Assembly (NCBI GenBank): GCA_944389615.1
Contig: CALXNA010000007.1
Span: 1 to 64,000 of the forward strand
Source of the DNA: an uncultured Anaerobiospirillum sp.
GTDB taxonomy: Bacteria > Pseudomonadota > Gammaproteobacteria > Enterobacterales > Succinivibrionaceae
DNA: 64,000 nucleotides
Reading direction: 5' to 3'
Both the position numbers and the translations under genes were made by a program. Below, piece by piece: positions 1 through 64,000 of the stretch. The notes beneath the pieces are model-generated. The model made no database searches. It was not told where the DNA came from and worked only from the letters and a program-made list of their open reading frames with translations. Within the stretch, counting starts at the first letter, position 1. Every line of letters starts with the position of its first letter.

Positions 1-1274
1 GCGACCTCAGTGGTCTCTTCGACGGCTGGGGTCTCGGCTACTTCAGTGGTTTCCTCGGTGGCTGGGGTCTCAGCGACTTCAGTGGTCTCCTCTGGGGCTA
101 CTTCGGTGGTAGCTTCAGTGGCGGTCTCGGCTGGGACGATGTCCTTGACAGCCGCTACCGTCTCCTCAGCGGCAGCTGCGGCCTGCTTTTGGATGTTGTA
201 CTCGATTGGTACCAGTGGGGTGACTTGGTCAGCGTCGAGGCCGCGGTGGCTTAAGAAGAAGAGCAAGGTATCGTTGCCTAAGGCTTCGATGTACTTGTTG
301 TAGATTGGCTTGACCTTCTCACGGAAAGCTTGGCGCTGGGCATCATCTAAGGTGGTGATGGTGACGCCCTTTTGCTCTAAGGTCTTGAGGTAGAGTTTCT
401 TGAACTCGTTGAAGAGGTTGTGCTGCCAAGTGACGGTCTCAGTTAAGCTCTTGGTGAAGGCGGCCTTGAGGGTGTCATCGAGCTTGCCTAATTTGGCATC
501 GTTGGCAATCCACATCTGGACGTCATACATGCCGTTCCATAAGGTCAGGTATGGCTGCGTCTCGTAGAGCTTGCTCGAGAGGTACAAGGCTAAGTTCGAG
601 GTTAAGCCTTGGATCTCGCCTTGCTCTAAGTAGTGTGGGACTTCGCTGAAGTCCAGCTCAACCGGCTCAGCGCCGAGCTCGGAGATCACTTCCCCGGCAA
701 ATTCATATGGGGCGACGCGGATCTTCATGCCCTCGAGGTCATCAGGCGAGTCGACGACATGGACGTTGTTAGAGAGCTCCAAAGCACCGGTGGTGTGCAT
801 GGTGAGCAGGTCTAAATTGTGAGGGTTGAGCCACGATTGGATGGTCTCATTGACGGTCTCGTCCTTGGCAAAGAAGGCAGCCTGTTCCTCATTGTCAAAT
901 AAGAACGGCAGCCAGAAGGTGCCAAAGCGCGGGTCTAACTTGTAAAGGTCGGTGGCCGAGCAGATCTGAATATCGATCGCGCCGTCCTCTAACATCTCCA
1001 CAGCCTTCTGCTGGTCACCACCGGACAGGCCATTGTTCGGGTAAATGGCGACCGTAACCTTGCCCCCGGAGTTCTCTTCGATGAGCTCCTTGAACTTGTA
1101 GGCCGATAAGTCAGCAATCGAGCCAGCGACGCGGTCGTGGGACAGACGTAAAGTCACAGCATAGTCAGGAGCAGAGCTGTTCGAGACTACGGCCGAGACC
1201 ACAGTTAACACGATGCACGCACCAAAAGCCGTGGCAAACTGACCTTTGGGAGTAATGATGAAGTTTTTAAGCAT
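1..1274 (-). CDS. TRAP transporter solute-binding protein, DctP type (3' end cut off)
   Basis: This is the periplasmic binding subunit of a tripartite ATP-independent importer, which captures organic acids or related solutes. The reading frame starts at ATG 1274 and runs off the left edge, leaving 424 codons. An N-terminal hydrophobic segment (about residues 13-33) is followed by a typical DctP fold: RLSHD near the start of the domain, a GGDQQKAVEMLEDGAID stretch, and the conserved region VDSPDDLEGMKIRVAPYEF. After the normal end of the family (about residue 350) there is an unusual tail rich in Thr, Glu, Val and Ala, with a repeated unit close to TEETTEVAETPA. The DctQ and DctM membrane partners are not in the window. 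The family call is solid, but the substrate is unknown and the length of the tail cannot be seen. Confidence 0.85.
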   Translation of the reverse strand, partial: MLKNFIITPKGQFATAFGACIVLTVVSAVVSNSSAPDYAVTLRLSHDRVAGSIADLSAYKFKELIEENSGGKVTVAIYPNNGLSGGDQQKAVEMLEDGAIDIQICSATDLYKLDPRFGTFWLPFLFDNEEQAAFFAKDETVNETIQSWLNPHNLDLLTMHTTGALELSNNVHVVDSPDDLEGMKIRVAPYEFAGEVISELGAEPVELDFSEVPHYLEQGEIQGLTSNLALYLSSKLYETQPYLTLWNGMYDVQMWIANDAKLGKLDDTLKAAFTKSLTETVTWQHNLFNEFKKLYLKTLEQKGVTITTLDDAQRQAFREKVKPIYNKYIEALGNDTLLFFLSHRGLDADQVTPLVPIEYNIQKQAAAAAEETVAAVKDIVPAETATEATTEVAPEETTEVAETPATEETTEVAETPAVEETTEV

Positions 1275-1854
1275 TAGACCGTCCTATCTATCTGAGACCA
1301 ATAAGTGCCTGCGGTGACTGCCCGCGGCGACTGGTGGTAACTAAGGGAGCAATCCTCGAAGGCCCAGCTCAAGGCTGAAGCTGTCTTGCCATGGCTGAAG
1401 CCGTCTTGCCTTCTGCACCCATGGCAATGCCAAATTAGCCCATGCCTTGTTAGGCATCAAGGCAGCACCACCACATGTGTCGGGAAATGTCCAAAGAAAA
1501 GTCCACGTGGGAAGTTCCTGCGGACGAAAGGCAAGCCTGAAGGCAAGCTTCAGGGTTAGTCTCGGTCTCCAAGTCGCGCAGCGGCGCCCTTGTTTGACCT
1601 ACGGCTAACGCTCCATTCTAGCATCAGGCCTGAGGCCCGGTAAGTGCGCTAGCGCGCAAAATTGGCGCGCCAGCTCACATAACCTAAATGCCGGAAACCG
1701 GCAGAGATTCAGCGCTGCGGCCTTGAGGCGATATATATGCGCTTGGGGCCGCGCGCCCACGGCCACAGCGCCATCGCGCCCAGCATGGCGCCTAAGTTCA
1801 GGGGTGATGCCCCCAACATGGCGCGCACCATCAAGTAGCGCGCCGCACCGCGCC
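1275..1854. other. Intergenic stretch without a gene
   Basis: I see no supported gene in these 580 bases. The only structure noticed is a short imperfect direct repeat (GGCTGAAGC-GTCTTGCC, about 1372-1411) and several short self-complementary GC-rich stretches. The DctP-type gene must have its promoter here, but I cannot place it. Confidence 0.5.
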
Positions 1855-2829
1855 TTACTGCGGGCGCTTAGGGTCACTGTCCTGCTCGGGCGGCGCAGGC
1901 GGTGGGGCATACATGCCTTGCTCAGCTTGCGGGTAGATTGAGTGCGAACCCGCCGGCGCGCCATTGCCGCCGAAGTTGTGGGCACTCGGCTGCTCATAGC
2001 CTTGGCCATAGCCTTGTGGCGCTTGCTGGCCGTAATCTTGCGGCGTGCCCTGCGGCGGCTGCCAGTTGCCTTGATGCTGCCAGCCATTAGGCTGCTGCCA
2101 ACCATTAGGTTGCTGCCAATTGCCCGGCTGCTGTGGCCATGGTTGCTGGCCTTGTGGGCCTTGCTGCGGCCAAGCACCGTTAGGAGCTTGGTTCGGGTCA
2201 AAGCCCTGTGGGCCATAATCTTGGGGGCCATACTGCGGGTTATAGCCCTGTGGGCCGTAACCTTGCGGGCCTGCTTGCGGGCCATAGCCGTACTGCGGGT
2301 TAAAGCCCTGTGGGCCGTAGCCGCCGTTTGGGTTGAAGTAGCCCATTTGCAGCGGGTCAGGGCCGAAGCGGTTCGGGCCGTCCGTGCCTTTCTTGATCAA
2401 GAAGACGAGGATGACGATGGAGATAATGAAGCTGACGAGCGCGGCACCAATTAAGATGCCATCCATTTGATCGAACGCGGCTATTTGGTATTCACTCGTG
2501 GCGAAGTAGGGGTCAGTGGCGACAATGGCCATCACCAAGACGACCATGACGACGAGCATGCTCGCCATCGGCAGCAAGATCCACCAGCCGCGCTTGTTGA
2601 CGTCGTGCAGGCGCCGCACGGTGGCCGTGATCTGCGCGATAAAGAGCCAGATGCTGACCACGAAGTAGACGATGGCGCCCAAAATCGGGATGAGCATGAC
2701 CAAGCCGCCGATGATGTTGAATATGGTCAAGGCGAGCATGAACCACCAAAACTCGCTGCGTGGCGCACGGTCGTGCACGTTAAAGACCTTGCTGATAAGG
2801 CAAGTGTGAAGCGATTGCCCAAAGTTCAT
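1855..2829 (-). CDS. DUF805 membrane protein with Gly/Pro/Gln/Tyr-rich tail (paralogue 1)
   Basis: This is a DUF805-family inner-membrane protein of unknown function, 324 residues from ATG 2829. The start was chosen because the conserved DUF805 opening (polar helix, then RAPRSEFWWF) begins about 20 residues later. A longer frame from a TTG at 2964 is open but adds a poorly matching leader. Four hydrophobic segments contain the family's RRLHD motif and the NRFG(P/T)DP signature after the last helix. About 170 residues of low-complexity tail follow, dominated by GYGPQG, PQGYNPQYG and WQQPNGW units, so the soluble part is probably disordered. It is the first of four DUF805 genes within 4.3 kb, and the only one with this long tail. 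Confidence 0.85.
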   Translation of the reverse strand: MNFGQSLHTCLISKVFNVHDRAPRSEFWWFMLALTIFNIIGGLVMLIPILGAIVYFVVSIWLFIAQITATVRRLHDVNKRGWWILLPMASMLVVMVVLVMAIVATDPYFATSEYQIAAFDQMDGILIGAALVSFIISIVILVFLIKKGTDGPNRFGPDPLQMGYFNPNGGYGPQGFNPQYGYGPQAGPQGYGPQGYNPQYGPQDYGPQGFDPNQAPNGAWPQQGPQGQQPWPQQPGNWQQPNGWQQPNGWQHQGNWQPPQGTPQDYGQQAPQGYGQGYEQPSAHNFGGNGAPAGSHSIYPQAEQGMYAPPPAPPEQDSDPKRPQ

Positions 2830-3106
2830 AATACCCAGCGCCGACGCGCCGCCTCCGATCAAAAAGCCCAAGGGCCTGGTGACAAGACCTGTCAATCCTT
2901 TGGTTGCTGCAGCGCTTGTGCCACAATTTAAGTATCTAGGTGCAAGGATACCTAGTTGCGTCAAGGTTAGCCTTGGCTCGCAATAGGAGAATTTAGTTGA
3001 CTAAAAACCGCGCCTAGTTCTCACTTTTGGGAAGTGACCAGCTGCGGTTGTCACGCCATTTGCTAGGGTGCAAGTAAAGTTTTTTGGTTTGGTGGGAGGG
3101 TATGCC

Positions 3107-4096
3107 GTGTCTTTAACCAAGATCGCCGCTGCCGTGGCAATGGTCGCAGCCTTAAGTGTCAACAGTGCTTGGGCGCAGAAGAATCCCGCGGACATTACCA
3201 TCGGCTACTCGGCGATGCAGCTTAGCAACCCATGGTATATGTCCGCGCGCGCCGGTATGATTGCCGCCTGCCGGGAGCTGGGCATCAAGTGTGTCATTAT
3301 CGATGCGCAGAATCGGGTCGACAAGCAAGTCTCCGATCTACAGAACATGGTGCATGACCGCTTCGATGCGATTGCCTGTACCCCGCTTGATGCCGAAGCT
3401 CTGCAAGACCTCTACGCGCAGGCCAATAATGAGGGCATCATCACCGGCTCTTTGGCGCAGATCGTCCCCGGCTCGCAGCTTGAGTATGGCATCGACGAGT
3501 ATCAGTACGGCTATACCATCGGCAAACAAGCTGCCGAGTGGGCGCGCTCGACCCTGCAGTGTCGCGGCAAGGTGGTTTTGATCACTCAAGACAATGTCCT
3601 TGCGACCATTCCGCGCGCTGACGGGGCCGAAGCGGCCTTAAAGGAGATCTGCCCGGACATCAACATTGTGTTGCGCAAGCCGGGCGCCAGTCCGCTCGGC
3701 GGTAAAAAGGTGGTCGATGAGGCACTAGAGGCGCACCCAGACCTTGATATGGTGGTTTCGGTGACGGACGCCGGCGGCGTCGGTGCCTTCCAGTCCTTTA
3801 CCGTCCATGGCATCAGCAGTCGGCGCCATGCCGTGTTCTCAGGCGATGCCACCACCGAGGCTATCTCCTTGATGAACGATCAAGGCAGCATCTACCGCGG
3901 TACGGTCGATCTGATGCCGTACCAAGCAGGCTATCAGACCATCAAGTACCTCTACGAGATGGTGCAAGAAGGCGCGCCCGCCGAGCCGCGCAAGCTCTTC
4001 ATCCCCTTCAAGCCAGTCTCTGAGGGCGATGTCCTCTCGGGCAAGTTCACCATCGAGCAGATCTCCGCGCCGCCAGCCGCCCAGCCTGAGCCATAA
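3107..4096 (+). CDS. Periplasmic sugar-binding protein of an ABC importer (orphan)
   Basis: This is a periplasmic binding protein of the ribose/galactose (Peripla_BP_4) type, 329 residues from GTG 3107. That start has a good ribosome-binding site (GGGAGGG, 6 bases upstream) and gives a clean signal peptide ending SAWAQ. An upstream in-frame GTG at 3068 is less likely. The mature protein opens with ADITIGYSAMQLSNPWY, then shows the family's DAQNRVDKQVSDLQNM and ACTPLDAEAL segments and a C-terminal YQAGYQTIKYLYEM region. No ATPase or permease gene lies beside it. Its neighbours are DUF805 genes on the other strand, so it must share an importer encoded elsewhere or act as a sensor. The substrate cannot be read from the sequence. 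Confidence 0.85.
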   Translation: MSLTKIAAAVAMVAALSVNSAWAQKNPADITIGYSAMQLSNPWYMSARAGMIAACRELGIKCVIIDAQNRVDKQVSDLQNMVHDRFDAIACTPLDAEALQDLYAQANNEGIITGSLAQIVPGSQLEYGIDEYQYGYTIGKQAAEWARSTLQCRGKVVLITQDNVLATIPRADGAEAALKEICPDINIVLRKPGASPLGGKKVVDEALEAHPDLDMVVSVTDAGGVGAFQSFTVHGISSRRHAVFSGDATTEAISLMNDQGSIYRGTVDLMPYQAGYQTIKYLYEMVQEGAPAEPRKLFIPFKPVSEGDVLSGKFTIEQISAPPAAQPEP

Positions 4097-4187
4097 TCAG
4101 CATCGCCTGCTGAGTCCGCGCATCCCAGCCTGCTCCGGCCAGCCCAGCCCGTCTGCTTAGCCCAGCTTGCCGCTGGGCTCAGGGATG

Positions 4188-4742
4188 CTATTTGAACTTG
4201 CGCTTGTGCTTAGGGCGCTCCTGCGGCGCTTGCGGCTGAGCCTTCTTGGGCTTCTCTGCTGGGAGCTCTTGGGGTTCAGGCGCCGGAGCTGGGGTGACGG
4301 CCGCCTCAACCGGCGCTACGCCTAAGGGCATCGGGGCGCCGTAGTTGTTATCGCCCTTGGTGCCCGGGAGGGCGCACAGCACTAAGAGGTAGACAAAGGC
4401 CAGTGCCGCCAAGCCCTCACCGACCATAACCGCAAGGCGGACGTTCATCAAGAAGCCGATAAGTCCCAAGAGCAGGCCGATGATGAGCGGGAAGGCGTGG
4501 ATGATACTGCGGTTGGTGTCATGCAGACGGCGCGTCAGCACGGTGTAGTTGCCGATGAAGAGGATGAAGCTTACCGCCGAGAAGATGATGGCGATGTAGC
4601 CTGCCAGATTGAGCGGGTACATGGCGATACGCACAATGATGGTAAAGAGCGTAAACCACCAAAACTCTGGGCGTCCGGCGCGCCCGCCGGTCACAAACAG
4701 TTTGTCCTTGAGGCAAGTGCGGATGGCAAGCCAAATATGCAT
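4188..4742 (-). CDS. DUF805 membrane protein (paralogue 2)
   Basis: This is a 184-residue DUF805 protein of unknown function, with hydrophobic segments filling roughly the first 120 residues. The conserved elements are RAGRPEFWWF near the start, RRLHDTNRS in the middle and GDNNYGAPMP after the last membrane segment. The C-terminus is short and basic, rich in Pro, Lys and Gln (ending RPKHKRKFK), and is probably cytoplasmic. It lies 17 bases downstream of the next DUF805 gene on the same strand, so the two are probably co-transcribed. A weak AGGA box sits 10 bases before the start. Confidence 0.85.
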   Translation of the reverse strand: MHIWLAIRTCLKDKLFVTGGRAGRPEFWWFTLFTIIVRIAMYPLNLAGYIAIIFSAVSFILFIGNYTVLTRRLHDTNRSIIHAFPLIIGLLLGLIGFLMNVRLAVMVGEGLAALAFVYLLVLCALPGTKGDNNYGAPMPLGVAPVEAAVTPAPAPEPQELPAEKPKKAQPQAPQERPKHKRKFK

Positions 4743-4759
4743 AGGTCTCAGTCCTTTCG

Positions 4760-5434
4760 TTAGTGGTGGTCAGCCTTACGTTGACGGCGCGGTTTGCGGT
4801 TAGCGACCGTCGGCGTCGGTACAGCGGCAGGCGTCTGCGCCTCTTCAGGCTGCTCTTTTGCGGCCTGCGACGCGGCCTGTTCTTGCGCGACCTTGCGCTT
4901 GAACTTGCGCCACGGGTCGCCTAAGAGCTCTGGATCGGCTAAGTGCGCGGGGTTGATGAAGTCCTGCTGTACTTGGCTCTCATCGCACGGGTCGGTGCCG
5001 TAGCGGTTGGGGCCTTGGGTGCCCTCGTTGCCGCAGAGATAGAGGATGTAGAGGTAAAGCACCATGGCAATGCCCGCGATGGTCGACATGATGCCGGTGG
5101 CCGCCTCCGGATAGAGCGCGTGCACAGGTATCAAGGCCACGAAGTAGCCGATGGCAATCACGTAGGGCACGGCGATGATCTTGCCGGAGCGGTCGAGGTC
5201 ATGGAGCCTGCGGATGATGGCGCTGTACTGACAGCACAAGAGCGCAATGATCAGAAGCGCTTGCATCAGCGATCCGACCACCGGGATGCGCGTGAGCAGC
5301 ACGCTTGCGGCTACCATGATCCAAGTGAGCAAAAAGAACTTCCAAAACTCGCTGCGGCTGGAGCGTCCGTAAAAGCGCAGCCCCTTGGTAAAGCCCAGTT
5401 TGAGCGCCTCAAGCACCGTAACTTCGCGGCTCAT
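4760..5434 (-). CDS. DUF805 membrane protein (paralogue 3)
   Basis: This is a 224-residue DUF805 protein. ATG 5434 is preferred because GAAGAGGA lies 7 bases before it; the open frame continues upstream to 5476 without a better site. The family marks are SSRSEFWKF, RRLHDLDRSGK and the GPNRYGTDP signature. The C-terminal 80 residues are charged (RKFKRKVAQEQAASQAAKEQ and a final RKPRRQRK) and look soluble, with a short predicted helix. It sits between two other DUF805 genes on the same strand, 65 bases from the upstream one. The function of the family is not known. Confidence 0.85.
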   Translation of the reverse strand: MSREVTVLEALKLGFTKGLRFYGRSSRSEFWKFFLLTWIMVAASVLLTRIPVVGSLMQALLIIALLCCQYSAIIRRLHDLDRSGKIIAVPYVIAIGYFVALIPVHALYPEAATGIMSTIAGIAMVLYLYILYLCGNEGTQGPNRYGTDPCDESQVQQDFINPAHLADPELLGDPWRKFKRKVAQEQAASQAAKEQPEEAQTPAAVPTPTVANRKPRRQRKADHH

Positions 5435-5499
5435 AAACCATCCTCTTCGTTGAATCTGCCTGACATTACCTATCAAAGCGCAGGCATTGTAGCTTAGCG

Positions 5500-6120
5500 C
5501 TATGGGGCAAAACCACTGCCGGAGTTACCGCCCGACGAATTGCCGCCCGACGAGTTGCCGTCATTAGGGCGGCGCTGGGCCTTGAGCTGCTCGCCAAACT
5601 CGTCGTGGCCCTCAAAGGGATTGAAGTGGGCGCCGTCGTTGTGGCCTTGGTCGTAGCGGTTGCTCGGGTCGCCCGGCTTTTGCTCTTCTTGCCACTGATA
5701 CCACTCATAGCGCTCTTGGCTGCGGTAGTTGTTACCTGCAGATAAGATGTTTTGGTAGAAGTTGCCCATGCGCGGGTCGGGGCCAAAGCGGTTGGGGCCT
5801 TGGGTGCCGGGCAGGGCGCAGAGCACCAGCAAGATGAGCCAGCCAAAGGTCGGGATAAAGACGAGCAAGAGCCACCACGCGGACAGATTGCGATCGTGCA
5901 GCCTGCGGGCAGCGGCGCAGGCCATAAAGGCCAAGAGCGCGACACTGACCACCAAGCAGAGTAGGGCAAAGACGCTGCCCAAGCGCATCACCGTGGTGAG
6001 CACGATATTGATGAGGCAGTTGGCCACAAACATCCACCAAAACTCGCTGCGCGCGGCGCGGCCGTTGGCCGAGAAGCGGCGGTACCAATTGACTTTGAGG
6101 GCGGCGCTAAAAGAGAGCAT
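5500..6120 (-). CDS. DUF805 membrane protein (paralogue 4)
   Basis: This is a 206-residue DUF805 protein starting at ATG 6120, with GAGG 7 bases upstream. It shows RAARSEFWWMF, then RRLHDRNLSAWWLL and the GPNRFGPDPRMGNFY signature just after the last hydrophobic stretch. The rest is a hydrophilic tail rich in Asp, Asn, Gly and Ser, ending in a Ser-Gly-Gly-Asn repeat. It is the most upstream gene of the three-gene DUF805 run and starts about 85 bases from the 3' end of the tRNA-Arg gene, which points the same way. The four paralogues share the membrane core but differ completely in their tails. Confidence 0.85.
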   Translation of the reverse strand: MLSFSAALKVNWYRRFSANGRAARSEFWWMFVANCLINIVLTTVMRLGSVFALLCLVVSVALLAFMACAAARRLHDRNLSAWWLLLVFIPTFGWLILLVLCALPGTQGPNRFGPDPRMGNFYQNILSAGNNYRSQERYEWYQWQEEQKPGDPSNRYDQGHNDGAHFNPFEGHDEFGEQLKAQRRPNDGNSSGGNSSGGNSGSGFAP

Positions 6121-6206
6121 AGGAAACCTCGTAAGATTCGATGGCCTCATCTTACCTTGTTTGAGCGAGGTTGTGCGGGGGAGCTGGGGGAAATGCGAGG
6201 TGGGAC

Positions 6207-6281
6207 TGGCGTCCCCAGTAGGAATCGAACCTACAACTAGCCCTTAGGAGGGGCTTGTTATATCCATTTAACTATGAGGAC
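6207..6281 (-). tRNA. tRNA-Arg (anticodon CCU)
   Basis: Read on the minus strand, the sequence folds into a complete cloverleaf. It has a 7-bp acceptor stem (GTCCTCA with TGGGGAC), a D arm, an anticodon arm AGCCC-CTCCTAA-GGGCT giving anticodon CCU, and a T arm with TTCGATTC. The CCA end is encoded (6207-6209). It is nearly identical to the enterobacterial AGG-reading tRNA-Arg. The 5' end faces the restriction-modification operon. Confidence 0.96.
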
Positions 6282-6551
6282 AAAAACGCGGTGCCTATTA
6301 TACACAATAGGACCCTAAAGCCCAAAAGCCGCCCCTAGCACCAACCGCAGCGCTATGCGCGCTGCGCGCCTGCGCCTGAGCCTACGGCGGTGCCGCTGCA
6401 GTCGCCGGGCGGCACCGTGGCCCAGAATCATTGCGCCCGTACGAGGCGGACGCTGGGCGGGCAGCACCGTACGGCGCGGTGGGGCTGCCGCAGGCAGAGC
6501 GGCGGCGCGGCCTGCGTCCCTCCATTGGCCTTGCGCAAGTTGGGCCGGGAG

Positions 6552-9500
6552 TTAGCTTTGAACCTTGACCATCTGTGCGATGTGGTCGCGCTCTTCTTCT
6601 GTCAGTTGATACTTGTCGTAAAGGGCCTGCTCCAGCTCGGCAGTGGACTGGTGCCAATCCAATGCAGAGTTGGCGCTGAAGTCTTGCTGCGGCACCCACA
6701 AGTAGGTGTTGCGTGGAGCATGCTGCGTGATCTTCCGCAGCGACACCATGAATCTAAAAAAGCGTGTCTTGAGGTAGCTTTGGACGTTGCGGGCTTCTTG
6801 CTCGCTGGAGCAGTAGAAGAAGAGGTAGGTTTGGGTGCAAGCCGAAGGGCTTGGCGTGACAAAGGTCGTGCCTAAGACGGGGTCGGGTATCTTTTGCCCT
6901 CCGTCCGATGATGCCTCTGGTACCATGACCTTCCAGGTGTCAACCAGCTGAGGGCTTTTGGTGATCTCACTGCGAGCGATATAGCCCATCAGGCGCTTGC
7001 CTTTGCGGTTGTAGTACAGTGGGACATCGTCCTTGGACTCGCGCTGCTCGTGAAAGTCTTGGAAGTTAGAAGTCCAGCCGAACTCTTTGTCGACTGATAG
7101 CATCTCCATCATCGACGGCTCTTTGCGCTGCAGCACCTTACGTAAGATGTTGGCGGCCGTAGAGTTGCGCACAAAGATGTCGAACTCATCGAGCTGACGT
7201 AAGTCACGTGGACTCCACTCTTGATTGCGGCAGCTCTGGAATGCGCAAGGGCCATCATATTGGCTATCGCGCAAGAACATGCAAACGCCGCCCTTGATGT
7301 CCACGCCTGCGAAGACGTCTCTTGAAACTGGGAAGTCGATGAGGGCACGGATATGCCGATCGGCGAGCATCTCGGCTCTAAACTCGTTCAAGCCCAGACC
7401 TGACGCCATCCAGCGAGATGGAATGATGAGCGAAATGTAGCGTGCATCAAGCTCCTTGCAAGCCTTGACCAAGTGCTGATAGACCGGTACGTCACGACTG
7501 GTGGAACGGTCGTCATTAGAGGATCTTTGGTAAGGTGGGTTACCAACGATGGCGTCGAACTTCATAACAGCATCACCGTAAGCAGGCCATAGTGAAGAGG
7601 TGTGTTCAAGGATGTGTTGCAGCTTGGTCGGATCATCCATGACCTGCTCAATGAGCTCGTCAATGTAGCAGGCGTTGAGGGGCACGGCGCGAAAGCCCAC
7701 CAAGGTGCGCGTGGTGATGGCGCGTGCCATCGGGGTTTTGCAGATGATGAAGATGTTGTGCGTGAGGACATCGTCCCAGAGTTTGCGCTGTTGGGCGCGC
7801 GTGAGCAAGCTGAGCTTGTTGCCGTAGGTGTCAAGGTACAGCCGCACCAAGGTGTAGGTGAGGTAAAGCGGGTAAAGGCCGCTTTTGGAGTTGATCTCAA
7901 GGAGCCGCGTCTTGGGGGTGAAGACTGTGATGTTTTGGGGCTCAACGAGGCGCGGCTCGCTGAGCTCGTGCTCAAACTTCGGGTCGTAAAAGCAGTAGCC
8001 GCCGATGGTGGAGCTCAGGTGCAAATTGACCACGCGCCATGGCGTAAGCACCGTCTCCTTGTCGGGGTTGCGAAAGGAGGCGAAGATGGAGCTGATAAGT
8101 TGGATACGCTCTTCGATGCTGAGCTCATCGGCCTCACGCGCCAAGGCGCGGATGCGCTTACCGGCGGCGGTGAAGATATCCGGGTCGTAGTACTTGATGT
8201 ACTGGGCAAAGAGCTCCTTGGTCACGCCCGGTGGCATGAACTCAGCCCACGACACGTCATCGACTAAGTGGCTGAAGTTGTCGATGGTCAGCTCTTTGTT
8301 TTCATCGTTGATGGTGGCCCCGTAGATCATGAGCGGCATGCGAATGGAGATGCCGCGCAGGATCGCAATAGCGTTGTCACGCACCTTGGCCTTGGCGCGC
8401 AGCTCTTTGAGCCGCTCCTCTTCCTCGGGAGTGCGCTTCTTTTTGTGCTTGATCTGGCTCAGCTCTTCGTGCTCTTCGTCGGTCAGGCCTTGCTGGTTGA
8501 GCTCGACCTTGCCCGTGTTGCCTAAGGCGCGCGTCTCACCGATGATGCCCTTGAGCTGATCAAATTGCGCCAAGTCCAGCTCATCGAGCTTCATCAGCTG
8601 ATCGTTGTAGAGATGCACATCGTCAAAGCCGTGGGCGACGACCTGTTCGACGTAGACGCGCTTGATCTGGGCCATGACCTGCCCGACATTGACCGCGGCC
8701 ATAGTCGAGCCCTCAATGGCAATGACCGGGCAGAAGTTTAAGAAGTCCCCTAAGGCCGCCTTGGCTCCGCCTTCCTTGGCGCCGCCGCTCTCGGCGCTAC
8801 GCGTCACGCCAAAGGCTTGGGCCAGCACCTTGAGGGCGCGGTCGGGGGCAAAGTCAAAGGCGTAGCAATGCTCCTTGACTTTGCCGGCGCTGGTCGCCGG
8901 GCTTTGCACGCGGAAGATGGTCTGCAGATAGCTCGAGGCCGAGCTTTGGTAGGAGCCTGCGAGCAAAAGCACGCCCGTCCATTGCTTGACGGTGACGCCC
9001 GTGGTCAAGCGCCCGCACGATAGGGTGATGGTATAGGTGGTCTCGGGCTCGGGGCCAATGGCGTCCGTGACATCTTGCAGCGCTTCGGTTGCGCCAAGGC
9101 TCGAGGCGTTCTCATCGTAGTCTCCGGCGCCCGCCACGTTAACTATGGTGAAGCGGCCAAAGATCGGATGCTCCTTGAGCAGCGCGCTTAAGGCTTTGGC
9201 CGCCTTGACGCCGGGCAGTACCCAGAGGGTATGGCGGAAGATGGCACGAAAGTCCGGCTTGGCGAAGGGGTAGTGGTCGGCCTTGGTCAGCAAGTTGAGA
9301 AAGGCCTTCACATCGCCTTCGTGTACGAAGTGGCCGCTGACGTCGACCTTAAAGAACTCGGCGAAGTTAAAGGCCAGCTCGCCGCTTGCGTACTGTCCAA
9401 AGAGCTCCCCTAAGTGGTAGGTGTACAGGTGCAGCTGCGGCAGGCCCGCGTAGGGATTAGGATCGCCTTGGTGGAAGTCATCCCACTCGCTCTTGGCCTT

Positions 9501-10562
9501 TTGCTCCATGACGTAATCCCACGCGAAGATTTCGTCTGGCTTGAAGCCTTCGATCAGATTGAAGGGGGTGCCTGAGAGGTAGAGCACCTTGGTGTTGTCG
9601 TGTACCAGCTCTTGGAGTACGGACTGGCCCAGCTGCGTTTGCGTGCCCTCATGGGCCTCATCGATGATGACCAAGTCCCACGGCAAGGTGAAGACCTCTT
9701 GGTTCTTGTCGAAGGTGCCGCCTACTTGGCTTGAGCCGCGCAGATCCTGCAGCGAGGCAAAGTAAACCCAATGAGTTACGCCTTGGCCCTTACTCTGCTC
9801 TTGGGCGGCGCGCGTCAGTTGCGTCAGGCTCTCGCCTTGGTCTTTGGAGCTGTAGGCAAAGTCGGGCCGGTCGTAGAAGATCTTGCGGAAGTCCTCAAAC
9901 CAGCTCTCGTTGACCACCGGGCGGTGGGTCACGATGATGGTCAGGTGCAGGTCGAGCTCCTTGACCACCTGCAGCGCGCTCAGGGTTTTGCCAAAACGCA
10001 TCTTGGCATTCCACAGCATACGCTGCTTGCCCTTGCTGAAGTGCTTGCTGGTGCGCGCAATCGCCTCCTGCTGCTCGGGGCGGAAGGTGATGGGGGCGGG
10101 CGCTGCATTGGTCGCGCTTAAGGCGCTGCGCCCTTGCTTGACCGCGGCGATCGCCTGCTGGACGGTCTTGAGGTCGCAGATGAACCATTCATTGGCCTTA
10201 TGCTTGAGGTCAAAGTGCTTGCGCTTGATGCCCGAGCGCAGCAGCACTTGGTGCACGTCGTAGTCGCTGAAGCTGCTGATGCGGTAGCTCAATGCGCGGG
10301 GCTTACCGGGGTCGGCTTCCTTGGTGACGATCTGCGCCAGCTCGGTGTGGAGAAGCTCGTAGTCGATGGCCGCCGTTTGAGTGTACTGCTTGATGCGCTG
10401 GTGGGCCACGGCATTGAGCTCGGCGCAATTGGGCGGTAGCGCATTGATGTCAGAGCCGTGGTAGCTGGTCTCACCAATCTTGAGACAGCCCTGATGCGCT
10501 GCATCCTTGATGCGGAATACGTAGATGACTTTGGCGGTGAAAGCGGCAAATTCGACAGTCAT
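6552..10562 (-). CDS. Restriction-modification fusion: GIY-YIG-like + SF2 helicase + Eco57I-type methylase
   Basis: This 1336-residue protein probably modifies, and may translocate along and cut, DNA. Residues 11-75 match a T5orf172/GIY-YIG-like nuclease domain (VIYVF, KIGETSY, AHQRIKQYT). A superfamily 2 helicase core follows, with Walker A AKMRFGKT at 186-193, DEAH at 301-304 and motif III SGTPF at about 330-334. A charged coiled segment (KHKKKRTPEEEERLKEL) lies mid-protein. The C-terminal third has LEINSKSGLYPLY as a divergent AdoMet motif I and the catalytic NPPY at 1008-1011, as in Eco57I-type adenine methylases. ATG 10562 overlaps the stop of the upstream gene as ATGA, so the two are translationally coupled. 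The domain calls are from motifs; whether all activities are intact is inferred. Confidence 0.85.
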   Translation of the reverse strand: MTVEFAAFTAKVIYVFRIKDAAHQGCLKIGETSYHGSDINALPPNCAELNAVAHQRIKQYTQTAAIDYELLHTELAQIVTKEADPGKPRALSYRISSFSDYDVHQVLLRSGIKRKHFDLKHKANEWFICDLKTVQQAIAAVKQGRSALSATNAAPAPITFRPEQQEAIARTSKHFSKGKQRMLWNAKMRFGKTLSALQVVKELDLHLTIIVTHRPVVNESWFEDFRKIFYDRPDFAYSSKDQGESLTQLTRAAQEQSKGQGVTHWVYFASLQDLRGSSQVGGTFDKNQEVFTLPWDLVIIDEAHEGTQTQLGQSVLQELVHDNTKVLYLSGTPFNLIEGFKPDEIFAWDYVMEQKAKSEWDDFHQGDPNPYAGLPQLHLYTYHLGELFGQYASGELAFNFAEFFKVDVSGHFVHEGDVKAFLNLLTKADHYPFAKPDFRAIFRHTLWVLPGVKAAKALSALLKEHPIFGRFTIVNVAGAGDYDENASSLGATEALQDVTDAIGPEPETTYTITLSCGRLTTGVTVKQWTGVLLLAGSYQSSASSYLQTIFRVQSPATSAGKVKEHCYAFDFAPDRALKVLAQAFGVTRSAESGGAKEGGAKAALGDFLNFCPVIAIEGSTMAAVNVGQVMAQIKRVYVEQVVAHGFDDVHLYNDQLMKLDELDLAQFDQLKGIIGETRALGNTGKVELNQQGLTDEEHEELSQIKHKKKRTPEEEERLKELRAKAKVRDNAIAILRGISIRMPLMIYGATINDENKELTIDNFSHLVDDVSWAEFMPPGVTKELFAQYIKYYDPDIFTAAGKRIRALAREADELSIEERIQLISSIFASFRNPDKETVLTPWRVVNLHLSSTIGGYCFYDPKFEHELSEPRLVEPQNITVFTPKTRLLEINSKSGLYPLYLTYTLVRLYLDTYGNKLSLLTRAQQRKLWDDVLTHNIFIICKTPMARAITTRTLVGFRAVPLNACYIDELIEQVMDDPTKLQHILEHTSSLWPAYGDAVMKFDAIVGNPPYQRSSNDDRSTSRDVPVYQHLVKACKELDARYISLIIPSRWMASGLGLNEFRAEMLADRHIRALIDFPVSRDVFAGVDIKGGVCMFLRDSQYDGPCAFQSCRNQEWSPRDLRQLDEFDIFVRNSTAANILRKVLQRKEPSMMEMLSVDKEFGWTSNFQDFHEQRESKDDVPLYYNRKGKRLMGYIARSEITKSPQLVDTWKVMVPEASSDGGQKIPDPVLGTTFVTPSPSACTQTYLFFYCSSEQEARNVQSYLKTRFFRFMVSLRKITQHAPRNTYLWVPQQDFSANSALDWHQSTAELEQALYDKYQLTEEERDHIAQMVKVQS

Positions 10563-11551
10563 AGCGATCTCAATACATCCACAAAGCGCACCGTTTGACC
10601 GGCACGCCAATCCTTGATTAGGCAGTAGCTGCCATTGTGTTGGGCGTTGAGCAGCTCGGGACGGTGGCAGCCAGCGCAGAGCTCTTCGTGCACCTCAAGG
10701 CCAAAGAGCGTGTTGTCGTAGGTGATCAGGTTGGCGCAGGAGTTGGGTATGACCCCGCGCAGGCCATCCATCTGCCACAGATTCCACGAAATGATGGTAG
10801 CGCATTTGAGAATGGAGGCAAGCGGCGCCTGATAACCCCAGCGTGCCTCATAGCTCTCGCTGAAGGTAAAGAGCAGATTCTCGCGCGCAAGGAGCAGACT
10901 ATCGCCTTGCCACTCAAAGCCATAGCAGCTCTCAAAGGCAAGGTACGCCCCCTCAAGCCACGCCGCAGGCGTCGTCGTGTTTTCGCTGACGACGCGCAGC
11001 TTGCGGTCAAGCAGGCCCATACGCTCGGGCACCGGGATATAGGCGCCGGTAGTGGTGTCATAGCGACTGGTGAGGTAGGGCGCTTCGCCGCAGGTTACCT
11101 CAAGACGCAGCGCGCCCACATAGTCGCGCCAGGTGGTGCCGGTAGGAAAGGTGATCGGCTCCGGAGTGCGCTGCCAAGTGGAGCCTGTGGCGTAGTTGAA
11201 GACGTCTGGGCGTCCAAACCATTGGGCATCGATGAGGTTGTTTTGCTCATTGCACAGCCACGCTGGGGTATAGACCTCAGCCATGCTGCGGCTGCGGGCG
11301 CTTTGCGCTCCTTGGTTTTTGAGTACGCGTGGCCTGATCACAAGGCCATGCTCACCGGTGATGAGCTCGGGCGTGATGGGCTGATCGTAGGCAAATGCAG
11401 GCCCCAATGTCTCGTAGTCGGAGGTGGCCCAGAAGATGTGCTGGGTGCGGCCCTTTTGGTTATGGGTTTTGGTTTGATCGGTGAGCAAGAGCTCCAGCAA
11501 TTGCGGCGCAAGGCGCTGCAAGCGGTTTTCGAGCACGTCGATCTCACTCAT
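10559..11551 (-). CDS. Restriction-modification accessory protein (methylase-subunit-like)
   Basis: This is a 330-residue protein encoded directly upstream of, and overlapping by 4 bases with, the helicase-methylase fusion. ATG 11551 is chosen over the longer open frame (11590) because GAGGAG lies 7 bases upstream of it. The N-terminal part carries SRSMAEVYTPAWLCNEQNNL, which resembles the substrate/AdoMet-binding entry of type I-like M subunits. Later segments include LRLEVTCGEAPYLTSRYD and a C-terminal CAGCHRPE, a possible metal-binding pair of cysteines. I know similar proteins only as partners of Eco57I/helicase fusions annotated as restriction endonuclease subunit M. A role in target recognition or methylation is inferred from this pairing. 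Confidence 0.7.
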   Translation of the reverse strand: MSEIDVLENRLQRLAPQLLELLLTDQTKTHNQKGRTQHIFWATSDYETLGPAFAYDQPITPELITGEHGLVIRPRVLKNQGAQSARSRSMAEVYTPAWLCNEQNNLIDAQWFGRPDVFNYATGSTWQRTPEPITFPTGTTWRDYVGALRLEVTCGEAPYLTSRYDTTTGAYIPVPERMGLLDRKLRVVSENTTTPAAWLEGAYLAFESCYGFEWQGDSLLLARENLLFTFSESYEARWGYQAPLASILKCATIISWNLWQMDGLRGVIPNSCANLITYDNTLFGLEVHEELCAGCHRPELLNAQHNGSYCLIKDWRAGQTVRFVDVLRSL

Positions 11552-11742
11552 GCCAAGACTCCTCAAGACTAACTTCTCAAGCCGGGTCATACTAACACAA
11601 GGCGCGGGAAGTCAGCGGCTTCTGGGGCTTAACGCATGAGGTGCCCGCACGAGGCGGGCGCGCGGCTACCGCAGGGCCGGGCGTGTAGCGCCTTACGGCG
11701 CAGCGGACGGGGCTGCCGCAGGCTGACGGCAGGGAGGCGCCG

Positions 11743-12918
11743 TTAGACGTTGAGCTCGACGATGTCGTCGAGCTGGACGTTGATGAGTTGGTTGGTGATA
11801 TCAACCGGGACGAGCACGGCCGAGTTTGGCGAGACGTCGACGACCTTGTAGAGCTTCTGGGTCTCGCTGTTTTGGTAGTAGGTCATGCTGTGGCGGTCTT
11901 GGAAGTCACTGCGGTGAATCAAGTGGAAGCGCATGCCGACCTTGAGGTTGGAGTTGGAGCCCAGATTGATGCGGATGGAGTCATCGGCGATGTTGACTAC
12001 GCGGGCGCGTGGAATTTGGCAGCGCAGCTGGGTGACGATGTCGGCGATGGCGTACTTGGTCAGCTGGTTGATGCGCTGGCCGTAGTCCGAGGAGGCAAAG
12101 CGATCGGAGCGCAGCGAGAAGCGCTCGCCCTTGAGCGTCCACTCGGCATCACCGGCGTAGTCCTTGTTCAGAACCATGCTGCCGCTGTAGACGTCATAGA
12201 CCTGAACTGAGAAGCGCAGGGTGCGGGTCGGGGTGTAGATGTACTTGGTGACGGCGTTGGAGCCGACCTCCGAGACCGCAACCGAGGAGACTGTGCCGAC
12301 GATGATGTACTGGGCTTGGGTGCGGCGCGAGATGCTATCTAAGGTGCGCTGCAGGTTGTAGTTGGGGCCAGATGAGCTCTGATTGAAGAGCAGACGGGCG
12401 CGGTCAGGCGGCAGTAGAGTTAATGCTGGGCTCTGGGCGACGCCGGTGTAGAGCTGGTCAGTTAAGAAGTCGGCAAAGTCAGGCATATCTGCGGCGGACA
12501 TCGAAGCTTCAGTGTCCTTGTAGCGGATGATGAAGGGCAGGATGATCTTCTTGATGTTGCCGGCGTAGCAATCACTGCTTGAGGAGTCATCGATCAAGGC
12601 CTTGACCAAGACGGTCACCATCTTGCCGTTCTCTTGCTCTTCGACCACGATCATGCGGCGAATCGGGGACTTGCTGACGATCTGCATCTTCTCATCGAGC
12701 AAGGTGCCGTTTTGGATGCTTTGCTCAATGGAGACATTGGCGCCTGCCTGCAGCGAGGCATTGCGCAGGGCATCGTCGATCGCCATGCGCCGGGCGGCGG
12801 CGACATCATCATCGACAATCGCAGCAGATCCTCGTGCGGAGTACCAACCAGCCAAGGCCGATTGGCAACCTAAAGCCAGCGCAAGGGTGATGGCTAAAGC
12901 TTTGAATGCAGCGCGCAT
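11743..12918 (-). CDS. flgT: Flagellar assembly protein FlgT (H-ring)
   Basis: FlgT builds the periplasmic H-ring around the basal body of sodium-driven or sheathed polar flagella and is needed for stator and ring assembly in Vibrio. The 391-residue product has a signal peptide ending SALAGWY, then the FlgT N-terminal region (ARRMAIDDALRNASLQAGANVSIEQ) and the middle and C-terminal beta-rich domains, ending in a segment that sets residues in a KVGMRFHLIHRSD context. Length is close to the family norm. It is divergent from flgO and flgP, as in Vibrio-type clusters. I could not place a promoter between them for this strand. Confidence 0.9.
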   Translation of the reverse strand: MRAAFKALAITLALALGCQSALAGWYSARGSAAIVDDDVAAARRMAIDDALRNASLQAGANVSIEQSIQNGTLLDEKMQIVSKSPIRRMIVVEEQENGKMVTVLVKALIDDSSSSDCYAGNIKKIILPFIIRYKDTEASMSAADMPDFADFLTDQLYTGVAQSPALTLLPPDRARLLFNQSSSGPNYNLQRTLDSISRRTQAQYIIVGTVSSVAVSEVGSNAVTKYIYTPTRTLRFSVQVYDVYSGSMVLNKDYAGDAEWTLKGERFSLRSDRFASSDYGQRINQLTKYAIADIVTQLRCQIPRARVVNIADDSIRINLGSNSNLKVGMRFHLIHRSDFQDRHSMTYYQNSETQKLYKVVDVSPNSAVLVPVDITNQLINVQLDDIVELNV

Positions 12919-13144
12919 GTTTTATCTCCGACCTGACGGCAGCAATACCAAAAAGGGCCCAAACAGAGCGTCTTGGGGCGGCCTATGCCGCAAACATGGC
13001 CTTGCCAAAGTGCAAAAAGCGTTCCGCGGCGTAAGGCCCGTAGCTACGGGCATCATGGCCTCTAAGAGCGGCCATTGTTGGCGCTGAGAGCCGGGGTACA
13101 AATGGCTTATCTATGCGCGATATGACTAGCTTTTATGGGGTGCA

Positions 13145-13160
13145 TGGCACCGTTATTGCA
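13145..13160 (+). promoter_or_regulatory. Sigma-54 promoter for flgO-flgP
   Basis: TGGCACCGTTATTGCA matches the -24/-12 consensus (TGGCAC-N5-TTGCA) exactly, with GG and GC ten bases apart. It lies 80 bases before the flgO start on the same strand. Vibrio-type flagellar middle genes are transcribed by RpoN with FlrA/FlrC activators, so the context fits. Confidence 0.85.
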
Positions 13161-13239
13161 GCTTGCGGCAGCGGTAGAGGAACGTAGCGGACGGCTCCGC
13201 GCGGAACTACTCACAGATCATGAGATCGAGGTTCAGGAG

Positions 13240-14451
13240 ATGCATGTAAAGACATCATTGCTCGTCGCCCTTTGCGCGAGCTTGTTACTCCCAGCCTGCA
13301 CTACCGGTGGCGTGACCCGTACCACCAGCCCTATGGCACAGGTTGAGGGTGCGCACACTCAAGGCGATAGCAGCGTCTATATGCAACGTGGTATGGAGAT
13401 GAGTGCTATCACGTCGCGCATGGCTGATACGCTGCAGCAAAACATGTTTTATTATTTGCTGCCTGATGCCCCCATTGACCGCAGCTCCGCTAACGGCAAT
13501 GTCAAAATCGTGACCATGCCACGTCTTGCTTTAACCGCGTTTGTGGACACTGATACCTACGAAGATTCCGGTTATTTAGGCCGCGCTTTGGCGGAGATGT
13601 TCACCCACGAGATGAGCAGCCGCGCCTTCGAGGTCACCGAGTACAAGCTCACGGGCAAGCTCGCCGTGTCCAAGGACGGTGACTACATCTTCTCGCGTGA
13701 CTGGAAAAAAATCGCGAGCGACACCAACGTGAAGTATCTGCTCGGCGGCACCATGACCCGCAACAAGGACGGCGTCGTCGTAGTCGCCCGCATCGTGAAC
13801 ATGCAGACGCGCCAGACGATAGCCACCTCAACGGACATCATCCCGTACTCCTTGCTGCCTAACTGCTACCGCACCGCGCAAAAGAACTGCTCCTTTACCG
13901 GCACCAAGAACTATTTAAGCCCGGACTTGATCCGCATCTATCAAGGCCAGTTGGCCAACAACAATCTCCGCACTTCGGCCCTGCAGGTCAGTGAGGTGGA
14001 GCGCGCGAGCACCAAGTCGACCTTAACCAAGGCGCAGGTGCGTTCGGCTAGTGGCCAACCCTTAGGCGGCGTGTTTTTAGCCTACAGCGACCCGAACTCG
14101 GCGAGCACCATTACTACGGTCACCGAGCCCGATGGCCGTGTCGTTACTACCACCACCACTTACAATGGCATGGCGGCGGCCAATATGGGCGGCAATCCAC
14201 AGATGACCGCCTCCGAGCGTGAGGACATGATTCTCCAAAGCGACCCGCGCTTTACCAAGGACGTTGTGGTTGGCGCCACTTCGCGCGGCACCTACGATAA
14301 GTACCGCATGGAGAAGAGCTCTTCGATGACGCCGGAGTGGTTTGATAACGACGTCGACCCAGTGGTGTATCCAGCCAGCAGCTATGTGCACAACACGATG
14401 TTAGTGCGCGATACCGCCGACGAGAGCAATTACCAACGTTATAGCGATTAG
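13240..14451 (+). CDS. flgO: Flagellar outer-membrane lipoprotein FlgO, extended
   Basis: FlgO is an outer-membrane lipoprotein that stabilises the flagellum together with FlgP and FlgT. The start at ATG 13240 gives a lipoprotein signal with lipobox LLLPAC, and GAGG lies 8 bases upstream; the open frame begins further upstream at 13135 but without a signal peptide. The FlgO domain covers roughly residues 80-215 (VKIVTMPRLALTAFVDTDTY, the GRALAEMFTHEM segment, LLGGTMTRNKDGVVVVARIV). The protein is 403 residues, about twice the usual family length. Its extra C-terminal half is rich in Ser, Thr and Asp and matches nothing I recognise. flgP follows 11 bases later, indicating an operon. Confidence 0.85.
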   Translation: MHVKTSLLVALCASLLLPACTTGGVTRTTSPMAQVEGAHTQGDSSVYMQRGMEMSAITSRMADTLQQNMFYYLLPDAPIDRSSANGNVKIVTMPRLALTAFVDTDTYEDSGYLGRALAEMFTHEMSSRAFEVTEYKLTGKLAVSKDGDYIFSRDWKKIASDTNVKYLLGGTMTRNKDGVVVVARIVNMQTRQTIATSTDIIPYSLLPNCYRTAQKNCSFTGTKNYLSPDLIRIYQGQLANNNLRTSALQVSEVERASTKSTLTKAQVRSASGQPLGGVFLAYSDPNSASTITTVTEPDGRVVTTTTTYNGMAAANMGGNPQMTASEREDMILQSDPRFTKDVVVGATSRGTYDKYRMEKSSSMTPEWFDNDVDPVVYPASSYVHNTMLVRDTADESNYQRYSD

Positions 14452-14462
14452 GAGCAGAGGAG

Positions 14463-14930
14463 ATGAGAAAGGTTCTGGCTGTGGCAGCAGTGAGCGTAGT
14501 AGCTGCGGCGTTAGCCTTGAGCGCCTCGGGCTGCTCTAGCATGATGCGTAACGCTTCGATGGCGGTGCACTACACCGATACCGGCGTCAACGACATCGAC
14601 GATTACCCAATCCTGCGCGCCTCGGGCTATGCCGTTTTGTCTAAGCAAAAGGGCGCTAACGCTACCGAAAAGCAGATCAACGCCATGCGCGCCTCGAAGA
14701 TGGAAGCCTATCGCGAGCTGACTGAGCAGTTGGTCGGTGTCTACGTCAAGGCGCAAAACCGCAATGGCAACACCATCGAGCGCAGCGATAGCTTAACCAC
14801 CGAGGTTGAGGGCATGGTGCACGGCGCCCGCGTCGTCCGCCAGTACCCGATCGGCGACACCTATGTCACCGAGCTCGAGCTTGATACCAAGCGTCTGTAC
14901 GATCTCTATCAGATCCGCGGTGTATTCTAA
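14463..14930 (+). CDS. flgP: Flagellar outer-membrane lipoprotein FlgP (LPP20 family)
   Basis: FlgP is an LPP20-family lipoprotein that forms basal disk or outer-membrane-associated rings in polar flagella. This 155-residue protein has a lipobox LSASGC near residue 24. The conserved core is YPILRASGYAVLS, KMEAYRELTEQLVGVYVKA and the closing segment with VTELELDTKRLYDLY. GAGGAG lies directly before the start. It is the second gene of the sigma-54-driven flgO-flgP unit. Length and motifs agree well with the family. Confidence 0.9.
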   Translation: MRKVLAVAAVSVVAAALALSASGCSSMMRNASMAVHYTDTGVNDIDDYPILRASGYAVLSKQKGANATEKQINAMRASKMEAYRELTEQLVGVYVKAQNRNGNTIERSDSLTTEVEGMVHGARVVRQYPIGDTYVTELELDTKRLYDLYQIRGVF

Positions 14931-15240
14931 TAAAGCCGCCTGACGCGCTACTTTGCCTAGAGTTTTGGGCCGCAAGCCTGAGGCTCTGGGCTTTGTTGTC
15001 TGGGCGCCGTGTTAAGATCAACCAAGCCCCGCAGTGCGCCGCTCCATGCCGCAGCGTGCTGCGCGCCGCTCGGCGCAAAGCTTAAATTACGGGGGCTTAC
15101 GCAAGTGCGCGGGATCGTTTTTGCCGTTTGGGGCAGGGGCGCGCAGCGCGCTGGAACCTAAGATGGCCGAGGGCCATCATCTTTCTCATTTAGATTGGAG
15201 GCGGCGCTTGAGCCCGATGGGGTCTGTGCGCCGGTATGTG

Positions 15241-15717
15241 ATGATTGCACGCCGTCCCTTCCGTTCGATCAACCGCAAGGCCGTCCCGGCCGTTAAGACC
15301 TTGGTCGATTATCTCAATGACCAAGATGCCATCTTAGACAACGTCATCAAGATCCTCGCGCGCGAGTACAACGCTATCAAGGAGCGGCGCTTAGACGAGC
15401 TTGAGGCCATCGCCGAGGACAAATCGTCCTTTATGCTCAAGCTTCAGGCCAATGACCAGCGCATCAAGCTCCACGCTGACGCCGCGCAGCTTAAGACCAA
15501 GTACCCTGACCGCGTCGAGCAGATCAAGGCGAAGCTCGCCAAGTGCAAGATGATGAACGAGACCAATGGCAAGCTCATCACCTTATCGCTCTCGGCCAAC
15601 AAGCGCCTCTACGATGTGCTGATGCACTCGCGCGACAAGTTCTCGCGCAACATGACCTACACCGACAAGGGCAACACCACGGCCACCAGCCCGCTGCGCG
15701 TCAACATCAACGCCTAA
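15241..15717 (+). CDS. flgN: Flagellar export chaperone FlgN
   Basis: FlgN keeps the hook-filament junction proteins FlgK and FlgL unfolded and brings them to the export gate. The helical FlgN domain is visible from VKTLVDYLNDQDAIL to the KRLYDVLMHSR segment, with heptad-like spacing. The start is uncertain. ATG 15241 gives 158 residues with a 21-residue basic leader. A TTG at 15208 has the better ribosome-binding site (GGAGG) and would add 11 residues, while the frame itself stays open from 15034. In Vibrio flgN is followed directly by flgM; here 6.6 kb separates them, including a four-gene operon. Confidence 0.8.
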   Translation: MIARRPFRSINRKAVPAVKTLVDYLNDQDAILDNVIKILAREYNAIKERRLDELEAIAEDKSSFMLKLQANDQRIKLHADAAQLKTKYPDRVEQIKAKLAKCKMMNETNGKLITLSLSANKRLYDVLMHSRDKFSRNMTYTDKGNTTATSPLRVNINA

Positions 15718-15791
15718 GCCAGCGCTGCCAACCATCACGTCGCGGCACTTCCCTCCTTGCGCTGCGGCCACTTTGGCAGCGGCTACGCTTG

Positions 15792-16360
15792 CCGCTTCAC
15801 GCTGCGGGCAGGTAGCCTTTGTCTCTAAGGAGCAGAGGGCCACTCGCGCGACGCCCTAGGTATCGGCAACCTCATGGACGGTGGAACGCTGCCCGCTCTC
15901 GAGCAGGGGCTAGGCTGCTGCAGTAGGGGCTTGGCCCAGCCTTGCGGTCGTGCCGGAATGGCTCACTTCCCCAGAGACCATCATCGCCCGATGGCTGCCC
16001 AAGGCGCAGTGCGGCAAGCGCCGCCCGCTCTCAAGGTGCCCTTTCATCCACGGTCGTATCCATAGCGCCAGTTCTTAGGGCCCGTAGCCTGAGGTCGTGC
16101 CGGAGTGGCCCACTTCCTCCTTAGAGACCAGCTTAGCCTGATGGTTGCCCGCAGCGCAGTGCGGCAAGCGCCGCCCGCTCTCAAGGTGCCCTTTCATCCA
16201 CGGTCGTATCCATAGCGCCAGTTCTTAGGGCCCGTAGCCTGAGGTCGTGCCGGAGTGGCCCACTTCCTCCTTAGAGACCAGCTTAGCCTGATGGTTGCCC
16301 GCAGCGCGGTGGGGCGAGCGTCGCCGCGCTCTCAAGGTGCCCTGCCAGCGACGGCCGTGG
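15792..16360. repeat. TAGAGACCA-core repeat array 1 (about 150-bp unit)
   Basis: Three direct copies of a unit of about 150 bp start near 15944, 16091 and 16241. The second and third are almost identical over their first 110 bases, with an exact 150-base period; the first is 147 bases long. Each unit carries GTGGCCCAC, TTCCTCCTTAGAGACCA and CCCGCAGC in that order. A shorter copy of the same core lies inverted at about 15792-15842. No convincing gene is present. The same core elements recur in the longer array at 36.0-37.1 kb. Confidence 0.8.
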
Positions 16361-16406
16361 CCCGTAACGACGTGCGGAGGCGCCTACTGTGGTTGTGGCG
16401 AGTTTC

Positions 16407-16422
16407 CGTGATTTACATCACG
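16407..16422. promoter_or_regulatory. CRP/FNR-family-like palindrome
   Basis: CGTGATTTACATCACG is a near-perfect palindrome with the half-site spacing shared by CRP (TGTGA-N6-TCACA) and FNR (TTGAT-N4-ATCAA). It is the first of three such sites before the four-gene operon starting at 16890. Confidence 0.55.
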
Positions 16423-16503
16423 TTTTATGCGGTTAGTGCCCAAATTTTTTTACTCTGCGCAGGGCGCGCCGTATCTGGGCTCGCGCCACCCCCTAGATAC
16501 TTT

Positions 16504-16519
16504 TGTGACCGCATTCACA
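16504..16519. promoter_or_regulatory. CRP-binding site (perfect half-sites)
   Basis: TGTGACCGCATTCACA matches the CRP consensus TGTGA-N6-TCACA at all ten defined positions. It lies 371 bases before the operon's first start codon, between two similar sites. Confidence 0.7.
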
Positions 16520-16640
16520 CAGGCTAAATCGCACTTTGGCCTTTTTCGCGCAATTTGGTTGTAGCTATGCGCAGGCGCACAACGCCTGATGGGACGGGGC
16601 TATACGACGTCTGCGGCGTGCGTTATGCGCCTCTTCATTT

Positions 16641-16656
16641 TGTGACACAAATCACC
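16641..16656. promoter_or_regulatory. CRP-like site
   Basis: TGTGACACAAATCACC matches nine of the ten defined positions of the CRP consensus. It is the site closest to the start of the four-gene operon (234 bases), so it is the best candidate for class I or II activation. The promoter core itself could not be placed with confidence. Confidence 0.6.
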
Positions 16657-16740
16657 CAATTCTCGCTCAAATTTGATGCGTCATTTATTGATAGTCTGCG
16701 GTGACAGGCTGTTTGTCATCAGCCTTCGTGTTGGTTTCTT

Positions 16741-16780
16741 GATACAACAGCAAAAGGCACTTTTTGCGTTTTGTTGTATC
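16741..16780 (+). promoter_or_regulatory. Hairpin in the leader of the CobS-like operon
   Basis: The arms GATACAACA and TGTTGTATC pair perfectly. After a short bulge, GCAAAA pairs with TTTTGC, leaving a loop of about six bases. It could be a leader RNA hairpin or an operator. No U-run follows, so a simple terminator is unlikely. Confidence 0.5.
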
Positions 16781-16845
16781 TATGAGAAAAATTTCCTCTT
16801 GTTACAGTGGAGGTCAGGAGAGGTATCTCCGTGAGTTAGTTACGT

Positions 16846-16869
16846 AAGGCCCCTGCGCGCAGGGGCCTT
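16846..16869 (+). promoter_or_regulatory. 24-base perfect palindrome just before the ribosome-binding site
   Basis: AAGGCCCCTGCG is followed directly by its exact reverse complement. On RNA this gives a GC-rich hairpin ending about 6 bases before the AGAGGA ribosome-binding site of the gene at 16890. It is not followed by a U-run. A role in mRNA stability, protein binding or translation control is inferred. Confidence 0.6.
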
Positions 16870-16889
16870 GACTTAAAGAGGAATGCACT

Positions 16890-17765
16890 ATGACGACCCA
16901 ATTACGCCTTGCCCACATGCGCTTAAGCCCTGAATTAGCTGTAGGTCTGCTCCCGAGCGGGCAGCACTGCCTGCTTGCCAGCGCCGTCTCGGCGCAGGTA
17001 CCGGTTAGCCCGATCACGCGCCTCATCTTCCCCGTGGTCGATGCGCAGCTTGCCCACATGGTGCGCCTGCTCAGTGCCAACTTCTTTGGCCATGAGGTCA
17101 TGCTCACCGGTTTCTTGGTCAACCCGAAGCGTGCCTACTGCAAGCTCTCGCACTTATCAGGGGTGCGTGTGCCGGATACGAACTCGCTTGGTATCCGCGC
17201 TGCGTCTGCCGGGCATGGCGCGGCGGCTTGGGGCTTGAGCCGGATGGCGCTGCAGTATGAGCAGGGCCCCGCCTTAATGGTCAGCTCCCTTGCGCTCGCT
17301 CCGATTGATCCGAGCTATCGCTTGCAGCTGCCGAACTTAAACTTCACGCAGCCGCTCACCGGCGGCATCGGCTGCACCTGCATCTACCAGCCGCGTCTGG
17401 TGCCACTGTACTATGGTTTCCACCACATCCCGACCTCGATCTATACCGAGGCCTTAGGGCCGCGCGCGCTGTCCTTTGAGCTGCCGTACCGCAAGTCCAC
17501 GGCCGCCCGGCGCGCGGTCAGCTCCGCTTTGGCCTTGGCCTTACAGGAGCTGGAGAGCCCGCACGCGACCTTAACCCGCCCGACGGCTCTGACCTCAAAT
17601 TACACCTTAGAGCCGTTCACCAATCCCGAGCCCTTAAAGCCCGCCTATGCCGCCTTCTTAGCTGCCAACCATCTCTGTGGCTTTGCCCGCTGCCTGCAGC
17701 TGCAAGATGTCGCCGACAGCGCATCCGCAGTCCCTGAGACGCTGTTAGTCGCCACCCACGCCTAG
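16890..17765 (+). CDS. Unknown protein, first gene of the CobS-like ATPase operon
   Basis: This 291-residue protein has no family I recognise. AGAGGA lies 7 bases before ATG 16890. It lacks a signal peptide and clear membrane helices, and looks globular and cytoplasmic. Notable stretches are SPITRLIFPVVDAQLAHMV, YEQGPALM and RLQLPNLNFTQPL. The last two resemble YRYGPPLM and LQYPNFTQQL in the N-terminal half of the ATPase encoded third downstream, hinting at a shared fold or a common ancestor. Nine bases separate it from the next gene. The operon lies between flgN and flgM and is probably controlled by CRP through the upstream sites. Confidence 0.75.
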   Translation: MTTQLRLAHMRLSPELAVGLLPSGQHCLLASAVSAQVPVSPITRLIFPVVDAQLAHMVRLLSANFFGHEVMLTGFLVNPKRAYCKLSHLSGVRVPDTNSLGIRAASAGHGAAAWGLSRMALQYEQGPALMVSSLALAPIDPSYRLQLPNLNFTQPLTGGIGCTCIYQPRLVPLYYGFHHIPTSIYTEALGPRALSFELPYRKSTAARRAVSSALALALQELESPHATLTRPTALTSNYTLEPFTNPEPLKPAYAAFLAANHLCGFARCLQLQDVADSASAVPETLLVATHA

Positions 17766-17774
17766 GAGGTTGTT

Positions 17775-18299
17775 ATGTGTAAGCGTACCCGCCGCGCCCT
17801 GCGCGCCCGTCAGATACAGAACTCTGCTGCTGAGACCACTGGGCTTAAGCCTGTCACGCCTAAGCTCGCGGCGCTCAAGATCTCAGCGCTGATGACCACC
17901 GCTCTGCGCGCCCGTCAGGACACGTTATTGGGGCAGGATTTGGCGCCTGAGTTTGATGGCAGCTGGGCGGAGATCCAACTGTTCCTTGAGGCGCTCAATC
18001 CTGAGTACCGCGAGCTCTTTGACCACAAGTCCTATGAGCAATGCCTCGAATGCCTGACCTCCGATGACTACTGGCAGCGCGTGAGCGACCGCGTTGGCGT
18101 CATACGCGCGGCCGATGCGGTGCTCAGCCACGAGCCGCCGTATGAACACGTTTCTGCCCGGGCCCCATCATTTCGCGCCACGCTCCTGACCACCCCGTCT
18201 CAGTCTTATGGGCCTGTCCCGCAGGTTAAATCCTTGGACGATGCGGCCACGGCTTGGGAGCAAAACCTTGCTGCCATCAAGCTGCGCCTGAGCAAGTAG
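17775..18299 (+). CDS. Unknown protein, second gene of the CobS-like ATPase operon
   Basis: This 174-residue protein starts after an excellent ribosome-binding site (AGGAGG, 5 bases upstream). The N-terminus is strongly basic (KRTRRALRARQ); the middle is acidic and aromatic (EFDGSWAEIQLFLEAL, YRELFDHKSYEQCLECL, DDYWQRVSDRVGVIRAAD). No catalytic motif or membrane segment is visible. A second short KISALMTTALRARQDTL stretch echoes the basic N-terminus. I do not recognise a family. Its tight spacing with both neighbours indicates one transcript with the AAA+ ATPase. Confidence 0.7.
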   Translation: MCKRTRRALRARQIQNSAAETTGLKPVTPKLAALKISALMTTALRARQDTLLGQDLAPEFDGSWAEIQLFLEALNPEYRELFDHKSYEQCLECLTSDDYWQRVSDRVGVIRAADAVLSHEPPYEHVSARAPSFRATLLTTPSQSYGPVPQVKSLDDAATAWEQNLAAIKLRLSK

Positions 18300-18335
18300 G
18301 GCGCAGCGTTACCACCAACTTGAGAGGATGAAATC

Positions 18336-19748
18336 ATGCAAAAGCACTTAACTAACACCACTACTGAGGCCGGAGCCGCCTCCACCCCATTGCTCAAGCT
18401 CCCAACTGCGGAGCCGAAGCTCTATTCCATGCTCCAAACGTCCTTGCCGCCGGTGCAAGCGGCCTGCACCGGGCTGCGGGCTACGGAGCCGACGTGGACT
18501 GATGCCCCCGAGGCTCCAGTGTGCGAGGCCGTGCCTGATGTTTCGGCGTGGGATGCCGTGCCTGATGTTTCGGCGTGGGATGCCGAGCCTGATGTTTCGG
18601 CGTGGGATGCCGAGCCTGATATTTCGGCGTGGGATGCCGAGCCTGATGTTTCGGCGTGGGATGCCGAGCCTGATGTTTCGGCGTGGGATGCCGAGCCTGA
18701 TGTTTCGGCGTGGAATGCCGAGCCTGATGTTCCGGCGTGGGATGCCGAGCCTGATATTTCGGCGCGGGATGCCGAGCCTGATGTTTCGGCGTGGGATGCC
18801 GAGCCTGATGTTTCGGCGTGGGATGCCGTGCCTGAGGCCCCAGCGGGTGCTGCGGCTATGCTGCCTGAGGCGGCGGTGCTGCCTGCGGCGCTGCCGTTGC
18901 CGCTACAGCGTGCCATTGGCCATGAAATGGCCGCCAAGAAGTTGGCCGTCGCGGCCGAAGCGGCCCACGGTACCACCGCGGCGCGGGCGCTCAATGAGGC
19001 ACTGCCTGAGTCCTTGCTCAGTGGCAGCGAGCCTGAGGTGACGCCTGAGACTTTACTGCTGTGGCTGCGGGAATTGACGGCGCCGCATGCTCCCTTCCCG
19101 GCGGACGCTTCGGCGGCCTTAGTGGTGAGCGAAGCGCGCCGTGACTTACGCTACGCCTCAGTGCAGGACACGCTTGCGGCGACGGCCGGTGGTAAGTGGA
19201 CGCCGCTTGATGATCACGCGCTCTGTGCGCCACTCGATCCGGTCGATCCGGTACCACTGCCGGAGCTAGGCCAAGCCCCGCTCGATCGGGGGATTGCACC
19301 GTTAGCCGAGCCACTGCCGCAGGCGTGGCGCTGGCTGTCTTTATGGGGACAGAAGCCTTTGTGCGCGCACAGTCTGCCGCCGACGGCAGAGCTTGAGGCG
19401 CAGCTCAATGCCGCCTTTGCGGGGGATGAGGAGTGGGCAGTGGGGCCGAGCGAGCCTCCTGACGCGGAGGGGCCGTACTTAAGTCCGGCCGACCTTGCGT
19501 GGATTGCCGCCGGGTGGGACGCTCCGAGCAGCTCTTTGCCCGAGCAGCTGCCGCTTAAGGAGCAGGTGCGGCGGCGCGAGCGCGAGGAGCGTGAGCGCAC
19601 GGCGCGGTCGGACTTAGTACGCTGGGCCCGGCGCGGGCGGGGGCGCAGCAGCTCAGATCTGCGCCACAAGCGTGAGCGCACGCGCTGGAATCAGCGCTGT
19701 GGCCACCCTGGGGCCGTTATGCGCCAAGGAGGTCGTTATGGCTACTAA
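18336..19748 (+). CDS. Unknown repeat protein, third gene of the CobS-like ATPase operon
   Basis: This 470-residue protein contains eleven consecutive 9-residue units of consensus PDVSAWDAE at about residues 67-165. A Pro/Ala-rich globular part follows, then a highly basic, Arg-rich C-terminus (VRRREREERERTARSD, RWARRGRGRSSSDLRHKRER). The acidic repeat plus basic tail could mediate binding to nucleic acid or to a partner. It has no VWA MIDAS motif, so it is not an obvious CobT-like partner for the ATPase. GAGG lies 9 bases before ATG 18336. Its end overlaps the start of the ATPase gene by 11 bases, which suggests coupled translation. I recognise no family. Confidence 0.72.
   Translation: MQKHLTNTTTEAGAASTPLLKLPTAEPKLYSMLQTSLPPVQAACTGLRATEPTWTDAPEAPVCEAVPDVSAWDAVPDVSAWDAEPDVSAWDAEPDISAWDAEPDVSAWDAEPDVSAWDAEPDVSAWNAEPDVPAWDAEPDISARDAEPDVSAWDAEPDVSAWDAVPEAPAGAAAMLPEAAVLPAALPLPLQRAIGHEMAAKKLAVAAEAAHGTTAARALNEALPESLLSGSEPEVTPETLLLWLRELTAPHAPFPADASAALVVSEARRDLRYASVQDTLAATAGGKWTPLDDHALCAPLDPVDPVPLPELGQAPLDRGIAPLAEPLPQAWRWLSLWGQKPLCAHSLPPTAELEAQLNAAFAGDEEWAVGPSEPPDAEGPYLSPADLAWIAAGWDAPSSSLPEQLPLKEQVRRREREERERTARSDLVRWARRGRGRSSSDLRHKRERTRWNQRCGHPGAVMRQGGRYGY
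18534..18830 (+). repeat. Eleven in-frame 27-bp tandem repeats
   Basis: Eleven exact-length 27-base units (297 bases) of the type CCTGATGTTTCGGCGTGGGA-TGCCGAG lie end to end inside the third gene of the operon. Most differ by one or two bases, such as GTT/ATT, GTG/GAG or TGG/CGG. Because 27 is a multiple of three, units can be gained or lost without breaking the reading frame. Confidence 0.95.
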
Positions 19749-22173
19749 GATCACGGCCTGTTATCAGGCCTCCGATGGCCTAGGCCTGCCCGTATCGTTA
19801 AGTGCGGTCGGGGCCTGCCCAGTGGGCTTTGATGGGGGCGCCTTGCGCGCCTTGGCGCAGGCGTTAAAGGGCCTGCCGGTCGCGGTCGCGCTGTGGTGGG
19901 CGCTACAGCGCATTAAGCTGCCGTCTGCGTTCAGCTTGGGCCTGACTGAGTTGAGCTTTGGCCAAATCGCGCTGATTGCCGCGCCGCTGCAGCACTGCCT
20001 GATGGCACGCGAGCTAGCGCCCGTGCTCAAAGAGTTTGGGCCGGCCTTGACCTTTAAGGCCGCCGGAGTGTCGGTGCAGCCGTATTCGAGCTTGCCTTCG
20101 GTGACCACGGTGCTCTTGCCCGATCCTGACTCAGATGAGCCGGCGCTCGTGACCGAGCGGCGCTACTCGCCTTACCGCTATGGGCCGCCGCTGATGGCGC
20201 TCGATGAGCTCCAATACCCCAACTTCACCCAGCAGCTCATGCCCCAGCGCAATGCCCATCTCAAGCATGGCTCCATGTACTGGGCGCGCCTTGCCAGTGA
20301 CCAAGTGCGTGAGCACCTGCGTGACCCTCTGGTTAAGGACTTCCCCGCCCCGCGGGGCGGCAGCGACCTCAGCCTCTGTGCACCGGGGCGCGTCCCGGGC
20401 AATGACCTCGCGTGGGCGGTGGAAGAGGGCACGCCGCTGCATCTGGCGCTGCAGACCACGGCCGAGCGAGCATGGACGCTGCCTTATGCCTTGGAAGATG
20501 AGGTCTGCTCTTACCTTGATTTGCTGCCCGAAACTCCGCATGCTGCAGTGCCGCCGACTGTGTCAGTGGCGGCACCGGTGGCTACGCCTGCTGCTGCGTC
20601 AGCGCCGCGTGGGCGCACGGTGGATCTGGAGCCGCTCTTTGCCGATGCGCTGGTTGCCGGGAGTGCGCCGTTAGGCTTGGGGCAGGCTACGGTCGCGCCG
20701 GATGATGCGACGCTGCAGGTGCCGCGCTCCAATCCGCACTACATCTTCGCGCGTGAGACGCTCTATGAGGTACTGCTCTACCTCACGGAGCCGACCCACG
20801 ATGCCTTGTTCTTGGTTGGGCCGACCGGCTGTGGCAAAACCTCGGCCTTGTTTGAGGTGGCGGCGCGCTTGCGCTGGCCCATTGAGTCGGTGACCTTGTC
20901 GCAAAAGAGCGAGGTGAGCGACCTGATCGGCAGCCATACGCTGCAGCAGGGTTCGCTGCGCTACTGCTATGGGCCGCTCACGCGCGCGATGCGCTCAGGG
21001 GAGATCTTGCTGCTCAACGAGATCGACCTGATGCCGCCGGGCGAGCTGGCCGCCTTAAACGACGTGTTAGAGGGGCGGGCGCTGACCATTAGCGCCAATC
21101 ACGGCGAGGTGATCACGCCTCATCCGTTCTTTAGGGTGGTCGCGACCGCCAACTCCAAGGGCACGGGCGACGACTCGGGCGCCTACCACGGCGTACGCCT
21201 GCAAAACCAAGCCTTCCTCGATCGCTGGCGCTTTTGCGAGGTCGACTACCCGAGCGCGGCGCAGGAGCGGCTGATGCTGACGCGTGCCTGTCCTGAGCTC
21301 AATCCGGACTTTGTCGACGGTATTTTGCACTTTGCCACCGAGGTGCGCTTGGGCCAAGTGAGCGAGCCGAGCAATCGCGTGCTCTTGCGGCGCTTGGCGC
21401 AAGCGGAGGCGCGTTTGGTCGCCAGCAGCGTCCAAGACCTAAAGGACTGTGCCGCGGCCTTGCGCTCCTTGGTTGAGGGGCAGGTGGACGTGCCGCAGCA
21501 AGCGGCGCTGCAGGCTGAGCTTCAGCGCGCGGAGCTGACGGCGCAGGCCTTTGCGGCGCAGGAGCAGCTTGCGCCCTTCTTTGATGAGCTCTTAGCCCAT
21601 AAGAGCTTGCTGGCGCAGCATGACGCCACGGTGGATGAGACCACCGCCCATCAGGCTGCCAATGACTTGTTTGCGCATTACGAGGACGCGATGCCGGGCT
21701 TTGAGGACTTGCATGAGCGCAGCTGTGCGCAGCTCCAACAGGCGCAGGCCGTGGCGCAGGTTGAGGCCCAAGCGGCGGAGCGCAGTGGCGTCTCCGGGCT
21801 TTCGGCGCCGTTCTCAAGCCGCTCGCTCTTGCGCATCGCACAGCTCTACTACGCCCACGACGAGCTCTCGGTGCAAGAGGCCATTTCATTAGGCTTTGCC
21901 TCGCGTTTGCCTGCGGCTGAGTATGAGTACTTGCTGCGCCTGAGTTACGACATCTTCGGCTATGGCAGCAACTTCAACTCCTTGCCCCATAAGGTGTCCG
22001 ATCCGGAGGCCTACGCGCAGGTCAAGGCGCAGCTCCTCAAGTACAGCTTAAGTCAGGTGCAAGCTAACTTGACGCGGCTGCAGCGCTGCCAAGCGCGTGT
22101 GCTCAAGGCGCAGACTCCGGCTCCAGCTCCGGCGGCAACCTCAGAGCCCACTCCGGTACAGGCCACGGCCTAA
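19738..22173 (+). CDS. CobS/MoxR-type AAA+ ATPase
   Basis: This is an 811-residue AAA+ ATPase with a unique N-terminal half (residues 1-330, partly Pro/Ala-rich near 270-295). The ATPase core holds Walker A GPTGCGKT at 361-368, Walker B EILLLNEID at about 422-430, the sensor-1 segment VVATANSKGTGDDSGAYHG at about 467-485, and FLDRWRF with a likely arginine finger at about 493-499. The sensor-1/YHG and DRW segments closely resemble CobS, the MoxR-family motor of cobaltochelatase. A helical region of about 200 residues follows. CobS-type motors normally work with a VWA protein, but none is encoded here. AAGGAGG lies 5 bases before ATG 19738; the upstream frame from 19672 lacks such a site. Confidence 0.88.
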   Translation: MATKITACYQASDGLGLPVSLSAVGACPVGFDGGALRALAQALKGLPVAVALWWALQRIKLPSAFSLGLTELSFGQIALIAAPLQHCLMARELAPVLKEFGPALTFKAAGVSVQPYSSLPSVTTVLLPDPDSDEPALVTERRYSPYRYGPPLMALDELQYPNFTQQLMPQRNAHLKHGSMYWARLASDQVREHLRDPLVKDFPAPRGGSDLSLCAPGRVPGNDLAWAVEEGTPLHLALQTTAERAWTLPYALEDEVCSYLDLLPETPHAAVPPTVSVAAPVATPAAASAPRGRTVDLEPLFADALVAGSAPLGLGQATVAPDDATLQVPRSNPHYIFARETLYEVLLYLTEPTHDALFLVGPTGCGKTSALFEVAARLRWPIESVTLSQKSEVSDLIGSHTLQQGSLRYCYGPLTRAMRSGEILLLNEIDLMPPGELAALNDVLEGRALTISANHGEVITPHPFFRVVATANSKGTGDDSGAYHGVRLQNQAFLDRWRFCEVDYPSAAQERLMLTRACPELNPDFVDGILHFATEVRLGQVSEPSNRVLLRRLAQAEARLVASSVQDLKDCAAALRSLVEGQVDVPQQAALQAELQRAELTAQAFAAQEQLAPFFDELLAHKSLLAQHDATVDETTAHQAANDLFAHYEDAMPGFEDLHERSCAQLQQAQAVAQVEAQAAERSGVSGLSAPFSSRSLLRIAQLYYAHDELSVQEAISLGFASRLPAAEYEYLLRLSYDIFGYGSNFNSLPHKVSDPEAYAQVKAQLLKYSLSQVQANLTRLQRCQARVLKAQTPAPAPAATSEPTPVQATA

Positions 22174-22245
22174 CGGGCCGACTTGGCCGAGTCGGGACTG
22201 CGGCCCGCATGGGCCGCGGTGCCGCGGGGTGGCACTAATAGCCAC

Positions 22246-22277
22246 GAAAAAGCCAGCGTCAAGCTGGCTTTCTCTTT
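22246..22277. terminator. Bidirectional terminator between the ATPase gene and flgM
   Basis: AAAGCCAGC and GCTGGCTTT form a 9-bp stem with a 5-base loop. It is flanked by an A-run on the left and TTTCTCTTT on the right, so it can end transcripts from both converging genes. Confidence 0.8.
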
Positions 22278-22296
22278 GAGGCAAGATGTGCTCGGG

Positions 22297-22626
22297 CTAA
22301 TCTAACAGAAAGCTCAGATCGGAGCTGGCCGCTAACATCTTGGCGGCGGTACGCGCATCGTCAAACTCGAAGGTGCCGGTGGCTAATTGGTGCTTGATAG
22401 CGGCGACCTTCTCGTAGTCGATGCCATCAGATTGCAGCGCGATCTCGGTGGCGCGCGCCACGTTCTTGGCCTCTTGCGTAAACTGGACGTCGTCGGGCTC
22501 TTGGGTTTTGCTCGCGCCTAGGTTCGCTGCTACGGCCTTGGTCTTAGTGCTGGCCTGCGTCCGGGTCGGGGCCACGCTCTCGGGCATGGCCGTAATCGTT
22601 CTATCACGTAATAAATCGATTGCCAT
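22297..22626 (-). CDS. flgM: Anti-sigma-28 factor FlgM
   Basis: FlgM binds FliA (sigma-28) and blocks late flagellar transcription until it is exported through the finished hook. This 109-residue protein has the FlgM pattern: a disordered Thr/Ala-rich N-terminus, then DDVQFTQEAKNVARA, the segment DYEKVAAIKHQLATGTF, and a final MLAASSDLSFLLD. AGAGGGAAG precedes the ATG. It is slightly longer than enterobacterial FlgM. In Vibrio flgM lies between flgA and flgN, as it does here apart from the intervening operon. flgA lies upstream on the same strand, 275 bases away. Confidence 0.88.
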   Translation of the reverse strand: MAIDLLRDRTITAMPESVAPTRTQASTKTKAVAANLGASKTQEPDDVQFTQEAKNVARATEIALQSDGIDYEKVAAIKHQLATGTFEFDDARTAAKMLAASSDLSFLLD

Positions 22627-22901
22627 GGATCTTCCCTCTTGAACACATCATCGGGCCAAACAAACTGATTACAACTCAAGTAGCAGGCGCGCTTATGACC
22701 CACAAAGCGCTCTTAGCCATCTGCTCGCACTCGCGGCGCTCCAGCGCGCGCAAGGGCTTTATCTTTACTGTTACTAACGGACTAGTTTGGCGTTTCTAAA
22801 GGGCTTAGGGGCAAAAATATCAGGTTGGTGCAGCGCAGGCTTGCCCGATCTGGGCCTTGCTTGTTGGAACTATGCGCGGTGCCTATGTCCCCTCCTTGGG
22901 G

Positions 22902-23606
22902 CTAGAAGAGGACTTGCACTTCGCCCGGGGCGGTCACCTTGGCCGAGATGACCTTATCGCTCTTGGTGTTGCGCACCCGGATCTGCTCGTTGGCGTTGCC
23001 TTCTTGCAGCGCGATGCCTGAAGTCTTGAGCGAGAGGCCGTGCGAGCGTGCGATGATGTTGACCTTATCGTTCTTGCACACCATGCAAAAGCCGTTGGCG
23101 CGGATCTGCTCGCCTTGGCGCACATCGCGCTTTAAGCGGCTGCCCACTAATAGGTTGGGATCGGAGATGGCGGTGGTGAGGTTGGTGTTCTCATCGAGGT
23201 ACACCTGAGTTAAGTCATCAGGGCTGATGACGCTGCCCTTGGTGAGATTGCGCGCGGCCACCAATGCCGGAGTGAGGACACTGACTCGCACCGGGATGTA
23301 GAGGGTGTATTGATTGCCCGGCTGGCCGCAGGAGATCATCACCTGCGAGGAGCTGCGGATTTCGTTGCCGCGCAGCTGCGCGGTGAGGTAGCCCTCGCAG
23401 TGGCCGCCATAGTTGCGCCGCTCATCTAAGCGCCCGGCTTCAACCTGCACCTTGATGTTGTCGGTACGATTCTGAAATTGCGCCAGCACGTATTGCTCTG
23501 CGACCCGCCGTAGAAACTCCGCCTCCTCGACCGTCGCCTGTGCTGGGAGCGCCAAGGCGAAGCTTAAGAGCAGCAAGCTGAACTTGAGCCTAAGAGATAA
23601 CAGCAT
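22902..23606 (-). CDS. flgA: Flagellar P-ring chaperone FlgA
   Basis: FlgA is the periplasmic chaperone for assembly of the FlgI P-ring around the rod. This 234-residue protein starts at ATG 23606, with GGAGG 4 bases upstream, and has a signal peptide ending LPAQA. The SAF/FlgA C-terminal domain is clear: VLVAARNLTKGSVISPDDL-like opening, GSRLKRDVRQGEQIRANGF, and the ending with SDKVISAKVTAPGEVQVLF. The mature part has two cysteines that could pair. It is divergent from cheV, which is normal for this cluster. Confidence 0.92.
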   Translation of the reverse strand: MLLSLRLKFSLLLLSFALALPAQATVEEAEFLRRVAEQYVLAQFQNRTDNIKVQVEAGRLDERRNYGGHCEGYLTAQLRGNEIRSSSQVMISCGQPGNQYTLYIPVRVSVLTPALVAARNLTKGSVISPDDLTQVYLDENTNLTTAISDPNLLVGSRLKRDVRQGEQIRANGFCMVCKNDKVNIIARSHGLSLKTSGIALQEGNANEQIRVRNTKSDKVISAKVTAPGEVQVLF

Positions 23607-23954
23607 GATTCCTCCGCGCCATCTTCCAACGCCCTTATTGTAACCGCGCAAACTTAGCGCGAGCTCAGCTGCACCATAGTGCCTGCGCCTCGGCGGCGCC
23701 TACTCCGCAGCCGCCTGCGCCGGTGCCTGCGTCCCGGCGGCGCCTAAGCCGCTGCCGCCTGCGCCGCGAGCTGTCGCGGGGTGGCAGGGGGCAAAATGAG
23801 ATACAGGTGCCCTTGTGGCAAGTTAAGGGGTGCAGTAGGGCGCGGTGTTATCTATAATCAAGAGTGCGCGAAGGCGATCGGGCACAAAGCGTGCTTGATC
23901 CATGCTTGGTGCCGCTGGGGTGCCGCGTGAGTTACAAGTTGTAAGGGGATTAAC
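23607..23954. other. flgA-cheV intergenic region with 44-bp direct repeat
   Basis: This divergent promoter region holds two copies of a 44-base GC-rich unit at 23679-23766, beginning GTGCCTGCG and rich in GGCGGCGCC and GCCGCCTGCGCC. A TATAAT hexamer at 23853-23858 faces cheV, but I see no good -35 box before it. No sigma-54 element with correct spacing was found. Confidence 0.5.
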
Positions 23955-24926
23955 ATGGCTGGCGTAATGGATAAAGTCAACCAGCTTACCGAGCTGGTTG
24001 GTCAGAACCGCATGGAGCTCTTGCTCTTCAGATTGTCCGGATTGACCCAACGTTATGGCATTAACGTGTTCAAGGTCCGCGAAGTTTTGCCATGCCCACG
24101 TTTGACTGTGATGCCACGCCTGCACCAGTTCGTCATCGGTGTGGCCCATATCCGTGGTAACACCTTGTCGGTGATCGACCTTGCCTACGCCATCGGCGGG
24201 CGCCCGACCAAGAACTACGAGAAGGGCTTCATCATCATCGCCGAGTACAACCGTTCCACGCACGCCTTCTTGGTCTCCAGTGTTGAGCGCATCATCAATA
24301 TGAACTGGAATAAGATCATGCCACCACCACAGGGGGCAGGTCACTCCAACTACATGACTGCGGTCACCGAGATCGATGATGAGCTGATCGAGATCCTCGA
24401 CGTCGAGAAGATCTTAGATGAGATCGCGCCAAAGAACACCGAGGTTACCTCCGATGCCATCAAGGCCTTAAAGGTACCAGAGGGCACCCGCGTCTTGGTC
24501 GCCGACGACTCCAAGGTCGCCTTAAAGCAGGTTAAGCGCGCCTTAAGCGAGATTGGCGTTGAGGTGATCGAGGCGCACGACGGCAAGGCCGCCTTGCATG
24601 CGCTCCATGACATGTTAAAGGACGGCCACAAGGTGCAAGACACCGTCTCCTTGGTCATCTCCGACGTCGAGATGCCGGAGATGGACGGCTACACCTTATG
24701 CGCCAACATCCGCAACGAACCGGCGCTGCGCGACCTCTACGTCATCTTGCACACTTCGCTCTCGGGCGTGTTCAACCAGAACATGGTCTCCAAGGCTGGT
24801 GCTAACGACTTCATCCCGAAGTTCAACCCAGATGAGTTGGCCGCCTCGGTCGAGAAGGGCTTGGCCATCATCCAAAGTGGCACCTCCGGCGCCGACTGCG
24901 TCATGAAGAATGCCTTCAAGAGCTAA
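23955..24926 (+). CDS. cheV: Chemotaxis coupling/response-regulator protein CheV
   Basis: CheV joins a CheW-like coupling domain to a receiver domain and links receptors to the CheA kinase while tuning adaptation. In this 323-residue protein the CheW part covers about residues 17-165, with FRLSGLTQRYGINVFKVREV, the VIGVAHIRGNTLSVIDLA segment and GFIIIAEYNR. The receiver follows from about 178, with the acidic pair D184-D185, phosphorylation site D237 in VISDVEMPEMDGY, and a conserved Lys in FIPKFNP. It is divergent from flgA and followed by cheR, as in Vibrio polar clusters. Length matches the family. Confidence 0.95.
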   Translation: MAGVMDKVNQLTELVGQNRMELLLFRLSGLTQRYGINVFKVREVLPCPRLTVMPRLHQFVIGVAHIRGNTLSVIDLAYAIGGRPTKNYEKGFIIIAEYNRSTHAFLVSSVERIINMNWNKIMPPPQGAGHSNYMTAVTEIDDELIEILDVEKILDEIAPKNTEVTSDAIKALKVPEGTRVLVADDSKVALKQVKRALSEIGVEVIEAHDGKAALHALHDMLKDGHKVQDTVSLVISDVEMPEMDGYTLCANIRNEPALRDLYVILHTSLSGVFNQNMVSKAGANDFIPKFNPDELAASVEKGLAIIQSGTSGADCVMKNAFKS

Positions 24927-25335
24927 GGGGCGCGCCCGCTACGGCGGGCCGGGTCTTGGCTGGCCTGTGGGCAGGCCGGGCCGCGGGCTTGAGCAAAATT
25001 GTCACCTAGATGCCATATATTGGGCGCAGCGGCGCAAATTATGGGGGCTAGGGCACACAAATACGCGCTCAGTCGGGCCTAGATGTGGATATATAAGCCC
25101 TTTTGCGCTATATTAATGAGTTGTCTAGGTTGTGGGAGCGCATGCGCGTGTCGCGCTCTGTGGGGCCTTGGCACTTGATGTTTGATGTGAGTGGCCGCTG
25201 ACTTGCCAAGTTTTGGCCTCATCAAATAGGATCCGCGTAGCGGTAGTAAGATAGCTAGGAGGTAGTGCCTGAGGAAGGTTCCACTCTTCTCTCATCGGGC
25301 ACTAGGCAAGGCTAGCGGTGTAATAAGAGGTACAT
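24927..25335. other. cheV-cheR intergenic region
   Basis: No gene is supported here. The first 80 bases are GC-rich and self-complementary (GGCGGGCC and GGCCGGGCC blocks) and may end the cheV transcript. A more AT-rich stretch near 25080-25125 (ATATATAAG, CTATATTAATGAG) could hold a cheR promoter. The cheR ribosome-binding site AAGAGGT is just before 25336. Confidence 0.4.
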
Positions 25336-26541
25336 ATGGCAGGCTCTCCTCAAAGTCGTTATGGTGCAGATTCAGCTACGAGTAACTTAAGCTCGCGCAC
25401 GTCTGGTACATCCTTCTTCTCCCGTAACGCGCGCTCTAACACCAGCGATGCCCCATCCTCGCTGTACGGCAGCATTACCACGAGCTCGCGCGGGGCAAGC
25501 TCCGTGAGCAACCGTGCCGCTAACGGCAACGCGATTGCCTCGGTCATGCGCAAGACGGCGCAGCCTAATCGCGCTCAGTTCACGCCGAGCTCCTACCCGG
25601 GCATTACCAACTTAGCCATCGCTTCGCAAAAGGCCGGCTACGACTCGGTGGCCGCCCGTAACCCGGACATCCAGCCGACGACCCAAGATCGGCTGCAGGT
25701 GCAGTCGCGTACGGTCTCCGACGCCCAATACAAGCGCTTTGCCCAGTACATCGAAGAGCAAAGTGGCATTGTCTTAGGCGACAACAAGCACTACTTGGTC
25801 AACAGCCGCTTATCGTCGCTGCTGCTACGCTTTAAGGTCGCGACCATCGATGAGCTCATCAACCGCGCGATGCAGCCTAACATCTACAAGGACATCAGCT
25901 CGGCGGTGATCGATGCCATGACCACCAACGAGACCTTATGGTTCCGCGACACTTACCCATACTTGGCGCTCAAGAACATCATCCTGCCGGAGCTGGCGCG
26001 CAGCGGCAAGACTCCAGTGCGCATTTGGTCGGCTGCTTGCTCCTCAGGCCAAGAGCCTTACTCGATCGCCATGATCGTGCAAGAGCAAGCCACCACCATG
26101 GTGCACGTCGACCCGAACCAATGTCAGATCATTGGCACCGATATCTCCCCGGAGATGTTAGATCGCTGCCGCTTTGCTCACTACGACAACCACGCCTTAG
26201 CCCGTGGCTTGAGCGCCGAGCGTAAGGCCCGCTTCTTTAAGCCGACCAAGGATCCTAACGTCATGCGCGTCGACGATAAGATCAAACAGATGGTCACCTT
26301 CAAGCAGATGAACCTGCTCGGCTCCTACAGCCTGCTCGGCCGCTTTGATGTTATCTTCTGCCGCAACGTCTTGATCTACTTCTCCAATGACGTCAAGAGC
26401 CAGATCTTAAACAAGTTCTCGCTATGCTTGAACCCAGGCGGCTACTTGATCTTGGGCTCGTCCGAGTCGATCCAAGGCCTCTCGGACAAGTATGAGATGG
26501 TGCGCTGCAACCCAGGCCTTGCCTACCGCTTAAAGGCCTAA
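25336..26541 (+). CDS. cheR: Chemotaxis methyltransferase CheR with long Ser-rich N-terminus
   Basis: CheR methylates glutamates on chemoreceptors using S-adenosylmethionine. The catalytic unit starts near residue 126 (VSDAQYKRFAQYIEEQSGI) and runs to the C-terminus. It includes TTNETLWFRD, the AdoMet-binding IWSAACSSGQEPYSIAM, the IIGTDISPEML segment and FDVIFCRNVLIYF. All of these are typical. The first 125 residues are extra: rich in Ser, Arg, Asn and Ala, and probably disordered. The protein is 401 residues against about 275-290 for usual CheR. The start is supported by AAGAGGT 5 bases upstream. It sits between cheV and flgB. Confidence 0.93.
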   Translation: MAGSPQSRYGADSATSNLSSRTSGTSFFSRNARSNTSDAPSSLYGSITTSSRGASSVSNRAANGNAIASVMRKTAQPNRAQFTPSSYPGITNLAIASQKAGYDSVAARNPDIQPTTQDRLQVQSRTVSDAQYKRFAQYIEEQSGIVLGDNKHYLVNSRLSSLLLRFKVATIDELINRAMQPNIYKDISSAVIDAMTTNETLWFRDTYPYLALKNIILPELARSGKTPVRIWSAACSSGQEPYSIAMIVQEQATTMVHVDPNQCQIIGTDISPEMLDRCRFAHYDNHALARGLSAERKARFFKPTKDPNVMRVDDKIKQMVTFKQMNLLGSYSLLGRFDVIFCRNVLIYFSNDVKSQILNKFSLCLNPGGYLILGSSESIQGLSDKYEMVRCNPGLAYRLKA

Positions 26542-26681
26542 GGCCCGCCGACTCGCAGCTTAACGCTGCGGCCAGCGGCCCCCCGCGGCTAAAGCCGCAG
26601 CCTACAGCGGCCGCAGGCGCCGCCCAACCGGCCCGCGTCCGTGATGCGGGCTTGGTTGTATCTGGGGTAAGCCTGAGGCGA

Positions 26682-26697
26682 TGGCACGGCTTTTGAT
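26682..26697 (+). promoter_or_regulatory. Probable sigma-54 promoter for flgB-flgC
   Basis: TGGCACGGCTTTTGAT matches the -24 element perfectly and the -12 element at all but the usual C (GA instead of GC), with correct ten-base spacing. It ends 60 bases before flgB. Confidence 0.65.
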
Positions 26698-26757
26698 ACA
26701 ATAGCAGGCGGTGAGCATGTCTGCCCTGCGCAGCTGCGCTCTTGAGAGGTAACGGAT

Positions 26758-27186
26758 ATGGCTGTAACTTTTGATAAAGTTTTTGGTGTCCACCAGCACA
26801 CGATGCGCATTCGCAATCAGCGCGCCGAAGTCTTGGCCGGTAACTTGGCTAATGCCGACACCCCAGGCTTTAAGGCTCGTGACATCGACTTCAACGAGGC
26901 CTTAGTGCAGGCGGCCCACGTGCCGACTACGCCGACCACCGAGATGCAGATGCAGACCTCGGCCCAAGGCCATATGACCATGGCTGACCTTGAGGCGCTG
27001 CAAGAGCCGAACTTGATCTTAAAGTACCGTCAGCCCTTCCAGCCTGACACCGGCAACGGCAACACGGTAGAAGCCAGCTCCGAGCGCATGAAGTATATGA
27101 GCAACAACATCGAGTACCAAGCTACGATGCAGTTCTTAAACGGCAAGATTTCCACCTTGCGCAAGGCCTTAGGTGCCCAGCAGTAG
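26758..27186 (+). CDS. flgB: Flagellar proximal rod protein FlgB
   Basis: FlgB is a proximal rod subunit between the MS-ring and the rest of the rod. The 142-residue protein shows the rod/hook family opening (RAEVLAGNLANADTPGFKARDIDF) and a C-terminal helical closing segment (MKYMSNNIEYQATMQFLNGKI). Length is normal. flgC follows after 19 bases. The sigma-54-type element upstream suggests that the unit starts here. Confidence 0.95.
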   Translation: MAVTFDKVFGVHQHTMRIRNQRAEVLAGNLANADTPGFKARDIDFNEALVQAAHVPTTPTTEMQMQTSAQGHMTMADLEALQEPNLILKYRQPFQPDTGNGNTVEASSERMKYMSNNIEYQATMQFLNGKISTLRKALGAQQ

Positions 27187-27205
27187 AGCAAGTTGAGAGG
27201 CATAC

Positions 27206-27664
27206 ATGAGCGTTTTTAGAATCTTAGACATTGCCGGCACCGCGATGAATGCCCAGTCGGTGCGTCTCAACGCGACGGCATCGAACTTGGCCAACGCCGA
27301 GTCGGTCAGCTCCTCCGTCGAGCAGACCTATAAGGCCCGCCGTCCGCTTTTCTCGGCGGCATGGGAAGAGGCTGTAGCCCGCAACGAGCAATCGGGCGAG
27401 CCGGTTGACCCAGTCTCCGGTGAGCCTTTCGGCATTGGCGTATCGCTGCGCGGCGTTGTTGAGTCGGACGCTCCAACCATCAAGGAGTACAACCCGACCC
27501 ACCCACTGGCTGATGCGGACGGCTACATCTACCGACCGAACATCAACCCAGTCGAGGAGATGGCAGACATGATGAGCGCCCAGCGCTCCTACCAGACGGC
27601 AGTGCAAGTCGCCGATAGCGCCAAGAGCATGCTGCTGCAGACCCTGCGCTTAGGCCAGTCCTAA
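27206..27664 (+). CDS. flgC: Flagellar proximal rod protein FlgC
   Basis: FlgC is a proximal rod subunit that pairs with FlgB and FlgF. The 152-residue product has the N-terminal motif LNATASNLANAESVSSSVEQ and the family's C-terminal segment NPVEEMADMMSAQRSYQTAV, followed by a helix ending in LRLGQS. GAGAGG lies just before the start. A strong terminator follows, so flgB-flgC form a two-gene unit. In most polar clusters flgD and flgE come next without a break; here two unrelated genes on the other strand intervene. Confidence 0.95.
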   Translation: MSVFRILDIAGTAMNAQSVRLNATASNLANAESVSSSVEQTYKARRPLFSAAWEEAVARNEQSGEPVDPVSGEPFGIGVSLRGVVESDAPTIKEYNPTHPLADADGYIYRPNINPVEEMADMMSAQRSYQTAVQVADSAKSMLLQTLRLGQS

Positions 27665-27687
27665 CGATTTTTCTCTAACTTGATCCA

Positions 27688-27746
27688 AACCGCACGCGTC
27701 CCCATCCAGCTAAAGCTCTGCGTTGGGGGCGCGTGCGGTTTTTTAT
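27688..27746 (+). terminator. Terminator after flgC
   Basis: AACCGCACGCG and CGCGTGCGGTT form an 11-bp perfect stem (extended by CCCC/GGGG pairs), followed by TTTTTT. It ends the flgB-flgC transcript. Confidence 0.9.
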
Positions 27747-27812
27747 GTCAGATCAAGGGGCCCACTCTGGGACGGCGTAGCGGGCTAGGCTTGGCGCAGG
27801 CTTGCGCGCTGG

Positions 27813-28397
27813 CTATTCGTCGCCATACTCGGGCAGGTAGATTTCCTTGCCGATGGCGTAGAAGTGGCCGCCTGCGACGTAGTGCAGGGTGCGCAGCGAT
27901 TCGTCAGCTGAGTCGAAGTGCCAGTGATTGTTGTGGTAGACGCGGACATCGGTGATGACCTTGACGCACTTGCCTAAGAACATGTCGATGCTCTGCTCGA
28001 GCTGCGGATTGCGAATGAGCTCGTACTCAAGATAGGCAGCGCAGCCCTTAACGACCGGCATGGAGATGCCCGGCACGTCGATGAGCTCGATGTCGCAGTG
28101 CTCAAGCTTGTCCTTGTCATCGTTCTTGGAGATGGAGCCGAGCTTCATCACCGACTTGACGATGCCCACCGTCGGGTAGCACAGGACAAAGCGCCCGGAC
28201 TTCTCGATTAAGGGACGGGTGTAGTGGGACTTGTCGATGATGGCATAGCCCTTGTCGAAGTCGCAGACTCCGGCCCAAGCGGCGGCCATATAGTCCAGAT
28301 CACCGTCATAGGAGGCGCCGATTAGGGTGGTGGCGCCGATGTTGAGCAGACGATAGGACTTCGCGATATCCTGCTCGGCTAAGTAATTATGGGTCAT
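27813..28397 (-). CDS. Flavin-reductase-like FMN-binding protein
   Basis: This 194-residue protein belongs to the flavin reductase-like (split-barrel, FMN-binding) group. It shows TLIGASYDGDLDYMAAAWAG near the start, where the usual proteins bind FMN phosphate, then FVLCYPTVGIVKSVMKLGS, an acidic central loop and a C-terminal YVAGGHFYAIGKEI. These proteins reduce or carry FMN in the cytoplasm; the true substrate cannot be told. GAGGAAAG precedes ATG 28397. It is transcribed against the flagellar genes and splits flgC from flgD. An inverted repeat 69 bases upstream may be its operator. Confidence 0.8.
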   Translation of the reverse strand: MTHNYLAEQDIAKSYRLLNIGATTLIGASYDGDLDYMAAAWAGVCDFDKGYAIIDKSHYTRPLIEKSGRFVLCYPTVGIVKSVMKLGSISKNDDKDKLEHCDIELIDVPGISMPVVKGCAAYLEYELIRNPQLEQSIDMFLGKCVKVITDVRVYHNNHWHFDSADESLRTLHYVAGGHFYAIGKEIYLPEYGDE

Positions 28398-28465
28398 AGC
28401 TTTCCTCGGAAACCAAACCGCTACTGCGGCGGTACCAAGCTATGATAGCGCACTCATCAGTGATT

Positions 28466-28496
28466 GCTTGTACACCATCACACAAAGTGTGCAAGC
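28466..28496. promoter_or_regulatory. Inverted repeat upstream of the flavin-reductase-like gene
   Basis: GCTTGTACAC pairs with GTGTGCAAGC (nine of ten positions) across an 11-base centre. It lies close to a possible -10 box TATCAT (minus strand, near 28440-28445). The layout suits a repressor or activator site; no known consensus was recognised. Confidence 0.4.
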
Positions 28497-28580
28497 CCCA
28501 TCTTGGCGCCTAGGCCCCGCTGCACAGCGCCTGAGGCCCCAGCGCGCAGCTCCCCGCCTTGGCGCCAGTCGCGGCGCAGC

Positions 28581-28895
28581 TTAGATCTTAAGCTTGAGCG
28601 TGGAGATGATCAGATCGCGGTCGCGCGTGACATCGTCGGAGCGGAAGGCGACCTTCTTGTTGTAAGGGCCGGTGATGGTAACGGTGCCCTTGGACTTGCT
28701 AAAGAAGCTCGTTTCCACCGTGACGTTCTTGATGCTCTTGGCCCGCCACGAGAAGTCGTTGACCGATTCGCGCCAGCCGAAGAGCCGCTGGTTGGTCAAA
28801 ACAAGGCAGGTTTTGTCAAAGAGGCTGGTGTCGTCGAAGACCTTGACCAGCTTCTCATCAGGAAGTAAGTTCTTGGTAACGTATTTGGAAGGCAT
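28581..28895 (-). CDS. Bacterial PH-domain protein
   Basis: This 104-residue protein starts at ATG 28895, with AAGGA 7 bases upstream; the longer open frame to 29072 lacks a good site. The fold signature is that of bacterial PH (YokE-like) domains: KNLLPDEKLVKVF at the start, the strand CLVLTNQRLFGW, then alternating strands (KNVTVETSFF, GTVTITGPYNKKVAFRS) and a final helix (DRDLIISTLKLKI). Function is unknown; such domains are often linked to the membrane or to stress. It has no signal peptide. It is the second of two genes that interrupt the flagellar cluster. Confidence 0.75.
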   Translation of the reverse strand: MPSKYVTKNLLPDEKLVKVFDDTSLFDKTCLVLTNQRLFGWRESVNDFSWRAKSIKNVTVETSFFSKSKGTVTITGPYNKKVAFRSDDVTRDRDLIISTLKLKI

Positions 28896-29144
28896 GGTGG
28901 CATCCTTATCAGGAGAGTTCTGCGTTTGCCCGCAGAGGCGCGGGCCTGCTTGGGCCAGTATAGTACTATGGCGTATGCGCGGTCTAGGTAGCAAAGCCAG
29001 CAAGTGCTGAGGCGCAAGCTCTGGCCCCAGCGCGGGTGTAAGCTCGGCGCAGGGAGTGGGCGCAAGCGGCAAGATCGCGCCGAAGGGCTGGGACGCCTCA
29101 GGTGTAAAATACGCACAAATGGCTTATTTATGGGGTTTGATTGG

Positions 29145-29160
29145 TGGCTTGAATCATGCA
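29145..29160 (+). promoter_or_regulatory. Probable sigma-54 promoter for flgD
   Basis: TGGCTTGAATCATGCA has the GG-N10-GC spacing of sigma-54 promoters, with a full TGGC at -24 and ATGCA at -12. It ends 83 bases before flgD. Confidence 0.6.
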
Positions 29161-29243
29161 TTTACTACGGTAGGGCCGTCAGGTCTAATGTGATATGACC
29201 TGCTCTTCAAGCAGGGCGGTGGAAGTAGCCAAGCGAGGACGTA

Positions 29244-30116
29244 ATGGCTGGAGTTAACTCAACAAGCTCAAACAGCTCGATCTACGAAGATTTGGGCATC
29301 AAGACGACTGAGTCGGTCAAAGAGGCTGCCTCCCAGGTTAAGGGTCAAACCTTAACCCAACAAGACTTCTTGAAGCTGCTCACGACGCAGTTGCAGGCGC
29401 AGGATCCTACCAACCCAGCTGACAACACCGAACTGGTATCGCAGATGTCGCAGCTGTCGATGGTGGAGAGCTTGAACTCGATCAATACCAATATGGACGG
29501 TATCATCGACCAAGTGCAGTCGAGCTCGGCGCTCAACGCCACCTCGCTCATCGGCACCTATGTCTACACCGACAGCAATAAGGGCTTCTACGGTGGCAGC
29601 AATACCTTAAGCTGGGCCATCGATGCCGGAGATGAGACCTACTACGACCTCGAGCTGACCATTAAGGACGCCACCACGGGTCAAGTGGTCTATCGCGATA
29701 GCGCCGACGCCCTCACCAGCGAAATCAAGTTTGCATGGCCGGGCATCTACTCCCCAGATGGCCCTGTAGACGATTCCGAGGTCGGCGTCGATGACGGCAG
29801 CGACTCCACCGGCGATGAGGTCGCCACCACCGATGGCACCGATACCGATACCGGTACCGATACGGGTACGGGCGATGAGGTTGCCGATGGCGATAGCGGC
29901 GACACCGAGAAGCCACAGTACCAGCTCTGCGCTGCGGGCAAGTATGTCCTCGAGGTTACCGGTAAGAAGTCCTCGGGCGAGGTAATCCAGATCCCAGTTA
30001 AGAGCCTTGCCTTAGTCACCTCGGTCACCTTAGGCAAAACCACCAGCGACACCATGCTCTCGCTCTATGGTGCTGGTGAAATCTCCTTTGATAAGGCCAA
30101 GAAGGTCACGATCTAA
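29244..30116 (+). CDS. flgD: Hook-capping scaffold protein FlgD
   Basis: FlgD caps the growing hook so that FlgE can polymerise. The N-terminal FlgD motif is clear (GQTLTQQDFLKLLTTQLQAQDPTNPADNTE, followed by LVSQMSQLSMVESL). Tudor/Ig-like beta domains follow, ending in GAGEISFDKAKKVTI. The protein is 290 residues, longer than the usual 220-240, mostly because of an acidic Asp/Thr/Gly-rich insert at about residues 170-225 with DTDTGTDTGTG runs. The gene that normally follows, flgE, is missing. A sigma-54-type element upstream and a hairpin downstream suggest that flgD is transcribed alone. Confidence 0.93.
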   Translation: MAGVNSTSSNSSIYEDLGIKTTESVKEAASQVKGQTLTQQDFLKLLTTQLQAQDPTNPADNTELVSQMSQLSMVESLNSINTNMDGIIDQVQSSSALNATSLIGTYVYTDSNKGFYGGSNTLSWAIDAGDETYYDLELTIKDATTGQVVYRDSADALTSEIKFAWPGIYSPDGPVDDSEVGVDDGSDSTGDEVATTDGTDTDTGTDTGTGDEVADGDSGDTEKPQYQLCAAGKYVLEVTGKKSSGEVIQIPVKSLALVTSVTLGKTTSDTMLSLYGAGEISFDKAKKVTI

Positions 30117-30141
30117 GCCGTACCTAACACGGCGGCACACG

Positions 30142-30178
30142 CAAAGGCCAAAGTCTGTCTCTGGCCTTTGTCGTCTCT
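30142..30178 (+). terminator. Possible terminator after flgD
   Basis: CAAAGGCCA and TGGCCTTTG form a 9-bp stem with an 11-base loop, followed only by the weak T-tract TCGTCTCT. It is consistent with flgD ending as a single-gene transcript. Confidence 0.5.
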
Positions 30179-30317
30179 ACCGCGCGGCCAACTTGGCCGC
30201 CGCCGCAGGCCGACAAAGGGCCTCAGCTGGGCCGCAGCTCTGTCGCAATCTGGCTGCAACTAGGCCGAGAACGGGCCTGCGGCAAGGCGGTGCGGGGCTT
30301 ATTTGGGCCTGTTTCTG

Positions 30318-30333
30318 TGGCATAATGCTTGCT
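30318..30333 (+). promoter_or_regulatory. Sigma-54 promoter for flgF-flgG-flgH-flgI
   Basis: TGGCATAATGCTTGCT matches the -24/-12 consensus with correct spacing and a full TTGCT at -12. It ends 35 bases before the flgF start. This suggests that flgF, not a missing flgE, heads the unit. Confidence 0.8.
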
Positions 30334-30368
30334 AAAGTTAGAGGTGCTTTTCTCAAGAGGGAATGTGT

Positions 30369-31115
30369 ATGGATAGTTTGTTATGGGTGGCGATGGCCGG
30401 TGCCAAGGAGAATTTCCACTCTTTGTCGGTGCGCTCCAACAATTTAGCCAACGCCAATACTACCGGCTTCAAGGCTGAGTTTGAAAACACCCGTGCCATG
30501 AGTGTCTTTGGCAACGCCTATCCTACGCGCGCCTTCGCTATGACCGAAGTGCCCGGCTACAACTTCCAAGGTGGCGCTATGCAGACCACCGGCCGCACCC
30601 TCGATGTGGCGATCCAAGGCGATGGCTTCTTTGCCGTGGCCGATGCCCAAGGCAACGAAGCTTACACCCGCTACGGTAATTTCGCTTTAGGCCCTGATGG
30701 CGTGCTGCACACTTCCAATGGCCTCAATGTGTTAGATGAGGCCGGTAACGAGATCGTGCTGCCGATGCCTTTGGCTGAAATCAACATCAATGCCGATGGC
30801 TTTATCACCGGTAAGCCGCTCGGCGCTGACTCCGATGTCGTGGAGACCTATCAGCGCATCAAGATGGTCAAGCCTGACGTGCGCACCATCGAGAAGGGCT
30901 ATGATGGTCTGTTTAGACCACGCGACGGTGGCACCTTAGACATGGATGAGACCGCCCAGCTGCAAAGCGGTATGCTCGAGGCTTCCAACGTCAATCCTGT
31001 CGAAGAATTGACGAGCTTAATTCGCGTCCAGCGCCAGTATGAGGCGCAGATCAAGATGATGCAGTCGGCCGGTGAAATGGACGATCAGCAGAACCGTTTA
31101 CTCGCTTACGATTAA
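30369..31115 (+). CDS. flgF: Flagellar rod protein FlgF
   Basis: FlgF is a proximal/distal rod subunit. The start at ATG 30369 has GAGGG 8 bases upstream and gives MDSLLWVAMAGAKENF; an in-frame ATG two codons earlier is too close to that site. The protein is 248 residues, with NNLANANTTGFKAEF at the N-terminus, the core LDVAIQGDGFFAVADAQGN and the C-terminal SNVNPVEELTSLIRVQRQYEAQIKMM. All are classic rod/hook features, and the length is close to the usual 250. flgG follows after 11 bases. Confidence 0.95.
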   Translation: MDSLLWVAMAGAKENFHSLSVRSNNLANANTTGFKAEFENTRAMSVFGNAYPTRAFAMTEVPGYNFQGGAMQTTGRTLDVAIQGDGFFAVADAQGNEAYTRYGNFALGPDGVLHTSNGLNVLDEAGNEIVLPMPLAEININADGFITGKPLGADSDVVETYQRIKMVKPDVRTIEKGYDGLFRPRDGGTLDMDETAQLQSGMLEASNVNPVEELTSLIRVQRQYEAQIKMMQSAGEMDDQQNRLLAYD

Positions 31116-31126
31116 CAGAGGCTAAC

Positions 31127-31912
31127 ATGATCCCTGCTTTATGGATTTGCAAGACTGGTTTGGACAGCCAGCAGACCAACATCTCGGTCACGTCCAACAA
31201 CTTAGCCAACGCCTCGACCGTCGGCTATAAGAAGAGCCGCGCCATCTTTGAAGACCTGCTCTACCAAAAGGTCAATCAGCCTGGCGGCCGCTCCACGGCT
31301 GATGCCTTCTTGCCTGAGGGCTTGATGGTCGGCGCAGGTGCACGTGTCGTCGCGACCCAAAAGAACTTCACCCAAGGTGATGTCGAGTCGACCGACAACT
31401 CCTTAGATCTCATGATCAACGGCGCCGGTTTCTTTGAGATCGAAATGCCGGACGGCACCACGGCCTATACCCGCAACGGTCAGTTCACCACCAACGAAGA
31501 AGGTGTGATCGTCACCGCCGAGGGCTATACTCTGTTGCCTGAGATCACCATCCCAGAGGATGCTACTGGTATCTCCGTTTCGATCGATGGCCAAGTCTCC
31601 GTTCAGATCGCAGGTCAGGCCGAAGCTCAGGACTTAGGCCAAATTACGGTAACCAACTTCATCAACCCGGCAGGTCTTGAGCCGATTGGCCAAAACCTGT
31701 ACCTGCAGACGGCCGCTTCGGGCGATCCACAGCAGGGCGTGGGTGGTGAGAATGGCTTAGGTACCATCCGCCAAGGTCAACTTGAGACCTCCAACGTTAA
31801 GGTCACCGAAGAGCTGGTCAACTTGATTCAGGCCCAGCGCGTCTACGAGATGAACTCCAAGGTGCTGACCACCGTCGACTCGATGATGGGTACCTTGATC
31901 CAATCGACCTAA
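31127..31912 (+). CDS. flgG: Flagellar distal rod protein FlgG
   Basis: FlgG forms the distal rod that passes through the P- and L-rings. The 261-residue protein has the N-terminal TGLDSQQTNISVTSNNLANASTVGYKKSR region, the core SLDLMINGAGFFEIEMPDG and the C-terminal SNVKVTEELVNLIQAQRVYEMNSK signature. Length matches the family (about 260). It is the second gene of the flgF-to-flgI unit. Between its stop and flgH there is a 90-base gap with a short GC-rich inverted repeat (AGCGCC/GGCGCT). Confidence 0.96.
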   Translation: MIPALWICKTGLDSQQTNISVTSNNLANASTVGYKKSRAIFEDLLYQKVNQPGGRSTADAFLPEGLMVGAGARVVATQKNFTQGDVESTDNSLDLMINGAGFFEIEMPDGTTAYTRNGQFTTNEEGVIVTAEGYTLLPEITIPEDATGISVSIDGQVSVQIAGQAEAQDLGQITVTNFINPAGLEPIGQNLYLQTAASGDPQQGVGGENGLGTIRQGQLETSNVKVTEELVNLIQAQRVYEMNSKVLTTVDSMMGTLIQST

Positions 31913-32001
31913 GCGCCCTAGGCGCTAGCGCTTAACTAGCGTCTTTGCGGGATAAGGAGAGGAGCGCCGCAGGCTGCGGGGTTAAGTTAGAGAGGACGGA
32001 C

Positions 32002-32694
32002 ATGACCAAGTTATCACAGGTGCTAGTGTTAGCGCTGATGCCTTTCTTGTTCACGGGATGTGCGCTGGATGCCTTAGGCCCGCAGCCTGATGATCCTGAT
32101 TTTGCTCCGGCCTTGCCTGAAGAGGACTACACCACGGCCGTGCCGACCGGCTCCTTGTTCAATCCTTATTCCTCTAACAACGGCCTGTACACCGATACGC
32201 GCGCCCACAAGGTCGGCGACTTGATCTCGGTGCAACTTGACGAGCGCACCAGCGCCTCGAAGAATGCCGGTACGACCTTGGGTAAGTCCAATAGCATCGG
32301 CTTTGGCGCCTTAGCCGTCGGCGGCCGCCCGGTTACGATCAACGGCTACGATACCTCCGCGAGCCTGAGCAACAACTCAGACTTCGAGGGTAGCTCGGAT
32401 GCCAGCCAATCCAATAGCTTATCGGGCAACATCTCGGTGAGCGTGGTCAAGGTCTTAGCTAACGGCAACTTAGTCGTACGCGGCGAGAAGTGGTTGATGC
32501 TCAACAACGGCAACGAGTACATCCGCGTGACCGGCATTGTGCGCTCGGAGGATGTCAGCTCCGACAACACGGTCTCCTCGCAGCGCATCGCCAATGCCCG
32601 CATCCAATACGGCGGCACCGGCGATTTTGCTGATACCCAAGAGCGAGGCTTCATCAGCCGCTTCTTTAACAGCGCCTTCAACATCTTCTTCTAG
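32002..32694 (+). CDS. flgH: Flagellar L-ring lipoprotein FlgH
   Basis: FlgH builds the L-ring in the outer membrane. ATG 32002 is chosen because AGAGGA lies 5 bases upstream and the lipoprotein signal then ends in lipobox LFTGC; the open frame begins at 31945. The 230-residue product shows NGLYTDTRAHKVGDLISVQLDE, the KNLTSS-like disordered middle, the segment VVKVLANGNLVVRGEKWL, and the conserved ending RFFNSAFNIFF. Length matches enterobacterial FlgH (about 232). Confidence 0.95.
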   Translation: MTKLSQVLVLALMPFLFTGCALDALGPQPDDPDFAPALPEEDYTTAVPTGSLFNPYSSNNGLYTDTRAHKVGDLISVQLDERTSASKNAGTTLGKSNSIGFGALAVGGRPVTINGYDTSASLSNNSDFEGSSDASQSNSLSGNISVSVVKVLANGNLVVRGEKWLMLNNGNEYIRVTGIVRSEDVSSDNTVSSQRIANARIQYGGTGDFADTQERGFISRFFNSAFNIFF

Positions 32695-32715
32695 GCCGAT
32701 AGTCGGGTAGTAGCT

Positions 32716-33828
32716 ATGCGCATGTTCCATTATCTCTTTGCTTTAGTCTGCTGCGTGCTCACGCTAGGTGCGACCTTGTCCACCGCCCAAGCCACGCGTC
32801 TTAAGGACATGGCCTCGGTGCAAGGTGTGCGCAACAACCAGTTGATCGGTTACGGCTTGGTCGCCGGTTTAAGCGGCACTGGTGAGAGTAACTCCGACTT
32901 CACCGAGCAGACCTTCCGCTCGATGCTCAACAACTTCGGCATCAAGGTACCAGACAACGTCACCTTGAAGATCTCCGACGTCGCCCCGGTCGTCGTCCAT
33001 GCCGACCTGCCGCCTTTTGCTAAGCCCGGCCAGAACATCGATGTCACGGTCTCAGCCATTGGCGAGGCCGAGTCGCTGCGCGGTGGCTCGCTGCTGCAGA
33101 CCATGCTGCGCGGTATTGACGGCAATGTCTACGCCGTCGCTCAAGGCTCCTTAGTCGTCGGTGGTTTAGGCGTCTCCGGCGCCGATGGTTCGCGTGTTGT
33201 GGTCAACACCCCAACGGTTGGCCGTATCGTCAACGGTGCCATCGTCGAGCGCGAAGTGCCGACTGATTTCAACCTCACCGACAGCATCACGTGGAACTTA
33301 GATCGTCCTGACTTCACCACCGCCAAGAACGTTGCCGATACCATCAACAGCATCTTCGGCCAAGGTTCGGCTGTCGCCCAAGACGCAGTCTCGATCCGCG
33401 TCAGCGCCCCGCGTGACCCGAGCAAGCGCGTTGAGTTCATGTCCTCGCTTGAAAACCTCGATATCACCGAAGGCCGCGAGGAAGCGCGTATCGTGGTCAA
33501 CTCCCGTACCGGCACCATTGTGGTCGGCAACAATGTGCGCTTAAAGCCGGTCGCGGTCACGCACGGTGGCCTGACGGTGACGGTCGATGAGAATCCACAG
33601 GTCTCGCAACCGGCCCCATTTAGCCAAGGCCGTACCGCGGTAGTGCCGAACTCCAACGTCAACGTCGAGGAGAAGCAGGGCCGCATGTTCAAGTTTGACC
33701 CGGGCACGACCTTAGATGACTTGGTACGTGCCATTAACGAAGTCGGCCTAGCTCCGGGCGACCTGATGTCGGTCTTAGAGGCTTTAGACCAAGCCGGAGC
33801 CATCGATGGCCGCTTAGTCATCATCTAA
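32716..33828 (+). CDS. flgI: Flagellar P-ring protein FlgI
   Basis: FlgI polymerises into the periplasmic P-ring. The 370-residue protein has a signal peptide ending AQA, followed by [26 protein letters not shown], the family's most conserved segment. Later landmarks are [17 protein letters not shown], the [18 protein letters not shown] stretch and the C-terminal [14 protein letters not shown]. It closes the flgF unit. In most clusters flgJ (rod cap and muramidase) follows directly; here a terminator and a transposase remnant come next. Confidence 0.96.
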
Positions 33829-33850
33829 TACGACAACAATAGACCAATAG

Positions 33851-33878
33851 CAGGAGGCCCAGCGCCTCCTGTTTTGTT
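33851..33878 (+). terminator. Terminator after flgI
   Basis: CAGGAGGC and GCCTCCTG form an 8-bp stem with a 5-base loop, followed by TTTTGTT. It closes the flgF-G-H-I transcript 23 bases after flgI. Confidence 0.75.
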
Positions 33879-33907
33879 CTCAGGCCAGCCTGCGCAGGAG
33901 GCGGAGC

Positions 33908-34848
33908 ATGCTCTACTACGACTATCCGCTGGAGTTGCCGACTCAGCCGCAACCTGCAGTCGTGCTGCTGACAGACTTTAGTGCCAATTGGCAATGTGCC
34001 TTAAAGAGGCTAGGGCTCCCGGAGCTCATGGCACAGATCTTGGGCGTTGAGCATGCGGCTATCCTGCTGAATTTGGCCGCCTTTTACGCCTTCCACGGTA
34101 ACAGTGACTTGACGCGGCTGGAGTATTTTGCGCGGACGCAGCTCGGCGAGAGTTTGAGCCCTCAAGTTGCCTGCGACGCCTTGGCGGCGCTCACTCCAGC
34201 GCAACAAACGGCCTTTTGCGCTCAATGGGCGCAGCGACACGTCGGCGGCGACTTGCTCCTTTATCGCGTTCCAGCCCGCACTGCGGAGAGTGGGCCCGAA
34301 TTGGCTTGGTACGGCGTGGAACCACTCAACTTAAGCTTGCTCGTCAGCGCTCAGAGGGCACTGCCGCTGTACTACGCCTTGGACGCTGATGTCCCGCACG
34401 TGGTAGCTCAGGCCCGCGCCTTGGGCTTAACGGGGCGCATTACCATGGTGGGCGCAGCTATCAGGCCGCAGCTTGGGATCAGCAGGGCTATGAAGTCTTG
34501 GTCGTGCTGCCGCCACAGGACGTGTCTTGGGTGCATTTGAGAGAGAAGAGCCACCTTATACCCTTTACTTGTGCCTATGGCCCATATAATCTCGGGAAGA
34601 TCTTTGGTACCTTGTTACGGTATCAGAATGATGGAGTGGGCATTGCTCTCTTTACCACCGCAGCCAAGCCTAATCCGTGGGCATGTCGTGAGCGCTATCA
34701 CGACTCATGGTGCTATGCACAGATGGTGACGCAGCTTAAGACCGAGGTTTGGGGCGAGCGTCTGGTCGTGCACAGTGAGCACGTTGAGCAAGGCAAGCTC
34801 TTCGTGCTGTTCCTTGCAATGATCGGTCAATCCAACTTGATGTACTGA
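33908..34848 (+). pseudogene. Frameshifted, truncated transposase-like remnant (IS4/IS1634-like)
   Basis: Two overlapping frames carry parts of one protein. The first (33908-34540) reads LGLPELMAQILGVEHAAILLNLAAFYAF and LPLYYALDADVPHVVAQA. The second (from about 34450 to 34848) continues with YQAAAWDQQGYEVLVVLPPQD, then KTEVWGERLVVHSEHVEQGKLFVLFLAM. The shift of reading near 34450 fits a one-base deletion. The general plan, with a phosphate-metabolism-like core followed by a C-terminal segment ending in FLAMI, recalls IS4/IS1634-type transposases. The N-terminal quarter and the C-terminal end are missing, and no inverted ends were found. The family call is tentative; the broken state is clear. 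Confidence 0.5.
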
Positions 34849-34938
34849 TGTCGTAGACCTCTAAGCGCAGAGGCGCGACCACTGGCTTCAACTGGTAGCT
34901 GCGTCAAGTATACTTAACATAATCTCGTGAGTTGCCAA

Positions 34939-34966
34939 TGAAAAGGCCAGCCGTCAGGCTGGCCCT
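34939..34966 (-). terminator. Terminator of the amino-acid-binding protein gene
   Basis: On the minus strand GGCCAGCC and GGCTGGCC form an 8-bp stem with a 4-base loop, followed by TTTTC. It lies 22 bases beyond the stop of the gene at 34989. Confidence 0.8.
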
Positions 34967-34988
34967 TGGGAAGCGAAGAGGGGACGCC

Positions 34989-35813
34989 TTACTGGGCGGC
35001 CTCGGTGCTCTCCGCGGCAGCGTTCTGCTCCGCTGCGATTTGCTCAGCGGTGCGGCCCTTAGTGTCTTGGCCAAACCACTTTAAGTGGATGGCATCGAGC
35101 TCACCGGAGGCGGTGATTTGGTCTAAGCCGGAGTTGATCTTGTTTAAGAGCTCCTCGTTGCCCTTACGCATAGCAATACCGTAGACATCGGTCTGCTGCT
35201 CAAACTGCGGATCGACGAAGTCAACCAAGGTGTCTAAGTTGGCCTTTTGCAGGTAGTAGAGGTTGACCGGACGGTCGTTGATGACTGCCTCGCAGCCACC
35301 GTTGCGCAGTTCGGTGATAGCATCAGGCTCGTTGTTTAAGGCCTTGACGTTATCTGGGCTTAACTTGTCGGCAAAGGCGTGGCCGGTGGTGCCGATCTGA
35401 ACGCAGATGGCTTTGCCCTTTAAGGCATCGGCGCTGGTGTACTCAGCAGCCTTATCTTTCTTGATGATGATCGAGAGCTTGGAGTTGTAGTAGCCCTTGG
35501 AGAAGTCAACGCGCTTTTTGCGCTCGTCGGTGATGGTCATGCCCGAGATGATGAGGTCGAGGTTGCCAGTTAAGATCGATGGGATTAAGCCATCGAACGG
35601 CATCGACTCGATTTGCACCTCATCGCCGTTGACCTTGGCAATGGCGTTGATGACGTCGAGATCAAAGCCAATCGGCTTGCCTTCGCTATCGACGAACTCA
35701 AAAGGAGCGAAGGTCGGGTGCGTGCCCACGCGTAAGGTTTGGGCCAGCGTGGTCGAGCTCAGGGTAGCGCATAAACCTGCGCCTAAGACTAAGGCAGACA
35801 GCAACTTCTTCAT
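34989..35813 (-). CDS. Amino-acid ABC transporter substrate-binding protein (orphan)
   Basis: This periplasmic binding protein belongs to the polar amino acid (SBP_bac_3, GlnH/ArtJ-like) family and has 274 residues. ATG 35813 yields a signal peptide ending TLAQ; a GTG at 35855 would add a non-signal leader. The ribosome-binding site is weak. Motifs: LRVGTHPTFAPFEFVDSEGKPIGFDLDV, the LIISGMTITDERKKRVDFSKGYY stretch, and the late domain with CEAVINDRPVNLYYL and TASGELDAIHLKWFG. The last 20 residues form an Ala/Glu-rich tail. No permease or ATPase gene is adjacent, so its membrane partners must lie elsewhere. The exact amino acid is unknown. Confidence 0.9.
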   Translation of the reverse strand: MKKLLSALVLGAGLCATLSSTTLAQTLRVGTHPTFAPFEFVDSEGKPIGFDLDVINAIAKVNGDEVQIESMPFDGLIPSILTGNLDLIISGMTITDERKKRVDFSKGYYNSKLSIIIKKDKAAEYTSADALKGKAICVQIGTTGHAFADKLSPDNVKALNNEPDAITELRNGGCEAVINDRPVNLYYLQKANLDTLVDFVDPQFEQQTDVYGIAMRKGNEELLNKINSGLDQITASGELDAIHLKWFGQDTKGRTAEQIAAEQNAAAESTEAAQ

Positions 35814-36004
35814 ACAAACACAAATCCGTTCTAGCAGGCGCGTAACGCGCTTCACAAAGAGAAGGGGGCTTGCCCCATTCCTATCAAGAAATAGGCCGAT
35901 TGTAGCACCGCGGTGGGGCAGCGCTGCGCGCTTGGATGCTTATGGTGCGCTCAGAGTGCCGTACTGGGGCGCTTGCATTGTTTTGGTGAAAGTAGCGCCT
36001 GCCC

Positions 36005-37140
36005 AAGTGGCCCAATAGGGGTGCGTGGAGTGGCTCAGCTCCGGTGGTTGCGCCGTACCTTCCACTCCCTTAGAGAACAAGGCCCCAACCATGATGACCT
36101 CCGCAGCCTGTGACCTAAGCGCGGCAGCGGAGCTGGGCAGTGGCCGGAGCGCGGCTTATCGTGGCTGCAGAGCTGGGCAGTGGCCGGAGCGTATGGGCTT
36201 GCGCGGCAGCGGCGTGCGCAATAGCCCGGCCGTGGCTCGGGTTGGGCGGGTGGGCAGCCCAAGTGGCCCACAGGAGCGCGTGAGGTAGCTCGGCTCCGGT
36301 GGTTGCGCCGCATCTTCCTCTCCCATAGAGATCAAGGCCCAATCCATGGGGCCTCCCGCAGCCGGTGGCTTCAGCGTGAGAGCGGAGCTTTGGCAGTGGC
36401 TTGAGCGTGGCTTATCGTGGCTGCAGAGCTGAGCAGTGGCCGGAGCGTATGGGCTTGCGCGGCAGCGGCGTGCGCAATGGCCCGGACGCTGTTAGGGTTG
36501 GCGGGTAGGCAGCCCAAGTGGCCCACATGAGCGCGTGAAGTAGCTTGGCTCCGGTGGTTGCGCCGCATCTTCCTCTCCCATAGAGATCAAGGCCCAATCC
36601 ATGGGGCCTCCCGCAGCCGGTGGCTTCATTGTGATAGCGGAGCTTTGGCAGTGGCTTGAGCGCGGCTTATCGTGGCTGCAGAGCTGAGCAGTGGCCGGAG
36701 CGTATGGGCTTGCGCGGCAGCGGCGTGCGCAATGGCTCGGACGCTGTTAGGGTTGGGCGGGTGGGCAGCCCAAGTGGCCCACAGGAGCGCGTGAAGTAGC
36801 TCGGCTCCGGTGGTTGCGCCGCATCTTCCTCTCCCATAGAGACCAAGGCCCAATCCATGGGGCCTCCCGCAGCCGGTGGCTTCAGCGTGAGAGCGGAGCT
36901 TTGGCAGTGGCTTGAGCGCAGCTTATCGTGGCAGCGGAGCTGGCAGTGGCCGGAGCGTATGGGCTTGCGCGGCAGCGGCGTGCGCCATGGCCCGGACGCT
37001 GTTAGGGTTGAGCGGGTGGGCAGCCCAAGTGGCCCAACAGGGGCGCGTGAAGTAGCTCGGCTCCGGTGGTTGCGCCGCAGCTGCCTTGCTCTTTGAGACC
37101 AAGCGCCATCCTTGGGGCTGACTGTAGTCGGTGGCTGCGG
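36005..37140. repeat. TAGAGACCA-core repeat array 2 (255-256 bp unit, about 4.4 copies)
   Basis: The boundary AAGTGGCCCA recurs at 36005, 36261, 36516, 36772 and 37027, giving periods of 256, 255, 256 and 255. Each unit holds CTCCGGTGGTTGCGCC, then TTCCTCTCCCATAGAGACCA (or variants with AGATCA/AGAACA), then CCCGCAGCCGGTGGC, then GCTTATCGTGG and GGCGTGCGCAATGG. The 1.5-kb stretch between the amino-acid-binding gene and mglC holds no believable gene. Open frames on the minus strand follow from the near-multiple-of-three period. The TTCCTC/TAGAGACCA/CCCGCAGC order is shared with array 1 at 15.8-16.4 kb. Confidence 0.9.
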
Positions 37141-37198
37141 GGGCGTCGCGGTGGGGCCGGTCGGGCCTGTGCCGGTTGGGTGGTTGGGTGCGGGCATT

Positions 37199-37231
37199 AA
37201 AAAGGGCGTGCCCGCGAGGGTACGCCCTTGT
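37199..37231 (-). terminator. Terminator, second after mglC
   Basis: Read on the minus strand, an AAGGGCGT/ACGCCCTT stem with a short GC-rich top is followed by TTTTT. It backs up the terminator closer to mglC. Confidence 0.75.
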
Positions 37232-37283
37232 GGCATCACATGCATGGTGTGGTGCCTTGAGACAAGGTTTTTTGGGATCTTAG

Positions 37284-37325
37284 CAAAAACAGCACCCGGA
37301 ACGCCAAAATTGGAGTGCCGGGTGC
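37284..37325 (-). terminator. Terminator, first after mglC
   Basis: On the minus strand GCACCCGG and CCGGGTGC form an 8-bp stem with an 18-base loop, followed by TGTTTTTG. It lies 62 bases downstream of the mglC stop. Confidence 0.65.
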
Positions 37326-37386
37326 GCCCTTGGGGTAGCCCGCAGCTGCGGGCTCTCCTTGGCGAGCTTGCGCTCGTTTGTGTTTG

Positions 37387-38607
37387 TTAATTCTTCTTGC
37401 GGTACTTGCCCATGTCGATCGCAACCGCGGTGGCAATGATGATGCCCTTGATGACCTGCTGCCACATTGGCGAGACCGAGATGAACTGTAAGCCGTAGGT
37501 GATGATGGTGAAGACGAAGACACCGGCGATGATGCCCGAGACCGTCGCAATACCACCCATCAGCGAGACGCCACCGACCACGCACGCGGCGATCGCATCC
37601 AGCTCATAGCCCATACCGTATTGGTTAGTCGCACCAGCGGTACGTGCTGCCTCGAGCACACCGGCTAAGCCGTAGAGGCCTGCGGCTAAGACGAAGATGA
37701 AGAGGTTGGTAGCGTAGACGTTAACACCAGCAACGACCGCAGCTTCGCGGTTACCACCTAAGGCATAGACGTTCTTGCCGAAGACGGTCTTGTTGAGCAC
37801 AAACCAGATGACTACGGTGACGATTGCGGCAATCGGGATCAGAATCGAAATGCCTGGGAAGCCGCCGCCTTGGAAAAATTTGGTCTGGCCTAAGGCTGCG
37901 AAGTCTGGACGGACACCACCGATTGGCTGTGAGTTGTTAGGTGGTAAGTCAAAGTACAGCGAGCACGAACCGTAGACGATAACCGAGGTGGCCAGCGTTG
38001 CAATGAACGGGTGCATCTCGTACTGCGCGACCAAGAAGCCGTTCAACGCACCAAAGAGCATGCAGATGGCAATTGCGATGATGATTGGTACAAACAGCGG
38101 CAGCTGGGCTAAGTCTGGGTAGAAACGGTTAGCGTAGTCAGCCGTTTGCAACATCGAGGTGGAGATAACGGCGGCTAAGCCCACGATACGACCTGCCGAT
38201 AGGTCGCAGCCTGCGATGATCAGGGTAAAGCAGATACCCAAGGCAATGATGAGCTTAGTTGAGGACTGCGTCATGATATCCAAGACCACGCGGATCTGCA
38301 TAAAGCGCGGCTGCAGGATACAGATGATCAGGACTAAGACCACCATCGCGATGATGATCGCGTAGTTGGTGAGGACGTTGTTGAGCGTCTTGCTGTTTAA
38401 GACGATGTCGTGGGCACCCGGACGTGGGTGGGTGAAACGATAGCCGTTTTGGATGGCCATCCATAAGCCTACCAGCATCATGATGATAGGCAGGTCGTAC
38501 AAGGTCTTGATGGCGGCGAAGTATAGGATGGCGCCTAAGACGATAACGCCGACTCCTAAGCCCGTCAGAGCCTTGTAGTAGGATTGTTGGGAAATAGTGT
38601 TAGCCAT
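37387..38607 (-). CDS. mglC: Galactose/methyl-galactoside ABC permease MglC (extended N-terminus)
   Basis: MglC is the membrane channel of the high-affinity galactose importer. This 406-residue protein is about 70 residues longer than E. coli MglC. The N-terminal addition holds two extra hydrophobic segments (LGVGVIVLGAILYFAAI and DLPIIMMLVGLWMAI). The rest matches the ribose/galactose permease family: GICFTLIIAGCDLSAGRIVGLAAV, the GALNGFLVAQYEMHPFIATLATS region, and ALGGNREAAVVAGVNV. It starts 8 bases after mglA, so the two are co-transcribed. Two terminators follow. Family and operon position support the gene name; galactose as substrate is inferred from MglB. Confidence 0.9.
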   Translation of the reverse strand: MANTISQQSYYKALTGLGVGVIVLGAILYFAAIKTLYDLPIIMMLVGLWMAIQNGYRFTHPRPGAHDIVLNSKTLNNVLTNYAIIIAMVVLVLIICILQPRFMQIRVVLDIMTQSSTKLIIALGICFTLIIAGCDLSAGRIVGLAAVISTSMLQTADYANRFYPDLAQLPLFVPIIIAIAICMLFGALNGFLVAQYEMHPFIATLATSVIVYGSCSLYFDLPPNNSQPIGGVRPDFAALGQTKFFQGGGFPGISILIPIAAIVTVVIWFVLNKTVFGKNVYALGGNREAAVVAGVNVYATNLFIFVLAAGLYGLAGVLEAARTAGATNQYGMGYELDAIAACVVGGVSLMGGIATVSGIIAGVFVFTIITYGLQFISVSPMWQQVIKGIIIATAVAIDMGKYRKKN

Positions 38608-38615
38608 ACAGACCT

Positions 38616-40124
38616 CTACTTCTTAAAGCTCGAAGCCAGGCGCATGATCTCGACCTGGTCAAAGTTCTGCTTGTCAACAAAGCCGGTGACGTGACCTTCG
38701 CACATTACCATGATGCGATCGGACATGCCCATGAGTTCAGGCATCTCCGAGGAGATCATGATGATGGACTTGCCTTGTTTGAGTTGATCAAGCATTAAGG
38801 TATAGATTTCGTACTTGGCACCAACGTCGATACCACGGGTTGGCTCGTCGAAGATGATGATGTCCGAGTTGGTCAGAAGCCAACGGGCGATCAGCACCTT
38901 CTGTTGGTTACCGCCTGAGAGGTTCTTGATCGGAACCTGCAGGTTTGGCGTCTTGACGTTGAGCTCCTTACAGGCCTGCTCGGCCGCCGGAGCGCGCTTG
39001 GTCGTGTCCAGAATGCCCATGTGAGCAAAGGACTTCTGCGCGGCAATCACCGTGTTATCAAGGATCGACAGAATGCCGAAGATACCGTTTTGGCGGCGCT
39101 CTTCGGTGAGCAGAGCAATACCGTTGCGCTTGGCATCGCGCACGGAGTTGATCTTGATCTCCTTGCCATCCTTGTAGATGGTGCCATGGTCTAAGGCACG
39201 TAAACCGAAGATGGTCTCAACCAGCTCAGTACGCTGGGCACCGACCAGACCGCCGATACCCAAGATCTCGCCGCGGTGTAACTGGAAGTTGACATTCTTA
39301 AACGAGCGCGGGTCGGCTGCGGTGAAGTCTTTGACCTCCAGTACCACCTCGTCCTTAGGGGCTGGGGCGTCAGTGCGTGGTGGGAAGCGGTTGGACATAT
39401 CACGGCCCACCATCTTCTTGATGATGAAGTCCTGATCGATGTCCTTGGCGGCATAGGTGCCGATGTACTTGCCGTCACGCATGATGGTCACATCATCGGA
39501 GATCTTTAAGATCTCCTCCATCTTGTGGGAGATGTAGATGATGGAGCGGCCTTCATCGCGCAGCTTGTTGATGATCTTGAATAGGTACTCAACCTCGTTC
39601 TCAGTCAGAGAGGAGGTTGGCTCGTCCATGATGATGATCTTGGCGTCATAGGAGATGGCGCGCGCGATTTCCACCAGCTGGAGCTTCGAGGCTGAGACCT
39701 TGCCGGCGAGCTCCTTAGGGTCGACATCAAGGCCGATGCTCTTGAACAGAGCGACGGTCTTATCGTACATGGCCTGATGGTCGACGAAGCCATACTTCTT
39801 CGGGAAGCGCCCAATCCAGACATTCTCCATGACCGAGCGGAAGCGGATTGGGTGCAGCTCTTGGTGAATCATGGAGATACCCATGGCAAGAGCCGTCTTG
39901 GTGTTTGGAATGTCGTTAATGGACTTGCCATTGAACAAGATCTCACCCTCGTCTGGGTGATACAGACCAAACAGACATTTCATGAGCGTTGATTTACCGG
40001 CGCCGTTCTCGCCCATCAGGGCGTGCACGGTACCTGGTCTTACCTTTAGATTGGCATGGTCCAGTGCCAATACACCAGGGAAGCGCTTCACGATATCGTT
40101 CATCTCAAGGATGTACTGACTCAT
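38616..40124 (-). CDS. mglA: Galactose/methyl-galactoside ABC ATPase MglA
   Basis: MglA is the double ABC ATPase that drives galactose uptake. The 502-residue protein has two nucleotide-binding halves. The first contains Walker A GENGAGKST (38-46) and Walker B IIIMDEPTSSLTENEV; the second has a degenerate Walker A (GIGGLVGAQRTE), which is normal for this family, plus LSGGNQQKVLIARWLL and IIFDEPTRGIDVGAKYE. ATG 40124 is chosen over the longer frame (40202) from the family N-terminus MSQYILEMNDIVKRFPGV. Between mglB and mglA lie 514 bases with four hairpins, so mglA probably receives less transcript than mglB. Confidence 0.95.
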   Translation of the reverse strand: MSQYILEMNDIVKRFPGVLALDHANLKVRPGTVHALMGENGAGKSTLMKCLFGLYHPDEGEILFNGKSINDIPNTKTALAMGISMIHQELHPIRFRSVMENVWIGRFPKKYGFVDHQAMYDKTVALFKSIGLDVDPKELAGKVSASKLQLVEIARAISYDAKIIIMDEPTSSLTENEVEYLFKIINKLRDEGRSIIYISHKMEEILKISDDVTIMRDGKYIGTYAAKDIDQDFIIKKMVGRDMSNRFPPRTDAPAPKDEVVLEVKDFTAADPRSFKNVNFQLHRGEILGIGGLVGAQRTELVETIFGLRALDHGTIYKDGKEIKINSVRDAKRNGIALLTEERRQNGIFGILSILDNTVIAAQKSFAHMGILDTTKRAPAAEQACKELNVKTPNLQVPIKNLSGGNQQKVLIARWLLTNSDIIIFDEPTRGIDVGAKYEIYTLMLDQLKQGKSIIMISSEMPELMGMSDRIMVMCEGHVTGFVDKQNFDQVEIMRLASSFKK

Positions 40125-40210
40125 GAATTTGATCCTCGTTGCTGCGTAAAGCGCCGCGGGCCAGCTCTGCGAGTTTGCTCTGCACTCTTGTGGTGCTGGC
40201 ATGCTCTGAT

Positions 40211-40439
40211 AGTGCCGCCTGCGCCCTAAAAGGCCTCAGGCGGCACTAAGTTTCCACTGTAAGAGCTAGTGAGGACAAGGCTAGGACTTAGCCTGCCCTT
40301 CGAGGGCTCGGGCCACCTCAGGCGCCTGTGCTTGCCGCCGGGCGCCTGAGGTGCTTTACGCTTTGGACGTAGACTGAGCCCTGAGATGAGTTGCAGCCAG
40401 CTTAAGGCTGCTTGCTGCAGCGCATCTCAAGGCTCAGTC
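40211..40439 (-). promoter_or_regulatory. Three consecutive large hairpins between mglB and mglA
   Basis: Three inverted repeats follow each other: AGTGCCGCCTG/CAGGCGGCACT (40211-40247), CACCTCAGGCGCC/GGCGCCTGAGGTG (40314-40352) and GACTGAGCC/GGCTCAGTC with inner pairing (40372-40439). None has a U-run on the sense strand. They could protect the 3' end of mglB mRNA, as REP elements do in other mgl operons, or act as processing sites. Confidence 0.6.
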
Positions 40440-40493
40440 CCCACCGCGGTGGGGCCAGGGCCTTAGCCTTAGCCGCCGCGGAGCTGAGCGCCG

Positions 40494-40567
40494 AAAAAAA
40501 CCGCCCAGAAGGCCGCCTAGGCAAAACAGCCTAACAGGGATGATGCTGACGGGCGTCTTCTGGGCGG
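40494..40567 (-). terminator. Terminator/attenuator after mglB
   Basis: On the minus strand CCGCCCAGAAG and CTTCTGGGCGG close an 11-bp stem around a loop that holds its own small hairpin (TAGGC...GCCTA). TTTTTTT follows directly. It lies 72 bases after mglB, and partial read-through would set the mglB:mglAC ratio. Confidence 0.85.
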
Positions 40568-40638
40568 ATCCTAGCAGTCTCGCCTGCTAAGAAGGCCTAG
40601 CGCAAGCTAGGCGCGGTTTTCAGCTGAACAGAGAACTG

Positions 40639-41667
40639 TTACATGAAGTCCTTGTAGTTCTCTTGGGTTACGCGAACGTATGGAATCCATACATACTTGC
40701 CATCGGTGATCTTGTAGCCGATGGACTCCTCGGTGACCTCGCCGCCGCTAGCAACTTGGTTGGCAATGCGGACCGCAGCAGTACCTTGGTTAACAGCGTC
40801 GTTTAAGGAGGTGCCTAACATCTGGCCCTTGGAGATGGCTTGCAGCGCAGGAGCGGTAGCGTCAACGCCAACGACAGGGATGAACTTCGATGGATCCTTG
40901 CCGTCAGTACCTAAGTTGTAGCCCTCAGACTTTAAGGCCTCAACAGCACCTAAGGCCATGTCGTCGTTGTTGGCTAAGACGGCCTCAATGCCATCGATAC
41001 CGAGCGAAGTGATGAAATTCTTCATCTTGTCGTGGCCTTGGACCTTATCCCAGTTGGCGTTGTCAGCACCAACTTCGACGATGTCGAGACCGGCATCCTT
41101 CATGGCCTTGACGCAGTACTCAGAACGTAAGGTCGCGTCCTGGTGGCCTTGCTCGCCCTTGATTAAGATGTACTGGAGCTTGCCGTCCTTGTTCTTGTCA
41201 GCCTCTGGGTGGGCCTTGAAGTATTCGGCGATGAGCTGACCACCGATGGTGCCCGACTCTTCGGCCTTAGCACCAACGTAGTAAGCCTTATCCCAGCCAT
41301 CTAACACGGTCTTGTCTGGCTCACGGTTGATGAAGATGATTGGTAAGTCAGCAGCCTTGGCCTTGTCGGCTAATGGGCCGGCAGCGGAGCGGTCTACTGG
41401 GTTGATGATTAAGGCGTTAACACCCTTGGTGATGAAGGTATCAACTTGGTCGTTTTGCATTGGCTGACGGTTTTGCGAGTCTACCAGCTCGATCTCCGCG
41501 CCTAAGCTCTCAGCGGCCTTCTGCATGTTGTTGCGCACGCCGGTCATGAAGGTATCATCAAACTTGTAAATGCACGAGCCGATGAGCACATCGCTAGCTT
41601 GTGCGGTGCCCGCAGCGGCGGTTGCAAATAAAGCGGCAGCAGCAACAGCAATCAGTGACTTCTTCAT
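40639..41667 (-). CDS. mglB: Galactose/methyl-galactoside-binding protein MglB
   Basis: MglB captures D-galactose and D-glucose in the periplasm for MglAC and can feed galactose to a chemoreceptor. The 342-residue protein starts at ATG 41667 with a signal peptide ending GTAQA; the longer frame to 41799 has no signal. Family marks are DVLIGSCIYKFDDTFMTGVRN, the NDQVDTFITKGVNALIINPVD segment, PIIFINREPDKTVLDGWDKAYYVGA, KGEQGHQDAT and AVLANNDDMALGAVEAL. The NNDDMA and NREP stretches hold sugar- and hinge-contacting residues in E. coli GBP. A CRP site and a GalR/GalS-like operator lie about 270-315 bases upstream. Confidence 0.95.
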   Translation of the reverse strand: MKKSLIAVAAAALFATAAAGTAQASDVLIGSCIYKFDDTFMTGVRNNMQKAAESLGAEIELVDSQNRQPMQNDQVDTFITKGVNALIINPVDRSAAGPLADKAKAADLPIIFINREPDKTVLDGWDKAYYVGAKAEESGTIGGQLIAEYFKAHPEADKNKDGKLQYILIKGEQGHQDATLRSEYCVKAMKDAGLDIVEVGADNANWDKVQGHDKMKNFITSLGIDGIEAVLANNDDMALGAVEALKSEGYNLGTDGKDPSKFIPVVGVDATAPALQAISKGQMLGTSLNDAVNQGTAAVRIANQVASGGEVTEESIGYKITDGKYVWIPYVRVTQENYKDFM

Positions 41668-41932
41668 AGAAACGTAACCCTCTACAGTGAACATAGACTT
41701 ACAGCATCGGCCGCAAGGACTCACTTGCCGGAGCTGCGCGCAGGCGCTCCGAGGCCGCCGCCATAAGTTAGCGCCCATAATAGAGATAAGTCGGGGCAAA
41801 AACTGAGAAATGCATCAAGTTTTGGCCTAGAGAAAAGTAGTCGCAAGCGCTGCAAAACGCGTCTATTTTCTGGTCACAATGCGGCGCTAGGGTGCATGTG
41901 TGAGCCAATGTTATAAATTTTCATGAGTCCGC

Positions 41933-41948
41933 GTGATAACGTTTACAC
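41933..41948. promoter_or_regulatory. GalR/GalS-like operator upstream of mglB
   Basis: On the minus strand the site reads GTGTAAACGTTATCAC, matching 14 of 16 positions of the gal operator consensus GTGKAANCGNTTMCAC. It lies 18 bases from a perfect CRP site, an arrangement known for mgl regulation in enterobacteria. Confidence 0.7.
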
Positions 41949-41966
41949 CGAACTTTGTGCTGACTT

Positions 41967-41982
41967 TGTGAGCTGATTCACA
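41967..41982. promoter_or_regulatory. CRP-binding site upstream of mglB
   Basis: TGTGAGCTGATTCACA matches TGTGA-N6-TCACA at all ten defined positions. With the adjacent gal-type operator it fits cAMP-CRP activation of mglBAC. Confidence 0.8.
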
Positions 41983-42513
41983 CTATGCCCCAAAATGGAC
42001 GTGACTGCGTGCGCTTTGCCTCCGGAGCGGGCGCAGTGCCGAAACGGGGAGCGTGGCGCTGCGGCCTGCTACTAAAAGTCATGAGGGCGTAAAAGTGCGA
42101 GTTTCTGGTGCTGGCGCTGAGCAGAAGGTGACTTGCAGCACGGTATGCGGGAAAAGGTGTGTGCTTTTGCGGTAAAAGCACGGTGGTAACGCACGGCGCT
42201 ACGGGACGCTGCGAATGTGACGTTGACCGTGTAACAAGATCGGGGGTCGTTTGGCCGTTTCAGTAACCGCTTCCAAGGGACGTATTAGGGGTGCTCTGCG
42301 CGCGCTCCCTGCGATAAATATCGCCTTGGAGGCGTGTTACTTTGTTACATCGAAAGTGCGAGCGGGCTCCGCTGTGAACCGTCACATGATAGTGACTCGG
42401 AGCCGGAGCTTGCAGGTATTGAGGCAGGTGTGCGCACAGTGGCTGCCCCAAAAACAGCCAGCCCCCGGCTTTGGGGCCGAGGACTGGGGATGAGGACGAA
42501 GCCGGAGCCTGCG

Positions 42514-44238
42514 TTAGAGCCCTAACTTCTGCTTTAAGGTGGCGACGACTTGATCCTTGGCGATGAACTCGCGCTCGCCCGTCTTGCGGTTCTTGTACTC
42601 AAGCTGGCCGTTGGCTAAGGCCTTGGCACCGACGGTGATGACGTGCGGAATGCCGATGAGCTCCATGTCCGAGAACATGACACCGGCGCGCTCGTCGCGG
42701 TCATCGTAGAGCACCTCAACTCCTAAGGCCTCAAGCTCAGCGTAGAGCTTCTCGGCCTCGGCCTTAACTTCCTCGCTCTTGCCTAAGCCAATGGCGACGA
42801 TGCCGACCATGAATGGGGCCATCGAGTCCGGCCACACGATACCCTTATCGTCGTGGTGCTGCTCGATCGCAGCGGCGATGACGCGGGTGACGCCGATGCC
42901 GTAGCAGCCCATCTCCATTGGGATGTTCTTGCCGGTACTGTCGGTGATGGTGGCGCCCATGGCCTCAGAGTACTTGGTGCCTAGCATGAAGACTTGGCCC
43001 ACCTCAATGCCCTTGCGCAGCTTGATGTGGCCCTTGCCATCTGGGCTGGGGTCACCTTCCTCGACGTTACGTAGGTCAGCTACTTCGTAGCTTGGGATGT
43101 CGCGGTCTAAGTTGACGTTGATCAAGTGGTAGCCATCTTCGTTGGCGCCGCAGGCAAAGTTGCTCATGACGTTGGCGTTGCGATCGAAGATGATGCGGCC
43201 TTTGAAGCCGACAGGTCCAAGCGAGCCCGGGTGGGCGCCCATCAGGGTGGCGATCTCCTCGTCGCTGGCAAACTCCACCGGATTGGCGATGCCGTCAATC
43301 TTACCGGCCTTGATCTCGTTTAACTCTTGGTTGCCGCGCAGGCACAGCATGATGAGCTCGTAGCTGCCATCTTCTTTGGGCTCGCCGCGTACTACCAAGC
43401 TCTTTAACACTTGATCAGCTGGGAGATGCAGGGCCGCGGCGGCCTCATCGACGGTGTGGCAGCCCGGGGTCGCGGCCTTGCTATAAGGCTCACCTGGCGC
43501 GCCGCGCTCTTCGGTTGGGGCTAAGGCTTCGGCCATTTCGATGTTGGCAGCGTAGTTCGACTCATCGGAGTAGGCGATGGTGTCTTCACCGGCCTCAGCT
43601 AAGACTTGGAACTCGTGGGAGTGGTTACCACCGATGCTGCCGGTGTCGGCCTCGACGGCGCGGAAGGTCAGGCCTAAGCGGGTGAAGATGGCGCTGTAGG
43701 CGTCATACATGTCCTGATAGGTCTGCTCTAAGCTGGCGTGATCGATATGGAAGGAGTAGCCATCCTTCATGATGAACTCACGGCCGCGCATCACACCAAA
43801 GCGCGGACGCATCTCGTCGCGGAACTTGGTCTGGATCTGATAGAGATTGAGTGGCAGCTGGCGCGGCGACTTGATCTCATTGCGGCATAAGGCGGTGATC
43901 ACCTCTTCGTGGGTTGGACCTAAGACGAACTCATTCTCCTTGCGATCCTTGAAGCGGCACAGCTCCGGGCCGTACTTGACGTAGCGGCCGGACTCACGCC
44001 AGAGCTCAGCCGGTTGCACGACCGGCATGGCGATCTCGATGGCGCCCTTCTTGTTCATCTCCTCGCGCACAATGGCCTCGACCTTGTGCAGCACTCGAAG
44101 GCCGGTGGGCAACCAGTTGTAGATACCGGAGGCAACCTGACGAATCAGGCCCGCTCGTAACATCAGACGGTGGCTATCGACCACCGCCTCAACTGGATTC
44201 TCTTTTAACGTTGAGAGCAAGTAACGACTTGTGCGCAT
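42514..44238 (-). CDS. proS: Prolyl-tRNA synthetase ProS
   Basis: ProS charges tRNA-Pro. The 574-residue protein is of the long bacterial type (E. coli 572). The N-terminal class II core has [23 protein letters not shown], the motif 2 region ([20 protein letters not shown]) and motif 3 ([19 protein letters not shown]). The INS editing domain lies at about residues 230-400, with [14 protein letters not shown] and [19 protein letters not shown], and the anticodon-binding domain follows at the C-terminus. It is transcribed alone and diverges from the small gene at 44530. Confidence 0.97.
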
Positions 44239-44529
44239 GGCAAAATATCACCTTCGTAAGTTAAGGCACCCAAAACCTGACACGCCGGGCCCGCGGCCAC
44301 GGCCGTGGCCTGCGCTGCCGCGCAGCCGCCTGCGGCGCAGAGCGGGGCTGCTGTGTCAAACGCCCTATTTTAGTGGGCGCGTTGGGCACAATCAACGGCG
44401 CGCAGCTGATAAATTTGCCCAAGCCCATACAGATTGCGGCCTTTTGCGCTATAGTCTTAGTAACGTCAGCTTACAATAGGCGCGCTGGTTGAACCTCAGT
44501 CACTCGGCACGCGCGCAAGCGAGGGTGTG

Positions 44530-44757
44530 ATGATTTTCTTAGTATCCTTTGGCATCTTCTGTGTCTTTGTGCTGTGCCTTGCTATTAGCCTGATTTGCAA
44601 GCGCGGTGGTCTCAAGAGCGAGAGCGAAGCGCACGCCATTTTAGAGGGCATCAACTGCGCCGCCTGCGCCAACACCTCCTGCGGTTTCAATGGGCACAAA
44701 GAGCACAAGCCGACCAAGCACTGCATGCACGAGTCCATTGAGTTCAAAGAGGTGTAG
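44530..44757 (+). CDS. Small Cys-rich membrane protein (NqrM-like)
   Basis: This 75-residue protein has one N-terminal membrane helix (FLVSFGIFCVFVLCLAISLI) followed by a short Cys-rich cytoplasmic part. That part contains GGLKSESEAHAILEGINC, a CAACANTSC-type cluster and a final Cys-His pair. ATG 44530 is preferred over GTG 44527 because GAGG then lies 5 bases upstream. The helix plus GGL plus Cys cluster recalls NqrM, which delivers iron to the Na+-pumping NADH:quinone reductase. The C-x2-C-x4-C pattern also resembles the RnfB N-terminus. Its neighbour apbE flavinylates Nqr/Rnf subunits, which supports this link. The gene is clear; the family is tentative. Confidence 0.7.
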   Translation: MIFLVSFGIFCVFVLCLAISLICKRGGLKSESEAHAILEGINCAACANTSCGFNGHKEHKPTKHCMHESIEFKEV

Positions 44758-44804
44758 TGGCTGCGCGCAGCGCATAGCGCCTAACCCATGGGTGGAGAGT
44801 TTGA

Positions 44805-45932
44805 ATGAGAACGGTAACAAAAGTACTGACGGCGTCGGCGCTGAGCTTAGCGCTGCTCACGTTCAGCGGCTGTGGGCAAAAGCCTGAGCCCGTCGGCGGA
44901 GCCACAGGCGATGTGGTGGCGCAGCCTTTTGCTGAGGTCACCAAGATCAATGGTCAGATCTTTGGTACCTTCTATTACATCACGGTGCCGGGCGGCTACC
45001 CCGGCGGCGAGGACACGCTGCGCTCGGACGCGCAATTTGTCTTCACCAAGGTCGGCAACGCCATCTCCACCTTCGATCCGTCCGCGGAGATTGCGCGCTT
45101 CAATGAGCATCACAGCACCGGTGACTTCCCGATCTCAAGCTACCTTGCCAATGTGATTGAGGAAGTACAGCGCCAATCGCGCCGCATCGGTATGGCGATG
45201 GATCCGACGGTCGGGCCGCTGGTCAACCTCTGGGGGTTTGGCCCTAAGGGGCAAATTGAGCACTCCCCGACCGATGAGCAGGTCGCCGAGACCAAGGAAT
45301 ATGTCGGGCTTGATAAGTTCTCGCTGCGCCGCGCCGGTGGCACCGCCTTCCTTGTCAAGAGCGATCCGCGCGTCGAGCTTGATCTCTCCACCATTGGCGA
45401 AGGCCTTGCGGCCGATGAGCTTGCGGCCTTGATGGATCGCAAAGGCATTGCCAACTACATGATCGCCATTGCCGGCGCTATTCGCTCTAAGGGCGCCAAC
45501 CCTGAGGGCAAGCTCTGGCGCGTCGGCATCGAAGACCCGTTAAGCCATGGGCAAAAGGTCTTTGCCGCGGTTTGCCCGCAAGGCATGGCTATCTCAACGG
45601 CCGGTTCCTACCGCAACTTCTTTGTCGATGACGAGACCAATCAGTTCTACTCGCACGTGATTGACCCCGAAACGGGCCGTCCGATTGCCCACCGTACCGT
45701 TTCGGTCTCGGTGGTCGACCGTGCCGCCTTAGTGACCGATGCCTTAGATACCGGTCTGCTGGTCTGGGGCGCACAGAAGGCGGTGGATTGGGGTAATAAG
45801 AACGATGTCGCGGTCTACGCCATTGAGATTGATGACAAGGGCCAAGCCAAGGAGACGCACTCGCGTGCCTTCGACATCTACCTCAAGTGCAAGGTGCACC
45901 AGAACCTGACCCAGACCGCCCCGCTCGAATAG
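44805..45932 (+). CDS. apbE: FAD:protein FMN transferase ApbE
   Basis: ApbE covalently attaches FMN to Thr residues of periplasmic or membrane flavoproteins such as NqrB, NqrC and RnfG. The 375-residue lipoprotein has lipobox FSGC with Cys23. The body shows FGTFYYITVPGG near the N-terminus, STFDPSAEIARFNEH, the MDPTVGPLVNLWGFG segment, LDLSTIGEGLAADEL, ISTAGSYRNFF and the metal-binding SHVIDPETGRP with downstream DALDTGLLVWG. All key stretches are present. It follows the NqrM-like gene by 47 bases, so the two are probably co-transcribed. No nqr or rnf genes lie in the window. Confidence 0.95.
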   Translation: MRTVTKVLTASALSLALLTFSGCGQKPEPVGGATGDVVAQPFAEVTKINGQIFGTFYYITVPGGYPGGEDTLRSDAQFVFTKVGNAISTFDPSAEIARFNEHHSTGDFPISSYLANVIEEVQRQSRRIGMAMDPTVGPLVNLWGFGPKGQIEHSPTDEQVAETKEYVGLDKFSLRRAGGTAFLVKSDPRVELDLSTIGEGLAADELAALMDRKGIANYMIAIAGAIRSKGANPEGKLWRVGIEDPLSHGQKVFAAVCPQGMAISTAGSYRNFFVDDETNQFYSHVIDPETGRPIAHRTVSVSVVDRAALVTDALDTGLLVWGAQKAVDWGNKNDVAVYAIEIDDKGQAKETHSRAFDIYLKCKVHQNLTQTAPLE

Positions 45933-46069
45933 CTCATAGCCAGCGCGCCCTGCGCAGCAAGGGTGCCGCGCCGCGCGCGTCCAGCGCGCTATCAGCTACA
46001 ATAGCCAAGACCTCCGACACCTGCGCATTGGTGCCGAAGTCTTGGCTTTTCTGTCTTGCGAGTTTTGTC

Positions 46070-47434
46070 ATGCATATTCATATTCTTGGTATTTGCGGCA
46101 CCTTTATGGGCGGTATCGCTCTGATTGCTCAGCAGGCTGGGCACAAGGTCACGGGCTCAGACCAAAATGTCTATCCGCCGATGAGCGATGAGCTGCGCGC
46201 AGCGGGCATTGAGATTTACCAAGGCTATGGCGCCGAGCAGCTTGAGAGCAAGCCTGACCTCATTGTGGTCGGCAATGTGATGAAGCGCGGCATGCCGGTG
46301 GTCGAGCGCATGCTCGAAGAGCGCCTCAACTATGTTTCAGGCCCTGAGTTTTTAGAAGACCTCTACCTGCGCTCTAAAACGGTGCTGGCGGTCTCCGGTA
46401 CCCATGGCAAAACCACTACCACCGCGATGCTGACGTGGATCTTAGAGGCCAATGGTCGTAACCCGAGCTTCCTTGTCGGCGGCATCCCCGAGAACTTCGG
46501 CTACTCGGCGCGCGCCACCGCCAGCGAGTACTTTGTGATCGAGGCCGACGAGTACGACAGCGCCTTCTTTGACAAGCGCTCCAAATTCGTCCACTACCAC
46601 CCGAACATCGCCATCATCAACAACATCGAGTTTGACCACGCCGATATCTTCAACAGCATCGAAGACATCAAAAAGCAGTTCCACCAGATGGTGCGTATCA
46701 TCCCAAGTTCTGGTACCGTGATCTACCCGGCGACTGATGCTAACGCGGTCGACACCATCAAGAAGGGCCTGTGGTCGCATAGCATCGCCGTCGGCGGCGC
46801 CGACTGCCCATATCGCATGGAACTGACCCACGAAGATGGCTCGGCCTTTAAGGTCTTAGAGCACGACACTGAGCTCTGCGCCGTCACTCTCGCCGCCACC
46901 GGCGTGCACAATGCCCATAACGCCTTTATGGCGCTCCTTGCGGCCCATGCCATTGGCATCGAATTTAAGGATGGCGCGGCAGCCCTTGCCACCTTTAAGA
47001 TGCCCAAGCGTCGGATGGAGCTGGTCGGCACCATTGGGGATATCAAGGTCTACGACGATTTTGCCCACCATCCGACCGCCATCGCTACCACGCTCGAAGG
47101 CCTGCGCAAGAGTGTGGGCCCTGAGCGCCGCATCGTCTGCGTCTTTGAGCCGCGCTCGAACTCCATGAAGATGGGTGCCAACCGCGAGTTCCTCGGCGCC
47201 TCCTTTGCCGCCGCCGACGAGGTCTTTGTCTATCACAACGAAGCGGTGCACTGGGATATGTCGATCTTAGAGCGCGACTGCCCTAAGCCCCTGCACATCG
47301 TCATGACCAATACCCAAGACTTGATCGATGCGGTGGTCAAGGCCACTGATGAGCACACCACGATCGTGGTGATGAGCAATGGCGGCTTCGAGAACGTCAA
47401 AGGCCGCTTAGTTGAGGCGCTCACGGCCCGCTAA
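46070..47434 (+). CDS. mpl: Murein tripeptide ligase Mpl
   Basis: Mpl recycles cell-wall peptides by joining L-Ala-gamma-D-Glu-meso-DAP to UDP-MurNAc. The start at ATG 46070 gives the classic Mur N-terminus MHIHILGICGTFMGGIALIAQ; the frame stays open from 45887 without a ribosome-binding site. The protein is 454 residues, with the ATP loop SGTHGKTTTTAM at 109-120, the central IEADEYDSAFFDKRSKFVHY and the later VYDDFAHHPTAIATTLEGL. Length is the same as in E. coli. It is on the same strand as apbE but probably a separate unit. Confidence 0.96.
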   Translation: MHIHILGICGTFMGGIALIAQQAGHKVTGSDQNVYPPMSDELRAAGIEIYQGYGAEQLESKPDLIVVGNVMKRGMPVVERMLEERLNYVSGPEFLEDLYLRSKTVLAVSGTHGKTTTTAMLTWILEANGRNPSFLVGGIPENFGYSARATASEYFVIEADEYDSAFFDKRSKFVHYHPNIAIINNIEFDHADIFNSIEDIKKQFHQMVRIIPSSGTVIYPATDANAVDTIKKGLWSHSIAVGGADCPYRMELTHEDGSAFKVLEHDTELCAVTLAATGVHNAHNAFMALLAAHAIGIEFKDGAAALATFKMPKRRMELVGTIGDIKVYDDFAHHPTAIATTLEGLRKSVGPERRIVCVFEPRSNSMKMGANREFLGASFAAADEVFVYHNEAVHWDMSILERDCPKPLHIVMTNTQDLIDAVVKATDEHTTIVVMSNGGFENVKGRLVEALTAR

Positions 47435-47514
47435 CGGCACAGAGGCCCCAAACGACACACCGCCAGTTACCAGAGCAGCAACTGGGGGTGCGGGCAGCAG
47501 CCAAAGCGTTGAGC

Positions 47515-48786
47515 TTAGGCCTGAGCTAAGGCTTGCTCTAAGTCTGCTAAGGTGTCCTTGACATCCTCAAGGCCGACCGAGAGGCGTACCGAACCGGCGT
47601 CGATACCGGCGGCAGCTAATTGCTCATCGGTGAGCTGACGGTGGGTCGAGCTGGCCGGGTGCAGCACGCAGGACTTGATGTCGGCGACGTGTACCTCAAG
47701 GCTGATCATCTTGAGGCTGTCGATGAAGCGTACCCCAGCGTCACGGCCGCCCTTTAAGACGAAGGAGATGACGCCTGAGCAGCCTAGAGGCAGATACTTC
47801 TGGGCGCGCTCGTGATCTGGGCTGTCAACTAAGCCAGGATAAGATACTTGGGCGACCTTCTCGTGCTGGGCTAAGAACTCGGCGACGACTTGAGCGTTCT
47901 TGCAGTACTGCTGCATGCGCAGTGGCAAGGTCTCAAGGCCTAAGTTGATGTAGAAGGCGTTTTGTGGGCTTTGCAGGCAGCCTAAGTCACGGATGAGCTG
48001 GGCGCGGGCCTTAACGATGTAAGCGGCGTTGCCGAAGGCTTCGGTGTAGACGCAGCCGTGGTAGGACTCATCAGGCTCACTGAACTCTGGGAACTTGTCC
48101 TTATGGGCCGTCCAGTCAAACTTACCCGAGTCGACCACGACACCACCGACGCCTAAGGCGTGGCCATCTAAGTACTTGGTGGTCGAGTGCATGACGATAT
48201 CAGCGCCAAACTCGATCGGGCGGCACAGGTATGGGGTAGCAAAGGTATTGTCGATGATGAGCGGTACGCCTTGGCTGTGGGCGAGGTCAGCGATACGCGC
48301 AATGTCTAAGACATCGGTCGATGGGTTGGCGATCGTCTCGCCGAAGACAGCCTTGGTGTTAGGGCGGAAGTATTTGACCAGCTCTTCGTTCGGCAGGCGT
48401 TGATCGACGAAGGTGATCTCAACGCCAAAGCGCTTCATGGTAACGGCCAAGAGATTGATGGTGCCGCCATAGAGGTTCGAGCAAGCGACGACATGGTCAC
48501 CGGCGCGGCACAGGTTCATAATCGAGATAAAGCAAGCGGCTTGACCTGAGCTAGTGCAGATAGCGCCGACGCCGCCTTCTAAGGCTGCGATCTTCTTTTC
48601 GACGTAGTCCACGGTTGGGTTAGCAAGGCGCGAGTAGAAGAATCCGGCGGCCTTCAAATCGAACAGGGCGGCGACGTCTGCGGTGCTGTCATACTTAAAG
48701 GTGGTGCTTTGGATAATAGGCAGGGCACCGGGCTCACCATTTTTAGGCTCGTAACCACCGTGCAGGCATTTTGAGGCGAATTCCAT
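47515..48786 (-). CDS. metY: O-acetylhomoserine sulfhydrylase, copy 1
   Basis: This PLP enzyme of the Cys/Met metabolism family converts O-acetylhomoserine and sulfide (or methanethiol) to homocysteine or methionine. The 423-residue protein shows the MetY-type N-terminus (KCLHGGYEPKNGEPGALPI), YSRLANPTVDYVEKKIAALE, the PLP-binding SSGQAA region, and the Schiff-base lysine K204 in HSTTKYLDGHALGVGG. Late motifs include LIRDLGCLQSPQNAFY and HPASSTHRQLTDEQL. It is one of two tandem, nearly identical copies on the same strand. The gene name is by family; which sulfur donor it prefers is not visible. Confidence 0.93.
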   Translation of the reverse strand: MEFASKCLHGGYEPKNGEPGALPIIQSTTFKYDSTADVAALFDLKAAGFFYSRLANPTVDYVEKKIAALEGGVGAICTSSGQAACFISIMNLCRAGDHVVACSNLYGGTINLLAVTMKRFGVEITFVDQRLPNEELVKYFRPNTKAVFGETIANPSTDVLDIARIADLAHSQGVPLIIDNTFATPYLCRPIEFGADIVMHSTTKYLDGHALGVGGVVVDSGKFDWTAHKDKFPEFSEPDESYHGCVYTEAFGNAAYIVKARAQLIRDLGCLQSPQNAFYINLGLETLPLRMQQYCKNAQVVAEFLAQHEKVAQVSYPGLVDSPDHERAQKYLPLGCSGVISFVLKGGRDAGVRFIDSLKMISLEVHVADIKSCVLHPASSTHRQLTDEQLAAAGIDAGSVRLSVGLEDVKDTLADLEQALAQA

Positions 48787-48985
48787 CGAAGATATCCCTT
48801 TCTCTCAATACTGGGCAACTAAACCGATCCGAGGTGACGCTAACAGGCCCCAGTGCCACAAAACTTAGCGCTCCCCACCCTAAGGCAAAGAGCGGCCGCA
48901 GCCGCTTAAACTAACCATCATAGGTCACTCCACCCCAAAAGTGCGCATCACGCCCGCGAATGGGCAGCTGTGCCACTTTTTGCAC

Positions 48986-49027
48986 CAAAAAACGCCATAA
49001 CCCCCAGTGCCGCAGGCACTGAGGGTT
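48986..49027 (-). terminator. Terminator after metY copy 2
   Basis: On the minus strand AACCCTCAGTGCC and GGCACTGGGGGTT form a 13-bp stem with one mismatch and a 3-base loop. TTTTTT follows only after ATGGCG, so termination may be partial. Confidence 0.55.
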
Positions 49028-49037
49028 CAAGCGCGCT

Positions 49038-49125
49038 CGCAAGGCTCGACCTTCGGGGCGGGCGCGTTCGCAAGGCTCGACCTTCGGGGCGGGCGCTCAC
49101 GCAAGGTCGAATCTTCGGCTCGGTC
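49038..49125. repeat. Three 31-bp direct repeats
   Basis: CGCAAGGCTCGACCTTCGGG starts units at 49038 and 49069; a degenerate third unit starts at 49100. The period is exactly 31 bases with no spacer between units. Confidence 0.8.
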
Positions 49126-49162
49126 TGAACCCACGAAGGCGCAGTGAGCCTTAGGCTTGCGC

Positions 49163-50434
49163 TTAGACCTGCGCTAAGGCCTGTTCGAGATCGGCGATGA
49201 GATCGGAGATGTCCTCAAGACCCACCGAGAGGCGGACGGAGCCAGCTTCGATCCCGGAGGCCTTAAGCTGCTCGTCAGTGAGTTGGCGGTGGCTTGAGCT
49301 GGCCGGATGCAAGACGCTCGACTTGATGTCGGAGACGTGCACCTCAAGGCGGATCAGCTTGAGGCTGTCGATGAAGCGTACGCCCGCGTCACGACCGCCC
49401 TTTAAGACAAAGGTCATGACGCCCGAGCAGCCCAGCGGCAGATACTTCTGAGCGCGCTCATGGTCAGGGCTATAGGCTAGGCCCGGGTAGGAGATGCGCT
49501 CGACCTTAGCGTGCTGGGCTAAGAACTCGGCGATGACTTGGGCATTTTGGCAGTACTGCTGCATGCGCAGCGGCAGCGTCTCAAGGCCTAAGTTGAGGTA
49601 GAAGGCATTCTGCGGGCTTTGCAGACAGCCTAAGTCGCGGATGAGCTGGACGCGGGCTTTGACGATATAGGCGGCGTTGCCGAAGGCTTCGGTGTAGACG
49701 CAGCCGTGGTAGGACTCATCGGGCGAGCTAAACTCTGGAAACTTGTCTTGGTGGGCCGCCCAGTCAAACTTGCCGGCGTCGATCACGCAGCCGCCGACGC
49801 CTACGGCATGGCCATCCAAGTACTTGGTGGTGGAGTGCACCACGATGTCAGCGCCAAACTCGATCGGACGGCACAGGTACGGCGTGGCGAAGGTGTTATC
49901 GATGATGAGCGGCACGCCTTGGCTGTGGGCCAGCGCGGCCATGCGCTCAATGTCCAAGACATCGGTGGACGGATTGGCGATGGTTTCGCCTACCAGCGCT
50001 TTGGTGTTAGGGCGGAAGTATTGGGTCAGATCCTCGTTGGGCAAGTCTTGGTCGATGAAGGTGACCTCGATGCCAAAGCGCTTTAAGGTCACCGCCAAGA
50101 GGTTGATCGTGCCGCCATAGAGCTTGGAGCAGGCGACGATATGGTCACCGGCGCGGCATAAATTCATCAGCGCAATGAAGTTGGCGGCATGGCCGGAGCT
50201 GGTGCAGATAGCGCCGACGCCGCCTTCTAGAGCGGCGAGCTTTTGCTCGACGTAGTCGACGGTCGGGTTAGCAAGGCGCGAGTAGAAGAATCCGGATGCC
50301 TGCAAATCGAACAGGGCGGCAACATCGGCGGTGCTGTCGTACTTAAAGGTGGTGCTTTGGATGATCGGCAAGGCACCAGGCTCACCGTTTTGCGGCTCAT
50401 AGCCGCTGTGGAGGCATTTGGAGGCAAATTCCAT
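49163..50434 (-). CDS. metY: O-acetylhomoserine sulfhydrylase, copy 2
   Basis: This is the paralogue of the gene at 47515, also 423 residues when started at ATG 50434, which aligns with the start of copy 1 (an ATG at 50446 would add four residues). The same signatures are present, including HSTTKYLDGHAVGVGG with the PLP lysine. Differences are scattered conservative substitutions, for example HSGYEPQNGEP against HGGYEPKNGEP, and a few percent of the surface. Even the leader TATCTTC before the start is conserved, so the duplication included regulatory DNA. A perfect GalR/GalS-type operator lies 73 bases upstream, which copy 1 does not have. Confidence 0.93.
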   Translation of the reverse strand: MEFASKCLHSGYEPQNGEPGALPIIQSTTFKYDSTADVAALFDLQASGFFYSRLANPTVDYVEQKLAALEGGVGAICTSSGHAANFIALMNLCRAGDHIVACSKLYGGTINLLAVTLKRFGIEVTFIDQDLPNEDLTQYFRPNTKALVGETIANPSTDVLDIERMAALAHSQGVPLIIDNTFATPYLCRPIEFGADIVVHSTTKYLDGHAVGVGGCVIDAGKFDWAAHQDKFPEFSSPDESYHGCVYTEAFGNAAYIVKARVQLIRDLGCLQSPQNAFYLNLGLETLPLRMQQYCQNAQVIAEFLAQHAKVERISYPGLAYSPDHERAQKYLPLGCSGVMTFVLKGGRDAGVRFIDSLKLIRLEVHVSDIKSSVLHPASSSHRQLTDEQLKASGIEAGSVRLSVGLEDISDLIADLEQALAQV

Positions 50435-50506
50435 GAAGATATCCATTTCCTAGGCAACTAAACCACACGGAGCGCCGCAGCCCAGTCCCCACTGCGCTCC
50501 CCTCAC

Positions 50507-50522
50507 GTGTAAGCGTTTACAC
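50507..50522. promoter_or_regulatory. Perfect GalR/GalS-type operator upstream of metY copy 2
   Basis: GTGTAAGCGTTTACAC is a perfect palindrome and matches the gal operator consensus GTGKAANCGNTTMCAC at every position. It sits in the divergent region between metY copy 2 and the gene at 50813. A LacI/GalR-family protein should bind it; the regulated gene is uncertain. Confidence 0.65.
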
Positions 50523-50812
50523 CAACAGAGTGAGGAACGCCCCTCTGAGCAAAAGGCCCGCCGCTTTGCGTTTTGGGGGCGGAATTGTGCAACTGTGCAC
50601 TAAAATGGCCGCGCCCCGCCGTCCGCCTGCTCCGCAGGCCCAGCCGTAGCCTACCGCCCAAGGCTCGCCCCACCGGCCTATGCGCCGAGGTCGCGCCGTC
50701 GGCTCGCCCCCGAGTATGTGTGGCAGCGGAAGCGGCGCAAAGCGGCAGGCTACCGCTATACTGAGCAGCAGGGGCGGGCGCTGTGATAGCGCCGTCGAGA
50801 TCGGAGGTGGTT

Positions 50813-51187
50813 ATGAAGTTCTGGGTTTGGGCCTTGCTCTTGATTGGCTTTAGTGCGGGGGCGGCGCCCCGGGGCGGCCTGCCGCGCAATGACTGCGCGA
50901 CCTTTTACGCACGGCAACAAGGCACAAGCTACGACGTCGTGGCGGTGGATATCGTGGGCGTAAGCCAAGGCGTGGTGGGCGTGCGGATCTTAGGGCTGCC
51001 CAAGCAGGTACGGGCCACCGTCAATGGCATGGTGATCAAGAAGCTGGATAGCCAGCAGATCGTATGTGGGCGCGAGGCGGTCGGCGAGTATGCGCTCTAT
51101 GACTTAAAGCCCCTGAAGATCGATGCTGGGTACTTTGAGGTCAGCGCCGATGGCCTCAAAGCCAGCCGCTCGGTGCAGGTCAAATAG
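50813..51187 (+). CDS. Unknown small secreted protein
   Basis: This 124-residue protein has a signal peptide (MKFWVWALLLIGFSAGAA) and a good ribosome-binding site (GGAGG, 5 bases upstream). The mature part looks like one small beta-rich domain with VVAVDIVGVSQGVVGVRIL, a VNGMVIKKLDSQQIVC stretch and a final YFEVSADGLKASRSVQVK. Two cysteines (in NDCATFY and IVCGRE) could form a disulfide. I do not recognise a family. It stands alone between metY and the lower-GC gene at 51531, and a gal-type operator lies about 290 bases upstream. Confidence 0.7.
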   Translation: MKFWVWALLLIGFSAGAAPRGGLPRNDCATFYARQQGTSYDVVAVDIVGVSQGVVGVRILGLPKQVRATVNGMVIKKLDSQQIVCGREAVGEYALYDLKPLKIDAGYFEVSADGLKASRSVQVK

Positions 51188-51225
51188 CACCGGCGCTCTG
51201 GGCGCATCCCAAGGCGCTTAAAGCT

Positions 51226-51281
51226 AAAAAGGCGCTCCCGTACCCAGTCCAGCCCGTAGGCTGAGCGGGCTCAAGAGCGCC
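51226..51281 (-). terminator. Nested-hairpin terminator after the gene at 51531
   Basis: On the minus strand GGCGCTC and GAGCGCC close an outer stem around an inner AGCCCG/CGGGCT hairpin, followed by TTTTT. It has the same nested design as the terminator after mglB. Confidence 0.7.
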
Positions 51282-51530
51282 CCAGCATAGCTCTCAGGTA
51301 CGGCCGCGGCGCAGTGGCGCCTGCAGCCGACCTGAGGCGAGCAAGCTGCGCTTGCTCTAGAGGGTCGGGCACAGACTTGTGCCGTCAGTCGCCTTCCTAG
51401 CAGCGGCGAGATATTGCAACGGACTCGTCAGGCGTCAGACTTGATGGAGCTGCTGAGCTTCGTCGGTATCGTGGTAGCTGATACGAGCTCCGCGCGCAGG
51501 CGGCAGGGCAGCCTGTTGAACCTGCGGCGG

Positions 51531-52259
51531 CTAAATGCCGGTCAAGACCGCCATTTGTGTCGGGTTGACTATTGCCAACTTGTGGCTTGGGATGTGTAGC
51601 GTATAGCTGTTATTGTCGCTATCGTTGTTAGGGCGGACGTAAAACACACCTTCTACAGCCATATAGCCAACCGGGCTCAAAGCATTGCTGGTGCAAAGAA
51701 GTAGCGCGCAAGGTGAGCCATTGGTGTCATTAAGCTGAGGTACAGCGATGAGCTCAACTTGAGGCAAGATGACCTTGAACATTGTAAGGGCGGGCTCTTC
51801 TGAGCCAGTTTTAGCTTGTAAAAATGGGATATGTGTGACAGGTACTACCAACGTGATTCGGCTGCTGTTATTAATATTCGCGGCCATTTGGGCACTCAGC
51901 TTTTCCCAAAGCAATGTTAGGTCGTGGAAAATCTTATCTGAATGTTGTGATTTATCTGACCAAGTTTCATTGTTTGAGGCTTCTACTTTGCAGCCATGCT
52001 TTTCAAGGAGAGGAATGCAGTCAGTAAGCTCGTCTTCTAACGCCTTTTCTACTTTGTCACTTGCTGTTGAGAGTGCAGAAGGCAAGCTTTGGGGCATTGG
52101 GCATGGTACGACAATGTTTTGGGCTTGGTAGAGACCGCCTTGAGATAGATGCTGTAGCTTGTCCGCTGTAAGTTCAGCTTCATTGGCTAGAGGAAAGTGG
52201 GTAAGCAGCTTTGTGCCACTAATATGGCTTAGCATGATTCGGGTTATATCATCAGCCAT
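51531..52259 (-). CDS. Unknown protein, lower GC than its neighbours
   Basis: This 242-residue protein has no signal peptide and no family I recognise. AAGGAG lies 5 bases before ATG 52259. The N-terminal half is helical and polar (LTADKLQHLSQGGLYQAQN, DKVEKALEDELTDCIPLLEK). The C-terminal half is beta-rich (RITLVVPVTHIPFLQA, MFKVILPQVELIAVPQL, VGYMAVEGVFYVRPN). The base composition is visibly more AT-rich than the surrounding genes, suggesting a different origin. It lies downstream of the giant autotransporter gene, with a terminator between them, so it is probably expressed on its own. Confidence 0.7.
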   Translation of the reverse strand: MADDITRIMLSHISGTKLLTHFPLANEAELTADKLQHLSQGGLYQAQNIVVPCPMPQSLPSALSTASDKVEKALEDELTDCIPLLEKHGCKVEASNNETWSDKSQHSDKIFHDLTLLWEKLSAQMAANINNSSRITLVVPVTHIPFLQAKTGSEEPALTMFKVILPQVELIAVPQLNDTNGSPCALLLCTSNALSPVGYMAVEGVFYVRPNNDSDNNSYTLHIPSHKLAIVNPTQMAVLTGI

Positions 52260-52295
52260 AAGGACTCCTTGGAGCTGCGCGCGTGAGCGCGCAGG

Positions 52296-52323
52296 TAAAA
52301 ACAGACGCACCGCAGTGCGTCTG
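52296..52323 (-). terminator. Terminator after the autotransporter gene
   Basis: On the minus strand CAGACGCAC and GTGCGTCTG form a 9-bp stem with a 4-base loop, followed directly by TTTTT. It lies 82 bases beyond the autotransporter stop. Confidence 0.85.
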
Positions 52324-52404
52324 GGGAAGCTTAGGCCCGGAAGCGTCCTTGCTTTAAGGCCTAAGCTTAAGCATTAGCCCGTTAGGGCTTGAGTACCTAC
52401 TTCC

Positions 52405-55400
52405 TTAGAAAGTGAAGCGGGCGTTGGCATTGACGCCGAACTCGTCGGTGTTGGAGCTGCCGGTGTAGCCGACGCTCAAGCCAAGGGCGATACCGCCTAC
52501 ACTCTGAGCCTCAACGCCCAAGGTCGCACCGTAGGTGAAGTTGTCGAGCACCTCGGTGGTGGTGTGGGTGGTGAGGTTCGAGACCCCGGCCCACGAGACA
52601 TCGCCGTCGAGCTCGTCATCGCCGAACTGGCCGGTTAAGGTCAGGTCGAAGCTTGGAGCGACCGTCCAGCTCTCACCCTTGAACTCCTTGGCGATGGTGA
52701 CGCCGACCGGAATAGCAAAGAGGTTGAGACTGTCGGAGTCAACTGAGGCGACGACGTCCTCGCCGTCGATGGTGTAGTCATCGAGATCGATGTTGCTAAA
52801 GCGCAGACCGGCATGTGGCGTAATGGCGACGCCGTTGAACTCCAAGGCGTACTTGCCGGTGACGCCGAGCGACAGGTTCGAGCTGTCCATCTTGGCGCCG
52901 ATGCGGTCGACCGAGGTGTTAGCCTCGATCTCGTTATCAGCGACGGTGTAGGAGATATCGCCGATGACCGAGAATGGGCCGACCGAGTAGCCGCCGTAGA
53001 TACCGAAGCCGTAGTAGTCGAAGTCGTTGGAGACCGCGGCAGCAGCGCCTTCGCCATCGATATCACCTGAGCCGACGTTGAACATGGCACCGAAGGTGAT
53101 GCCGTTGCTCAGCGTATAGTCGGCACCTAAGGCCACACCGTAGAGGTCGACATCGACGCCGTAGTCAACGCCCTGAGCCTCAAAGCCGTCGGAGTCGGCG
53201 CTCTTGTAGACCGGGGCGAGCCACAAGGTGGCGCCTTGGGTGTTACCGGCTAAGGTCAGGTTCGAGAAGGCCGAACCAATGCCAAAGCGGCTGGCGATAG
53301 CATCAGTCGAGCTCTTACCGGCGGAGAGAGCAGCCTGCGGAGCGCCACCGTAGACGCCTAAGCGGGCGGCAGCCTCGGCGGCAGCACCATTACCTTGACC
53401 TACGGCCGCAGCTAAGAAGTAATTGCTGTAGTCGCGGTTCTCGATTGGTTGGTCATCAGGGCCCATCATGACTTCGCCGTTATCGTCCAGCTCGTAGCCG
53501 TCGTAGAGGTAGTCGTAGTGCTCTTGGCCGTCTTCAGTCCACTTGCTGTTGTAGCCGTTGAAGTAGGCCACTAAGGTCTGATAGACCGGATCCGAGGCGC
53601 CGGACATCAGGCTGCGGGCGTTATCAGCGACCTTCAGCTGGATTACACCGCCATTCTCGTCGTTGATTTCACCGACTAAGAAGCCATTCTCGGTGGTAAC
53701 GGTAATGCCATTACCGGAGGTTACGGCTTGTCCCTTGATGTCATGGACGCTGACCTTTGTGCCGTTGGCGTCACCAGTGCCACCGTGGTCGGCAAACAAG
53801 GTGTAGTCCGTGGCCCCGCGCAGATCGCCGGTGATTAAGATCTCACCGCCATCGGCGATTAATTTGCCGTTGGAGCTTGCCATGGTGACTAAGGCCGTGC
53901 CTTGATCCCGAGCGGCCTTGATAGCATCAGCATCAGCCATCAGGGCGGTACCATCACCAAAGAAGATCGCGTTCTTGAACTTCGAGGCGAAGTTTGCGGC
54001 AGTAATGGCTGGGGTCGTGACGCCATCAGCATCGTTGTAGTAGGTGACGAAGTCCGCTAAAGACTTGTTGGTCAAGACGAGGCCTTGGCCATCCTCCAGC
54101 GTGCTGATGCCACCTAAGTACACGATAGCGCCTAAGCGGTCAGCCGCATTCGACAAGCTGCCATTGCTCTGATAGCGAGCGATGAGCTGGGCTAAGGCCT
54201 CCTTGTTCTCGGTGCCAATACCTAAGGCCGAGTTCTGGCCGACGAAGATCGAGCCGTCGATGGTGCCGACCTGAGTCTTATCGGTGAAATCGGCATCCGA
54301 GGCATCAGCAAAGCGCCCAATCGAGGCTAAGGCCGTAGCTTGGCCGTACTCTGGGTCGACGATCAAGGTGCCGCCGTTCAGCTCTAAGGTCGCGGTCTCA
54401 AAGGTACCCGTAAACGATTCGCTTTCGTCGAAGTCTGGGGTGGACGGATCATCCTGCTCCGTGCCATCAAGACCGACGTACAAGCTGACGCCCGAGGCTA
54501 ACTTGGTGTCCTGCGCACTGAGGGTACCATTGGCGATGGTGACCTCACCGGCATTAACATTGAAGCCCTTGGCGACTTCAACTGCGCCCTCAATCCACGA
54601 GCCACTTAACCCTGTGCCTGCGTGGTTTAAGGTTAGGTTGGTGGTGCTCAGGGTCGAGCCCTCAGCCAAGTCAACGCTACCAAAGGTCATATCGTAGGTG
54701 CTGTTGCTCAGGGCCGTGCTTAACTCTAAGCTATCAGCCGAGACATTACCCGAAACCGTGGTCTCGTTGCTGACCTTCAAGATACCGGCATTGGTGAGCG
54801 CGCCTTGTACCTCGGTGACCCCAGCGACCGCATTCTCAAGGGTGCTGGCGGCGATGGTGACGTTGTTGCCACCTGCACTGATATCGCCGATCTTACCGGC
54901 ACCGGCTAAGAGCAGGCTGCCGTCGGAGATGACGACGCCCTCGGCCGTCTTGCTCTCACCGCTCTGCGAGAAGACAAAGTAGCCATCACGGGCGGCATGT
55001 AAGCCCAAGTTGCCATCGACGGTTAAGTCGGTGCTGGCAGCGACTTGCATCGCGCCATAGTGACCGGCGACCGTGCCCTTCACATCGGTGATTAAGGCCT
55101 GCTTGAGGGTATCGCTCGTGACCGACTCGATCTCGGCAAATTCCTTGACATTATCCCAAGTGGTGACGCGCTTGCTCTCATCCGTCCACTTGATGGCTAA
55201 GGACGCAGCGCCGACGTTGATGATGCCATCACCTACGTTGTCGCCCTTGAAGAGCTGCTCCTTTAAGGCCTTAGCATCGGCAGCGTTGAGCTGGGTGTCC
55301 TTGGCAAAGTCGAGGTACAAGGTCGAGAAGCCATCTAACGTGTAGGAGGCTGCTTTCAGGGCGTCGTCAACCTTCAGGTTCGACTTGTCCTCGGTGCCGG

Positions 55401-58353
55401 TACCGGCGCCCGTAATCAAGGCCGAAACGGCGGTATTGCCCAGCTTTAACTGCGCCTCAGCGCCCTTGACGTTAAAGGTGGTGCCCTTCAGGTTGATACC
55501 GGCGGTCTTGGAGTAGTTCTTGGATGGATCGTCCTTGAGGTCTTCGCTGCCGGTGTAGGCCCGACCGGTGATGGTCATATTGGCCCCATCATTGATGGTG
55601 ATGGTCGGCGTAGTGGCCTTATCACTCTGCATCGTGGCTACCGTCAGCTCGCCGTAGACCGAGCCCGAGACGCCAGTGCCTGAGAGGTTGAGGTTGCTCA
55701 GCTCAAGGGACGCATAGGAGTCAGCCGTGCCGACTGTGAAATCGGCCCCATCAAAGGCCGCATTCTGCGCCGTCCACTTGCCCGACTCGACATTCAGGGT
55801 GCTGTTGGTGCCGCTAAAGGTGAGATTCTTGACAGTGACCGAGCCTGCGCCGTCGAGCACTAACTTGCCGCCGCTGCTGTTGCCGTCGTCCTTAAAGACC
55901 ACCGAGCCTACATTGGAGGTTAAGCCGCTGGCGACCTGTAAGGTACCGCCAGAGATGGTGAACTCCGTGGCCTTATTGTTGTTAAGGACAATGCTTGGCG
56001 CCTTAATGGTACCGGCACCGATGGCTAAGACGTCCGAGCCTGCTGCGGCATCCTTGGCGACATTTAAGGTCAAGGCCGTGTCGGTCTCAAAGGTACCAGC
56101 CCCAGCGAAGTTAATCTTATTGGCGGTAGGCGAGCCCGCAGTACCGCTGGCGAATTTGCTGACGTCGTATTCGAGGCTCGTGGTGGTGCGCTCGACGCTC
56201 AGTAAGCCACCTGACTTGATTTCCATCTTAGCCGAGGAGCTGCCAGAGTCGAAGTAGTCCTCTAATTGGTCGCCCTTAAGGTAGAGGATACCCTGACCGG
56301 CCTTCTCAGTAGCGCTGATGTCGGCAACCGCACCCGACAGGGTGATCGTGCCAGAGGAGCTCTTGCCCCAATCGACCGAGCGAGCTTGGCGCAGGTCTAA
56401 GACTGCGTCGGCGCCACTGGTGCCGGTAACCTCGATCTCAGGTGCAGTAGTGTTCTTGGTCAGAGCGAAGTCGCCTTTAATGGTCAGCGAGGACGCGATG
56501 CCTCCGGTGTAGTAGCTCGAGCCACCGGTTTTGGTACCGGCCGTGCTGGTAACAGTGAGGTTACCATCAGCCAGCTTCAGGTCGTAATTGGTGGTGTAGT
56601 GACCGGCGTCGACCTTTAACGTCGAGCCTGAGACCGTCAGATTGCCGGTAATGTTGCCGTCGGCGGCCGCCTCGATCTCTTGGTCGTCGAGCATGACGTC
56701 GCGCGTGGTCGCGTGCAAGGTGACGTCATTTTGCAGGGTAAAGGTATCGCCCTTGGTCAGGAGCGTCAGGTTGTGGGTCGTGGCGCCCGAGAAGCCAAAA
56801 TCGCTGACCACGGTCGAAGATGAATCGTCGCCTAAGGTCAGGTTGTTAACCTCGAGCAGTACATTATGGGTGCCAGAAGCCAGATTCCCAATCTTCTTAG
56901 AGACTAAGACGTCGTCGGCGACGATAGTCGAGCCGGAGATGACGATCTTACCGGCGCTGGCAGCGGTGCCGCCGGAGATGTCGAAGGTCTTGGTATCAGC
57001 AAGGTCAAACTGCTTATCGCTCTGTAGCTTTAAGATACCGCCGCCTGAGACTAAGAGCGCGCCCTGCTTGGAGGTGACAGGAGGATCCGCCTCCGTGTCG
57101 AGCTTGTACTTGCCGTTGTCATCAACGATCGCGGTGTACTCGTTGCCGCTGCTCAGGAAGTCCTGTAAGGTATCAACCCCAATGACTAAAGTGCCCGATG
57201 AGCTTGGGTCGGAGCTGGCGGTGACCTTAATCGTGCCCTCTTCACCGGTGCCCTTTTCAGCAAGAGCCACGAGGTTAGCGCCGTCAGCTACGGTGAGTTT
57301 GCCACCGGAGACCGTGAGGGTGCCCGAGAGCTGGATGTTGGCGCCACTTTCAAAGGTAACCGCCGTGCCGATGGCTTGGCTCGAGGCGTCCTTGCCTTGG
57401 CCGATGACCCAAGTTCCGCTATTGCCGACTAAGACGTTGCCCTGCACCGTGCCGGTCTTGCCCAAAAAGGTCTCGGAGACCGTATTAGAGCCCGAGATGA
57501 CCTTAAAGGACCCGCTCCCGATGGTGAAGTCATCGGTCTGAACCTTATTGTTCGCGCCGGTATCGGTCAGCATTACGGCGCCCGCTTTCAGAGTCAGAGC
57601 CTCACCAAGAATCGTGGCACCGCTCGAGCCCGAGCCCTGCATCAAGAGCTTGCCGCCGTTGTTGACGGTAATCTTTGAGGCGGTTTGGCCGTCGGTCGCA
57701 TCACGGCCTAAGGTTACACCCTTGTCTTTGGTGCTGATTAAAGTCAGGAATGCGGTGAGTTCGTCAGTATCGGAGCCAACGGTGATGTTGTCGGCCTTAA
57801 CAGCCACAGTGCCGCTGTTGCCGGTGGTGGCCTCATCAGCAATGATTAAGGAGCCATTTTGTACATCGATGGCGGCGAGATCAATCGTGACGGTGCCCGA
57901 GCCTGTGGTCTGGGTGTTGCCCGCGATCTTTACGCCATAGCTTGAGTATTTGGTTTCGTCGCTGATGTTGATCGTTAACTTACCTTTGCCCGTTAGGGTG
58001 GTGTTATTAGCGTCGTTGGCTGTGATGAAGTTGCCGCTTGGAGCCGGAACTGCTTCACCGCTGGTGATGATGAGTTCGCCATCCCAGCTGGGGGTGCTGC
58101 CGGAGGAGATTCTCAGATTGGTGTATTCGTCGCTTCCCGGATTGTTACTGTTGCCGGTAATGGTGATGGTTTCGCCCGAACCTGGCAGATTGGTCGGATC
58201 GGTCAAGTCTTTGCTATTTGCTTGCGCCGAGCCTGCGGCCGCAAGGCCCGCCGTCAGCAGGACGGCTGGAGCGAGGCCCTTGATATAGGCGTGCTTGAAG
58301 ATGGCACGGTATTGGGCCAGTAAGAAAGTGAGGGCAGAGGAAGTCTGTTTCAC
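52405..58353 (-). CDS. Giant autotransporter (type Va) with beta-helix passenger
   Basis: This 1982-residue surface protein starts at GTG 58353. The N-terminus has an extended signal region (YRAIFKHAYIKGLAPAVLL then AGLAAAGSAQA), of the kind found on large autotransporters. Residues from about 47 to 1690 form a long passenger rich in Gly, Thr, Ser, Asp and Val, with many irregular 20-25-residue beta-helix turns (such as TLTVSGGKLTVADGANLVAL). The last 280 residues form the translocating barrel, with strands such as SNLTLAGNTQGATLWLAPVYK and YYGFGIYGGYSVGPFSVIGD, and end in NARFTF with the terminal Phe needed for barrel assembly. No protease or adhesin motif such as RGD was noted in the passenger. 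A role in adhesion is likely but inferred. Confidence 0.93.
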   Translation of the reverse strand: MKQTSSALTFLLAQYRAIFKHAYIKGLAPAVLLTAGLAAAGSAQANSKDLTDPTNLPGSGETITITGNSNNPGSDEYTNLRISSGSTPSWDGELIITSGEAVPAPSGNFITANDANNTTLTGKGKLTINISDETKYSSYGVKIAGNTQTTGSGTVTIDLAAIDVQNGSLIIADEATTGNSGTVAVKADNITVGSDTDELTAFLTLISTKDKGVTLGRDATDGQTASKITVNNGGKLLMQGSGSSGATILGEALTLKAGAVMLTDTGANNKVQTDDFTIGSGSFKVISGSNTVSETFLGKTGTVQGNVLVGNSGTWVIGQGKDASSQAIGTAVTFESGANIQLSGTLTVSGGKLTVADGANLVALAEKGTGEEGTIKVTASSDPSSSGTLVIGVDTLQDFLSSGNEYTAIVDDNGKYKLDTEADPPVTSKQGALLVSGGGILKLQSDKQFDLADTKTFDISGGTAASAGKIVISGSTIVADDVLVSKKIGNLASGTHNVLLEVNNLTLGDDSSSTVVSDFGFSGATTHNLTLLTKGDTFTLQNDVTLHATTRDVMLDDQEIEAAADGNITGNLTVSGSTLKVDAGHYTTNYDLKLADGNLTVTSTAGTKTGGSSYYTGGIASSLTIKGDFALTKNTTAPEIEVTGTSGADAVLDLRQARSVDWGKSSSGTITLSGAVADISATEKAGQGILYLKGDQLEDYFDSGSSSAKMEIKSGGLLSVERTTTSLEYDVSKFASGTAGSPTANKINFAGAGTFETDTALTLNVAKDAAAGSDVLAIGAGTIKAPSIVLNNNKATEFTISGGTLQVASGLTSNVGSVVFKDDGNSSGGKLVLDGAGSVTVKNLTFSGTNSTLNVESGKWTAQNAAFDGADFTVGTADSYASLELSNLNLSGTGVSGSVYGELTVATMQSDKATTPTITINDGANMTITGRAYTGSEDLKDDPSKNYSKTAGINLKGTTFNVKGAEAQLKLGNTAVSALITGAGTGTEDKSNLKVDDALKAASYTLDGFSTLYLDFAKDTQLNAADAKALKEQLFKGDNVGDGIINVGAASLAIKWTDESKRVTTWDNVKEFAEIESVTSDTLKQALITDVKGTVAGHYGAMQVAASTDLTVDGNLGLHAARDGYFVFSQSGESKTAEGVVISDGSLLLAGAGKIGDISAGGNNVTIAASTLENAVAGVTEVQGALTNAGILKVSNETTVSGNVSADSLELSTALSNSTYDMTFGSVDLAEGSTLSTTNLTLNHAGTGLSGSWIEGAVEVAKGFNVNAGEVTIANGTLSAQDTKLASGVSLYVGLDGTEQDDPSTPDFDESESFTGTFETATLELNGGTLIVDPEYGQATALASIGRFADASDADFTDKTQVGTIDGSIFVGQNSALGIGTENKEALAQLIARYQSNGSLSNAADRLGAIVYLGGISTLEDGQGLVLTNKSLADFVTYYNDADGVTTPAITAANFASKFKNAIFFGDGTALMADADAIKAARDQGTALVTMASSNGKLIADGGEILITGDLRGATDYTLFADHGGTGDANGTKVSVHDIKGQAVTSGNGITVTTENGFLVGEINDENGGVIQLKVADNARSLMSGASDPVYQTLVAYFNGYNSKWTEDGQEHYDYLYDGYELDDNGEVMMGPDDQPIENRDYSNYFLAAAVGQGNGAAAEAAARLGVYGGAPQAALSAGKSSTDAIASRFGIGSAFSNLTLAGNTQGATLWLAPVYKSADSDGFEAQGVDYGVDVDLYGVALGADYTLSNGITFGAMFNVGSGDIDGEGAAAAVSNDFDYYGFGIYGGYSVGPFSVIGDISYTVADNEIEANTSVDRIGAKMDSSNLSLGVTGKYALEFNGVAITPHAGLRFSNIDLDDYTIDGEDVVASVDSDSLNLFAIPVGVTIAKEFKGESWTVAPSFDLTLTGQFGDDELDGDVSWAGVSNLTTHTTTEVLDNFTYGATLGVEAQSVGGIALGLSVGYTGSSNTDEFGVNANARFTF

Positions 58354-59625
58354 TTTGGTGGAGATTCCTTTGGTAGATTGGGTAGATGCAGCTTAATTAT
58401 GCTTATGTTAAGAGATAGTGACCTGCGCGCAGTCGCAGACCTTGCGGTCAAGTGGCATCCATGCCGGGCGCGGAGCGCGCCAGATTGCGCGTGTGGCTCG
58501 CGTGGGTGGAACGCTCAAGGGCGTAGTGCTCACGGGCGGGCCGTGTACCGCCAACGGGCGCAGTAAGCCGCCTGCTCCGTGGAAGCAGGTTGCCGTGCGC
58601 CCAAAGCGCGAGTCATTGGTCAATCCGAACCGTCATGCGCACTTCGTCTTAGTGCGCCTCCCTTGGCCTGTTTCGGGCCTGAGACCTACCCGGGGCGGGC
58701 GCTGCGGTCATAACCGCACAGAGCCGTTCGCACATGGTGGTAACCACGTGTTGCTGGGTGGGGGAGAGATGACGGTGCTACCTGAGTAGCCTTGCGGGTA
58801 CATGATGGGGCGGGCGCCAGCAGCAGCTGCGCCTCCAGCATGGGCTGGGGGAGCTACAGAGCCTTAGGGTTGATTAAGCCCTCAAGTGCTGGGCCCTCAG
58901 GGCGCGCGGCCAGCAGAGCGCTGGCGGGGCCCGGGCTTAGCTCTGAGCGAAGGCCAGAGCTGAAGAGCGCACGCAGACGTGGAAGGCGTCCGCGTTGGTT
59001 TCCTTTGGTAACGTAACGTCCGCATTTGGCCTGAGAGTACAGCTTGGTACCGAAATTAAGCTGCGTTATGCCGGTGCCAGACCCAGTGCTGCGCTTGGGA
59101 TGCGCAGGCACTTCCAGTAACAGGCTGGGCGCCATAACAATGCGTGCTGCTATCAATTTCGGCGCCAACGCCAAAGAAAAAAGCGTTATCTTGTCTCTAC
59201 AGATTTAAGGCCGCCTTTCGGCTCAAACAAGACGCGCACTGCCCCTCTCTATCTACGCCATCGTTTTAACTAATGCCGCGTAATTCCCCATGCGTGAGCG
59301 TGGGGATGAAAGCGGCTGGTGTCGCACATTTTGATCATGTATAATACCCTCTAAGAACTCAGGAACGAGCTTTTTGCTCCTACCTGATGGGGGCATTGTG
59401 GACATGCCCGTAGTGATCCGTAACCTGCATCAAAAAGCTGATTGCGGAGCATTACTAAAAGCAGTTGCGACGCTGCGAAACCGCTGACGTAAGTCAGTCG
59501 GTAGTTCATGAGGATATAAACTGTGCTGATATTGTGGCTTCACCTGATGGTACTCCGTCAGGATTTTACTCCTTGCGGCAGCGGGAGCCTGCCCTTTAGA
59601 TTTGCTTGCGTTGCCGCGCAGGGGC
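58354..59625. other. Long gene-poor region, partly decayed
   Basis: No intact gene is supported in about 1.27 kb. Open frames on both strands are GC-driven and lack ribosome-binding sites or motifs. Its right half contains a hairpin and flanking sequence that resemble the 3' end of an IS200/IS605-type element (see the separate entry). Between 59365 and 59395 a short inverted repeat CAGG-GAGC/GCTC-CCTG is visible. A TATAAT box occurs at about 59340-59345. Confidence 0.5.
58792..59345 (+). mobile_element. Candidate remnant of an IS200/IS605-type element (3' end)
   Basis: The plus-strand frame through 58855-59016 reads like the poorly conserved tail behind a TnpB zinc-finger (PSGRAASRALAGPGLSSER, then RRPRWFPLVT). 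Near 59280-59315 lies the hairpin CCCCATGC-GTGA-GCGTGGGG followed by ATGAAAGCGG. This is the type of structure that ends IS605-family elements and their omega RNAs. The transposase core motifs are missing, so at most a decayed end remains. This call rests on pattern memory, not on a verified match. Confidence 0.3.
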
Positions 59626-60117
59626 TTACTCCGGACGGAGGTAGTCAAAGGTCAGCATCTCGCCAAAGCCTTCGTAGAAGGCCACACCGCATTGCTTGAA
59701 GCCTGCCTTTTTAAGCAAGTGGATCATCGAGCGGTTGCGCTCGTAGGTGTCCACGCGTAGGTAGTCGTAATGCGCCTGCAGATAGATCATGATAAACATC
59801 CCCGCGCCGTGCCCGGGGATCGTTCCCATGCGGTGAATTACTTGGTAGGGGCGCTCGGCGCTCCACGCACCGCGCACGAGGTGGTCGTAGACGGCCTCGT
59901 AGGGGCTTAAGGCCAAGGTGCCGAGCACCGTGGTATCGTCGTCAGCGACGCACACGAAACCGCGTTGCTGCTTGATATCGTCGGCCACAACCGCGACGGT
60001 CGGATAATCTTCACGCCATTGGGCATAGTTGCCCTCTTGGTGCTGGCGTTCAATGCCTTGGGCAAAGATCGCGGCGATCGCGGGCAGGTCGCGCTCTTGT
60101 GTGAGGCGGATCTTCAT
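59626..60117 (-). CDS. GNAT-family N-acetyltransferase
   Basis: This 163-residue cytoplasmic protein belongs to the GCN5-related acetyltransferase fold and transfers an acetyl group from acetyl-CoA to an unknown amine. The N-terminus reads MKIRLTQERDLPAIAAIFAQGI; the strand with GFVCVADDDTTVLGTLAL and the acetyl-CoA-binding segment RMGTIPGHGAGMFIMIYL follow. The C-terminal RVDTYERNRSMIHLLKKAGFKQCG is typical of the family. AAGGAG lies 6 bases upstream. It sits just behind a terminator that ends the valS transcript, so it probably needs its own promoter or read-through. Confidence 0.88.
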   Translation of the reverse strand: MKIRLTQERDLPAIAAIFAQGIERQHQEGNYAQWREDYPTVAVVADDIKQQRGFVCVADDDTTVLGTLALSPYEAVYDHLVRGAWSAERPYQVIHRMGTIPGHGAGMFIMIYLQAHYDYLRVDTYERNRSMIHLLKKAGFKQCGVAFYEGFGEMLTFDYLRPE

Positions 60118-60136
60118 GGAGCTCTCCTTCGGATAT

Positions 60137-60159
60137 GAAAAGCCCCGCAGATGCGGGGC
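60137..60159 (-). terminator. Terminator between valS and the acetyltransferase gene
   Basis: On the minus strand GCCCCGCA and TGCGGGGC form an 8-bp stem with a 2-base loop (likely opening to 4), followed by TTTTC. It lies only about 20 bases before the start of the next gene. Confidence 0.75.
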
Positions 60160-60256
60160 GGAGGGGCGCGTTAAGCGCGCGTGAGGGGCCCGCCGCTTAG
60201 GCGGGCAGCCCGCAGGGCGGGCAAGGCGCCGTCAGGCGCAGGCGGCGGAAGCCGCC

Positions 60257-63118
60257 TTAGAGGCGGGCTAACTCGTCGATTTGGGCCTTGATCTTCGCCA
60301 GCTGCTCCTTGTTGAGCGCGACTTGGGCCTTGGCGCCCTCGATGATCTTGGCCGGAGCCTTGGCGACGAAGGCTTCGTTATTGAGCTTGGCCTCACCACC
60401 CTTGATTAAGCCCTCAAGCTTGGTGGCCATGTCGTTTAAGCGCTTGAGCTCATCTTCCTTGTTGATGAGATCCTTCATCGGGATTAAGACCTCAGCGCTG
60501 TTAAGCGGCTTGGAGACGCACGGTGGCAGCTCTTGGCCTGCCTCGACAAACTCCGGTACCTCGCAGTTGGCAAGGAGCTGCAGGTAGTTGGCGTAGTGGG
60601 TAACGCACTTGCGCTCTAAGTCACCGGCGCCACGCAGCATGGCCTTTAAGGTCAGGGCTGGGGAGGCCTTCATCTCGGCGCGTAAGTTACGTACGCAGGT
60701 GATGAAGTCCTTGATCCAAGCGATGGCCTCTTCGGCGGCCTCATCTTGTGGGTAGGCAGCAGCTTGCGGATAAGGTGCGAGCATAATGGTTTGCTCGGCG
60801 TTCATGCGGCCTAAGAGCGGAGCGGTCTGCTGCCAAATGGTCTCGGTGATGAACGGAATTACCGGGTGGGCCAGACGCAGTACCGTCTCTAAGACATTGA
60901 GCAGGGTGTAGGCGGTGGCGTTCTTTTGGGCGGCCGTGGCCTTCTCATCCTTTAAGGTGGCCTTGGTGAACTCAAGGTACCAGTCGCAGTACTCGTTCCA
61001 GATGAACTCGTAGAGGGCGACGGCGACTTGGTCGAAGCGGTAAGCACCCATGTAGTGCTCAACGCTCTCGATGGCCTTGCTCAGCTTCGATAAGATGAAG
61101 CGGTCGGCGAGGCTTAAGTCCTCAGGCTTTGGCTCCTGTACCTCACCTTGGACATTCATCAGCACGAAGCGCGAGGCGTTCCAGAGCTTGTTGCAGAAGT
61201 TGCGGTAGCCCTCAAGACGCTTCATGTCCCAGTTGATGTCGCGGCCGTTGGAGGCCAGAGCGCATAAGGTGAAGCGTAAGGCGTCGGTGCCGTGCGGGGC
61301 GATGCCGTCCTTGAATTGCTTGCGGGTACGCTTGGCGATCTTCTCGGCAATCTGCGGCTGCATCATGTTCGAGGTGCGCTTGGCCACCAAGTCCTCTAAG
61401 CTGATGCCGTCGATCATGTCGATTGGGTCTAAGACGTTGCCCTTGGACTTCGACATCTTCTGGCCTTCTTCGTCGCGGATCAGGCCCGTGACGTAGACGG
61501 TGTGGAATGGAACTTGGCTGGTGCCGTCTTCATGCTTCATGAAGTGCATGGTCATCATGATCATGCGGGCAACCCAGAAGAAGATGATGTCAAAGCCTGT
61601 GACCAAGACCGAAGTTGGGTGGTACATCTTGAGGGCTTCGGTATTGTCAGGCCAACCTAAGGTCGAGAACGTCCATAAGGCCGAGCTAAACCACGTGTCT
61701 AAGACGTCTGGGTCTTGAGTTAAGACCACGTCGGCGCTGAGGCCATACTTGCTGCGGACTTCGTCTTCGTTGCGGGCAACGTAGACCTTACCTTGCTCGT
61801 CATACCAAGCCGGAATGCGGTGACCCCACCACAGCTGGCGCGAGATACACCAATCTTGCAGGTCACGCATCCACGAGTAGTACATATTGGTGTACTGGGC
61901 TGGGACGAACTTGATGCGCCCTTGCTCGACCGCCTCTAAGGCCTCCTTGCCTAAGACTTGGGCGCGAACATACCACTGGTCGGTCAGCATTGGCTCAATC
62001 GGGACGCCGCCGCGATCGCCAAATGGCTGGGCTAAGGTGTGATCTTCGATGTGATCGAGCAGACCTTGGCTCTCTAAGTCCTGTAAGATGACCTCACGGG
62101 CCTTGAAGCGATCTAAGCCGCGATAGGCCTCCGGGATGAAGTCGGTGGTCTCAGTCGATGGCTCGCCATTAGTGTTGCAAACCTCAGCTGAGTCGCGCAC
62201 CGCGGCATCTTCGGTGAAGATGTTGACCATCGGCAGGCTGTGGCGCTTGCCGACCGCGTAGTCGTTGAAGTCGTGGGCTGGGGTGATCTTCACGCAGCCA
62301 GTACCCGTCTCCATATTGGCGTGCTCGTCGGCGACGATCGGGATGCGACGGCCCACTAATGGCAGCACTAAGAACTTGCCCACCAAGTCGTTAAAGCGCG
62401 TGTCCTCAGGGTTGACCGCGACCGCGGTATCACCTAATAAGGTCTCAGGACGGGTGGTGGCGACCAAGAGGTAGTCCTTGCCTTCCTTGGTCTTTAAGCC
62501 GTCGGCCAATGGGTAGCGGATGTACCACATCGAGCCCTTAACTTCGCGGTTTTCAACCTCGAGGTCGGAGATGGCGGTGCGCAGCTTCGGATCCCAGTTG
62601 ACCAAGCGCTTGCCGCGGTAGATTAAGTCCTCGTCGTAGAGGCGGACAAAGACCTCGAGCACGGCGCGCGATAAGCCCTCGTCCATGGTGAAGCGCTCGC
62701 GCGACCAGTCAACCGAGTCGCCTAAGCGGCGCATCTGGCGCGTAATGGTGCCGCCGGACTGCTCCTTCCATTGCCAAATGCGCTGGATGAACTCTTCGCG
62801 CCCTAAGTCATGGCGGGTTAAGCCTTCTTCGGCCGCTAACTTACGCTCGACCACCATTTGGGTGGCGATACCAGCGTGGTCGGTACCACATTGCCATAAG
62901 GTGTTATCACCCTTCATGCGGTGGTAGCGGATCAAGCTGTCCATAATGGTCTGCTGGAAGGCATGGCCCATATGCAGCGAGCCGGTCACATTAGGTGGCG
63001 GCAGGGCAATGGAGAATGCCTGCTTGCTGGTGTCGCCATTAGGCTTAAAGAAGCCTTTCTCTTCCCAATTTTGGTAAATTTTGCTCTCAAAATTTTCCGG
63101 TTGGTAGGTCTTATCCAT
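60257..63118 (-). CDS. valS: Valyl-tRNA synthetase ValS
   Basis: ValS charges tRNA-Val and removes mischarged threonine. ATG 63118 is preferred, giving 953 residues (E. coli 951); the frame stays open to 63220 with a non-homologous leader. Class I marks: [15 protein letters not shown] with HMGH near residue 50, the editing (CP1) domain with [19 protein letters not shown], the zinc-less mid region, and [12 protein letters not shown]. The anticodon-binding domain follows, and the C-terminal coiled coil ([22 protein letters not shown] and [19 protein letters not shown]) completes it. The holC gene that often precedes valS is not present. A large inverted repeat lies just upstream. Confidence 0.97.
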
Positions 63119-63181
63119 TCCAAAGAACTCATGCACTAAGATGGGTGAAACGCACGGCAAGCTCAGGCACCCTGCGGTGCT

Positions 63182-63310
63182 GCTATGCCCAATTAAGCAA
63201 GGGCGCGCTCTGGCAGCCATGGCTGCCGCGCAGGACGGCGCGGCGAGCCGCGGGCTATGCGGGCTGCTGCGCCGGGCGGCGGCAGCGCCTCCGACTTAAT
63301 TGGGCATAGC
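63182..63310. repeat. 129-bp element with perfect 16-bp inverted ends
   Basis: GCTATGCCCAATTAAG (63182-63197) and its exact reverse complement (63295-63310) flank 97 bases of GC-rich sequence. The interior itself contains short palindromes such as CAGCCATGGCTG. It lies 64 bases upstream of valS and 226 bases upstream of mltG. It could be a small MITE-like element or a long leader hairpin. Confidence 0.75.
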
Positions 63311-63535
63311 GTGACCGAAGAGGGCACCGGTACGGTCAGGCTGTGCGCAAGTAGCCCCTGATTTTACCGCAAAACTCTCTGGGGACATGGGCTAATTTAC
63401 GCGGTGGGCACATAGTGGGGCGCCTAGGGACAGGGTGCGAAGAGCTCACAGTTATCGCCGATAATGTTTGACATTAGCCGGGCGCGCGATTAACTTGGGG
63501 CTTTCTGCGCCGGAGTTGGACGTTAGGAGGTAGGG

Positions 63536-64000
63536 ATGAGTCAGAGCGCAACTAAGATGCTTAAGCCGCATATTCCGCCTGCCCCTAAACCTAAGAAGCG
63601 GCACAGCCTGTGGTTTTATCTGGGGCTCTTGGTGCTCTTGGGCCTGCTGATCGCCGGTGGCGTCGCCTTTAAGGTCTACCGTGACCTGCAGAGCATTGAC
63701 ACCTTCGTGGTGCCCGCCCAAAGTGAGCCCTACGAGCTCAAGGAAGGCGCGACTTTATCGTCGGTGGTGCGCGACCTCACCGGCGGGGCGTACCTCCAGC
63801 GCGTACTCAGTTTGTGGGTCAAGCTCCATCACCTCGAGTATCCGGTAATCCAAAAGGGCCCTTACCTCATCGATGGCACTAAGACCGTGCCGCAGATCTT
63901 GGCCGACATGCGCGAGGGCAATATCCTCAAGGTCAAGCTGCCGACCTTGGCCTTGATCGAAGGCATGACCGTAACCATGGTGGAGCGGCGCCTGCTCGCG
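63536..64000 (+). CDS. mltG: Endolytic murein transglycosylase MltG (3' end cut off)
   Basis: MltG cleaves nascent peptidoglycan strands at the inner membrane and limits their length. The 155 codons visible start with a strong ribosome-binding site (TTAGGAGG, 5 bases upstream). They show a basic cytoplasmic leader, one membrane helix (LWFYLGLLVLLGLLIAGGVAF) and the start of the YceG/MltG periplasmic domain, including LEYPVIQKGPYLIDGTKTVP and LIEGMTVTMVERRL. In many gammaproteobacteria mltG is followed by tmk and holB, which would lie beyond the window. Confidence 0.92.
   Translation, partial: MSQSATKMLKPHIPPAPKPKKRHSLWFYLGLLVLLGLLIAGGVAFKVYRDLQSIDTFVVPAQSEPYELKEGATLSSVVRDLTGGAYLQRVLSLWVKLHHLEYPVIQKGPYLIDGTKTVPQILADMREGNILKVKLPTLALIEGMTVTMVERRLLA

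Follow-up and report, generated by a model that had tools for sequence, protein, structure and literature searches.

The four genes P0001 to P0004, which lie between flgN and flgM in the chromosome of an uncultured gut bacterium, an Anaerobiospirillum sp. (Succinivibrionaceae), may encode the motor part of a MoxR/VWA machine whose genes are divided between two loci and which would remodel or cleave proteins on single-stranded DNA or recombination intermediates. The identity of the two main parts, an AAA+ motor (P0004) and an unlinked HExxH-VWA partner protein, we hold with high confidence; to the whole chain of reasoning, from these genes to an activity on DNA, we give somewhat less than even weight. 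The window, by which we mean the entire stretch of 64,000 nucleotides analysed, contains the following features in this order:

flgN, 15241..15717, plus strand: upstream border (Pfam PF05130, 5.7e-19)
P0001, 16890..17765, plus strand: 291 aa, without a recognised family, at the place of an SSB-like gene
P0002, 17775..18299, plus strand: 174 aa, without a recognised family, dN/dS 0.15
P0003, 18336..19748, plus strand: 470 aa, with a 27-bp tandem repeat and an Arg-rich C-terminus, dN/dS 0.23
P0004, 19738..22173, plus strand: 811 aa, CobS-like MoxR-clade AAA+ ATPase
flgM, 22297..22626, minus strand: downstream border (Pfam PF04316, 1.6e-11)

The compact operon was as the earlier note had described it, in its open reading frames, their coordinates and their spacing (9 bases, 36 bases, then an 11-base overlap), and Pfam confirmed FlgO, FlgN, FlgM, FlgA, CheV and CheR around it in the window. 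Orthologues of all four genes, in identical order, were found in two other Anaerobiospirillum genomes (L031 and L032, with contigs named uncultured Anaerobiospirillum sp. and Candidatus Anaerobiospirillum stercoravium). Over alignable parts, dN/dS between the window and L031 was 0.29 for P0001, 0.15 for P0002, 0.23 for P0003 and 0.20 for P0004. The operon genes are under purifying selection, and these values together with the syntenic orthologues show that all four are real genes and not chance open reading frames. The stretch upstream has features of its own: a 150-bp tandem repeat (2.7 copies) occupies 15938-16343 in the gap between flgN and the operon, and three CRP-like palindromes, at 16407, 16504 and 16641 (2, 0 and 1 mismatches), lie within 250 bp upstream of P0001; no such sites were conserved ahead of the genes of the relatives, nor were they enriched across the window. 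A perfect GC-rich inverted repeat (GGCCCCTGCG/CGCAGGGGCC) lies at about 16850-16870, just 5' of the P0001 ribosome-binding site. A search of Rfam gave no match.

P0004 matched the Pfam family AAA_5 over residues 357-475 (1.2e-21) and phrog_249, the phage CobS family (1.1e-50), in agreement with the proposal that a MoxR/CobS-type motor stands here beside three proteins of unrecognised family. Its Walker A motif is GPTGCGKT (361-368) and its Walker B motif LLLNEID (424-430), where asparagine replaces aspartate, giving NE for the usual DE, throughout the ATPase group; we count this substitution against the proposed machine. The AlphaFold model reached good confidence chiefly in the AAA+ core; a Foldseek search of the PDB matched this core to NorQ and CbbQ. 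The model also predicted a long-helix insert at about 542-682, ahead of the lid domain. Residues 1-320 had low model confidence and no match, and similarity between this N-terminal region and P0001, considered as paralogues, was not significant. By sequence, CobS (1.3e-45) and CobT (8.7e-13) are among the nearest solved structures, which would favour a motor of cobaltochelatase or another chelatase, working with CobT and CobN. Against the cobaltochelatase CobS model (TIGR01650, PD_CobS), however, P0004 gave a partial match of only 67.1 bits, far below the cut-off of 558.55. Judged from its sequence, P0004 is a MoxR-clade AAA+ protein and not CobS proper.

The earlier note had found neither a VWA protein nor a chelatase. 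This was correct for the operon but not for the genome, where the unlinked VWA partner that the same note had suggested was indeed recovered by using as query the VWA protein adjoining a second ATPase copy in another genome (G015, L049). The partner is a protein of 1229 aa encoded at G000:C56:5612-9301 (locus L086), with a CobT-like N-terminal part, a VWA domain (PF00092, 4.9e-9) and a large insert between them. At its N-terminus, LAHEAGHLRFSNF and then LEDGRIE make up an HExxH...E zinc-peptidase signature with HEAGH at residue 61, and its C-terminal part carries the MIDAS motif VDCSGSM at residue 1049. A VWA homologue was present in all 19 genomes tested, this one included, and the combination of HExxH...E and VWA recurred in the other Succinivibrionaceae members examined, in SXT-type ICEs, an IncC plasmid, Duodenibacillus and phages SSU5 and S-PM2. 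A fast-evolving gene follows directly after the VWA gene (L086:9311-10303, LYDLEELNPLITNL...), and a gene with a similar motif follows the VWA gene at three further loci (L092, L096 and L097); it is possibly a further component.

The same protein bears on the chelatase reading. Cobaltochelatase CobS and CobT are sequence relatives over the core, but the N-terminal domain of CobT lacks HExxH, which was missing at the aligned place in all six canonical CobT proteins compared (L199-L204), and the enzyme needs CobN, for which the genome held no match to PF02514 at E <= 10. Nor did the TIGR01651 CobT model match anything in the genome, so that the check for a standard CobS with CobN or CobT elsewhere in the genome came out negative. 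Since HExxH is kept in the partner, CobT is without it and CobN is absent, the partner looks like a peptidase and not a chelatase subunit; from its motifs we predict a metal-dependent protease. A chelatase motor is therefore already contradicted and hardly credible. Canonical CobT itself resembles a degenerate HExxH peptidase, with CHDxxxH-type residues in place of AHExxH and the downstream glutamate retained.

The other operon proteins gave less to go on. P0001, whose orthologues lie at L031:16164-17303 and L032:3351-4682, had no match in Pfam, NCBIfam, PHROG or the PDB, and its AlphaFold model was uninformative (pLDDT 30). At the same position in relatives, the products of L036 (409 aa) and L035 (507 aa) resemble OB folds interrupted by a long insertion; L036 reached E = 0.014 against the SSB profile and E = 0.003 in profile comparison, yet with a probability of 11%. 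The strand pattern of P0001, judged by eye, is akin to that of these two proteins. We propose, from its position, that P0001 is a divergent, inflated SSB-like protein. Assignment of P0001 as an SSB by sequence was tried and rejected: when it was compared with SSB (PF00436 and an SSB profile), neither family-profile alignment by hhalign nor HMM searches nor a profile search of the PDB gave significant similarity, and the agreement was in position alone. Small open reading frames related to P0002 occur as tandem duplicates in L031, and the repeat in P0003 (27 bp, 11.7 copies, 18521-18835) encodes AWDAEPDVS repeats. P0002, P0003 and the N-terminal part of P0004 belong to no recognised family, which also counts against the proposed machine.

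Gene company in relatives points towards DNA. An SSB-like gene (PF00436) precedes the ATPase gene at three family loci, once in the order flgN, SSB-like gene, ATPase, flgM (L041) and twice as a pair away from flagellar genes (L040, L043); in some genera, for example in Succinivibrio dextrinosolvens (L038/L050), the ATPase has no adjoining SSB-like gene, a point against the proposed machine. SXT-type ICEs have the order ssb, bet, exo, ATPase, one gene, DUF3150, one gene, VWA (Pfam identified DUF3150 and VWA; the calls of ssb, bet and exo come from reading the sequence), and an IncC plasmid has ATPase, x, ssb, bet, exo, DUF3150, VWA. Read from sequence, a Duodenibacillus operon (L189:8491-15025) runs ATPase, Bet, exonuclease, a DUF3150-like gene and HExxH-VWA, and is a mobile-type version in another bacterial family. 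The order is CobT, CobS, DnaE in phage SSU5, and gp47, gp46, 'Peptidase', CobS, gp45, gp44 in phage S-PM2. No bet or exo was found among the operon genes. DUF3150 was absent from the genome and, beyond one partial match (G011), was not detected in Succinivibrionaceae, which likewise counts against the proposed machine.

Phage records that carry a relative of the ATPase run to hundreds, and plasmid records to thousands. Phylogenetic analysis placed most family ATPases in one clade (support 100/99), which those of genera g8 and g11 joined with lower support. This clade stands beside an ICE/IncC clade (99/98), the joining node having moderate support (80/71), and the ATPase groups with those of mobile elements and not with distant phage ATPases. 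Judged from this tree, the family has a relative of a mobile-element module, fixed in the chromosome. The closest known systems are the modules of SXT/R391 ICEs, IncC plasmids, the IncP-7 plasmid pCAR1 (ORF100-103) and Rts1/R478, which share the HExxH-VWA partner and the company of SSB. Over most of the core, SXT/IncC-type ATPases share 36-40% identity with L041, a compact ATPase of the family. The Anaerobiospirillum version differs in being chromosomal and split over two loci, without linked Bet/Exo or DUF3150, and its proteins are about 2-7 times longer. The earlier idea of a new MoxR-based remodelling module thus stands for remodelling, by family membership, but not for newness, given the relatives in phages, SXT-type ICEs and IncC-type plasmids. 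The pCAR1 operon, which includes a MoxR ATPase as well as a VWA protein, was described as conserved in R478, Rts1, SXT and R391, and the passages on it assign no function (PMC2642839). In our literature search no paper mentioned DUF3150, and none combined cobS, SXT, ssb, bet and exo.

The CobS/CobT or MoxR-vWA-metallopeptidase pairs of phages (T4-like cyanophages, SSU5 and jumbo phages) resemble the present pair in the phrog_249 match and in a VWA protein with HExxH. They differ in being linked to replication and recombination genes and in the roles proposed for them, virion assembly or cobalamin. The jumbo-phage pairs, in which MoxR accompanies a vWA protein fused to an N-terminal metallopeptidase domain, have been proposed to act in virion assembly (PMC7824862), and phage pairs have been read as cobalamin synthesis genes (PMC8651126); we count both proposals against the proposed machine. 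The ancestry of the pair and its gene company (SSB-like genes, ssb-bet-exo, gp46/47, clamp and DNA polymerase) suggest that the substrates are probably proteins on single-stranded or recombining DNA. NorQ/NorD, CbbQ/CbbO and RavA/ViaA share the architecture of a MoxR AAA+ protein plus a VWA protein, and their VWA partners NorD, CbbO and ViaA act on cofactor or respiratory enzymes. A general chaperone of this kind, maturing a non-DNA complex, would suit the core fold, for which NorQ and CbbQ were the best matches. No cofactor enzyme or respiratory gene is linked to the operon, however, and the relatives repeatedly adjoin DNA replication and recombination genes; to our knowledge, none of these three systems has an HExxH partner next to recombination genes. 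We regard such a chaperone as unlikely.

A further possibility is that the pair belongs to the flagellar apparatus. The placement of the ATPase between flgN and flgM is not unique to the window but common in Succinivibrionaceae: in several genera the ATPase, alone or together with the SSB-like gene, lies between flgN and flgM/flgA, as expected of a chaperone or remodeller for flagellar assembly or for FlgM/FlgN regulation. However, ATPase/VWA presence did not track FliG across 35 family genomes (Fisher p = 1.0). Five genomes had the ATPase and the VWA protein but no FliG (G019, G020, G029, G033, G034), and eight had FliG but no VWA protein and at most a weak ATPase match (G011, G018, G021, G022, G023, G028, G030, G032). 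In four sampled genera, Succinatimonas hippei among them (L040, L042, L043, L044), the ATPase is not located with flagellar genes, and the VWA partner is encoded outside the flagellar cluster. Because presence is independent of FliG and the ATPase is elsewhere in four genera, the flagellar address appears positional and not functional, and a flagellar accessory is improbable.

The two proteins occur together. Among 57 family genomes, 41 had both, 14 had neither (including G011 and G032, whose weak ATPase matches were scored absent), two had the VWA protein only and none the ATPase only. The two exceptions (G001 and G008) have flgN near a contig end, so the ATPase may have been lost to assembly. 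By majority call per genus, 9 of 14 genera had both and 5 neither (Fisher p = 5e-4); genus g4 was scored absent, G024 being the only one of its five genomes with a pair, and that a divergent one. The VWA protein was rare in the class at large (4/273 other genomes). Outside phages and plasmids, cultured carriers of the pair are Succinivibrio dextrinosolvens, Succinatimonas hippei and Anaerobiospirillum succiniciproducens. Two genomes (G011 and G022) have an SSB-like gene directly after flgN without a VWA partner (L103:4002-4364 and L102:4981-5514); these lone genes are perhaps remnants of the module.

The operon evolves several-fold faster than the flagellar genes that flank it: dN between the window and L031 was 0.24-0.41 for P0001-P0004 and 0.01-0.18 for the flanking genes, a conservative comparison for fast genes since stretches below 40% identity were left out. 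Motor and partner were alike in this respect (dN 0.235 for the ATPase and 0.243 for the VWA protein, with dN/dS of about 0.2). Both have also grown. The ATPase is 550-2358 aa long in Anaerobiospirillum versus 310-380 in most other genera, the VWA protein about 1000-1520 versus 530-610 elsewhere, and the product of the gene at the SSB position 291-851 aa versus about 120-220, while the length of FlgN is unchanged. This joint growth and divergence of motor and partner fits a shared complex.

Rapid evolution also makes the main rival a module for defence against mobile elements or phages, captured from mobile elements. An origin shared with phages and ICEs, fast evolution, inflated proteins and a patchy pattern of loss among genera are typical signs of genetic conflict, and MoxR-vWA conflict systems have been described (PMC7159879), which we count in its favour. 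On the other side, PADLOC gave no match for the operon components beyond weak generic P-loop matches to P0004, the syntenic location is fixed with long vertical inheritance, and no effector gene was recognised. The earlier label 'defence-like' may apply, and we consider a defence role rather unlikely. A decaying mobile-element relict would suit the mobile relatives, the repeat-rich, inflated sequences and the divergent ATPase of one genome (G002), in which the Walker B region is altered. Such decay is very improbable: all the genes are under purifying selection, the catalytic motifs of motor and partner are intact, and the two are retained together over many genera.

The two-locus machine that we propose would work as follows. 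P0004 would assemble into an AAA+ ring and pull on the substrate; the VWA/MIDAS domain of the partner would dock on this ring and present the substrate; and cleavage would fall to the N-terminal HExxH domain, so that the whole would act as an ATP-powered metalloprotease or remodeller. An SSB-like subunit, here probably P0001, would target the machine to DNA. A more specific version, a domesticated ssDNA-directed ATP-dependent metalloprotease (SSB-like protein, AAA+ unfoldase and HExxH-VWA protein) that removes or degrades proteins trapped on DNA, for example at recombination intermediates or DNA-protein crosslinks, is doubtful, though conceivable. An SXT/IncC-like module would have become fixed in Succinivibrionaceae chromosomes, and its proteins would then have turned large and fast-evolving in Anaerobiospirillum.

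Because the partner is an unlinked predicted protease and the distribution speaks against flagella, the system appears to be neither a vitamin-B12 enzyme nor a flagellar part. Fixed chromosomal genes, the absence of CobN in the genome tested and the retained HExxH argue instead that the pair is a peptidase or remodeller. Its function becomes testable, since cultured hosts carry the pair and the ICE/IncC versions reside in well-studied elements. The phage relatives are often labelled as cobalamin or porphyrin biosynthesis genes; if the more specific version above is true, the 'CobS/CobT' genes of phages and ICEs that are annotated as cobalamin genes would share the metalloprotease role of the Succinivibrionaceae pair.
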